Below are positions 1 to 35,482 of a DNA stretch of 35,482 nucleotides, piece by piece (position 1 is the first letter of the stretch; each line of letters begins with the position of its first letter). The stretch lies in the NCBI GenBank assembly GCA_013297775.1, contig JAAFIL010000037.1:1-35482 (forward strand). The letters are read 5' to 3'. The translations under genes were made by a program, and so were the position numbers. The stretch comes from Bacteroidota bacterium. GTDB taxonomy: Bacteria; Bacteroidota; Bacteroidia; B-17B0; Aurantibacillaceae. Below the pieces are notes generated by a model that searched no databases, was not told the DNA's origin, and saw nothing but the letters and a program-made list of their open reading frames with translations.

Positions 1-1
1 T

Positions 2-253
2 GCGTTTACTCCTAATGGCGATGGAAACAATGAGATGTTTTTGGTTCAAGGTTGGGGCTTATTATCGGTTAACCTCGAAATTTTTGACCAATGGGGAACT
101 CTGTTATTTAGTAGTAATGACCAAGCCAAAGGTTGGGATGGAATGTATAAAGGTGTAAAAGTAAAAAACGATATGTATGTTTATAAAGCAACGGTTAAAG
201 TATTATCAGGTAAAGTGGTAACTAAAACAGGGCATATAAATGTGTTACGTTAA
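2..253 (+). CDS. C-terminal end of a T9SS type B (gliding-motility-associated, CHU_C) cargo protein, partial
   Basis: Only the last 83 codons lie in the window and the gene runs off the left edge. The visible part opens with AFTPNGDGNNE, the hallmark start of the gliding-motility-associated C-terminal domain, continues with IFDQWGTLLF and GWDGMYKG, and ends in KTGHINVLR. In known Bacteroidota proteins this roughly 85-residue domain directs export across the outer membrane by the type IX secretion system and is removed at the surface. What the mature protein does cannot be said, because the functional part is outside the window. The reading frame is open from base 2, so the ATG at 35 is internal and not a start. 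The same domain ends the large gene at 3021-6743, on the other strand. Confidence 0.9.
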   Translation, partial: AFTPNGDGNNEMFLVQGWGLLSVNLEIFDQWGTLLFSSNDQAKGWDGMYKGVKVKNDMYVYKATVKVLSGKVVTKTGHINVLR

Positions 254-589
254 GCCGTTAAATTTTTGGGATAATGGACATTTATGGTGCTGAAATTTGC
301 TGTAACCCTTGTTATTTTTTAGCTTTTAGCAAATTAGTACCTATGACTAAGAAACTGCTTTTATTGTGTATGCAGAATTGTATCAAAAGATACGTTCATA
401 GAGAGCTCAGAAGTGCTTACAGAAGTTTAAAACCAACTTACCAAGGCTGTTTACATTACAAAAACAGTAAAATAAACTCCTCCACAATGCCCACTTGAGC
501 AAAACGCCTAAAAATCACCTCCACAAATGTCCATTACGCCAAATTTTTACACTATAAACCGAGTAAATAATTAGATAATTTCAAAAGGC
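254..589. other. Gene-free stretch
   Basis: This stretch lies between the end of the plus-strand T9SS cargo gene and the end of the minus-strand S74 gene. It contains a 74-codon open frame (274-498) that resembles no family I know and has no plausible promoter. No strong hairpin terminator, tRNA or repeat was seen, although two genes converge here. Confidence 0.5.
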
Positions 590-2383
590 TTACTCTTTTA
601 TCATTTTTTTGGTATCAATCACTTTCCCGTCTAACACAAGTGAATAAGTATAAGTACCACTAGATAAGTCGTTGGCGTAAACTACTATTTTCCCTTCGCC
701 ACTTTCGTTGATGTTGACTGAACGAATTAGTTGACCGTCTGTACTGTGAAAGTGTAATTGTGCTTTTGAAAAGCCATTTGGCAAGTTGTAAGTAATAACA
801 GTACTTTCGGCAAAAGGATTAGGTACATTTTGATTCAAAACAATTACGTTCTTATCACTTACAATAACTGAAGATTTAATTTTTAATCTAGCGTCTGGAG
901 TGCTGGTCGCTAAAGTTTGAATCAGTTGTTTTAGTTCTTCTATTTGTTTTTGTTGTTCGGTGATTTGTTCATTTAAAGTAATAAACTTTGTGGCATCTTT
1001 TTCAATTTGTATTTGTTGTTCTTGAACTGCTTTTACTAACGGCACAACAAATTGTGCATAAGAAATGCTATATGATTCGTTTTCATTTTTGGGAACATAA
1101 ACACCATTAAAATTGTAACCTACCTCTTTTGCCGCTTTTTCTACTTCTTGAGCCAAAAATCCACTTTGTCGAATCTTTGTAGATTCATTAAAATTGCTGT
1201 TCATGTATATCGCTTTAATGCTATCAGGCATACTTTTTGTCATGAATTCTGTTAATTTTTTAGTGTCAAGATTATAAACTACTGGGCGTAAGTGTTTAAT
1301 AAATTCTAAACCTTTGACATCATCTTCGTTCACATTAGTTTTAAAGCGGGCATCCGATGTGGTATATATTCCAGAAGCACACTCTATTTGCGTTACTATA
1401 TTATTTCCAAGTTGCACCTTGTTTGGTCCAGAGACGATTGCATTGGCTCCAATAGCAGTAGCGTTAGTATAATTATTACCTGTTGCATCTTTATAGGCAC
1501 CCAAAGCTGTACAATTATCACCCATTGGACGCATATAGTAAGCAGTAAATCCTACCGCTGTACAGTTATTTGTGTTCATCAATAAAGCACCGTTACCTAC
1601 TGCGGTATTATTTTGTCCTGTCGTATTCCCTCCAAGAGCATTACTTCCTACGGCTGTATTATACTGTCCTGAGGTATTACCAGTCAGAGCATAACTACCT
1701 ACTGCTGTATTTTCGCGTGCATTATTGTTATAGAGTGCTCTCATACCTACCGCTGTGTTTCTGAACCAAGATGAATTAAAGTATAATGCCTGATAACCCA
1801 TCGCTGTGTTTTCAAAACCCGTTGTGTTATTATATAATGCTTGAAACCCGTTAGCCGAATTAAAGCTACTAGTATTTGAATAGAGCGCTTGATGTCCTGT
1901 GGCTGTATTTGCGTTTCCCGTCATATTAGTGTAAAGTGCCTGCGAGCCATTTGCTACATTATTCGCTCCTGTTGTATTACTATACAAACTGCTGAAGCCA
2001 TTGGCTGTATTATAATTACTAGTTGTTGCATTATATAAAGAAAATGCACCGTTAGATGTATTATAACTACCTGTTGTATTATTCTGCAAGGCAGCAATAC
2101 CATTAGCCAAATTATGGGAGCCTGTTATGTTTTCGTGTAACGCAAGAACACCATTTGCTGTATTGTAAAAACCTATTGTATTTTTATACAGGGCTGATGC
2201 TCCATTAGCTACATTGTAAAATCCGCCTGTATTCGTAAAAAGTGCGCCAACACCAAGAGCGGAGTTAAAACTTCCGCTTACACCAGACTTCATTGCATCT
2301 TTACCAAATGCTACATTACCTGTACCAGAGTTTAATCCACCTAGAGCATTTACTCCAAACGCAGAGCCGTCGCTTCCACTCAC
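590..2383 (-). CDS. Body of an adhesin-like surface protein: 17-residue repeats, S74 chaperone domain, coiled coil, T9SS type A domain; cut off from its signal peptide
   Basis: The open frame has 597 codons from a GTG. Residues about 10-340 hold more than a dozen repeats of about 17 residues built on the pattern ALYxNTTGxxNTAxG, like the head repeats of trimeric adhesins. Next comes TTSDARFKTNV followed by LEFIKHLRPVVY, typical of the intramolecular chaperone/autoprocessing domain of tail-fibre and endosialidase proteins (Peptidase_S74). A predicted coiled coil (VQEQQIQIEKDATKF to EELKQLIQTL) follows. The last 85 residues are a T9SS type A sorting domain (NVPNPFAEST, ending GKVIDTKKMIKE). The family knowledge suggests a secreted trimeric fibre. 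As it stands this frame has no export signal: the matching signal peptide lies directly upstream in the same frame behind a TAA (see 2387-2527). The GTG is therefore only the first possible start after that stop, not a convincing native one. Confidence 0.85.
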   Translation of the reverse strand: MSGSDGSAFGVNALGGLNSGTGNVAFGKDAMKSGVSGSFNSALGVGALFTNTGGFYNVANGASALYKNTIGFYNTANGVLALHENITGSHNLANGIAALQNNTTGSYNTSNGAFSLYNATTSNYNTANGFSSLYSNTTGANNVANGSQALYTNMTGNANTATGHQALYSNTSSFNSANGFQALYNNTTGFENTAMGYQALYFNSSWFRNTAVGMRALYNNNARENTAVGSYALTGNTSGQYNTAVGSNALGGNTTGQNNTAVGNGALLMNTNNCTAVGFTAYYMRPMGDNCTALGAYKDATGNNYTNATAIGANAIVSGPNKVQLGNNIVTQIECASGIYTTSDARFKTNVNEDDVKGLEFIKHLRPVVYNLDTKKLTEFMTKSMPDSIKAIYMNSNFNESTKIRQSGFLAQEVEKAAKEVGYNFNGVYVPKNENESYSISYAQFVVPLVKAVQEQQIQIEKDATKFITLNEQITEQQKQIEELKQLIQTLATSTPDARLKIKSSVIVSDKNVIVLNQNVPNPFAESTVITYNLPNGFSKAQLHFHSTDGQLIRSVNINESGEGKIVVYANDLSSGTYTYSLVLDGKVIDTKKMIKE

Positions 2384-2386
2384 ACC

Positions 2387-2527
2387 TTATGTGTTGGCAT
2401 TATAGGAAGAATTTTGAGCCTTTGTACTCATGCTTATTATTAAACAAGTTGGGATGCACATCATTAACTTTTTTACCAGCAAATTTGATGAGATCAAATC
2501 GTTCTTTAAGTTTAGTTTTTTTTTCAT
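2387..2527 (-). pseudogene. Signal-peptide leader of the S74 surface protein, ended by an in-frame TAA at codon 47
   Basis: From the ATG at 2527 the frame reads MKKKLNLKND, a hydrophobic stretch (LLVKKLMMCIPTCLIISM) and STKAQNSS, a good Sec signal peptide with the AQ cleavage site common in Bacteroidota. It reaches TAA at 2389-2387 and then goes on, in the same frame and without a gap, into GVSGSDGSAFG, the first residues of the repeat protein. One substitution (for example CAA to TAA) would explain it. Either the gene is inactivated, or the base is a sequencing or assembly error. The exact continuity of frame and the fact that the body lacks any signal make the join convincing. The stop is not in a homopolymer run, so slippage or phase variation is unlikely. 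Confidence 0.85.
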
Positions 2528-2971
2528 GATTCTTTGTTTTTAATGTTAGATTTTACCTACTCTGTTAAAGCTTTTTGGCATCCGCTTAAATAATTTGTTG
2601 TGTGATTAGTTTTGGATTCAAAATTAGAGCTAAAAGCATGCCCTAAAAAGGAACACAACTCACAACTTTAGTTTCAGTTTACAAGTGGTTATTTTTTTTT
2701 AATCACCTAAGGAAATTAGTCTTAAAGCCATTACTAAAAGAATTAAGTTAAAGTATTTTTAAAAGAATCACCTCTTACGCTAGGGTTATAGCATTCTATT
2801 CAAAAAAAACAGCCACTTATGAAGCCAAATACATTTTCCGTTCAAAAAAAGCTCAAGGTCAAAAGTTGGGGATTGATGAGCTGTTTCAATACCGCTAATC
2901 AATCCCCACGATATAGGAATGGCCAGAAATAATCTAGAACGACTTCGTATGGGCGTAAAATTTTACCCCAT
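2528..2971. other. Gene-free stretch with an 11-bp inverted repeat
   Basis: It holds the putative S74 promoter on the minus strand and, at 2867-2877 and 2898-2908, a perfect 11-bp inverted repeat (TGGGGATTGAT / ATCAATCCCCA) around a 20-base loop. The loop and flanks match no RNA family that I recognise, and no run of T follows it on either strand. No credible coding frame was seen. Confidence 0.5.
2619..2626 (-). promoter_or_regulatory. Candidate -7 box TAATTTTG for the S74 surface-protein gene
   Basis: On the minus strand this is an exact match to the Bacteroidota -7 consensus TAnnTTTG, about 90 bases before the ATG at 2527. A T-rich patch (CTTTTTAG) sits about 18 bases further upstream, where the TTTG -33 element would be. 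It is the same octamer found before ccoI and ccoS. The assignment rests on the octamer and its position only. Confidence 0.4.
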
Positions 2972-3004
2972 AAAAAAAGGCTACTGTTTAGGTAGCCTTT
3001 TTTT
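2972..3004. terminator. Strong bidirectional intrinsic terminator
   Basis: A perfect 13-bp stem (2972-2984 with 2992-3004) carries the core GGCTAC/GTAGCC, a 7-base loop (TGTTTAG), and A and T runs on the two sides, so it can work on both strands. It lies 16 bases past the stop of the minus-strand gene at 3021-6743, its most likely user. Confidence 0.85.
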
Positions 3005-3020
3005 AAGTAGTTAAGTAAGT

Positions 3021-6000
3021 TTATCGGTATAAGCTGATAGTACCTTTTTCTTCAAATTCTTTATCATCTTTACCTTTAGCTTTGATGATGTAGAAATAAG
3101 TGCCAGGTGCTGACTCTCTACCGTATTGGTTTTTACCATCCCATTCAATGTTTCCTTTTTCGCTAACCATTTCAAACACTAAATTACCCCATCTGTCGAA
3201 GATGCGCGCATCAATATTGGTAAGATTTTGCGTTAGTAAGAAGAATTTATCGTTTGAGCCATCACCATTAGGCGTAAATACATTTGGTACGGTTAACTTC
3301 GATCCAATATCTACTAAAATTACTTGCGAAACAGAGTCTATACAAGAGCCTTTAGTTGCAATTAAAGTTACCAAGTAAGTACCAGCTTGCTGGTAAATAG
3401 TGCTAGTGGTAATGTTGGTGGTAGTAGTTTGTACAATACCATTTCCGAACGACCAATTTGAAGTAATACTAGCCGTAGGCGCAATAGAACCGCTAGAAGA
3501 ACTGGTATTATTAAAGCTAACTGTTAGAGGTGAGAAACCACTAGTTGGGTTAGCTACCATGCCTGCCGTTAAAGTACCGTTAATAACTTCGACTGTAGCA
3601 GTAGCTTGACAGCCATTGATAGTATTGGTAACAATTACTCTATATTCGCCAGTGCGATTTACGTTTGTAAATTGACTACCGATGGTGAAACTAGGGGTAA
3701 TACCTTGTGCATTAAGCGGATTTTCAGCAGTCCAAGAGTAGGTGTAGGCCGACAAGGTATTGCTAACAATAGGCGCAACCCTAACACTTTGTGCACCGCA
3801 ATCTAAAATGAATGGTGCGGGTGCATTTGGCGAATTTAAAATTGGAGGCGTTGTATTCTCCGTAACAGTTGTTGTTCCAATTCCTAAACAACCATTAACT
3901 AAGTCTCGAACGGTTACTGAATAAACCCCTGCTACACCCGCATTAAACGACGAGCCAATTCCTGGTAATTGAGGCGAGGGTGCAACCCATCCAATTGCCG
4001 AAACAGGTGCACCTGTTGGCGAGGTAACTGCCGAGAAATTTAAAACGACAGGCGTGCCGTAACAGGTAATGCTCGAGGGTGCTGTAGAACGAATGATACC
4101 AACCGTTGGTGTGCGAATAGACTGCGTAATTGGAAAAGGTTGAGTCGTTTTACAAGCATTGCTGGCATCTGTTACCTCTAACGAATAGGTGCCTAAATTT
4201 GTAATAGCTGGATTGGTAGTAGTACTAATACTGATTGAATTTTGCGGAATTTGTGTATTAGTTGGCGTAATCCATATCACACTTGTATTAGCTGTAGTTG
4301 AAGAACCTAAAGCTGTAATATTAGGTGTATAACAATTAAGTGCAAATGCCGTTTGAGTTTGACTTAACGCTGTTATCAATGAGTGTGGCGGAACGGTATT
4401 TTGAAGTATAGTTAAATTAGAGCGGCTCTCACATTGATTACTATTATCTTTTACAACTAAAGTATAGGTACCTGGGATTGTAATTACAGTTGAGGCATTT
4501 GATGAAGTGGCGTAATTAGTACCTGTAAACCCTGGGGGTAAATAAGTTTGGGTAATAACAGCATTTTGGACAGTACCCGTACTTATTGGATTAACCACGT
4601 TAATAGTAGTAGTGTTACGTGGCGCACAACCTAAAGTAAAGTTAGTATTACTGGTAACCGAATAAGTTGGGAAACCTAAATTGCTTGTTATGGTAACTGT
4701 TTTAGCAACAGTACATCCGTTTACGGTATTCTCTAACACAAATGTGTGTGTGCCTGGTGTTGAGTTAGCATAGATGGAAACAGTACCTGGAATACACGCT
4801 GGCATTGGGCCACCACTAGGGCTGAACCAAAAGTGACAGAATATGCCACCTGCGGTAGGTGTTAAGGCTGTACCCGTAAATGTTACAATAGCACCAGGAC
4901 CACACGTAATGCTTTGTAGGGTAGGCGAAACGGCAGAGGTGGGTGGTATAATATTTATAGGCACACTAAATACTGTTGAAGCCGAACAATTGGTTGCGGC
5001 ATCTAAAGCCACAACGGTTAAGGTTTGTGGTTGAGTAATAGCTACCGAAGAGGCCGTTGTACTTAACGAAAGGCTAGACCACGTATAGGTTAAACTACCA
5101 TAGGTATAGCTGGTTGCTGGGACTAATGTTACCGTTGGGTTTTTACACGTTATACTGTTGCTGTTAGAGGTATTTAATACACTAAATGTTACAGGTGGAG
5201 GTGCAGGTAAAACATTTAAAGTGCGTGTGATAGGACAGTTACTGGTATCGGAGGCGGTAATGGTTACCGTACCTGGAGTATTATAGGTGGCAATAGTACT
5301 CGATACGTTTAAACTAAGTGGTGTAGGCGACCAAATGATGGTTGGGTTAACACTAGCCGACCCAGCTGCTGTACATGAAGCTACGGCAATGGTATTTGTG
5401 CAACCAGGTTGAATAATACTGGCTACCAACTGAGGGGCTGGCGTAATAACAACATTCAATGTTTTAGTGATAGGTACACACGAACCTGCTGGGTTCATAG
5501 TTACCGTATATTGGCCTGAAACGTTAGTTTGGAAAACTTGGTTAGTGAAGTTAGGTATTGCATAAGCTGGAGGAACCGAGCCAAATAAGCCTTGCCAAGA
5601 ATATGGACCTAAACCTGCTGGAAGGGTAATGGTAGCACCTGCTGCGCCACAAGTAGGAATGTTAATAAAGGGTGTGCCTGCTGGGAAAGAGTTACCGTTA
5701 CCAACAATGGTCATAGGAGAACATTTGGCATCGAAATAAACGTAACCTGCATGGCCACCAAGAGCACAATCAATAGCATAAACGTCGAGTGTTACAGCGT
5801 TACCAATGTTAGCTGATAAATCTATGGATGCTGGAACCCAAGCTGGGTTATAGCGATAACCACCAGAACCTAACGAAAATGTAGGTGCACCAGGTTGTGT
5901 ACCACAAGCGGTACCCGCTGCGGTAGAAACTTGAGGACAAGCTAGAACTGTCGAAGTGTTTGTTACAGTATTGGTGATTGTTACACGAATTTTGAACCCA

Positions 6001-6743
6001 GGTTGGTCGCAACAAGTGTGATTGGGATCGTTTAATACAGCACGGTAAGCATACTGAAATAAAGCATTAGTAGGCGAAATGGTATAAGTTTTAGATAAGC
6101 GAATAACTTTTGCACCGCTATTGGCATTGTTTAAACGGATATAACAGGCACCCGCAGGTTGTGTATTAGAAATAGCATCAAAGTAGGAAGTAACAATGGA
6201 GGCAGAGGTGGTTCCCATAAAAGGATCACTTACTGGACCATTGTAAACCGTATAATTACTGGTTGCCCCAGTAACAAATGGTGTAACACAGAAATCGGCA
6301 TTAACACCACCAAACACATCCCAACCGTTAACTATTCCGCCAAATTGCGGACCAGCATTAGCTGTTGCGTCTTCAAAGTCTTCGTTTGAACAAGCCCCAC
6401 TACTGGGCAATGAAGCCCCTTTGGCTGCAATTTTTGCAGGAATAACAATAGGGTCGTTTACGAAAGGAAATGAAGGTGCTGCTACGCTAACATTGTACTT
6501 AGCGTTGATGTACTGGCGTTTAGCACGGTTCATAAACACTTTAAACTCTTGACCATAACAGCCATTAGTTACAGCAGCAGCAGATGCGGCTTGTTCGTCA
6601 AATCCATCTAACGAATCTGAATTAAAAGTATGCGTGAAAAAGTTATCTATGGCTGCGGCTTCTGTTTGGGCATAAGAATTAAACCCAAAACAAAGCAACA
6701 GGGCAATAACCACACGCGTTAAATTTGTCTTTATTTTTTTCAT
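3021..6743 (-). CDS. Large secreted adhesin-like protein with Ig/PKD-type repeats and a T9SS type B sorting domain
   Basis: The protein has 1240 residues from the ATG at 6743. An in-frame ATG at 6785 exists, but only the later start puts MKKIKTNLTR and a hydrophobic core directly ahead of NSYAQ|TEA, a normal Sec signal peptide. Residues about 90-330 form a beta-rich, Cys-containing module (SNEDFEDATANAG, then GGHAGYVYFD) of the jelly-roll/lectin-like kind seen in surface proteins. About 650 residues of Ser/Thr-rich Ig-like repeats follow, each with a paired-Cys pattern such as SITCKNPTVTL, SITCGPGAIV or ALNCYTPNIT. A PKD-like domain (SGFSPLTVSFNN to AGTYLVTLIA) precedes the type B sorting domain (VPNVFTPNGDGSND to EEKGTISLYR). 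It is probably exported by T9SS to the surface. The ligand is unknown and I see no enzyme motif. Confidence 0.88.
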   Translation of the reverse strand: MKKIKTNLTRVVIALLLCFGFNSYAQTEAAAIDNFFTHTFNSDSLDGFDEQAASAAAVTNGCYGQEFKVFMNRAKRQYINAKYNVSVAAPSFPFVNDPIVIPAKIAAKGASLPSSGACSNEDFEDATANAGPQFGGIVNGWDVFGGVNADFCVTPFVTGATSNYTVYNGPVSDPFMGTTSASIVTSYFDAISNTQPAGACYIRLNNANSGAKVIRLSKTYTISPTNALFQYAYRAVLNDPNHTCCDQPGFKIRVTITNTVTNTSTVLACPQVSTAAGTACGTQPGAPTFSLGSGGYRYNPAWVPASIDLSANIGNAVTLDVYAIDCALGGHAGYVYFDAKCSPMTIVGNGNSFPAGTPFINIPTCGAAGATITLPAGLGPYSWQGLFGSVPPAYAIPNFTNQVFQTNVSGQYTVTMNPAGSCVPITKTLNVVITPAPQLVASIIQPGCTNTIAVASCTAAGSASVNPTIIWSPTPLSLNVSSTIATYNTPGTVTITASDTSNCPITRTLNVLPAPPPVTFSVLNTSNSNSITCKNPTVTLVPATSYTYGSLTYTWSSLSLSTTASSVAITQPQTLTVVALDAATNCSASTVFSVPINIIPPTSAVSPTLQSITCGPGAIVTFTGTALTPTAGGIFCHFWFSPSGGPMPACIPGTVSIYANSTPGTHTFVLENTVNGCTVAKTVTITSNLGFPTYSVTSNTNFTLGCAPRNTTTINVVNPISTGTVQNAVITQTYLPPGFTGTNYATSSNASTVITIPGTYTLVVKDNSNQCESRSNLTILQNTVPPHSLITALSQTQTAFALNCYTPNITALGSSTTANTSVIWITPTNTQIPQNSISISTTTNPAITNLGTYSLEVTDASNACKTTQPFPITQSIRTPTVGIIRSTAPSSITCYGTPVVLNFSAVTSPTGAPVSAIGWVAPSPQLPGIGSSFNAGVAGVYSVTVRDLVNGCLGIGTTTVTENTTPPILNSPNAPAPFILDCGAQSVRVAPIVSNTLSAYTYSWTAENPLNAQGITPSFTIGSQFTNVNRTGEYRVIVTNTINGCQATATVEVINGTLTAGMVANPTSGFSPLTVSFNNTSSSSGSIAPTASITSNWSFGNGIVQTTTTNITTSTIYQQAGTYLVTLIATKGSCIDSVSQVILVDIGSKLTVPNVFTPNGDGSNDKFFLLTQNLTNIDARIFDRWGNLVFEMVSEKGNIEWDGKNQYGRESAPGTYFYIIKAKGKDDKEFEEKGTISLYR

Positions 6744-6860
6744 GTTTATAAAATTAACATTTTCTAACTGCACAAATCGTACCAAAAATTGTTAAAACAC
6801 ATGAATTAGGCAAAAAGTATTGCAATAAAATGGAGGAATGACTATGAAATTTAAAAATTT

Positions 6861-7547
6861 CTATTTTTTGAGTTTGTCTTTAAATACTTTCTCAAATTTT
6901 TCGACTTTGGGTTGAATAACATAGCGGCAATATCCCTCCGATCCATTTTGGTTAAAATAGTTTTGGTGGTAATCTTCGGCTGGATAGAATTTTTCAAAAG
7001 CCGTTATTTCGGTAACTACAGGTGCCGAAAAAGCACCACTTTTATTAAGCTCGGTTTTATATTTTTCGGCAGTGGCTTTTTGTTCGGGGGTATGGTAAAA
7101 AATAGCCGATCGGTATTGCGTTCCTCTATCCGCGCCTTGTTGATTAAGTGTGGTTGGGTCGTGTGTTTTCCAAAATACTTCTAAGAGTTCATCAAAACTA
7201 ATTTTACTAGGATCGAAAACGATTTGAGCAACTTCGGCATGCCCTGTAACGCCCATACACACCTCGCGGTAACTTGGGTTTTTGATGTGCCCACCGCTAT
7301 ACCCACTTTTTAAACTCAAAACCCCATTCAAACGTTGAAAAACGGCTTCGACACACCAAAAACAACCGGCTCCAAAGGTGGCTGTATCTATTGTTGTATT
7401 CATACTTTTAGTATTTTTTAGTTCGGTAACTGAATTTGTTTTTGAAGGTTCGGTAGCAGTTTTAACAGGTGCATCTGTTTGTGCACAGGCCATTGAGAAA
7501 ACTAGTACAAACAAAATACCAATGCCCATTTTTACTTTAGAGTTCAT
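6861..7547 (-). CDS. msrA: Peptide-methionine (S)-S-oxide reductase MsrA, exported form
   Basis: The enzyme reduces methionine S-sulfoxide in proteins back to methionine. The catalytic GCFWC motif is at residues 61-65 (nucleophile Cys62), followed by GYSGGHIKNPSYREV, GHAEVAQIVFDP and the EDYHQNYF substrate-pocket motif. The recycling Cys207 sits in GYCRYV. The catalytic domain is normal in size, but about 50 residues precede it: a signal peptide (KMGIGILFVLVF) ending SMACAQ, then a Thr/Lys-rich linker. The protein should therefore act outside the cytoplasm, either as a lipoprotein on Cys21 (the -3 residue is Ser, so the lipobox is imperfect) or as a soluble periplasmic enzyme. It is encoded 8 bases after the small secreted protein at 7556-8089, so the two are probably cotranscribed. 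Confidence 0.95.
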   Translation of the reverse strand: MNSKVKMGIGILFVLVFSMACAQTDAPVKTATEPSKTNSVTELKNTKSMNTTIDTATFGAGCFWCVEAVFQRLNGVLSLKSGYSGGHIKNPSYREVCMGVTGHAEVAQIVFDPSKISFDELLEVFWKTHDPTTLNQQGADRGTQYRSAIFYHTPEQKATAEKYKTELNKSGAFSAPVVTEITAFEKFYPAEDYHQNYFNQNGSEGYCRYVIQPKVEKFEKVFKDKLKK

Positions 7548-7555
7548 GGTTGCGC

Positions 7556-8089
7556 TTATTTATTATCAATGGGTTGATTGGTGCTGGTGTTAGCGGCATT
7601 AGGATCTTTATTTTTGTTGGCATCCTTTTTTTCTTTTTTAGGTTTACCGCCTTTTTCGCGTCCAACAAAATCGAATGCTTTTTTGGGTTTATCGTTTTTG
7701 GTAATTTTTATGGTGCCTTCAATGTCCCATTCTTGCACTTTAAAATTCATAAGAATAGTTTGATCTTTTTCGTCGGTAGTGCTGGCTTCTACTTCTAAAT
7801 AGCGCACTTCGGTTTCGGTTTCATCCATAAACGTCGAGTCTTTGTTAATACGGTATTTAATCCACTTGTATTGCAATTTATCGTAGAGGTAATCACTAAA
7901 CAGTTTTCCATCTTTAAATTCTAATAAATCTACAACTGGTTTGCGAGGCGCACTACCTTCTTTTATCTCGCTTAGATTAATATTAAATTTACGTTTGTGC
8001 AAAGCATCGTATTCTTTTTTATTTGCAAATGCCACAAGTAAACAGATAACTGGCAATAAAACGAGTAAACTTATTTTTTTGAACTTCAT
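7556..8089 (-). CDS. Small secreted protein of unknown function, upstream of msrA
   Basis: The protein has 177 residues from the ATG at 8089. This start is preferred over the in-frame ATG at 8131 because MKFKKISLLV plus a hydrophobic core (LLPVICLLVAFA) makes a standard signal peptide, and the upstream part reads like untranslated leader. The middle holds beta-strand-like segments (RYLEVEAST, ILMNFKVQEW, EGTIKITKND). The last 35 residues are very rich in Lys, Asn and Asp (GGKPKKEKKDANKNK) and look disordered. I recognise no family. It is the first gene of a probable two-gene operon with the exported msrA, which hints at a role in the cell envelope but does not show one. Confidence 0.75.
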   Translation of the reverse strand: MKFKKISLLVLLPVICLLVAFANKKEYDALHKRKFNINLSEIKEGSAPRKPVVDLLEFKDGKLFSDYLYDKLQYKWIKYRINKDSTFMDETETEVRYLEVEASTTDEKDQTILMNFKVQEWDIEGTIKITKNDKPKKAFDFVGREKGGKPKKEKKDANKNKDPNAANTSTNQPIDNK

Positions 8090-8155
8090 AATTTGTACTT
8101 TTATAAGGTAAAAATAGAAAAAATTACGCATTCTTATCGTTAAATAATATAAACA

Positions 8156-9430
8156 ATGCAGCCATTAGCTGAACGTGTTCGCCCTACGCAATTAGAAGAT
8201 TATATTGGTCAACAGCATTTGATTGGTGCCAATGGACCTTTAAGCCGCGCATTAGATCAAAAAGTAATTCCTTCGCTTATTTTTTGGGGGCCGCCAGGGG
8301 TTGGTAAAACCTCTTTGGCTTTGTTATTGTCTAAATCTCTTAACCGCCCGTTTTATCAGTTAAGTGCCATCAACAGTGGGGTAAAAGACATTCGCGAAGT
8401 GATTGAAAAGGCAGGCAATCAAGGTTTATTTAGTCAAAAACCACCTATTTTGTTTATTGATGAAATTCATAGGTTTAGCAAGTCGCAACAAGATAGTTTA
8501 TTGGGTGCGGTTGAAAAGGGAAGCATTACTTTGGTTGGTGCAACTACCGAAAACCCGAGTTTTGAAGTCATTAGTGCCTTGTTAAGCCGCTGTCAGGTGT
8601 ATGTATTAAAACCACTAGATAAAACAGATTTATTGCAATTGTTAGAGCAAGCTATAAAGCGCGATGTGTACTTACAAAACCAAACAATTATTTTACAAGA
8701 AACAGATGCCTTATTACGCATTAGTGGTGGCGATGCTCGAAAATTATTGAATGCCTTAGAAATAGTGGTTAATGCGCAGAGTCAAGAAACGGTTATTACG
8801 ATTACAGACGAACTGGTTCAAGCCTGCATTCAGCAAAATTTGGCTTTGTACGATAAGCAAGGCGAGCAGCATTACGACATTATTTCAGCATTTATCAAAT
8901 CCATTAGAGGCAGCGACCCCAATGCGGCTTTGTATTATTTGGCAAGAATGCTAAAGGGTGGCGAAGACCTTTTGTTTATTGCACGCCGTCTCATTATTTT
9001 AGCATCGGAAGACATTGGTAATGCTAATCCTAATGCGTTGTTATTGGCTAATGCCTGTTTTGAATCGGTTAATAAAATAGGAATGCCCGAGGCACGAATT
9101 ATTTTAGGGCAATGTGTAACGTATTTGGCATCCTCGCCCAAAAGCAACGCCGCTTACGAGGCCATAGATAAGGCACTTGAAATGGTTGAAAAAACAGGCG
9201 ATTTGCCAGTACCACTTCCATTACGAAATGCACCCACCCAATTAATGAAACAACTCGATTATGGAAAAGCCTATGCCTACGCACACGCTTATGAAACTAA
9301 TTTTGTTGAACAAGAATTTATGCCCGATGCCATTGCGGGACACACGTTTTATGTGCCAGGTGCAAATAGTAACGAGGCTAAGTTGCGTCAATACTTAAAA
9401 CAATGCTGGAAAGAAAAGTACGGTTACTGA
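8156..9430 (+). CDS. rarA: Replication-associated recombination protein RarA (MgsA family AAA+ ATPase)
   Basis: The 424-residue protein is of normal family length. MQPLAERVRPTQLEDYIGQQ is the typical N-terminus. Walker A is GPPGVGKT (residues 45-52), Walker B is LFIDEIHRF (99-107), and the sensor 1 and arginine-finger region reads GATTENPSFEVISALLSRC. The C-terminal part carries SIRGSDPNAALYYLARML and EDIGNANPNAL, characteristic of the RarA/WRNIP1 tetramerisation region. Known members load at stalled replication forks and gaps and interact with SSB. The gene is divergent from the minus-strand pair at 6861-8089, with 66 bases between the starts. It converges on the next gene with a 7-base overlap of the two 3' ends. 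Confidence 0.95.
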   Translation: MQPLAERVRPTQLEDYIGQQHLIGANGPLSRALDQKVIPSLIFWGPPGVGKTSLALLLSKSLNRPFYQLSAINSGVKDIREVIEKAGNQGLFSQKPPILFIDEIHRFSKSQQDSLLGAVEKGSITLVGATTENPSFEVISALLSRCQVYVLKPLDKTDLLQLLEQAIKRDVYLQNQTIILQETDALLRISGGDARKLLNALEIVVNAQSQETVITITDELVQACIQQNLALYDKQGEQHYDIISAFIKSIRGSDPNAALYYLARMLKGGEDLLFIARRLIILASEDIGNANPNALLLANACFESVNKIGMPEARIILGQCVTYLASSPKSNAAYEAIDKALEMVEKTGDLPVPLPLRNAPTQLMKQLDYGKAYAYAHAYETNFVEQEFMPDAIAGHTFYVPGANSNEAKLRQYLKQCWKEKYGY

Positions 9431-11496
9431 GTCTTTTTAAAAATTCCTAGTTCTTCTAACTCTTCGAGCAACACGCGTTTACCTTTGTAAAGGGCAGTAA
9501 CAAACGCATCGCTTATCCCTTTGTTAACAACGGTTTTGTTGTGCTCCCAAGCAGTTCGTAAGGTGAGGTAAGTGTTACCCGCAGTTAAGCGCACGATGCC
9601 ATCGGGCAATAATAACTCTTGAATTTTACCGATGCCTTTCATTGTCCAAAAGGGCGAATTTTTAGCGTTGCGGTAAGCACCAATTTGTATTCTAAACTCT
9701 AATCCTTCGGCACTTATATCTCCATACATGTCCACGTAGCGTTTAATTTTTTCTTGCATTTTATTGCGCGGAACAAAATTATCAGTTTCTGTGTTTTTGG
9801 TGGATGGCTCTATTTTAGTGGAAGTGGGGCTTGGTTTGGTGGGATTTGTTTTAGTGATGAGGGCACTATCTATTTTTACAACAGGAATAACGCTGTCTAT
9901 TTTTGTTTTGAAATTAAAATCCATTATTTTTTCGGTATAACCAATGGAGGTGGTTGCATCCAATTCCATTTCTTGCTGGGGATAGTCTTTGTAATTGACC
10001 ATTAGTTTATAACTATTACCCGCTGGCAAAGCAACAAGGTAATTCCCGTTTCGGTCGTTGGTTGGATAGGCTCCAAATTCTGAATTGTTTTTTGAGGGTA
10101 TTGTAACGCGTACATTAGCATCTACCGGATTTCCATCGAAGGTAACTTTACCTTTTACTAAATATAGTGCCGGTTTCGATTCTTTAAACGCGGGATCTAC
10201 TTTGTAAATATCTTTTAGCCCAAGGCCACCTTTTTTACCGCTCGAATAATAGCCTACTTTATTATTAGCCGATAAAACAAAATAAATATCGTCGCCCGTT
10301 GAATTGATGGGATAGCCTAAGTTAACTACTTTCCGAAAAACAGAATCTTTAGCATCGAGAGTGGCTGCAAAAATATCAAAATCGCCCATGCTATTTTTAC
10401 CCTTGCTGCTGTAATAAAGGGTTACACCGTCGGGGTGCATAAATGGGGCATCGTCGTCAAAAATGGTATTTACAGAGTCTCCTAAGTTTTTAACTTGGCC
10501 CCAAGTAGAGTCGGGTAAAAGGGTTGCTTTGTATAAATCGCGCCCACCAAGGCCACCAAAGCGTTCACTCGAAAAGAAAAGGGTTTTTCCATCGGGCGAA
10601 AGTGAGCAATGCCCATCCCACGAATAGGAGTTCACTTGACCACGCAGTTTTTGTGGTCTTGTAAATTGCTCGCCTATATGAAACGATTCATAAATATCGC
10701 CATGGTCATCGCCATTGTCTCTAAACACAAAGAGGCGTTGCCCATCGTTACTTAATGAAATAGCACCATCGTTAGAAATGGTATTAATACTATCGAGGCT
10801 AATGGGTGTCGAAAACGCATCGTTAACTTTGTAACTGATGTAAATATCTTCGCGGTATTCGCCATAGGTATCGGGTTGCAGTAAATTATTTAGTTTTCCT
10901 CCTATGCTTTTTGGTCCAACGTAGGTATAAATTAAAACAGATTCATCGGCATTAATAGCGGGCACATATTCTTCATCGGCCGAGTTGATAACACTTCCAA
11001 CATTTGTAATTTTTGCCAATGTAGGGTTTGCCAAAAAGTATTGGGCATTAGAAATGTATTTTTTTAATTGTTGACCCAAAGTTAAATCATCGGGGCGCGT
11101 TCTTTTGTTCGTTAAAAATAAATCTACCATTAACAGGGCCGAGTCTAAAACATTGTTGTAATGATAAGCCTTCGCTAAATCGTAAGTAATGTTATCTACT
11201 TTTTTATTTTTAGCATATACACGTCTTAATAACTCTAAAGCTTCGCCATGCTTATCGCTTCGGTAAAGGGCGCAACGCCCATATATATACCTTAAAAAGT
11301 CTTCTTTCGGGTGATTTTTATACAACTGTTCATAGATGGGTAAGGCTAAAAGATAATTTTTTTCATCGTATAGGATGAGTGCATTTTCCATGGAGTCTTT
11401 TTCTGTTTTACGCCATTTGCGCGTGTTTGTGCTTTGCGCTTTAATGAATTGCCAATTGAGTGCGAAGAGGAGGAGGATAAGAAATACGCGATTCAT
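9424..11496 (-). CDS. Secreted TPR - PD40 beta-propeller - SPOR-like protein
   Basis: This is the last gene of the four-gene surface operon. A signal peptide (MNRVFLILLL to FIKAQ|STN) is followed by TPR-like helices (about residues 28-140). A PD40/WD40-like propeller (about 170-430) contains repeats such as SLSPDGKTLFFSSERFGG, MHPDGVTLYYSSKG and LSANNKVGYYSSGKKGG. Next comes a carboxypeptidase-regulatory-like beta domain (KGKVTFDGNPVDANV), a Thr/Lys/Pro-rich linker, and a C-terminal module beginning EFRIQIGAYRNAKN that resembles SPOR. The TPR plus PD40 arrangement recalls PorE-type envelope proteins of the T9SS, but those end in an OmpA-like peptidoglycan-binding domain, which I do not see. 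A periplasmic or outer-membrane scaffold is plausible. It starts 2 bases after the preceding stop. Confidence 0.8.
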   Translation of the reverse strand: MNRVFLILLLFALNWQFIKAQSTNTRKWRKTEKDSMENALILYDEKNYLLALPIYEQLYKNHPKEDFLRYIYGRCALYRSDKHGEALELLRRVYAKNKKVDNITYDLAKAYHYNNVLDSALLMVDLFLTNKRTRPDDLTLGQQLKKYISNAQYFLANPTLAKITNVGSVINSADEEYVPAINADESVLIYTYVGPKSIGGKLNNLLQPDTYGEYREDIYISYKVNDAFSTPISLDSINTISNDGAISLSNDGQRLFVFRDNGDDHGDIYESFHIGEQFTRPQKLRGQVNSYSWDGHCSLSPDGKTLFFSSERFGGLGGRDLYKATLLPDSTWGQVKNLGDSVNTIFDDDAPFMHPDGVTLYYSSKGKNSMGDFDIFAATLDAKDSVFRKVVNLGYPINSTGDDIYFVLSANNKVGYYSSGKKGGLGLKDIYKVDPAFKESKPALYLVKGKVTFDGNPVDANVRVTIPSKNNSEFGAYPTNDRNGNYLVALPAGNSYKLMVNYKDYPQQEMELDATTSIGYTEKIMDFNFKTKIDSVIPVVKIDSALITKTNPTKPSPTSTKIEPSTKNTETDNFVPRNKMQEKIKRYVDMYGDISAEGLEFRIQIGAYRNAKNSPFWTMKGIGKIQELLLPDGIVRLTAGNTYLTLRTAWEHNKTVVNKGISDAFVTALYKGKRVLLEELEELGIFKKTQ

Positions 11497-11498
11497 GA

Positions 11499-12974
11499 TT
11501 ATAGTTTTTCGACTTTTATAGTTTTAGAGATATTACCCGAATATACTTTTAAAAAATAAATACCACTTGCAAAATTAGACAAATTTAATTTTTGATTTGA
11601 AGCGTCGAGTATATAACTTTCGAGTAAACGTCCGTCTGTTGAATATAACATAGCTTTTAACGAGTAAGTATTTAAAGATGCACCAGTAACGTGTAAAAAA
11701 TCTGTTACAGGATTAGGGTAAACTGTTAACTTTTGAACAGCGGCTTGGGTTTCGTTGAGGCCAACTAAGGTTACTCCAAAATCTAAAACCGAATCGCGCT
11801 TCACTACAAATACATCTTTGTTAATGGAATTAAAACTTTCGGTGTACCCCACTTGAATAGTTCCTTTATCTTTAGTAGGTGCAATATCGTAAGCAATGTC
11901 ATCTTCGGCAAATCCAAACGATCCTCCTTTTCCTCCAGCTACAAACGAACCAAATTGGTCGCCTGCCACCGTTTTAATATCTGTTTTATTACTTGGAACT
12001 TCCCTTGTTTCGTAAATATAAATACTTTTACAAAAGCCAGAGTTAGACCGAATGATTTTATAAACTTCTTCATCTTCGTTGGGAAGCCCAAAATTAATGT
12101 AGTGGTCAAATTGATAGGTATTATTAAACCATACGCGGAAGGCATCTTTTTTACCATTAGTAATTCCATCGCTACCTCCTGCTAAAATGGTTTGGTTATC
12201 GGGCATTACCACCACATCGTTAGCCCAATCCGATTTATTACTGCCATACATTAAGCGTCGAATAGAATCTCCATTAAGCGGATCCATATAAAACGCCCAC
12301 ATGTCTCCCAACACATCGCCTCGGCTTTTGGTATAACCCGCTACAACAACATTATTTGAGTTATCGAATGCGATGCCTTTAAATTCATCATCTTCGGAGC
12401 CACCCATAATTTTTTGCCAGAGAATAGCACCGTTAATGGTGTTTAGTTTTAAGGTAAAGGCATCTTTTTTACCGCTTCCAAAACTTTCGGTAGTACCACA
12501 AATGACAATGTTATTATCGGCACTAATGCCAGAGTCCCAAGCAAAGTCCCAATCCATACCTCCCCAAGTTTTTTGCCAAATAACTGTGCCATTTTTATCG
12601 GTTCTCACTATGTAGGCATCGTATCCGCCATTGCCAAACGAGTTGGTATAGCCTGTTACGACAAACCCCGAGTCGGGCAATAGTTCAACACTTCGGCCAA
12701 TATCGTTTACAAACCCGCCGAGCGATTTTTGCCAAAGTAAAACGCCCATGTTATCTAACTTAACTAACAACACATCGGTGTTGCCAAAACCGTAGCTACT
12801 TGTTGAGCCAACAATAATGTAATGCCCATCTAAAGTTTGTTTTACGGCGTAGCCTACATCAATGCCGCTGTAACCAAACTTCGTAAAGAATTTAAGTGGT
12901 GCTTGCGATTTAGCCTGTAAAACTAAATTTACTAGCAGCACCATTAGCAATTTTGTGAAATTTATCTTTTTCAT
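11499..12974 (-). CDS. Secreted beta-propeller repeat protein with a T9SS type A sorting domain
   Basis: The protein has 491 residues. The ATG at 12974 is chosen over one at 13019 because MKKINFTKLLMVLLVNLVLQ and AKSQ|APL form the signal peptide, and because it falls 1 base after the stop of the previous gene, which suggests translational coupling. The body consists of six or seven repeats of about 50 residues with a DGxxxVxGxTxSxGxGxxDxxLxKLxxxGxxxWQKxxGG pattern, for example GFVVTGYTNSFGNGGYDAY. This pattern is common in Bacteroidota propeller-like secreted proteins. The C-terminus is a type A sorting domain (KLTVYPNPVTDFLHV, DGRLLES, SGIYFLKV, ending KTIKVEKL). The expected destination is the cell surface or medium. 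No catalytic motif is visible. Confidence 0.85.
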   Translation of the reverse strand: MKKINFTKLLMVLLVNLVLQAKSQAPLKFFTKFGYSGIDVGYAVKQTLDGHYIIVGSTSSYGFGNTDVLLVKLDNMGVLLWQKSLGGFVNDIGRSVELLPDSGFVVTGYTNSFGNGGYDAYIVRTDKNGTVIWQKTWGGMDWDFAWDSGISADNNIVICGTTESFGSGKKDAFTLKLNTINGAILWQKIMGGSEDDEFKGIAFDNSNNVVVAGYTKSRGDVLGDMWAFYMDPLNGDSIRRLMYGSNKSDWANDVVVMPDNQTILAGGSDGITNGKKDAFRVWFNNTYQFDHYINFGLPNEDEEVYKIIRSNSGFCKSIYIYETREVPSNKTDIKTVAGDQFGSFVAGGKGGSFGFAEDDIAYDIAPTKDKGTIQVGYTESFNSINKDVFVVKRDSVLDFGVTLVGLNETQAAVQKLTVYPNPVTDFLHVTGASLNTYSLKAMLYSTDGRLLESYILDASNQKLNLSNFASGIYFLKVYSGNISKTIKVEKL

Positions 12975-12975
12975 T

Positions 12976-14232
12976 TTACTTAAATTTTTTAGCAATACTA
13001 AAAAACAAACCTTGACCAAATGTGTAGCGAGGTTCGATAAACCCTTGTAAACTATTACTTCCTAATCTAATAAAAAAACCAGGACTGTTATAAGTTACCG
13101 TTAATCCCGCGTTTAAACGCGAATAACCACCGTACCCTAAATGTAAGCTATATACCCAACGTTTCCAAACATATTCGGGTTCAATGAATACATATGGTTT
13201 ATAATTGGCATTAAAAATATGCCTAAAGCCAGTATTCAAGATATAGTGTGAGTTCTCGAAATAGATGCGATTAATTAAAACTAAATTAGTAGGAATGTTG
13301 ACGTTGAACGATTCGTAACGGGCATTAGTTAAACTTTTGAATAAACTATCGGTATTAATTTTTTTAAGAGTACTATCGCGCAAATCGAGTACGTTGTTAA
13401 CATTGTAGCCATTAAACTTCAGAACCGAATCGCTGTTTAATTGAACACTATTGTTTTGCCAATGGATAAACCCGATATTATTGGCATTTACCGTTAACAC
13501 GCTGCGTTTCCCAACTTTACTTTTATAGGGGGTTTCGAAAAAAATATCGGCACTTGCGCCAATGCCATTAAATGCAAAAATATTTTTATTACTAGTATCG
13601 CTTAATGCCAAATTAAAATTGGAGTTAAGGACTAATTCGCTTCCGTCGGGACTGGTATATAATGACGAGTTTTTACTTGCTTTAAAAAAAGCCAATTGCT
13701 CACCTTTAATAAATGATAAACTAACGCCAATTTTTGCAACCGAATCTACTTTGTGCATGATAATACCAACTTTCAACTCTTGAAAACGAAGGGCATTAAT
13801 GCTGGTACCCGCTAAATTAGCCGTTTGTCCGGCATACGGTTTATTTCCATAAAACAGTAATCCAAAAAAATCGCGCGTAAAAGTAGCATTTGCATTTTGT
13901 TGACTTTTAACACCCAATAAAATATCGAATTTAGAATTACCCTTTATAAAGGCACTCAAATCGTAGTTTAAATTAATGCCAAAATTACTTTCGCTTTTTT
14001 GTTTTTGAAGGGCTTCATTTTTTTGCCAGTTTTCAATTTTACCACCCCAAATAAATTTATTAATTAAACCATTAGGAATACCATTAGAACCTGCGTCGTA
14101 ATCTAAGTTAAACGATACAGAACGGCGCGTGTATTCGTAATTAATAAATTCAGTGTTATATTGCGCAAAACTTAAACCGATTATTAGTACTAAAATTAAG
14201 GTTAAGAAATGCGTGCTTACTTTCATCTTCAT
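12976..14232 (-). CDS. Probable outer-membrane beta-barrel protein (DUF5723-like)
   Basis: The protein has 418 residues with a signal peptide (KVSTHFLTLILVLIIGLSFAQ|YNT). The rest is alternating beta-strand sequence with aromatic girdles, for example VLINRIYFENSHYIL, YVFIEPEYVWKRWVYSL and AGLTVTYNSPGFFIRLG, and it ends in a C-terminal aromatic strand (GLFFSIAKKFK). The segment LTVNANNIGFIHWQNN resembles the DUF5723 family of Bacteroidota outer-membrane proteins. That assignment is from memory and moderately sure. Its ATG overlaps the stop of the upstream lipoprotein gene in the classic ATGA form (14232-14229), and the next gene begins 1 base after its own stop. The tight coupling suggests that the lipoprotein and the barrel are made in fixed proportion. 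Met3 is an alternative start. Confidence 0.8.
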   Translation of the reverse strand: MKMKVSTHFLTLILVLIIGLSFAQYNTEFINYEYTRRSVSFNLDYDAGSNGIPNGLINKFIWGGKIENWQKNEALQKQKSESNFGINLNYDLSAFIKGNSKFDILLGVKSQQNANATFTRDFFGLLFYGNKPYAGQTANLAGTSINALRFQELKVGIIMHKVDSVAKIGVSLSFIKGEQLAFFKASKNSSLYTSPDGSELVLNSNFNLALSDTSNKNIFAFNGIGASADIFFETPYKSKVGKRSVLTVNANNIGFIHWQNNSVQLNSDSVLKFNGYNVNNVLDLRDSTLKKINTDSLFKSLTNARYESFNVNIPTNLVLINRIYFENSHYILNTGFRHIFNANYKPYVFIEPEYVWKRWVYSLHLGYGGYSRLNAGLTVTYNSPGFFIRLGSNSLQGFIEPRYTFGQGLFFSIAKKFK

Positions 14233-15821
14233 GGCTTTACCGTATAATTCACATCTACAATAATCTTCATACTTAGTCTATAGGTTTCTAAAAGTTTAAT
14301 TTCGGGTGGGTTAGGAGGCATTATCAAACGCGCTACAATTTTTATAGTTTTGGTTTTCTTTAAATGTTCGATGCGTTGATAGTTAACAGGAATGCTTAAA
14401 TCGCTACTCACCGAACTGGTTACAATATTTTGAGCATTAACATTACCTGAGGCAATGGTATTATTAGCGGCATTAAAAACCGAATCTATAACCGCATTCG
14501 TACTATCTTGCATATACGCCTGAAGTTTTATTTGAAATGGAAAACCATTGTTTGTTTTTACAATAAATCGGCCAGCATTTATATTATCAATTTGTTTAAT
14601 TTGACTTAAATCTACTTTTGAAAGTGCAGTTAAATCAAATCGGTTGGCACTAAAGCTAAGAGGTATATCTATGTTGGCATCTATCCGAATAGATGAGTTG
14701 AGATAAGCAAAATCGTTGAATCCACTCGTATTACCTAGCGGATTAACAAGAATACTTCCTTTGTATTTGAGGTACTCGGGCAGTAATTCTAAACAATTTT
14801 TGAGATTACTATTCGAGTTATCGAGTATAATTTGTTTAACGCTAGATGAATATGGATTATACCATACACCCGTTTTGTTAGCGCGGTTAATATTAATGTT
14901 GGCCAAATTGGGGGCATTTAAACCTACCATTTGATTATTGGTTTTATTAACGGAAACAATGTCGCTTAGACCCGCCGATAGTTCGCATCCAAAATCGTTT
15001 ATAATTTTAAACTCGGCTTTAGCTGAATTGAGTTTAAAATTGGTTGCTGTTAAATTTTTTGCAATATCTAATTTTGTACTATCGGCTTTTAATTCGATGG
15101 TTTGTTTACCAAAATAACCTTCGACGTAGCGTGGTAAAAAATTATTATACGAAATTTTTAAGGTAACGCCCTGCCCTGTTTGAATAGTTGCTATTTGGGC
15201 ATTTGAACTAACTTTCACGGAGTAGTTTTGACTAATTGTATTTAAAAGACCGCCACTACCAGTCATGTTAAGGGTGTAGCCCGCTAAATCATAAAACCGT
15301 GTTTGCCCGATGGTGTCGTAACCCGCAAGGGTTTCGCTAACTTCTAATGGAAGTCCGTTTTTAACAATGCCCGGAAACGAATAGTTAAAATCAATAGGCT
15401 GCGAATAGCTATTTTTAAATTGAACTTTTAGCTGCCCCTTTTGCATTTCGGCATACCTAAGGCCAATGCCATTCGGGAATTTGAAGGTTAAAGGTTGCTG
15501 CACACCTGCCGCCAACGCTTGCCCTGGGCTAATCGAAACAGGAAAGAGCGTCCAAGTATAACCACTGGTGATAATGGTATCAGGAATTTCGATTAAACTA
15601 TCCAACTCTAACTTGGCTAAAGTTCTGTTAATGGTTAAATGCAAAAGTCCCGTATTATCTGTTTCGAATAAGCTGTCTCCTAAAAAATTGCTGATGTTAA
15701 GTTCGGCATTAATTACTGGAGAAAGAACATCTAAATCCCAACTGGTTTCTCCTCTTTTACGGCAGCTACTTAAACCTAATAGGATAAATAACCAAACCAA
15801 AAGAAATAGTGAGTGCCTCAT
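14229..15821 (-). CDS. Large surface or periplasmic lipoprotein of unknown function, first gene of the coupled operon
   Basis: The protein has 530 residues from the ATG at 15821. The frame is open upstream to 15965, but only this start gives MRHSLFLLVWLF, a hydrophobic core and the lipobox LSSC (residues 17-20), followed by RKRGE. The -7 box at 15827 also lies just before it. The mature part is beta-rich (LLHLTINRTLAKLELD, GQLKVQFKNSYSQPIDFNYSF, AEFKIINDFGCELSAG) and has no motif that I recognise. It may be an outer-membrane lipoprotein partner of the following beta-barrel, because the two genes share a 4-base ATGA overlap, but this is inference from order only. Confidence 0.8.
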   Translation of the reverse strand: MRHSLFLLVWLFILLGLSSCRKRGETSWDLDVLSPVINAELNISNFLGDSLFETDNTGLLHLTINRTLAKLELDSLIEIPDTIITSGYTWTLFPVSISPGQALAAGVQQPLTFKFPNGIGLRYAEMQKGQLKVQFKNSYSQPIDFNYSFPGIVKNGLPLEVSETLAGYDTIGQTRFYDLAGYTLNMTGSGGLLNTISQNYSVKVSSNAQIATIQTGQGVTLKISYNNFLPRYVEGYFGKQTIELKADSTKLDIAKNLTATNFKLNSAKAEFKIINDFGCELSAGLSDIVSVNKTNNQMVGLNAPNLANININRANKTGVWYNPYSSSVKQIILDNSNSNLKNCLELLPEYLKYKGSILVNPLGNTSGFNDFAYLNSSIRIDANIDIPLSFSANRFDLTALSKVDLSQIKQIDNINAGRFIVKTNNGFPFQIKLQAYMQDSTNAVIDSVFNAANNTIASGNVNAQNIVTSSVSSDLSIPVNYQRIEHLKKTKTIKIVARLIMPPNPPEIKLLETYRLSMKIIVDVNYTVKP

Positions 15822-15826
15822 ATTTA

Positions 15827-15834
15827 CAAATATA
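15827..15834 (-). promoter_or_regulatory. Candidate -7 box TATATTTG of the four-gene surface operon
   Basis: The minus strand reads TATATTTG, an exact TAnnTTTG match, with only 5 bases between it and the ATG at 15821. A T-rich -33-like patch (TTTTTC) precedes it by about 18 bases. If it is used, the transcript would begin within a few bases of the start codon, so the message would be leaderless or nearly so. It supports the choice of this ATG over the longer frame. Confidence 0.45.
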
Positions 15835-15914
15835 GGTTTTTCTATTAATTTGAAAAAGTTATATGTTAAGCAAAACATGAAGTGGAAAGGTAAATTTAAG
15901 TAAACGCGTATAAA

Positions 15915-16122
15915 ATGTTTTATTACCTCTTTTATAAAGACTTTAAAAAAGTAGATTCGCTGCAATTAGATAGGTATTTTATTAACCGCGATTTTAAGAA
16001 AGAGGAACTTTAGAATAAAATAGCTAACTCTGTAAAATACTTAAATCAACATTTAAAAAATGAGTTAGATGGAAATAGACCGTCGAAATCTATCACAAAA
16101 CAAAACCTGCCGCAGTGATTAG
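15915..16122 (+). pseudogene. Decayed ORF fragment
   Basis: A plus-strand frame starts at ATG 15915 and reads MFYYLFYKDFKKVDSLQLD to KKEEL, meets TAG at 16011-16013, and continues in the same frame as NKIANSVKYLNQHLKNELDG to TKQNLPQ before a second stop. The codon use and the Lys/Asn/Leu-rich helical look are coding-like, but no family is recognised. The LKNELDG part is repeated after palindromic element 1 as RLKNELGG (16292-16315), which suggests a gene end broken or duplicated when repeats entered the region. This could also be noncoding DNA that is open by chance. Confidence 0.3.
16053..16076 (+). repeat. 24-bp direct repeat, copy A
   Basis: It matches 16292-16315 at 21 of 24 positions (core GAGTTAG). 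The two copies lie on either side of palindromic element 1, and both read as LKNEL-type peptide in one frame. They may be a duplicated gene end or a flank duplicated during insertion. Confidence 0.6.
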
Positions 16123-16134
16123 AAATGTTTTTAT

Positions 16135-16268
16135 CTCGTCCTTGTTTAGCGAAGCGTAACGAGGACGTTTTAGAACTGCGTTTGTAACGCAGATAAAGTG
16201 ATAGCGTTGGCGTTACAAACGCCCATTTAGCTCGTCCTCGTTTCCGCTAACGCTCAAACAAGGACGAG
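16135..16268. repeat. Palindromic element 1 (134 bp, nested inverted repeats)
   Basis: The outer arms CTCGTCCTTGTTTAGCG (16135-16151) and CGCTCAAACAAGGACGAG (16251-16268) pair except for one extra base. The inner arms GCGTTTGTAACGC (16178-16190) and GCGTTACAAACGC (16210-16222) pair perfectly around a 19-base loop. Each outer arm is itself part of a smaller hairpin (16137-16146 with 16158-16167; the same on the right). The whole can fold as one long hairpin or as three stem-loops. This form is typical of dispersed REP/REPIN-like or MITE-like repeats. No transposase gene is present nearby. Confidence 0.8.
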
Positions 16269-16291
16269 GGGAAAGAGGAATTAAGAAACGC

Positions 16292-16315
16292 TTAAAAAAC
16301 GAGTTAGGTGGAATT
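16292..16315 (+). repeat. 24-bp direct repeat, copy B
   Basis: This is the second copy of the repeat at 16053-16076, with 3 differences. Its last three bases overlap the first bases of palindromic element 2. Confidence 0.6.
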
Positions 16316-16456
16316 ATGCAATAGGAATAGCAGTGAGAGGCGAAAGCCCAATAAAACAGGCACTTTTTCGACTGAGGCATAGTACTACTATGGTGAAGAA
16401 GAAAAAGTGCCTGTTTTGAAGGGATTTAGGCTCGTAATAGATTTCTATTGCATAAT
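16313..16456. repeat. Palindromic element 2 (144 bp, one long imperfect hairpin)
   Basis: The outer arms 16313-16328 and 16441-16456 (ATTATGCAATAG... / ...CTATTGCATAAT) pair at 15 of 16 positions. The inner arms AAAACAGGCACTTTTTC (16353-16369) and GAAAAAGTGCCTGTTTT (16401-16417) pair perfectly over 17 bp. The centre is the near-perfect palindrome CATAGTA-C-TACTATG (16378-16392). The segments between the arms pair poorly. No coding frame or target-site duplication is evident. The layout resembles a MITE-like element. Confidence 0.85.
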
Positions 16457-16527
16457 CTCGGATTAAGTCTATTGGATAGAATTTTGAACCGCAACGTCGT
16501 TTAGGTTTCGTATAAGGTTAAGGTAAT

Positions 16528-16560
16528 AAAAAAGCCGCTTCCTTTTTTTGGAAGCGGCTC
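16528..16560 (-). terminator. Intrinsic terminator of the T9SS cargo gene at 16581-18686
   Basis: The perfect 10-bp stem AGCCGCTTCC (16533-16542) / GGAAGCGGCT (16550-16559) has a 7-base loop and, read on the minus strand, ends in a T run (TTTTTTATT). It lies about 20 bases past the stop codon. Confidence 0.88.
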
Positions 16561-16580
16561 TTAAAAGAGTTAAATTATAA

Positions 16581-18686
16581 TTATTCGATAATTAATTTTT
16601 TGGCAGCTACTTTTCCGTTAGACGAAACTTTAAGCATGTAAACACCTGCCGATAAATCAGCAATATTTACGTTTATAGAATTTTCGCCTGCTTCGCCATT
16701 GGTTTTAATTACTTTAGCAACTTGACCAACCATGTTGTAGATAACTACATCAATAGCATTAGGTGTAAGTAATTTTACATTAACCATTACATTCCCTTTA
16801 GCTGGGTTTGGCATCAAATCATAACTTACAGCATTGTTAGAGGCTTTGGTTTCATCGAGGCTTGCAGTTAATAAACAAGTAAAATTATTCATTTCACCAG
16901 AAATATAGAAATGATCGTTAGGACCTAGTTGAGCTAGAGGGGCACTATTTGTAACGGACAAAGGCACCTCAAATAAATTACCATTTGAACGCATTTTAGG
17001 CGATACATAGTGGAAATAAGCTTTCCCTTTCACACGATTGTTAAGTGGTGAAGATGGGAGAGGAGCTGTAAAACTAGTTTTATTAACGTCAACAGCAACA
17101 GAACCATTTAACGCACACAATAAACGTCCTTTTAAGTTGGGGAACTGTAAGTATTTACTGGTTGACTGAGTAGTATCGCCTTCTGCCCAAATTACAGCAA
17201 TTTTGTCTCCAGTTACATTTCGTGATAACTGAATACGTGAATCAGAACCTACTTTGCTATTGCTATTACTAGGATCTGGATCCCATGGATTTTCATTATA
17301 ACCAGGAGAACCAGAGGTTGTTCCAGGGCCTTCGGTTTGCATACTGTCAATGGTATAACCTCTCCAAGGACCTGAACCATCACCTACGAAATCGTAGATG
17401 TAAGGCCAAGCACCATTAGCATAAGGCCAACCAGTTAAGGCAGTACCAAATTGAAATGTAAAGCCTAAAGAGTCAGGATGTTGACGAGCTGTACCTACAA
17501 TAGTGGCAACAATGTGAAGGTTATTATTAGCATCTACTGTTACATCGTAACCTTCGCCTACGTTAAAGAAGGGAATTTCTAAATTAGAATTGGTATTAAC
17601 GGCCGCAATCGAATTTTTAACAAAATTCATGTTAGGGTTGTTGAAATCAATTCCATTAATTAATGACCAAGAAGCGCCACTATTTGTAGTTTTGTAAATA
17701 ATCGGTTGCCATCCTTGGTTTGATAAGGTTTGACCAATTCGTGCACCAATGAACATTACATAACCAACAGTTCCTTGTTCGTTAAATGCCATAACAGGTT
17801 GAGACCAACCTTGCACATTGCCTGCTGTTTGAAGAACCATCGGTGGAATTAATGAGTCACTTGACCAAGTGAAAGCACCCGCATTAAACGAGCCTTTTAC
17901 AACTTGCGCACCTCTAAATAATTGAGCAGCAGCTGTAGTTCCATTGGCATCAAAGTAAATGGCACCTATTGAACGCATAATACCATCGTCTGTTGACGTA
18001 AATGAGTAACGCGAGAAATCGTGTTTACCTACTGGTGTAAAAGGACCTGTATTTGAGAAAAATTGTTGATCGGAACCTGCTGTATTTTTAGGCGTTAAGG
18101 TTACCGATTTGCTGGCGTACCAGTTACCTAGCCAACCAGCACCACCCGTTGCCGGACCCATACCTACAACGTATGCATTATTGAAATTGGTATTACCTGG
18201 AGCACTATAAATACCGCCTTGTGGGTAACGTGCCAGATTAGATCCGTTAGACCAAATACACGTACTATCCCAAGTAGCACCCATGTTAGTAGATAGCATG
18301 GCTACAATTGCACCTGAATTGCTCACCGGTGCAGCTGAGTAAGTAGCACTTTTACGGTGAACGAAAGATACAGCGTTAACGTTATCGTTCCATTGTAAAG
18401 GTTTCGATTGGCTAACTAACATACCAAAAATGTTCATCGAACCGCTAAAACGTGTTACGGTAATTGCTGCGCTCGATTTGGCATTGGTGTTGGCAGCTTC
18501 GTTTTCTGTGGCCACAGTTTCGTTTGGAGTAATCTTTGAAGATTTTTCTACATCAATTACATTAAAGCGAGTAGCCAGTCTTTCAGCCATATTGGTGATA
18601 CCACTGGGCTTAAAAGATTTGCCGTTTTGCGGATAGGCACTGATAGCTGCTAACAATGCGCTTCCTAATAGTAAATGTTTATTCAT
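16581..18686 (-). CDS. Secreted protein with sialidase-like (BNR/Asp-box) segments and a T9SS type A sorting domain
   Basis: The protein has 701 residues. A signal peptide (MNKHLLLGSALLAAISAYPQ|NGK) precedes an Ala/Thr/Asn-rich stretch. A long beta-propeller-like region has Asp-box-like pieces (STNMGATWDS, TTNSGASWSL), as found in sialidase-fold and other secreted propellers. The catalytic Arg triad of true sialidases is not evident, so an enzymatic role is not claimed. The last about 80 residues form a type A sorting domain (LMPNPAKGNVMVNV, YNMVGQVAKVI, LSAGVYMLKV, ending KKLIIE). It stands alone between the palindromic elements and its own terminator on one side and a 221-base gap on the other. 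Confidence 0.87.
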   Translation of the reverse strand: MNKHLLLGSALLAAISAYPQNGKSFKPSGITNMAERLATRFNVIDVEKSSKITPNETVATENEAANTNAKSSAAITVTRFSGSMNIFGMLVSQSKPLQWNDNVNAVSFVHRKSATYSAAPVSNSGAIVAMLSTNMGATWDSTCIWSNGSNLARYPQGGIYSAPGNTNFNNAYVVGMGPATGGAGWLGNWYASKSVTLTPKNTAGSDQQFFSNTGPFTPVGKHDFSRYSFTSTDDGIMRSIGAIYFDANGTTAAAQLFRGAQVVKGSFNAGAFTWSSDSLIPPMVLQTAGNVQGWSQPVMAFNEQGTVGYVMFIGARIGQTLSNQGWQPIIYKTTNSGASWSLINGIDFNNPNMNFVKNSIAAVNTNSNLEIPFFNVGEGYDVTVDANNNLHIVATIVGTARQHPDSLGFTFQFGTALTGWPYANGAWPYIYDFVGDGSGPWRGYTIDSMQTEGPGTTSGSPGYNENPWDPDPSNSNSKVGSDSRIQLSRNVTGDKIAVIWAEGDTTQSTSKYLQFPNLKGRLLCALNGSVAVDVNKTSFTAPLPSSPLNNRVKGKAYFHYVSPKMRSNGNLFEVPLSVTNSAPLAQLGPNDHFYISGEMNNFTCLLTASLDETKASNNAVSYDLMPNPAKGNVMVNVKLLTPNAIDVVIYNMVGQVAKVIKTNGEAGENSINVNIADLSAGVYMLKVSSNGKVAAKKLIIE

Positions 18687-18907
18687 GAGTTTATAGTGTA
18701 TGATAAGAATCGTAAATATAATAACTAAAAATTAATATTCCAATAAATGTGGCTATTAATAATTATGGTTAATAATGCTTTTAACAAGTTGTTGACAAAG
18801 CAATGACAATTTAATTTAAACTCAATGCAAACGGTATAAACAAATCGCTGAAGACAAAAACTTTCGAGAATAAAATTGTAAATCAGAAACAAGAACTTTG
18901 GAAAGAA

Positions 18908-19771
18908 TTAAAAACTTAGATAAGGTAACAATTTGTTGTACAACGAAGGGTTATCTAAAATATCTTTCAAATTGGTAGGTGTAAGAATTGTTTTTCGTCG
19001 CCAGTCAAAAATACGTTTACAGAGTTCGTAACCCACGTAGGGGTGTTTACACAATACTTTAAACTCGCAGGTATTAACGGGTAAACGACTAATTTTATCA
19101 GCATTCAATTCGAGGCGAGGCGCAACCACCACATACATACTATCTGTAAAACCATAAACTTCTTTTAATTGTTCTAACCTAACATAGCCGCCAAGTAGGG
19201 TTCTATACTTTATAATGCGTTTGGCAAATGCTGGGCCTATGGCAGGTAAAGCCACTAATGCGGCACTATCTGCTTCATTCAACTCCAAAATTTGGATTTG
19301 TTTTGCAGTTTTAAAAACGGATTTATTTGGCGATTTAACGCGCTCTTTTCTTTGTTCCAAAAGTATATAAGGTGCTAATTGTTTATACAAGGCTTGGCTA
19401 AACCCATACACTTTTTTTAAATCGTCTTTCTTGTAAAAAACGGCACCGCTTTTACGGTATTTAAGCAGTGTTTTACTAACGCGCTCTGGCACACCTAAAG
19501 CTAACAACTCATCGTACGTTACGGTATTAGGGTTAAATGCAAATAATGTTTTATGAGTTACAACCTCATTTTTATTGGCGTTAGATTGACCTAAAGAAAA
19601 ATCTATGTACGATGCGTAATAAACGGGTTCGTTAACAGGGCACTGGTTTAAATACGTGCGCCAAAGTGTTGTAACTAAAATTAAAAACAGCATGACTAAT
19701 ATTCCATGACGTTGTGTTTTTGTAAACCCAAAATAAAAGTTCACAAACTTAGTAAGTAAGTGTTTAAGCAT
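18908..19771 (-). CDS. Membrane-anchored protein with three ComEA-like helix-hairpin-helix units
   Basis: The protein has 287 residues. A cytoplasmic N-terminus (FYFGFTKTQRHG) and one transmembrane segment (ILVMLFLILVTTLW) are followed by an extracytoplasmic part with three helix-hairpin-helix DNA-binding-type units: FNPNTVTYDELLALGVPE to YGFSQALYKQLAPYI (about 74-137), LELNEADSAALVALPAIGPAF to YGFTDSMYVVVAPRL (about 158-220), and LPVNTCEFKVLCKHPYVG to LLPYLSF (about 230-287). ComEA binds incoming DNA during transformation with one such unit. Triple-unit relatives are common in Bacteroidota without a proven role. Extracytoplasmic DNA binding is an inference. The second unit is the best conserved (AIGPAFAKRII). 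Confidence 0.85.
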   Translation of the reverse strand: MLKHLLTKFVNFYFGFTKTQRHGILVMLFLILVTTLWRTYLNQCPVNEPVYYASYIDFSLGQSNANKNEVVTHKTLFAFNPNTVTYDELLALGVPERVSKTLLKYRKSGAVFYKKDDLKKVYGFSQALYKQLAPYILLEQRKERVKSPNKSVFKTAKQIQILELNEADSAALVALPAIGPAFAKRIIKYRTLLGGYVRLEQLKEVYGFTDSMYVVVAPRLELNADKISRLPVNTCEFKVLCKHPYVGYELCKRIFDWRRKTILTPTNLKDILDNPSLYNKLLPYLSF

Positions 19772-19898
19772 AAACGAGTGTTGCTAGTTATCGTAAGCAA
19801 AATAATAACAAAGTTTGATACCCCATTTACTTTTCGATGAGTTTATATTAGGAATAGACGATTGCTCGAAAGCTATGAATGGATAACTTGATAAAAAT

Positions 19899-19928
19899 AA
19901 AAAGGCTGTCTTTTTAGGCAGCCTTTTT
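19899..19928 (-). terminator. Intrinsic terminator downstream of pruA
   Basis: A perfect 10-bp stem (19899-19908 AAAAAGGCTG with 19919-19928 CAGCCTTTTT) has a 10-base loop and T runs on both strands. It lies 28 bases after the pruA stop. Confidence 0.85.
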
Positions 19929-19955
19929 AAATAAATTCTATAAATAATTAATCAA

Positions 19956-21587
19956 TTAATCGGCCTGTAAAAATGGGTATCGGTAATCGTTGGCAGGTAT
20001 CCACGTTTCTTTAATGGTGCGTGCACTAACCCAGCGTAATAAATTAATTTTAGCACCAGCTTTATCGTTAGTGCCGCTGCCTCTTGCGCCACCAAAGGGT
20101 TGTTGCCCTACTACTGCACCCGTTGGTTTATCGTTGATATAAAAATTACCAGCTGCATTCACCAACTTTTTAGTAGCTAATTCAATCGCATAACGATCGT
20201 TGGCTATGATAGAACCCGTTAACGCATAAATACTGGTGTTATCTACTAAATCTAAAGTTTCTTCAAATTTATCGGCATCGTAAACATAAATACTTAATAC
20301 AGGGCCAAAAAGTTCTTCGCACATGGTAGCGTAAGTTGGGTTCTTTGCAAGCAACACTGTTGGTTCAATAAAATAACCTACTTCTTTATTGCATCGTCCG
20401 CCATATATCAATTCTACATCTTTATCTTGTTTAGCCGCTGCAATATATTTTTCTAATTTATCGAAACTTTTTTCATCAATCACGGCATTAATAAAATTTG
20501 TAAAATCTTCGGTTGGCCCCATTTTCATGGTTTTTAAATCGCTCACCATAAAATCTTTTACCTCGTTCCATAAATTAGAAGGGATATAGGCCCGTGATGC
20601 TGCCGAACATTTTTGACCTTGGTATTCAAATGCACCACGCACTAAAGCCACAGCAACTTCTTTCGCATCGGCACTTTTATGCACCATTACAAAATCTTTA
20701 CCGCCCGTTTCGCCAACAATTTTTGGATACGATTTATACTTGTGAATATTGTTTCCAATCGTTTGCCATATTGTTTGAAACACCTCTGTACTGCCTGTAA
20801 AATGAATACCTGCAAAATCGCGGTGATTAAAAATAACCTCAGCCGCATCGGGTCCACTCGGATAAATTAAATTAATAACACCTGCTGGCAACCCCGCTTT
20901 CATAAAAATTTCCATTAACACATTGGCACTGTAAACCTGAGTATTACTGGGTTTCCAAACCACCACATTTCCCATCATGGCACAACTGCTTGGTAAATTA
21001 CCAGCAATGGCCGTAAAATTAAATGGCGTTAAGGCATAAATAAAACCTTCCAAAGGTCGCCACTCTAAACGGTTCCACATACCTGGCGAACTTTGCGGTT
21101 GCTCGGCATAAATCTCTGTCATAAAATGCACATTAAACCTCAAGAAATCTATAATCTCGCAAGCACTATCTATTTCTGCTTGATAAGCATTCTTACTTTG
21201 ACCAAGCATAGTAGCGGCATTTAATTTAGCACGGTAAGGACCAGCTATTAAATCGGCTGCTTTTAAAAAAATACTGGCGCGATGTTCCCAACTTAAATTA
21301 GCCCATTGCGTTTTGGCTGCCAATGCGGCATCTATGGCATTTTGAACATGTGCTTTACTACTTTTATGGAAATGTGCTAAGGTGTGCTGATGATCGTGAG
21401 GGGGATGTAAACGCGCTACAACATGACTGCGTACTTCTTCGCCACCAATGTACATAGGTATATCCAACTCTTGCGACCGCAAATGGGTTAACATTTCTTT
21501 TAACGCTTTACGCTCGGGGCTTCCGGGCGAATATGATTTTACCGGCTCATTTACCGGAACGGGTACTTTAAAAATTCCTTTAGGCAT
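19956..21587 (-). CDS. pruA: L-glutamate gamma-semialdehyde (1-pyrroline-5-carboxylate) dehydrogenase PruA
   Basis: This NAD-dependent aldehyde dehydrogenase performs the second step of proline breakdown, oxidising glutamate semialdehyde to glutamate in the cytoplasm. The 543-residue length fits the single-function form of the enzyme. Visible features are the N-terminal PVNEPVKSYSPGSPER, the cofactor-binding VVWKPSNTQVYSAN (209-222) and FTGSTEVF (263-270), the general base Glu293 in VGETGGKDF, the catalytic Cys327 in YQGQKCSAASRAY, and FGGARGSGTND near the C-terminus. It lacks any proline dehydrogenase domain, and no putA/prodh gene is in the window. It is followed by its own terminator, so it appears to be a single-gene unit or the end of a unit starting with the glycosyltransferase 93 bases upstream. 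Confidence 0.96.
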   Translation of the reverse strand: MPKGIFKVPVPVNEPVKSYSPGSPERKALKEMLTHLRSQELDIPMYIGGEEVRSHVVARLHPPHDHQHTLAHFHKSSKAHVQNAIDAALAAKTQWANLSWEHRASIFLKAADLIAGPYRAKLNAATMLGQSKNAYQAEIDSACEIIDFLRFNVHFMTEIYAEQPQSSPGMWNRLEWRPLEGFIYALTPFNFTAIAGNLPSSCAMMGNVVVWKPSNTQVYSANVLMEIFMKAGLPAGVINLIYPSGPDAAEVIFNHRDFAGIHFTGSTEVFQTIWQTIGNNIHKYKSYPKIVGETGGKDFVMVHKSADAKEVAVALVRGAFEYQGQKCSAASRAYIPSNLWNEVKDFMVSDLKTMKMGPTEDFTNFINAVIDEKSFDKLEKYIAAAKQDKDVELIYGGRCNKEVGYFIEPTVLLAKNPTYATMCEELFGPVLSIYVYDADKFEETLDLVDNTSIYALTGSIIANDRYAIELATKKLVNAAGNFYINDKPTGAVVGQQPFGGARGSGTNDKAGAKINLLRWVSARTIKETWIPANDYRYPFLQAD

Positions 21588-21680
21588 AACGTTTAATTAA
21601 ATTTTAAGAAGCATAAAGATACAGCTATTTTAAAGAATGTAAAAGTAGGTTTCTTAGAATTTTTACCACGTTTACACTTA

Positions 21681-22832
21681 CTAATGCAGCACTGGGTTTC
21701 TATTTTTATGAAGTGCCATTTTTAAGTGATGATTCGCCATTACTTCATCGTAAACGCTTATCATTTTGGCAATACTTATTTGAAGCGTGAATTTACGGTT
21801 CACCAAGTCATAACCACTTTGTCCCGCTTTTTCGCCTCGTGCAGGATGTAATAAAATCGTTTCCATGGCGTTAGCAATTTCCAATTCATTAGCCGCATTT
21901 ACAATTTGATTGCCATTTGTTTGTGATACTAAATGAACCAATCCCTCGGCTTCGCTCACAATTACAGGCTTTGCACAAGCCATTGCTTCTAAAATATTAA
22001 CACCAAAACTTTCGTAAGTAGATACATTAAGTAGTAAATGCGAATTTGCAATATACCAAGCCACTAACCATTCCGATACTTTTCCAGTAAACAAAACACA
22101 ATCGGCTACACCAATTTGTGTGCTTAATGTTTTTAAATACCTTGCTTGGCTGCCTTCGCCCAAAATAATTAAGCGCATGGCTTTGGTAGGATATTTTTTC
22201 TTTAAGTGTGCAAAAGCTAAAATTAATTGATGATTATTGTACATCGGCTCTAAAGCTTTTGCACAACACATTGTAAAAACCCTATTGTCAACAACGTGAT
22301 CAGAAGGTTTAAAAATTTCAGTATCTACTCCAAACGGAACAATGGCAATAGGTTTACGAGTTAACGGTTTTAAATAGTTTACCAAAGTGGGAGAAGTTGC
22401 ACAAATAGAATGGGCACATTTCAAATTAAACTTTAAAATCATTTTATGAATAAAACTCTTTTGCGGAAATTTCATCACATCGGTTCCCCAAACAGATATA
22501 ATAAAAGGTTGGAAGCCCGTTAAAGCACCCAATAGCCCGTAACTACTGGCATAATGCGCATGTAACACATCGGGCTGAAACAATTTGATTTGTGTTTTGA
22601 GAGTTTTTAAAAAACGTAAATAACCTAGTTTTGAAAGTAATGCAGTCGGGTTTTGATGTCCTGCTCGTAAGTTCAAAAAGACGATACCCGCTTCGCTATA
22701 CCAATCGTAATCGGGTAAATTAAAACTAAAAATTCCAATAGTAAAACCTTTCTTACTTAAACCCAAAGCCCATTTTTTTGTGTGAGCTGAGTTGCCATCT
22801 GCTAAAATTAAAATACGAGTTGCCATCTTCAA
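21681..22832 (-). CDS. Family 4 glycosyltransferase (GT-B fold)
   Basis: The protein has 383 residues. The N-terminal Rossmann half opens with RILILADGNSAHTKKWALGL and contains VLHAHYASSYGLLGAL. The C-terminal half has the nucleotide-sugar donor site: PFGVDTEIF, LIILGEGSQARYL, and the E-x7-E type motif in YESFGVNILEAMACAKPVIV. These are the features of retaining GT4 transferases that act on capsule, O-antigen or exopolysaccharide. The acceptor and sugar cannot be told from the sequence. There is no transmembrane segment, so it should act at the inner face of the membrane. Met3 (22826) is a possible alternative start. No other polysaccharide genes are adjacent, which is unusual for this family. 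Confidence 0.9.
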   Translation of the reverse strand: MKMATRILILADGNSAHTKKWALGLSKKGFTIGIFSFNLPDYDWYSEAGIVFLNLRAGHQNPTALLSKLGYLRFLKTLKTQIKLFQPDVLHAHYASSYGLLGALTGFQPFIISVWGTDVMKFPQKSFIHKMILKFNLKCAHSICATSPTLVNYLKPLTRKPIAIVPFGVDTEIFKPSDHVVDNRVFTMCCAKALEPMYNNHQLILAFAHLKKKYPTKAMRLIILGEGSQARYLKTLSTQIGVADCVLFTGKVSEWLVAWYIANSHLLLNVSTYESFGVNILEAMACAKPVIVSEAEGLVHLVSQTNGNQIVNAANELEIANAMETILLHPARGEKAGQSGYDLVNRKFTLQISIAKMISVYDEVMANHHLKMALHKNRNPVLH

Positions 22833-22903
22833 TACAATTACAATACTTGGATAGTAAAATTCACGAAAGGTTTAAATTGAAATTCAAAAACATTTTATCC
22901 CTC

Positions 22904-23065
22904 ATACCAATATTGGTTCTAAAAGATACAAGTTGAACCAGAATTATTTTTCTTGTAGGCGACGAAAAAATTATGGGCGTAGCAAGGCCTACGGGTATAA
23001 TTTTTGAGGGAGTATAAGAGAAAAAGAAACTGGGTCAACGTATCTTTTAGAAATGATGTTGGTAT
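22904..23065. repeat. Palindromic element 3 (162 bp, one long imperfect hairpin) upstream of ccoI
   Basis: The outer arms 22904-22941 and 23030-23065 pair at about 31 positions, with a perfect 13-bp core (TTCTAAAAGATAC / GTATCTTTTAGAA). The inner arms 22966-22974 and 22997-23005 (AAAAATTAT / ATAATTTTT) and the central CGTAG-CAAGGC-CTACG (22978-22993) close the hairpin. The size and arm layout match palindromic element 2 (16313-16456), and both carry AGGCGA in the left bulge and GGGA in the right. It ends about 60 bases before the Fnr-like site of ccoI. No coding frame is credible. Confidence 0.85.
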
Positions 23066-23127
23066 CAAGGTAATTTCACAATGTTTAAGATACTTGCGTG
23101 TATTAAAAAATAGATATAAAGAATTGA

Positions 23128-23139
23128 TGATATAAATCA
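23128..23139 (+). promoter_or_regulatory. Crp/Fnr-like operator upstream of ccoI
   Basis: TGATATAAATCA contains the TGAT-N4-ATCA core of the Fnr box (full consensus TTGAT-N4-ATCAA). Its centre (23133.5) lies 51.5 bp before the first base of the TAATTTTG -7 box, the same distance as in the ccoS promoter. This would put it about 64 bases before the transcription start, where a class I activator acts. An oxygen-responsive Fnr-type regulator is the obvious candidate for cbb3 genes, but no regulator gene is in the window. Confidence 0.6.
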
Positions 23140-23184
23140 CTTTTTCTACCAACAAAAGTCATTTTCGTTGGATGAGACTCTCAT

Positions 23185-23192
23185 TAATTTTG
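23185..23192 (+). promoter_or_regulatory. -7 box TAATTTTG of ccoI
   Basis: This is an exact TAnnTTTG match with 8 bases between it and the ATG at 23201. The sequence from here to the start codon (TAATTTTGTACC, then ATGAGC) is nearly the same as before ccoS. There is no good TTTG -33 element, as expected for an activator-dependent promoter. The transcript would have almost no leader. Confidence 0.6.
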
Positions 23193-23200
23193 TACCATAT

Positions 23201-25615
23201 ATGAGCCTAGTTATCCGAAAACCAATTGTTACCTGTTTTCATTGTGGCGAAGATGTAATCACCGAAGGAATTACAAGTAACGACAAACACTTTTGTTGCA
23301 CGGGTTGCAAAACCGTTTATGAAATAATTAATAAAAACCAGATGTGCGAGTATTATGATTTAAGCGCATCGCCAGGCATCAATCAACAAACAAAAATAAG
23401 AGAGGGCAAATTCGATTTTTTAGACGATGCGCCCATCATTGATAAATTAGTTCATTTTAAAGATCAAACGTATTACCATGTAACGTTTTATTTACCGCAA
23501 ATGCACTGCATGTCGTGTATTTGGATATTGGAACACCTCCATAAATTGAATGCAGGAATTAGTTCTTCAACTGTAAATTTTATAAAAAAAGAAGTAACGC
23601 TAATTTACAAGCACAGTCAAACAACGCTTAAAGAGGTCGCTAAAACATTAACACGTATTGGGTACGAACCGCACATTAGTTTAAACGACATCAACACCAC
23701 TAAAATAAAAAAGTACGACCGTTCGCGAATTATTAAACTCGGCATTGCAGGATTTTGTTTTGGTAATATTATGATGTTAAGTTTTCCAGATTATTTTTCT
23801 TTAGGAACTTTGGAAAATCCTGAATTAAAACATTGGTTTAATTACCTTAACTTAATTTTATCGCTTCCCGTATTTTTTTATGCGGCTTCCGAATTTTTTA
23901 TTTCGGGTTACAAAGGATTAAAACAAGGATTTCTTAACATTGATGCGCCCATTGCCTTAGCTATTTTGATTACCTTTTTACGAAGTGTTTATGAAATTGG
24001 TTCAGCCAGTGGAGTAGGTTACCTCGACTCTATGAGTGGCATTGTTTTTTTTATGTTGATTGGGCGTTACTTTCAAAATCGAACGCATCAACGCATTTCG
24101 TTCGACAGAGATTATACCTCTTATTTTCCGTTAGGTGTAAGCGTCATCCATCCCGATGGTAACGAAACGCAAATTTCGGTAGCCGATTTAAAAGTGGGAC
24201 ACCGTATAAAAATTCATAACGATGAAATTATTCCTGCCGACTCCATTTTATTTTTAGGTAAAGCAACCATTGATTATAGTTTTGTTTCGGGCGAATCATT
24301 AGCCGTCGAAAAATCAATTGGCGAAATTATTTATGCAGGCGGGAAACAAACTTCGGGGGCTATTGAACTAGAGGTGTTAAAAGAAGTTTCGCAAAGTTAT
24401 TTAACCCAACTGTGGAATAATGCGGCCTTCAAAACAAAAAAAGAGGTTGTTACTGTTTCATTCATTCATCGCATTAGCCGTTACTTTACTTATGCTCTTT
24501 TTTCGGTTGCGTTGCTGGCAGCAAGCTATTGGTTTATTTACGACGCAAGCAAAATATGGAACACCATCACCTCTGTGCTTATAGTGGCTTGTCCCTGTGC
24601 TTTATTATTAAGTGCAACGTTTACCAATGGCAATATGATTCGTATTTTAAACAAGTATAAATTGTATGTAAAAAATGCCGCGGTTATAGAACGCATGGCC
24701 GCCATAGATACCGTTGTGTTCGATAAAACAGGAACCATTACCGAACAAGGTAAGTCAGATATTATATTTTGTGGCGAAGACTTAACGCCACTTCAGCAGC
24801 AATTCATTCGTTCGCTTGCCAACCAATCCAAACATCCACTTAGTAAAAGTATAGTATCGTTTTTACCGTTTAGCCCATCACTTCCAGTTAAAGCGTATAA
24901 AGAGTGGAAAGGCTTTGGTGTTGAAGGTTTCATTAATACTGTATCCATTAAAATGGGATCTGCCGAATTTATTTTAGGAAGTAAATCACCGAAGGTTAAT
25001 GTAGGAAGTACCGTTTACATCAGTATTAACGGGGCATGTGTGGGTTACTTTCTAATCAACACCAAATACCGAAATGGACTAGCCGAAATCGTAATGCAAT
25101 TAAAAAAGCAAGTTCAAGTAAAAATTTTATCGGGCGATAATGACTCGGAGGCAGCCTATTTAAAAACCATTTTTGGGCGAGATACAGAAATGCACTTTAA
25201 TCAAAAGCCCGAAGACAAATTACGCTACATTCAACAACTGCAAAAGCAACACCGTGTATTAATGATTGGCGATGGGCTAAACGATGCGGGAGCTTTGATG
25301 CAGAGCGATGTAGGCATTGCAATTAGCGACGATACCAATAATTTCTCGCCAGCTTGTGATGCGGTGTTATCGGGTAAAAATTTCAATTTACTAAATGAAC
25401 TTATTTGCTACTGCCAAAAAGAAAAACTAATTATTTACGCAAGTTTTGCTTTATCCATTGCCTATAATTTTATTGGATTATACTTTGCAGTGATGGGCGA
25501 TTTAAAGCCGGTGATAGCCGCTATTTTAATGCCTATTAGTTCCATCAGTATAATTTTACTAACCACAGGGTTGAGTAGTTTATTCGAGTTTAAACTTAAA
25601 AAGTCTAAAGTATGA
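23201..25615 (+). CDS. ccoI: CcoI/FixI: copper-transporting P-type ATPase for cbb3 oxidase assembly
   Basis: The protein has 804 residues from ATG 23201 (MSLVIRKPIVTCFHCG). An ATG 33 bases upstream is in frame, but it would lie before the predicted transcription start. Domains in order: an N-terminal Cys-rich metal-binding domain (CFHC near residue 12, CCTGC near 33), a heavy-metal-associated domain with MHCMSC (about 101-106), transmembrane helices, the actuator loop with SGESLAVEKS, the ion-path CPC in VACPCALLL, the phosphorylation site DKTGT in VVFDKTGTITEQG, and the hinge GDGLNDAGAL. Known FixI/CcoI proteins move Cu(I) across the inner membrane for insertion into the CuB site of cbb3 oxidase. 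The cluster with ccoS and ccoNOQP distinguishes it from a CopA detoxification pump. Its stop codon overlaps the ccoS operator. Confidence 0.95.
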   Translation: MSLVIRKPIVTCFHCGEDVITEGITSNDKHFCCTGCKTVYEIINKNQMCEYYDLSASPGINQQTKIREGKFDFLDDAPIIDKLVHFKDQTYYHVTFYLPQMHCMSCIWILEHLHKLNAGISSSTVNFIKKEVTLIYKHSQTTLKEVAKTLTRIGYEPHISLNDINTTKIKKYDRSRIIKLGIAGFCFGNIMMLSFPDYFSLGTLENPELKHWFNYLNLILSLPVFFYAASEFFISGYKGLKQGFLNIDAPIALAILITFLRSVYEIGSASGVGYLDSMSGIVFFMLIGRYFQNRTHQRISFDRDYTSYFPLGVSVIHPDGNETQISVADLKVGHRIKIHNDEIIPADSILFLGKATIDYSFVSGESLAVEKSIGEIIYAGGKQTSGAIELEVLKEVSQSYLTQLWNNAAFKTKKEVVTVSFIHRISRYFTYALFSVALLAASYWFIYDASKIWNTITSVLIVACPCALLLSATFTNGNMIRILNKYKLYVKNAAVIERMAAIDTVVFDKTGTITEQGKSDIIFCGEDLTPLQQQFIRSLANQSKHPLSKSIVSFLPFSPSLPVKAYKEWKGFGVEGFINTVSIKMGSAEFILGSKSPKVNVGSTVYISINGACVGYFLINTKYRNGLAEIVMQLKKQVQVKILSGDNDSEAAYLKTIFGRDTEMHFNQKPEDKLRYIQQLQKQHRVLMIGDGLNDAGALMQSDVGIAISDDTNNFSPACDAVLSGKNFNLLNELICYCQKEKLIIYASFALSIAYNFIGLYFAVMGDLKPVIAAILMPISSISIILLTTGLSSLFEFKLKKSKV

Positions 25616-25626
25616 TATATGTCATA
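25611..25626 (+). promoter_or_regulatory. Crp/Fnr-like operator upstream of ccoS
   Basis: TATGA-TATATG-TCATA is a dyad with perfect 5-bp half-sites in the Crp/Fnr 5-6-5 layout. It overlaps the TGA stop codon of ccoI (25613-25615). Its centre (25618.5) lies 51.5 bp before the TAATTTTG box at 25670, identical to the spacing in front of ccoI. It is probably the control site of the whole ccoS-to-hemN series. Confidence 0.6.
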
Positions 25627-25669
25627 ATAGGCAATGACCGTCGTCAAAAATTATAAAGTAGAGCCTAAG

Positions 25670-25677
25670 TAATTTTG
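25670..25677 (+). promoter_or_regulatory. -7 box TAATTTTG of the ccoS operon
   Basis: This octamer is identical to the ccoI box, again with 8 bases to the ATG (25686). No TTTG is present at the -33 position (the sequence there is AAAAATTATA), which fits dependence on the upstream activator site. Confidence 0.6.
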
Positions 25678-25685
25678 TAACCACT

Positions 25686-25868
25686 ATGAGCGTCCTTTTT
25701 ATCCTTATATCCGCTAGTTTAATCATTGCTATCGGTTTTTTAGTAGCCTTCATTTGGTCAGTAAAATCAGGTCAGTACGACGATGACTACACGCCTTCGG
25801 TGCGAATGTTGTTTGATGATGAACTCACCGCTAATAAAACAGAAATAAAAAAATCAATTAAAGATTAA
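25686..25868 (+). CDS. ccoS: CcoS: cbb3-type oxidase assembly protein
   Basis: A 60-residue protein with one N-terminal membrane helix (MSVLFILISASLIIAIGFLV) is followed by the family signature FIWSVKSGQYDDDYTPSVRMLFDDE. CcoS is a small inner-membrane factor needed for cofactor (heme and copper) insertion into the catalytic CcoN subunit. The MSVL start and the SGQ(Y/F)DD motif make the call firm in spite of the short length. It is the first gene of the main operon and is 11 bases before ccoNO. Confidence 0.92.
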   Translation: MSVLFILISASLIIAIGFLVAFIWSVKSGQYDDDYTPSVRMLFDDELTANKTEIKKSIKD

Positions 25869-25879
25869 AAAAACAAATT

Positions 25880-28030
25880 ATGGAATTAGAAAAATTTAGG
25901 TACGATAATCAAATTGTAAAAATGTTTGGTATTGCCACAGTTGTATGGGGTTTGGTAGGGATGTTAGTAGGGGTTTTAGTAGCCTTACAAATGTATATCC
26001 CCGCACTAAATTTTGATTTGGCATACACTACTTTCGGTCGCACACGCCCCCTACACACCAACGCCGTTATTTTTGCCTTTGTTGGAAACGGCATTTTTAT
26101 GGGCGTTTATTATTCGTTACAACGTTTAGTAAAAGCACGCATGTTTAGCGATTTATTAAGTAAAATCCATTTTTGGGGCTGGCAACTCATTATCGTATTA
26201 GCCGCCCTATCTTTATTATTGGGTTACACAACCGGAAAAGAATACGCCGAATTAGAATGGCCAATAGACATCATTATAACATTGGTTTGGGTTGTATTTG
26301 GCTGGAACATGTTTGGTACTATCATCAGACGACGCGAGCGACATTTGTATGTAGCAATATGGTTTTACATTGCCACTTTTGTAACAGTAGCCATGCTACA
26401 CATTGTTAATTCTATCGAAATTCCTGTGTCTTTAACCAAATCCTATTCGTGGTATGCAGGCGTTCAAGATGCGTTGGTGCAATGGTGGTACGGACACAAT
26501 GCCGTTGCTTTTTTCTTAACCACCCCTTATTTAGGTTTAATGTATTACTTCATTCCTAAAGCCGCTAACCGCCCAGTTTATTCGTATCGCTTATCCATCA
26601 TTCACTTTTGGGCTTTAATATTCTTATACATTTGGGCAGGACCTCACCACTTGCTATACACCGCCGTTCCCGATTGGGCGCAATCACTAGGTGTTGTGTT
26701 TTCGGTAATGTTAATTGCGCCATCGTGGGGTGGTATGATTAATGGCTTGCTTACCTTGCGTGGCGCATGGGACAAAGTACGCGAAGATGTAGTGCTAAAG
26801 TTTATGGTAGTGGCAGTTACCGCTTATGGCATGGCCACGTTTGAAGGCCCCATGCTATCGCTCAAAAGTGTAAGTGCCATTGCGCATTACACCGATTGGA
26901 TTGTAGCACACGTTCACGTTGGCGCATTAGGTTGGAACGGTTTCTTAACGTTTGGGATTTTATATTTCTTAATTCCAAAACTATTCCGCACCACTTTATA
27001 CTCGCAAAAATTAGCCAACCTCCATTTTTGGATTGGTACTTTAGGCATCTTATTGTATGCCGTTCCCATGTATTGGGCAGGCTTTATGCAAAGCTCAATG
27101 TGGAAAGATTTTACACCCGAAGGGCAATTAAAATGGCAGTTTTTAGAAACCGTTACACGCTTGATTCCATTTTATGCCGCACGCTCTATTGGTGGTACCT
27201 TGTATTTAGTAGGTGCTATTGTAATGGCTTATAATTTGTTTAAGACCGCAAAAGCAGGTTCGTTTTTAGCCGATGAAGAAGCAGAAGCCATGGCATTATC
27301 TAAAAGCTACGCAGCGCATTCTAAAGACCATTGGCACCGCTGGATTGAGCGTAAACCCATCCAACTTATGATTGTAAGTTTAGTGGTTGTTATCATTGGG
27401 GGTATCATCGAAATTGTACCTACTTTTTTAATAAAGTCAAACATCCCAACTATTGCAAGCGTTGAACCCTACACCCCTTTAGAGTTAGAAGGCAGAGATA
27501 TATATGTACGCGAAGGCTGTTATACCTGTCATTCGCAAATGATACGTCCATTTAGAAGCGAAACCGCAAGGTATGGCGAATATTCTAAAGCGGGCGAGTT
27601 TGTTTACGACCACCCATTTCAATGGGGCAGTAAACGCACAGGTCCCGACTTAGCACGCGAAGGTGGAAAATACCCAGATAGTTGGCATTACAATCACATG
27701 TTAGAACCTAACTCTATGTCGCCAGGGTCTATTATGCCGCCTTACTCGTGGTTGTTAGACGATGACTTAGATGTATCTACTCTAAAAACAAAAATTAAAG
27801 CCATGCAAACCTTAGGTGTTCCTTATCCAGAAAATTATGCCGAACTAGCAGAAGCTGATTTGAATAAGCAAGCCAATACCATTGTGGCTAATCTTAAAAA
27901 AGATGGAATCGAAACCTCTCCTAAAAAAGAAATCATTGCACTCATTGCTTACTTACAACGCATTGGTACCGATATAAAAAAGACTAGTGCAACAGACAGC
28001 TCAAAAAAACAATTCACTTCTAAAAACTAA
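25880..28030 (+). CDS. ccoN: Fused CcoN-CcoO: catalytic and monoheme cytochrome c subunits of cbb3 oxidase
   Basis: The protein has 716 residues. Residues 1-480 are CcoN, a 12-helix heme-copper oxidase subunit. Expected metal ligands are visible: His59 (PLHTNAV, low-spin heme), His206 (WYGHNAV) and His256/His257 (GPHHLLY) for CuB, Tyr250 as the candidate cross-linked tyrosine, and His344/His346 (AHVHVGALGW) for hemes b3 and b. After a charged linker (SKDHWHRWIERKP), residues about 490-716 are CcoO: one membrane anchor (LMIVSLVVVIIGGII) and a periplasmic cytochrome c domain with CYTCH at 547-551, then FQWGSKRTGPDLAREGGKYP and PGSIMPPYSWL. Separate ccoN and ccoO genes are the rule in Proteobacteria, and this fusion is known in Bacteroidota. 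The complex reduces oxygen to water at high affinity and pumps protons. Confidence 0.96.
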   Translation: MELEKFRYDNQIVKMFGIATVVWGLVGMLVGVLVALQMYIPALNFDLAYTTFGRTRPLHTNAVIFAFVGNGIFMGVYYSLQRLVKARMFSDLLSKIHFWGWQLIIVLAALSLLLGYTTGKEYAELEWPIDIIITLVWVVFGWNMFGTIIRRRERHLYVAIWFYIATFVTVAMLHIVNSIEIPVSLTKSYSWYAGVQDALVQWWYGHNAVAFFLTTPYLGLMYYFIPKAANRPVYSYRLSIIHFWALIFLYIWAGPHHLLYTAVPDWAQSLGVVFSVMLIAPSWGGMINGLLTLRGAWDKVREDVVLKFMVVAVTAYGMATFEGPMLSLKSVSAIAHYTDWIVAHVHVGALGWNGFLTFGILYFLIPKLFRTTLYSQKLANLHFWIGTLGILLYAVPMYWAGFMQSSMWKDFTPEGQLKWQFLETVTRLIPFYAARSIGGTLYLVGAIVMAYNLFKTAKAGSFLADEEAEAMALSKSYAAHSKDHWHRWIERKPIQLMIVSLVVVIIGGIIEIVPTFLIKSNIPTIASVEPYTPLELEGRDIYVREGCYTCHSQMIRPFRSETARYGEYSKAGEFVYDHPFQWGSKRTGPDLAREGGKYPDSWHYNHMLEPNSMSPGSIMPPYSWLLDDDLDVSTLKTKIKAMQTLGVPYPENYAELAEADLNKQANTIVANLKKDGIETSPKKEIIALIAYLQRIGTDIKKTSATDSSKKQFTSKN

Positions 28031-28034
28031 TCGT

Positions 28035-28202
28035 ATGAAATTCATTAATTATCTCGAAAGTATAGCTGGCGTTAGTATCTATCCGCTCGTATCCTTGCTA
28101 CTGTTTTTCATCTTCTTTACCATTGTTACAGTTTATGTTGTAAAAGCCGATAAGAATTACATTAATAGAGCCAAAAATATTCCTTTAGAAAACGAAATTT
28201 AA
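28035..28202 (+). CDS. ccoQ: CcoQ-like small subunit of cbb3 oxidase
   Basis: The protein has 55 residues from ATG 28035, 4 bases after the ccoNO stop. An earlier in-frame ATG at 27987 lies inside ccoNO and is not the start. One membrane helix (YPLVSLLLFFIFFTIVTVYV) is followed by a short charged tail (KADKNYINRAKNIPLENE), which is the CcoQ layout. The sequence is too short for a firm family match, so position between ccoNO and ccoP carries much of the weight. CcoQ stabilises the association of CcoP with the core complex. Confidence 0.8.
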   Translation: MKFINYLESIAGVSIYPLVSLLLFFIFFTIVTVYVVKADKNYINRAKNIPLENEI

Positions 28203-28212
28203 AACTGAACGT

Positions 28213-29427
28213 ATGAATTCCTCACGAATAATAAAACGAATGTATCTAGCAATGCTATTAGTAGTACCATTTCTAGCATCGGCACAAGAAGAAGCAAAAG
28301 TAGTAAGTACCACTTACTTTTCTAACGCCTTGTTCATTACCTTATTGGTTGTAATCTTAGTATTGTTAATCTTGATTTTGGCCATGGCGAGTGTATTTAA
28401 AAACTTAACACAAAGCAATTATTTTCAAGAAAAGTACAAGGCAAAAAATAATAATTCAACCAATATAATTCCAACAATACTGCTTACGCTGTTTACATTA
28501 GTAGGATATCAAGCCGTGGCGCAAGATGGCGCAGTTCCTCAAACCGTAGCAGGCACTAATTGGCTGGTTGGCGGGCTAGATAGCTTTACATTTTATTTCA
28601 TGATTAGCATTATTTTTATTGAAGGTCTTTGTATTTTTCTTTTATTCAATCTTATTAAAGGATTTATTAAAATTGATAAAGCACCCGATGCTTTAATAGA
28701 TGCAACGCCTAAGGTAAGTCCCGTTAAAGAAAAAACTATTTTAGAAAAGCTAAACGCTTCGGTTGATATAGAGAAGGAATCGGAAATTATGCTCAACCAC
28801 GATTACGACGGCATTCGAGAGTTAGACAATAACTTACCCCCTTGGTGGAAATATGGATTTTACCTTACCATTGCCATTAGTGTTATTTATTTAATTCATT
28901 TTCATGTTTCTAAAACAGGCGATTTGCAAGGCACCGAGTACACCAAATCTATTGCTGCTGCAAAAGTGGAGTTAGACGAATACATGAAAACTTCGGCGAA
29001 TAATGTAGATGAAACAACTGTAAAAATGTTAGAGGGTGATAACCTCATTGCTGGGAAAGAGGTATATATTGCCAATTGCGTTGCCTGTCATGGCAAACTT
29101 GGCGAAGGTGGAGTAGGTCCTAATTTAACCGATGCGTATTGGTTGCACAGTGGTGGTATTTCAGATATTTTCAAAACCATCAAATATGGTATAGCCGATA
29201 AAGGTATGAAAGCGTGGAAAGAAGATTTATCTCCTATGCAAATGGCTCAATTAAGTAGTTATATTAAAACATTAAGTGGAACCAATCCGCCTAACGGTAA
29301 AGCTGCGCAAGGCGAGTTATACACCGAAACGGCAATAGTTCAAACAACCGATACCTTATCCAACTCAAAAGATAGTTTAAAAACAAACGAATTACCCAAA
29401 GATAGCAGCTTAACCAAACTAAAGTAA
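28213..29427 (+). CDS. ccoP: CcoP: membrane-bound cytochrome c subunit with a single heme site
   Basis: The protein has 404 residues. The N-terminus has a signal-like segment (YLAMLLVVPFLASAQ), a helix (NALFITLLVVILVLLILILA), a second signal-like segment (LLTLFTLVGYQAVAQ), and another helix (FYFMISIIFIEGLCIFLLF). The typical CcoP anchor (LPPWWKYGFYLTIAISVIYL) comes next, at about 208-227. The C-terminal cytochrome c domain has one CxxCH (CVACH, 289-293), then LGEGGVGPNLTDAYWLHSGG and GMKAWKEDLSPMQM with the likely Met ligand. Classical CcoP has two hemes, so this is the short one-heme form. The N-terminal extension of about 200 residues with extra helices is larger than in Proteobacteria. The Ser/Lys-rich C-terminus (ETAIVQTTDTLSNSKD) is probably flexible. 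Confidence 0.93.
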   Translation: MNSSRIIKRMYLAMLLVVPFLASAQEEAKVVSTTYFSNALFITLLVVILVLLILILAMASVFKNLTQSNYFQEKYKAKNNNSTNIIPTILLTLFTLVGYQAVAQDGAVPQTVAGTNWLVGGLDSFTFYFMISIIFIEGLCIFLLFNLIKGFIKIDKAPDALIDATPKVSPVKEKTILEKLNASVDIEKESEIMLNHDYDGIRELDNNLPPWWKYGFYLTIAISVIYLIHFHVSKTGDLQGTEYTKSIAAAKVELDEYMKTSANNVDETTVKMLEGDNLIAGKEVYIANCVACHGKLGEGGVGPNLTDAYWLHSGGISDIFKTIKYGIADKGMKAWKEDLSPMQMAQLSSYIKTLSGTNPPNGKAAQGELYTETAIVQTTDTLSNSKDSLKTNELPKDSSLTKLK

Positions 29428-29446
29428 AGTGCGAAAAACGAAGAAC

Positions 29447-30850
29447 ATGGAACTAGATAATGAACACGAAAGTTTTAGAGATAGTATTGCTACTATTGAT
29501 GCGAATGGGAAACGAGCTTGGATTTTTCCTAAGAAACCAAGTGGTAAATTATTTAACCTTCGCGCGTATTTAAGTTATGTTTACTTGATTGTATTTTTTG
29601 GGTTACCACTCATTAAAGTTAATGGTGATCCATTATTTTTAATAGATGTGTTTCATAAAAAATTCATCTTGTTTGGAATGATTTTTTGGCCTCAAGATTT
29701 TTTCATATTTGGTTTGGGCATGCTCATTTTTATTGTATTCGTAGCTTTATTTACCGTGGTGTTTGGGCGTGTGTTTTGTGGCTGGGCGTGTCCGCAAACT
29801 ATTTTTATGGAAATGCTTTTTCGACGTATTGAGTATTTTATAGAAGGCGATGCTAACCAACAAAGGGCGTTAAAGCAAGCCCCGTGGACTCAAGAGAAAA
29901 TGATAAAGCGAAGTTTAAAGTTTATTTCTTTTTTTGCGTTATCCTATTTAATAGCGAATACATTTTTGAGTTACTTAATCAGTTTTGATGAAGTTGCTAA
30001 ATTATATACCGAAGGACTTAGTGCCAATAGCGGTAGTTTTATTGCGCTACTCATTTTTACTTTTATTTTTTATTTTGTTTACTCCTATTTAAGGGAGCAA
30101 ATTTGTTTAATCGTTTGTCCGTATGGGCGCATGCAAGGGGTTTTGTTAGATAAAAATTCTATTGTGGTGGCTTATGATTATGAGCGGGGAGAGCCTCGAC
30201 ATAAACTACGCAAAAACGAAGCGCGCGGAAAAGGCGATTGTATTGATTGCGGTTTATGTGTAAAAGTATGCCCAACAGGTATTGATATAAGAAATGGAAC
30301 GCAGTTAGAATGTGTGAACTGCACCGCCTGTATTGATGAGTGCAACAGCGTTATGGAAAAAGTAAATTTACCAATCGGCTTAATTCGCTATGCTTCCGAA
30401 AATGGGATTAAAAACAAACAGCAACTTGCACTTACTACACGCATGAAAGCCTATACAGTTGTGTTATTAGTGCTTTTAGGCATCGAAACGTTTTTATTAG
30501 CCACCCGCTCCGACTATGATGTAAGCGTTTTACGCGCCAAAGGCATGTTGTATCAACAACAGCCCAATAATAAAATCAGTAATTTATACACCATCAAATT
30601 AGTCAACAAAACCCGCAACGACTTGCCCGTAGAAATCAAAGTTGAAAACCTTGATGCCGATATTCAAATCATCGGTAAGGCTCTCATGGTAAAGCACGAG
30701 GGCGTTTCGGAGGGAGAGTTTTTTATCATTCTTAAAAAGAGCGATGTTAAGAAACGTAAATCAATCATCGAATTAGGCATCTATTCTAACAACAAAAAAA
30801 TTAAAACTATAAAAACAAATTTCTTAAGCAATGTTTCACGTAACACCTAA
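29447..30850 (+). CDS. ccoG: CcoG: polyferredoxin-type cbb3 oxidase accessory protein
   Basis: The protein has 467 residues from ATG 29447 (MELDNEHESFRDSIATID). A GTG at 29429 is in frame, but it follows the ccoP stop by one base and would add only six residues. Motifs: FGRVFCGWACPQTIFMEMLF in the first membrane half, QICLIVCPYGRMQG, and two 4Fe-4S clusters in CIDCGLCVKVCPTG and CVNCTACIDECN. A further membrane helix (TVVLLVLLGIETFLL) is followed by an Ig-like periplasmic domain (LYTIKLVNKTRNDLPVEIK). Known CcoG (RdxA-type) reduces Cu(II) or keeps copper reduced during oxidase assembly. Confidence 0.95.
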   Translation: MELDNEHESFRDSIATIDANGKRAWIFPKKPSGKLFNLRAYLSYVYLIVFFGLPLIKVNGDPLFLIDVFHKKFILFGMIFWPQDFFIFGLGMLIFIVFVALFTVVFGRVFCGWACPQTIFMEMLFRRIEYFIEGDANQQRALKQAPWTQEKMIKRSLKFISFFALSYLIANTFLSYLISFDEVAKLYTEGLSANSGSFIALLIFTFIFYFVYSYLREQICLIVCPYGRMQGVLLDKNSIVVAYDYERGEPRHKLRKNEARGKGDCIDCGLCVKVCPTGIDIRNGTQLECVNCTACIDECNSVMEKVNLPIGLIRYASENGIKNKQQLALTTRMKAYTVVLLVLLGIETFLLATRSDYDVSVLRAKGMLYQQQPNNKISNLYTIKLVNKTRNDLPVEIKVENLDADIQIIGKALMVKHEGVSEGEFFIILKKSDVKKRKSIIELGIYSNNKKIKTIKTNFLSNVSRNT

Positions 30851-30856
30851 TTAATT

Positions 30857-31291
30857 ATGAACTGGGGAAAAAAGATAGCTGTATTGTATTTAAGTTTTGT
30901 AGCATTAATCATCACCTTAGTGAGTTTATGCTTTGGTCAAAAAGTAGAACTCGAAAGTAAAGATTACTATGCACAAGAACTTAAATTTCAAGATAAAATA
31001 AACGCCATTGCTAACGAAAAAAAATTGACATCATCTATCACACATCTTTTGCAAAACAAGCAAATTCTATTAACTGCCGATACCAGCCTAACACAGCATG
31101 GTTTTGAAGGAGCCGTTAAATTTTTTCGCCCATCTGACTCAAGTAAAGATGTAAGTTATGAGCTAAATTTTATAAATAACCAACAACGCATTCCTACTAG
31201 GGCATTGGTTCACGGGGTTTATAAAATGCAATTGTCGTGGGTAAGCAACAGCATATCTTACTTTAAAGAAGAGGTTATTTTTATAGACTAA
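30857..31291 (+). CDS. ccoH: CcoH/FixH family protein
   Basis: The protein has 144 residues. MNWGKKIAVLYLSFVALIIT is an N-terminal anchor helix of the FixH type, followed by a periplasmic domain with KVELESKDYYAQELKFQDKI, the best-conserved block of the family (the YY-x-Q/E segment), and a beta-rich remainder. FixH/CcoH is an assembly or stability factor that contacts the oxidase and works with the copper pump CcoI. The gene lies 6 bases after ccoG and 1 base before the TauE/SafE gene. Confidence 0.9.
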   Translation: MNWGKKIAVLYLSFVALIITLVSLCFGQKVELESKDYYAQELKFQDKINAIANEKKLTSSITHLLQNKQILLTADTSLTQHGFEGAVKFFRPSDSSKDVSYELNFINNQQRIPTRALVHGVYKMQLSWVSNSISYFKEEVIFID

Positions 31292-31292
31292 T

Positions 31293-32063
31293 ATGGAACT
31301 TTTTATTGCAGCACTACCGCTCGGCTTACTCGGAAGTTTTCATTGCATTGGCATGTGTGGGCCTATTGCAGTGGCCTTACCCGTTCATCATTACGGTTTT
31401 TTTAAAAAGTATAGTGGTATTTTTTTATACAATTTGGGTCGTGTTTTAACATACATAGTTTTAGGTTTACTATTTGGCAGCTTAGGTCAATCGTTTTTTA
31501 TGGGAGGGTTTCAACAATTACTCTCCATTGGCTTGGGTGTTTTACTTTTGGTTTCGGTGTTGCTTACACAAACCAATTGGTTCATCAAACCGCAATTTGG
31601 TACCGTTTATAAATTCATTAATGCCGTTAAACAACAATTAACGCAACTCTTTCATAAAAAAGGATTACATTTTCTTTTTTTCATGGGCTTACTCAATGGC
31701 CTCCTACCTTGTGGTTTAGTTTACCTTGGTATTGCAGGCTCAATAGCAACCGGTAGTTATATAAAAGGCGCAGAGTTTATGCTCTATTTCGGTTTGGGAA
31801 CGCTTCCTGTTATGTGTGCTGTTTCTTTTCTCGGACAGTTTATTACATTAAAGTTCAGAAATTACATTCGGCAATCTATGCCTTACGTGGTTGGGGTTAT
31901 GGCGGTGTTGCTTATTTTAAGAGGATTAAATTTAGGTATTCCTTACATTAGTCTAGCATTCGAAAAACAATCACACACTATATCTTGCTGCCAAACACCA
32001 AGCCAAGCACTTCAACCAACGCCAGCAGTTAAGGTTATTAAATCATGTTGCCACAAAAAGTAA
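31293..32063 (+). CDS. TauE/SafE-family membrane protein with Cys pairs at its C-terminus
   Basis: The protein has 256 residues and about six membrane helices in two halves. The first half opens LLGSFHCIGMCGPIAVAL (His17, Cys18, Cys22), the second GLLNGLLPCGLVYLGIAG. This layout is shared by the sulfite-exporter-like and DsbD-transmembrane-like proteins that often sit beside fixH in cbb3 clusters. Known operon neighbours suggest that it moves copper or reducing power for oxidase assembly and not sulfite. The C-terminal tail has two Cys pairs (ISCCQT at 230-235 and SCCHKK at 251-256), which look like a metal-binding or redox tail. That role is inference. Confidence 0.85.
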   Translation: MELFIAALPLGLLGSFHCIGMCGPIAVALPVHHYGFFKKYSGIFLYNLGRVLTYIVLGLLFGSLGQSFFMGGFQQLLSIGLGVLLLVSVLLTQTNWFIKPQFGTVYKFINAVKQQLTQLFHKKGLHFLFFMGLLNGLLPCGLVYLGIAGSIATGSYIKGAEFMLYFGLGTLPVMCAVSFLGQFITLKFRNYIRQSMPYVVGVMAVLLILRGLNLGIPYISLAFEKQSHTISCCQTPSQALQPTPAVKVIKSCCHKK

Positions 32064-32066
32064 ATC

Positions 32067-33314
32067 ATGTACTGGGAAAAATATTCACATTCGCAAATTA
32101 AAGCAAAAGTATTTGAGTGTTTAAGTAAAAACACAAATTACAGAACGGAAGCCATCATTGGTATTCCAGCCACATACCTAGATTCCTCTATCTTTTACGA
32201 AGATGCCCCCTTTTTAAAAGATGCACCTTTTTTATCCACCTTAATTGCCAATCCTAATCACATTGGCGTACATACACTCGGTAGCGAGCAAGAAGATTTT
32301 TTTACGGGTACACAAGAAATGGAGAAAGAAGTAATTAAGATATGTGCCGAAGAAATTTTTAAAGCCGAGCCTCAAACTTACGATGGATACGTTGCCAGTG
32401 GTGGCACCGAAGCCAATATTGAAGCGTTATGGATTTACAGAAATTATTTTACAGCCGAGTTCAAAGCAAACATTCGTCAAATAGCAGTTATTTATTCGGA
32501 AGATACCCATTACTCTATACCCAAAGGAATTGATTTGCTTAACCTGCAAGGGATTGAAATAGCTGTTAACCTACAAAGCCGAACTATTGATATACATGAG
32601 CTTGAACAAAAAGTAAACCAAGCCTTAGCAAATGGTGTCAACTATTTTATTGTAAACGTTAACATGTCCACTACCATGTTTGGCTCGGTAGATGATATTG
32701 ATGCTGTAACGGATCTTTTAAACGCATTAAACATTCATTATAAACTACACGTAGATGCCGCGTTTGGAGGATTTATTTATCCGTTCATTCATACTCATCA
32801 CCCATTTCATTTTAAAAACGAAAACATATCTTCATTTTCGTTAGATGGACATAAAATGTTGCAAGCACCTTATGGGACTGGTATTTTTTTAATTCGTAAA
32901 CATCTTTTAAAGTACGTGTGTACCAACGAAGCCAACTATGTAAAAGGAAAAGATTTTACTTTGTGTGGTAGCCGTTCGGGTGCAAATGCCGTGTGTTTAT
33001 GGATGATTTTACACACTCATGGTTCGGTCGAATGGACTCAAAAAATGCAACAATTAATTAGTAGAACAAGTTTTATATGCCAACGATTAGATGCTTTGCA
33101 AATCCGTCATTTTCGAAATCCTTACTTAAACATTGTAACCATTAATGCCAACTATATAAGTGAACGTATAGCCGAAAAATTTCATCTTGTTCCCGATACA
33201 CACACGGGCGTAGTTAATTATTATAAAATAGTAGTTATGCCTCATGTAGAGCAAGCAATTATTAATGATTTTTTAAGCGAGCTAGAAAAATACCAATCTA
33301 TAAAGCTAATGTAA
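32067..33314 (+). CDS. PLP-dependent (group II) amino acid decarboxylase
   Basis: The protein has 415 residues, a fold type I PLP enzyme related to glutamate, tyrosine and aspartate decarboxylases. Visible: the phosphate-binding SGGTEANIEAL (111-121), His148 in EDTHYSIPKG (ring-stacking), Asp230 in HVDAAFGG (pyridine nitrogen), and Lys263 in SLDGHKMLQAPYG (Schiff base). GVHTLGSEQEDFFTG near residue 67 is part of the substrate region. The family includes enzymes making beta-alanine from aspartate (the alternative to PanD) and GABA from glutamate, and the substrate cannot be read from the sequence. The gene starts 3 bases after the TauE/SafE stop and ends 1 base before hemN. It is thus embedded in the oxidase/heme series, which is unexpected. 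Confidence 0.88.
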   Translation: MYWEKYSHSQIKAKVFECLSKNTNYRTEAIIGIPATYLDSSIFYEDAPFLKDAPFLSTLIANPNHIGVHTLGSEQEDFFTGTQEMEKEVIKICAEEIFKAEPQTYDGYVASGGTEANIEALWIYRNYFTAEFKANIRQIAVIYSEDTHYSIPKGIDLLNLQGIEIAVNLQSRTIDIHELEQKVNQALANGVNYFIVNVNMSTTMFGSVDDIDAVTDLLNALNIHYKLHVDAAFGGFIYPFIHTHHPFHFKNENISSFSLDGHKMLQAPYGTGIFLIRKHLLKYVCTNEANYVKGKDFTLCGSRSGANAVCLWMILHTHGSVEWTQKMQQLISRTSFICQRLDALQIRHFRNPYLNIVTINANYISERIAEKFHLVPDTHTGVVNYYKIVVMPHVEQAIINDFLSELEKYQSIKLM

Positions 33315-33315
33315 C

Positions 33316-34647
33316 ATGGATTTGATTTCAAAGTACAATATTCAAGCACCACGCTATACCAGTTATCCAACCGTTCCCTATTGGTCTAATGCTATGGATG
33401 AAGCAACGTGGAAGACGCATATTCAACAAGCTTTTATTAAATACAATACAGAAGGTATAAGTTTATATATTCATTTGCCTTACTGCGAAAGCTTGTGTAC
33501 CTATTGCGCTTGCAATACACGCATTACCATTAACCATAAAGTAGAAGTACCTTATATAGAATCGTTGTTAATGGAATGGCAACTTTACTTAAATCAATTC
33601 TCTGGAAAACCCTTAATTAAAGAAATTCATTTGGGTGGAGGCACGCCCACATTTTTCTCGCCCGAGCATTTAACGTTTTTATTAAGTACAATTTTAAGTA
33701 CCGCCAATGTTGCATCCAATCACGATTTCAGTTTTGAAGGCCACCCAGCAAACACAACTAACAACCATTTACAAGCCCTGTTTCATTTAGGATTTAAACG
33801 TGTCAGTTTTGGTATTCAAGATTTTAATGAAAAAGTACAAGATACAATTAACCGTTACCAAACTCTGGAAGAAGTTAAAACAGTAACTGAGCAAGCCCGA
33901 AAAATTGGCTACACCTCTATTAACTTCGATTTAGTTTACGGGCTACCTTATCAAACAACGACCTCTATAACAGATACCATCACTAAAATAATTTTATTAA
34001 AGCCAGAGCGTATTGCATTTTACAGCTATGCACATGTGCCGTGGTTAAAACCTGGGCAACGGAAGTATTCAGAAATGGATTTGCCAACCGATAGTTATAA
34101 GCGAAATTTATACGAAGTAGGGAAAAAATTATTTGCCGAGGCGGGCTATCTCGATATTGGAATGGATCATTTCGCTTTACCGAATGATGCTTTATTTCAA
34201 GCATTTCGCAACCAAAGTTTACATCGAAACTTTATGGGTTACACAACTAATACTACCAAGTTATTAATTGGCTTGGGTTGTTCCTCTATTAGCGATACTT
34301 GGGATGGGTTTGCACAAAATGTTAAAACAGTTGAAGCATACAGGACCATGGTAGCTAATGGTCATTTTCCAATTTTTAAAGGACATGCGTTAACTCCCGA
34401 AGATTTAATAAGGCGCGAACACATCTTGGCATTAATGTGTAAACACGAAACCATTTTAGATGCGTGTTACTTTGAATCGAAAGATAAGTTTGAAGCATTG
34501 ATGGAAGATGAATTAATTACTATTGAAGATAATAAACTCATCATCACCGAAACCGGAAAATTATTTTTAAGAAACATTTGTTTAGCCTACGATAAACGCT
34601 ATTGGATGAAAGTACCACAAGGCAATATATTCAGCACTACGGCTTAA
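33316..34647 (+). CDS. hemN: Oxygen-independent coproporphyrinogen III oxidase HemN
   Basis: This radical SAM enzyme converts coproporphyrinogen III to protoporphyrinogen IX without oxygen. Protein of 443 residues, close to the 450-460 of the true HemN. The cluster motif CxxxCxxCxC is in YIHLPYCESLCTYCACN (Cys57, 61, 64, 66), followed by IKEIHLGGGTPTFFSPEHL, RVSFGIQDFNEKVQDTINR and FDLVYGLPYQT. The C-terminal half has FYSYAHVPWLKPGQRKY, GMDHFALPND and LIGLGCSSIS, all typical of HemN and not of the HemW/HutW group. It is the last gene of the tight ccoS series, sensible because the oxidase needs heme when oxygen is low. Confidence 0.95.
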   Translation: MDLISKYNIQAPRYTSYPTVPYWSNAMDEATWKTHIQQAFIKYNTEGISLYIHLPYCESLCTYCACNTRITINHKVEVPYIESLLMEWQLYLNQFSGKPLIKEIHLGGGTPTFFSPEHLTFLLSTILSTANVASNHDFSFEGHPANTTNNHLQALFHLGFKRVSFGIQDFNEKVQDTINRYQTLEEVKTVTEQARKIGYTSINFDLVYGLPYQTTTSITDTITKIILLKPERIAFYSYAHVPWLKPGQRKYSEMDLPTDSYKRNLYEVGKKLFAEAGYLDIGMDHFALPNDALFQAFRNQSLHRNFMGYTTNTTKLLIGLGCSSISDTWDGFAQNVKTVEAYRTMVANGHFPIFKGHALTPEDLIRREHILALMCKHETILDACYFESKDKFEALMEDELITIEDNKLIITETGKLFLRNICLAYDKRYWMKVPQGNIFSTTA

Positions 34648-34657
34648 TAAATGGTGA

Positions 34658-34673
34658 TATGACGAACATCATA
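34658..34673 (+). promoter_or_regulatory. Crp/Fnr-like dyad upstream of the small membrane-protein gene
   Basis: TATGA-CGAACA-TCATA has the same half-sites and 5-6-5 layout as the ccoS operator. Its centre (34665.5) is 41.5 bp before an octamer ending in TTTG (AGTATTTG, 34707-34714). That octamer is 10 bases from the ATG at 34725. The spacing is one helical turn shorter than at the two cco promoters. The -7 box is only a partial match. Confidence 0.4.
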
Positions 34674-34724
34674 GTTATTCAAACTTAACTTTTATAAATT
34701 GACGTAAGTATTTGAATCAAACGT

Positions 34725-35066
34725 ATGAAATTTAGTAATAACGATCAACAACGGTTATATGAGTTGGCAAAGGAACTATTAGAACGTAAAGTAAGTGATG
34801 CTGAAATTAAAAAACAATTATTAAATCGAACAGATGATGCGCCAATTATTGAGGGCATTATTCGAAGGTTGAAAACAGAGCAGTACGCCATTCAACGAAG
34901 AAACGGTTTATTTAAAATAGTATCAGGAGCTATGTCCTTATTAGTTGGATTTTTAATTACATGTGTCAATTTTCACAGCAACCAATCTTTTACAATCGTG
35001 ATGTACAGCACAAGTTTAGTGGGTTTAATTCTTATCTTTTGGGGACTTCATGATTTATTTGGTTAA
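34725..35066 (+). CDS. Small membrane protein of unknown function
   Basis: The protein has 113 residues. The N-terminal part is charged and helical (QQRLYELAKELLERKVSDAE and EGIIRRLKTEQYAIQRRNG). Two membrane helices follow, one near residues 63-83 (IVSGAMSLLVGFLITCV), the other near 93-111 (MYSTSLVGLILIFWGLHDL). I recognise no family. It lies 77 bases after hemN behind a Crp/Fnr-like dyad, so it may belong to the same regulon. The N-terminal segment could be a small regulatory or coiled domain. Confidence 0.7.
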   Translation: MKFSNNDQQRLYELAKELLERKVSDAEIKKQLLNRTDDAPIIEGIIRRLKTEQYAIQRRNGLFKIVSGAMSLLVGFLITCVNFHSNQSFTIVMYSTSLVGLILIFWGLHDLFG

Positions 35067-35129
35067 ACTTTATTTATTCGAGATAGTTGCTTATCCAACA
35101 AATCGTTGATGAAAATGATTTACACGCCA

Positions 35130-35482
35130 TCTCTCTCCCTAAAAATTTAAAATCATCATTTCCCTCCTTTGCGAACTTTGCGCCTTTGCGTGCCACACTT
35201 ATTTTTACAAAGAAAGTTTTCTAATTATTAAAGTTTTATTCAAAAAGTTCTCTTCCTTAGAATGTAAAATCAACACTTCCCTCCTTTGCGAACTTTGTGC
35301 CTTTGCGTGCCACACCTATTTTTCACAAAGAAAGTTTCTAATTAGTTAAAGTTTTATACTAAAGGTTCTCTTCCTTAAAATTTAAAATCAACGCTTCCCT
35401 CCTTTGCGAACTTTGCGCCTTTGCGTGCCACACTTATTTTTCACAAGAAAGTTTCTAATTAGTTAAAGTTTTATACTAAAGG
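35130..35482 (+). repeat. Tandem array of about 118-bp units, three copies, cut by the window end
   Basis: The unit begins TTCTCTTCCTT, continues through a TTTAAAATCAACRCT stretch to the block CCTCCTTTGCGAACTTTG, then a CTTTGCGTG block, and ends in an A/T-rich part with TTCTAATTA and AAAGTTTTAT. Copies start near 35130, at 35248 and at 35366, with spacing of 117-118 bp and few differences. The third runs off the edge. Inside each unit CTTTGCG recurs three times. CTTTGCG-rich repeats of this kind occur between genes in several bacteria. No coding frame or spacer variation was seen. Confidence 0.85.

Follow-up and report, generated by a model that had tools for sequence, protein, structure and literature searches.

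A conserved tandem Crp/Fnr-type operator at the cbb3 oxidase genes of a Bacteroidota lineage and its probable two-component regulator

The ccoI and ccoS promoters of this Bacteroidota genome are instances of a 65-bp tandem operator of the Crp/Fnr type, TGA-N6-TCA-N10-TGA-N6-TCA-N23-TAnnTTTG, that is conserved at the cco loci of relatives. It is quite likely that a receiver-Crp fusion protein and a FixL-like PAS kinase drive a low-oxygen regulon through this operator; we infer the haem, oxygen, and activation parts of this reading. The initial annotation had described two Fnr-like dyads equally distant from identical -7 boxes and proposed joint control. That proposal was of the right sort, but the two sites turn out to belong to something larger, a conserved tandem operator and, probably, a Crp-type regulator of the two-component kind that governs a low-oxygen regulon.

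Results

The ccoI and ccoS promoters

The window, by which we mean the whole 35,482-nucleotide stretch of DNA analysed, is contig C60 of a 4.35-Mb genome in 128 contigs. Its forward strand carries ccoI (23201..25615), encoding a copper-transporting P-type ATPase of cbb3 assembly, followed by ccoS (25686..25868), the first gene of the cco operon, the ccoNO fusion of the cbb3 oxidase (25880..28030), and ccoP, ccoG, and ccoH (28213..31291). The first three were located by tblastn among relatives' loci; the name ccoI follows from family features, and ccoS and ccoNO are presumed names of the same sort. The ccoH product is FixH by Pfam, the names ccoP and ccoG come from reading the sequences, and gene spacing suggests that all three may share a transcript with the cco operon.

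Upstream of ccoI, the Crp/Fnr-type dyad TGATATAAATCA (23128..23139, centre 23133.5) precedes the -7 box TAATTTTG (23185..23192), and upstream of ccoS the dyad TGATATATGTCA (25613..25624, centre 25618.5), which overlaps the ccoI stop codon, precedes an identical box (25670..25677). Both genes start with ATGAGC (at 23201 and 25686), 8 bases past the octamer, as had been noted. The equal distance of 51.5 bp claimed for the two promoters is confirmed when taken from each dyad centre to the first base of TAATTTTG; the figure is exact but incomplete as a description of the site, being the distance of the distal member in a tandem pair. At ccoS the proximal dyad, TGACCGTCGTCA (25635..25646), is intact and lies 22 bp downstream of the distal one, and at ccoI its counterpart CAACAAAAGTCA (23150..23161) is degraded, with two mismatches in the left half and the right half intact. 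In Flavobacterium psychrophilum, TAnnTTTG is the sigma-A box and occupies -12 to -5 (PMC9723704), and carrying this position over places the proximal and distal dyads at predicted centres of -41.5 and -63.5 (with the register at ccoI taken from relatives) and the predicted starts at 23197 and 25682, giving each message a 4-base leader. An Rfam search of 22800-25900 found no structured RNA near either promoter, and 40 Markov shuffles of the window contained zero operators (exact octamer, at most two dyad mismatches) versus the two real ones.

Anatomy of the operator in relatives

We read 145 upstream regions (66 ccoI and 79 ccoS) from relatives' cco loci, the best 80 of at least 594; 14 and 1 of the 80, respectively, were dropped because no match reached the N-terminus or fewer than 100 bases were available. 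The TGA-N6-TCA dyad is present in 96 of the 145 (Markov mean, 6.6) and absent in 49, and seven loci have no dyad at either gene (L072, L078, L080, L086, L087, L094, and L098), four of them labelled as Sphingobacteriaceae. Where two dyads lie no more than 60 bases apart (n = 75), the spacer is exactly 10 bases in 64, 11 in 3, and scattered in 8. The spacing to the core promoter is likewise fixed, with 88 of 94 dyad-to-TAnnTTTG distances being either 23 (41 cases) or 45 bases (47 cases), and the 51.5 bp of the window sites corresponds to the 45-base class, the distal dyad. Across 200 Markov shuffles of the 145 upstream regions, the 23-base gap was seen at most once and the 45-base gap never, versus 47 real occurrences, which upholds the claim that the agreement exceeds chance. 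Alignment of 54 promoters on their dyads alone recovers TA-TTTTG. The 8-base distance from octamer to ATG is not a conserved feature; among relatives it ranges from 4 to 37 bases in 14 ccoI promoters and from 4 to 62 bases in 36 ccoS promoters. Within 107 exact-core sites the distal dyad is nearer to the FNR form (T follows TGA in 55% and A precedes TCA in 67%) and the proximal dyad is looser, a pattern consistent with ccoI having lost its proximal copy.

Distribution of the operator and the genes behind it

The exact tandem occurs twice in the genome, at ccoS and at C7:406-439 on contig C7, in each case followed by 23 bases and TAATTTTG. The full C7 operator (C7:406-470) lies directly before a DoxX gene, which is followed by a Usp gene. 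These are the two strict operators in the genome, to which the degraded one at ccoI can be added. Relaxed searches of the genome gave no enrichment over reversed controls, whether for a loose TGAT-N5-TCA with 30 to 60 bases to TAnnTTTG (8 versus 18), the tandem allowing a single mismatch (4 versus 12), the proximal dyad plus box with up to one mismatch (46 versus 41), or TGAT-type dyad pairs 0 to 30 bases apart (4 versus 3). Three of the eight loose matches have the 45-base gap, namely the two cco sites and one other.

We surveyed 87 genomes from an order search, all of them listed under the window's own family and representing ten genera, and found 140 matches to the full 65-bp operator in 52 genomes, with none in the reversed control. 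The anticipated enrichment of the spaced pair elsewhere is thus borne out by the full tandem form in relatives, but not by the loose pair in this genome. With zero reversed matches in 87 genomes, the 65-bp signature makes low-oxygen regulons readable from sequence.

Downstream genes were classified by blast against window and C7 genes for 107 distinct matches of the 140, four of which have no open frame starting within 250 bases. The classes are Usp (12), DoxX (11), ccoNO (10, taking the longest frame, such that ccoS may lie in between), ccoI (6), kinase-like (4), single receiver (2), and other (58). Pfam families among 20 chosen downstream examples include Hsp20, NadA, phosphofructokinase, BON, CBS, nitroreductase, flavodoxin, cytochrome c, metallo-beta-lactamase/rhodanese, peroxiredoxin, 2-hydroxyacid dehydrogenase, MlaE, TerB, and a phenylacetate catabolism protein; one is a pyridine nucleotide-disulphide oxidoreductase with a sulphide dehydrogenase domain below the cut-off, and five of the 20 matched no Pfam family. 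In one relative (G003), the 10-base spacer is seen in 18 of 28 distinct TGAT-form dyad pairs, and 16 of the 18 lie within 124 kb by an eye count.

This target content resembles that of a dormancy or low-oxygen regulon. The DosR/DevR dormancy regulon of Mycobacterium has Usp, Hsp20, nitroreductase, CBS, phosphofructokinase, and BON targets; its regulator is of the LuxR type and its operator is unrelated to the tandem Crp/Fnr-type one, and the likeness is in gene content only.

A receiver-Crp fusion and an adjoining PAS kinase

Joint control by a Crp/Fnr-family regulator, as the initial annotation had proposed, is strongly supported by the way relatives conserve the dyads and their spacing, by the kinds of gene that follow the operator, and by its co-occurrence with a Crp-type regulator. 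This regulator is unlikely to be a classical Fnr. The recommended search for a regulator gene finds ten cNMP-domain genes in the genome, one of which codes for a receiver-Crp fusion. This protein, encoded on C7, has Response_reg (5-116), cNMP (159-243), and HTH_Crp_2 (279-349) domains by Pfam, and its gene adjoins, with a 4-base overlap, a gene for a PAS-HisKA-HATPase_c kinase, which gives the pairing of PAS histidine kinase and receiver protein known from FixLJ-FixK. In this genome cco and the fusion gene sit on different contigs. On reading the sequence, the acidic pocket, Asp, and Lys expected of a receiver are all present, and the cNMP domain lacks Arg-Ser. That motif marks cAMP-binding CRP, and phosphorylation is therefore the more likely input. 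A 4-Cys FNR was considered as the regulator in this genome and rejected, as a 4-Cys FNR query (E <= 1e-20) matches only the receiver-Crp fusion. None of the ten cNMP proteins has an N-terminal Cys cluster on reading, and the L014 protein (C56:13053) was discarded as an FNR for the same reason.

The kinase PAS domain has its best solved-structure matches in DosP (E 2.8e-15) and FixL (E 4.6e-15), both of which are haem oxygen sensors. It has a His aligned with what we take to be the haem-ligand position of DosP and FixL, and this His is kept in 18 of 20 PAS sequences (it is absent in L173 and in one of two L036 segments), although the same residue is present in many non-haem PAS domains. The presumed position of the FixL distal Arg is Lys in the C7 kinase PAS. 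We regard this domain as a candidate for haem binding and oxygen sensing. The C7 kinase gene itself has no tandem upstream, and in three relatives the operator is upstream of a kinase homologue (50-65%).

Among the 80 best-matching cco loci, 17 have the receiver part of such a fusion within the flanks covered, and 18 others have a Crp protein bearing an N-terminal Cys cluster; in a further three (L093, L099, and L104) a Crp part is cut by the locus end. Recognition helices are mostly TE(S/T)xIR-like in both types, with TETTIR here and SETVSR in L086, L094, and L098. In a tree of 42 proteins, with truncated ones left out, an unsure root, and long outgroup branches, the fusions and the Cys type form one clade apart from the genome's other nine Crp-like proteins (100/99); the Cys type is a subclade (100/99), and the fusions do not resolve as one group. 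Of the promoters linked to a fusion, 12 of 31 carry the tandem, as do 17 of the 36 linked to an FNR; by locus the numbers are 12/17 and 13/18, and the five loci with the fusion near cco and no tandem at either gene are L033, L046, L086, L094, and L098. The fusion and the 4-Cys FNR thus both appear to serve one operator. The regulators of the 4-Cys FNR-like type that adjoin cco in Chitinophaga and relatives share the ccoI/ccoS operator, a similar helix, and a joint clade with the fusion, but differ in having their own N-terminal Cys cluster, no receiver, and a separate subclade.

At a threshold of E <= 1e-40, with some matches partial or paralogous, a fusion match is present in 70 of the 87 family genomes and ccoNO in 58; 57 have both, 1 has cco alone (G069, 76% complete), 13 have the fusion alone, and 16 have neither (p = 8e-9, kinship ignored). 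For good assemblies the corresponding numbers are 45, 0, 8, and 9, with the fusion in 45/45 cco-positive and 8/17 cco-negative genomes (p = 1.2e-6, kinship ignored). Operator and fusion are found together in 50 genomes, the operator alone in 2 (G017 and G061, both poorer assemblies), the fusion alone in 20, and neither in 15 (p = 9e-6, kinship ignored); among good assemblies the operator is present in 41 of 53 with the fusion, leaving 12 without the strict form, and in none of 9 lacking the fusion (p = 1.4e-5, kinship ignored). Within fusion-positive genomes the operator also tracks cco (44/57 versus 6/13; p = 0.04, kinship ignored).

It is unlikely that another Crp/Fnr-family protein, such as L014 (C56:13053), binds this genuine operator and that the targets of the fusion lie elsewhere, although the genome does encode ten cNMP-domain proteins, and four good assemblies (G002, G007, G030, and G085) have a fusion match while lacking both cco and a strict operator, a sign that the fusion may have further roles. 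The other nine proteins, however, fall outside the cco-linked clade of fusions and 4-Cys FNRs (100/99), albeit with long branches, and the recognition helix of L014 is RQTVT versus TETTIR in the fusion. Moreover, in good assemblies without cco the operator tracks the fusion, being present in 4/8 with it and 0/9 without it (p = 0.03, kinship ignored); for all 29 cco-negative genomes the numbers are 6/13 and 2/16 (p = 0.09, kinship ignored).

Promoter geometry

The receiver-Crp fusion is predicted to act as an activator, and the geometry is consistent with this. The predicted proximal centre, -41.5, matches the site position in class II FNR promoters (PMC4886647). The distal site at -63.5 is 2 bp beyond the classical -61.5, and dimers 22 bp apart, or two helical turns, would sit on one face of the helix. 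A tandem that instead serves as a repressor operator, for oxic repression, has a small probability. A regulator at -41.5 covers the region that a -33 element would use, but a centre at -41.5 held in strict phase with the -7 box is a mark of activation, and repressor sites tolerate varied positions. Furthermore, F. psychrophilum raises its cbb3 oxidase under oxygen limitation (PMC9723704).

Duplication or selection

The resemblance of the two promoters had been attributed to either duplication or selection, and selection is favoured. Upstream of the box and outside the half-sites, 16 of 45 positions are identical in the two window promoters (36%, against a composition expectation of 28%), and in 14 relatives with both operators the ccoI and ccoS promoters are 37% identical, with random promoter pairs at 32%; duplication is not supported because identity upstream of the box is near background. 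Agreement is greater in the free bases of the box and the leader (6/10), and both leaders have TAATTTTGTA and ATGAGC, with TAATTTTGTA being frequent in the genome (77 places versus 60 reversed). Despite these shared leaders and the commonness of TAATTTTGTA itself, the idea that the promoters resemble each other by chance, or were recently duplicated inside the window, is highly improbable and already contradicted, both by the near-background identity and by relatives in which both genes keep the pattern with identical spacing.

Discussion

We propose that two regulator dimers bind side by side, 22 bp apart, at -41.5 (class II) and -63.5 and would recruit the Bacteroidota housekeeping sigma factor to the -7 box. 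The regulator would be the receiver-cNMP-HTH_Crp fusion encoded on C7 of the same genome, which the adjoining PAS histidine kinase is predicted to phosphorylate at low oxygen, and which may then activate ccoI, the ccoS-ccoNO-ccoP genes, and the DoxX/Usp cluster. One fusion protein would thereby do what FixJ and FixK do as two.

To our knowledge, oxygen control in Bacteroidota is little described. We found no such operator or fusion regulator among the titles and abstract openings listed by our searches of mostly open-access literature. Tandem-bound FNR occurs at E. coli promoters, and those titles and abstract openings mention no tandem at -41.5/-63.5 that is widespread in nature. We lean toward the view that a Bacteroidota lineage has a two-component low-oxygen regulon in which a Crp-type response regulator, in effect FixJ and FixK fused, acts on a rigid tandem operator, and that related lineages pair this operator with an Fe-S FNR, the sensor having been exchanged and the operator kept. 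If true, this would be a second case, beside that in Alphaproteobacteria, of sensor exchange on conserved sites, and its two-dimer geometry would be directly testable.

The class I and class II FNR promoters of E. coli (PMC4886647) have in common with those here a related dyad (TTGAT-N4-ATCAA) and the -41.5 position, which is a predicted one here. They differ in that two adjoining dyads 22 bp apart, at -41.5 and -63.5, are usual here, and in that the core here is TGA-N6-TCA, whose centre is loose, most of all in the proximal site.

A close parallel is the FixLJ-FixK system of Alphaproteobacteria, in one lineage of which FnrN is proposed to have been replaced by FixLJ-FixK, with FixK binding existing FnrN sites (PMC4999443). 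FixLJ-FixK shares with the system here a PAS kinase with a haem-PAS-like sensor, a receiver step, and cco targets, and FixK, like the fusion, is a Crp-type protein without an Fe-S cluster (PMC4999443). In that system FixJ and FixK work as separate proteins of a cascade (PMC4999443), whereas the receiver and Crp domains here are in one protein; in place of a FixJ with its own LuxR-type output and a separate FixK, C7 encodes a single protein. The tandem 22-bp operator and the TAnnTTTG promoter also set the system here apart from FixLJ-FixK. The Bacteroidota case looks like a parallel to the alphaproteobacterial replacement, with the receiver and the Crp domain joined.

Operators and associated genes in relatives

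Pairs of TGAT-type dyads separated by a 10-base spacer are clustered in G003, one of the 87 family genomes surveyed. By eye count, 16 of the 18 such pairs in this 4.6-Mb genome fall within 124 kb (G003:C1:3675803-3800022), and this concentration suggests a chromosomal low-oxygen island at that location. In two other relatives (loci L178 and L182), the operator precedes stand-alone receiver proteins of 120 amino acids, with 4 bases between octamer and ATG in both; these receivers may add another tier to this pathway.

The gene cluster on contig C7 of the present genome includes a small-protein gene (L141:1295-1666), whose product and its counterparts in relatives (L150, L187, and L193) are ∼123 to 131 amino acids long, and no Pfam family was found for the two members scanned. 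The operator directly precedes look-alikes of this protein, judged by eye, in three relatives. We note that in the window a lone TGACGAACATCA dyad (34660-34671) is located directly 3' of hemN and ahead of a 113-aa gene, with no full operator match there at ≤4 mismatches.

A repeat upstream of ccoI

Between a divergent glycosyltransferase-like gene and ccoI is a ∼165-bp repeat (window 22899-23070) with no Rfam match, whose ends are 31-base imperfect inverted repeats; the ccoI operator starts ∼60 bases downstream of its end. There are 165 candidate copies in this genome, and the 40 places scored comprise the window copy and 39 others with 94 to 98% identity. The copies also match the reverse strand (∼70 to 73%), and the repeat is a MITE- or REPIN-like family.
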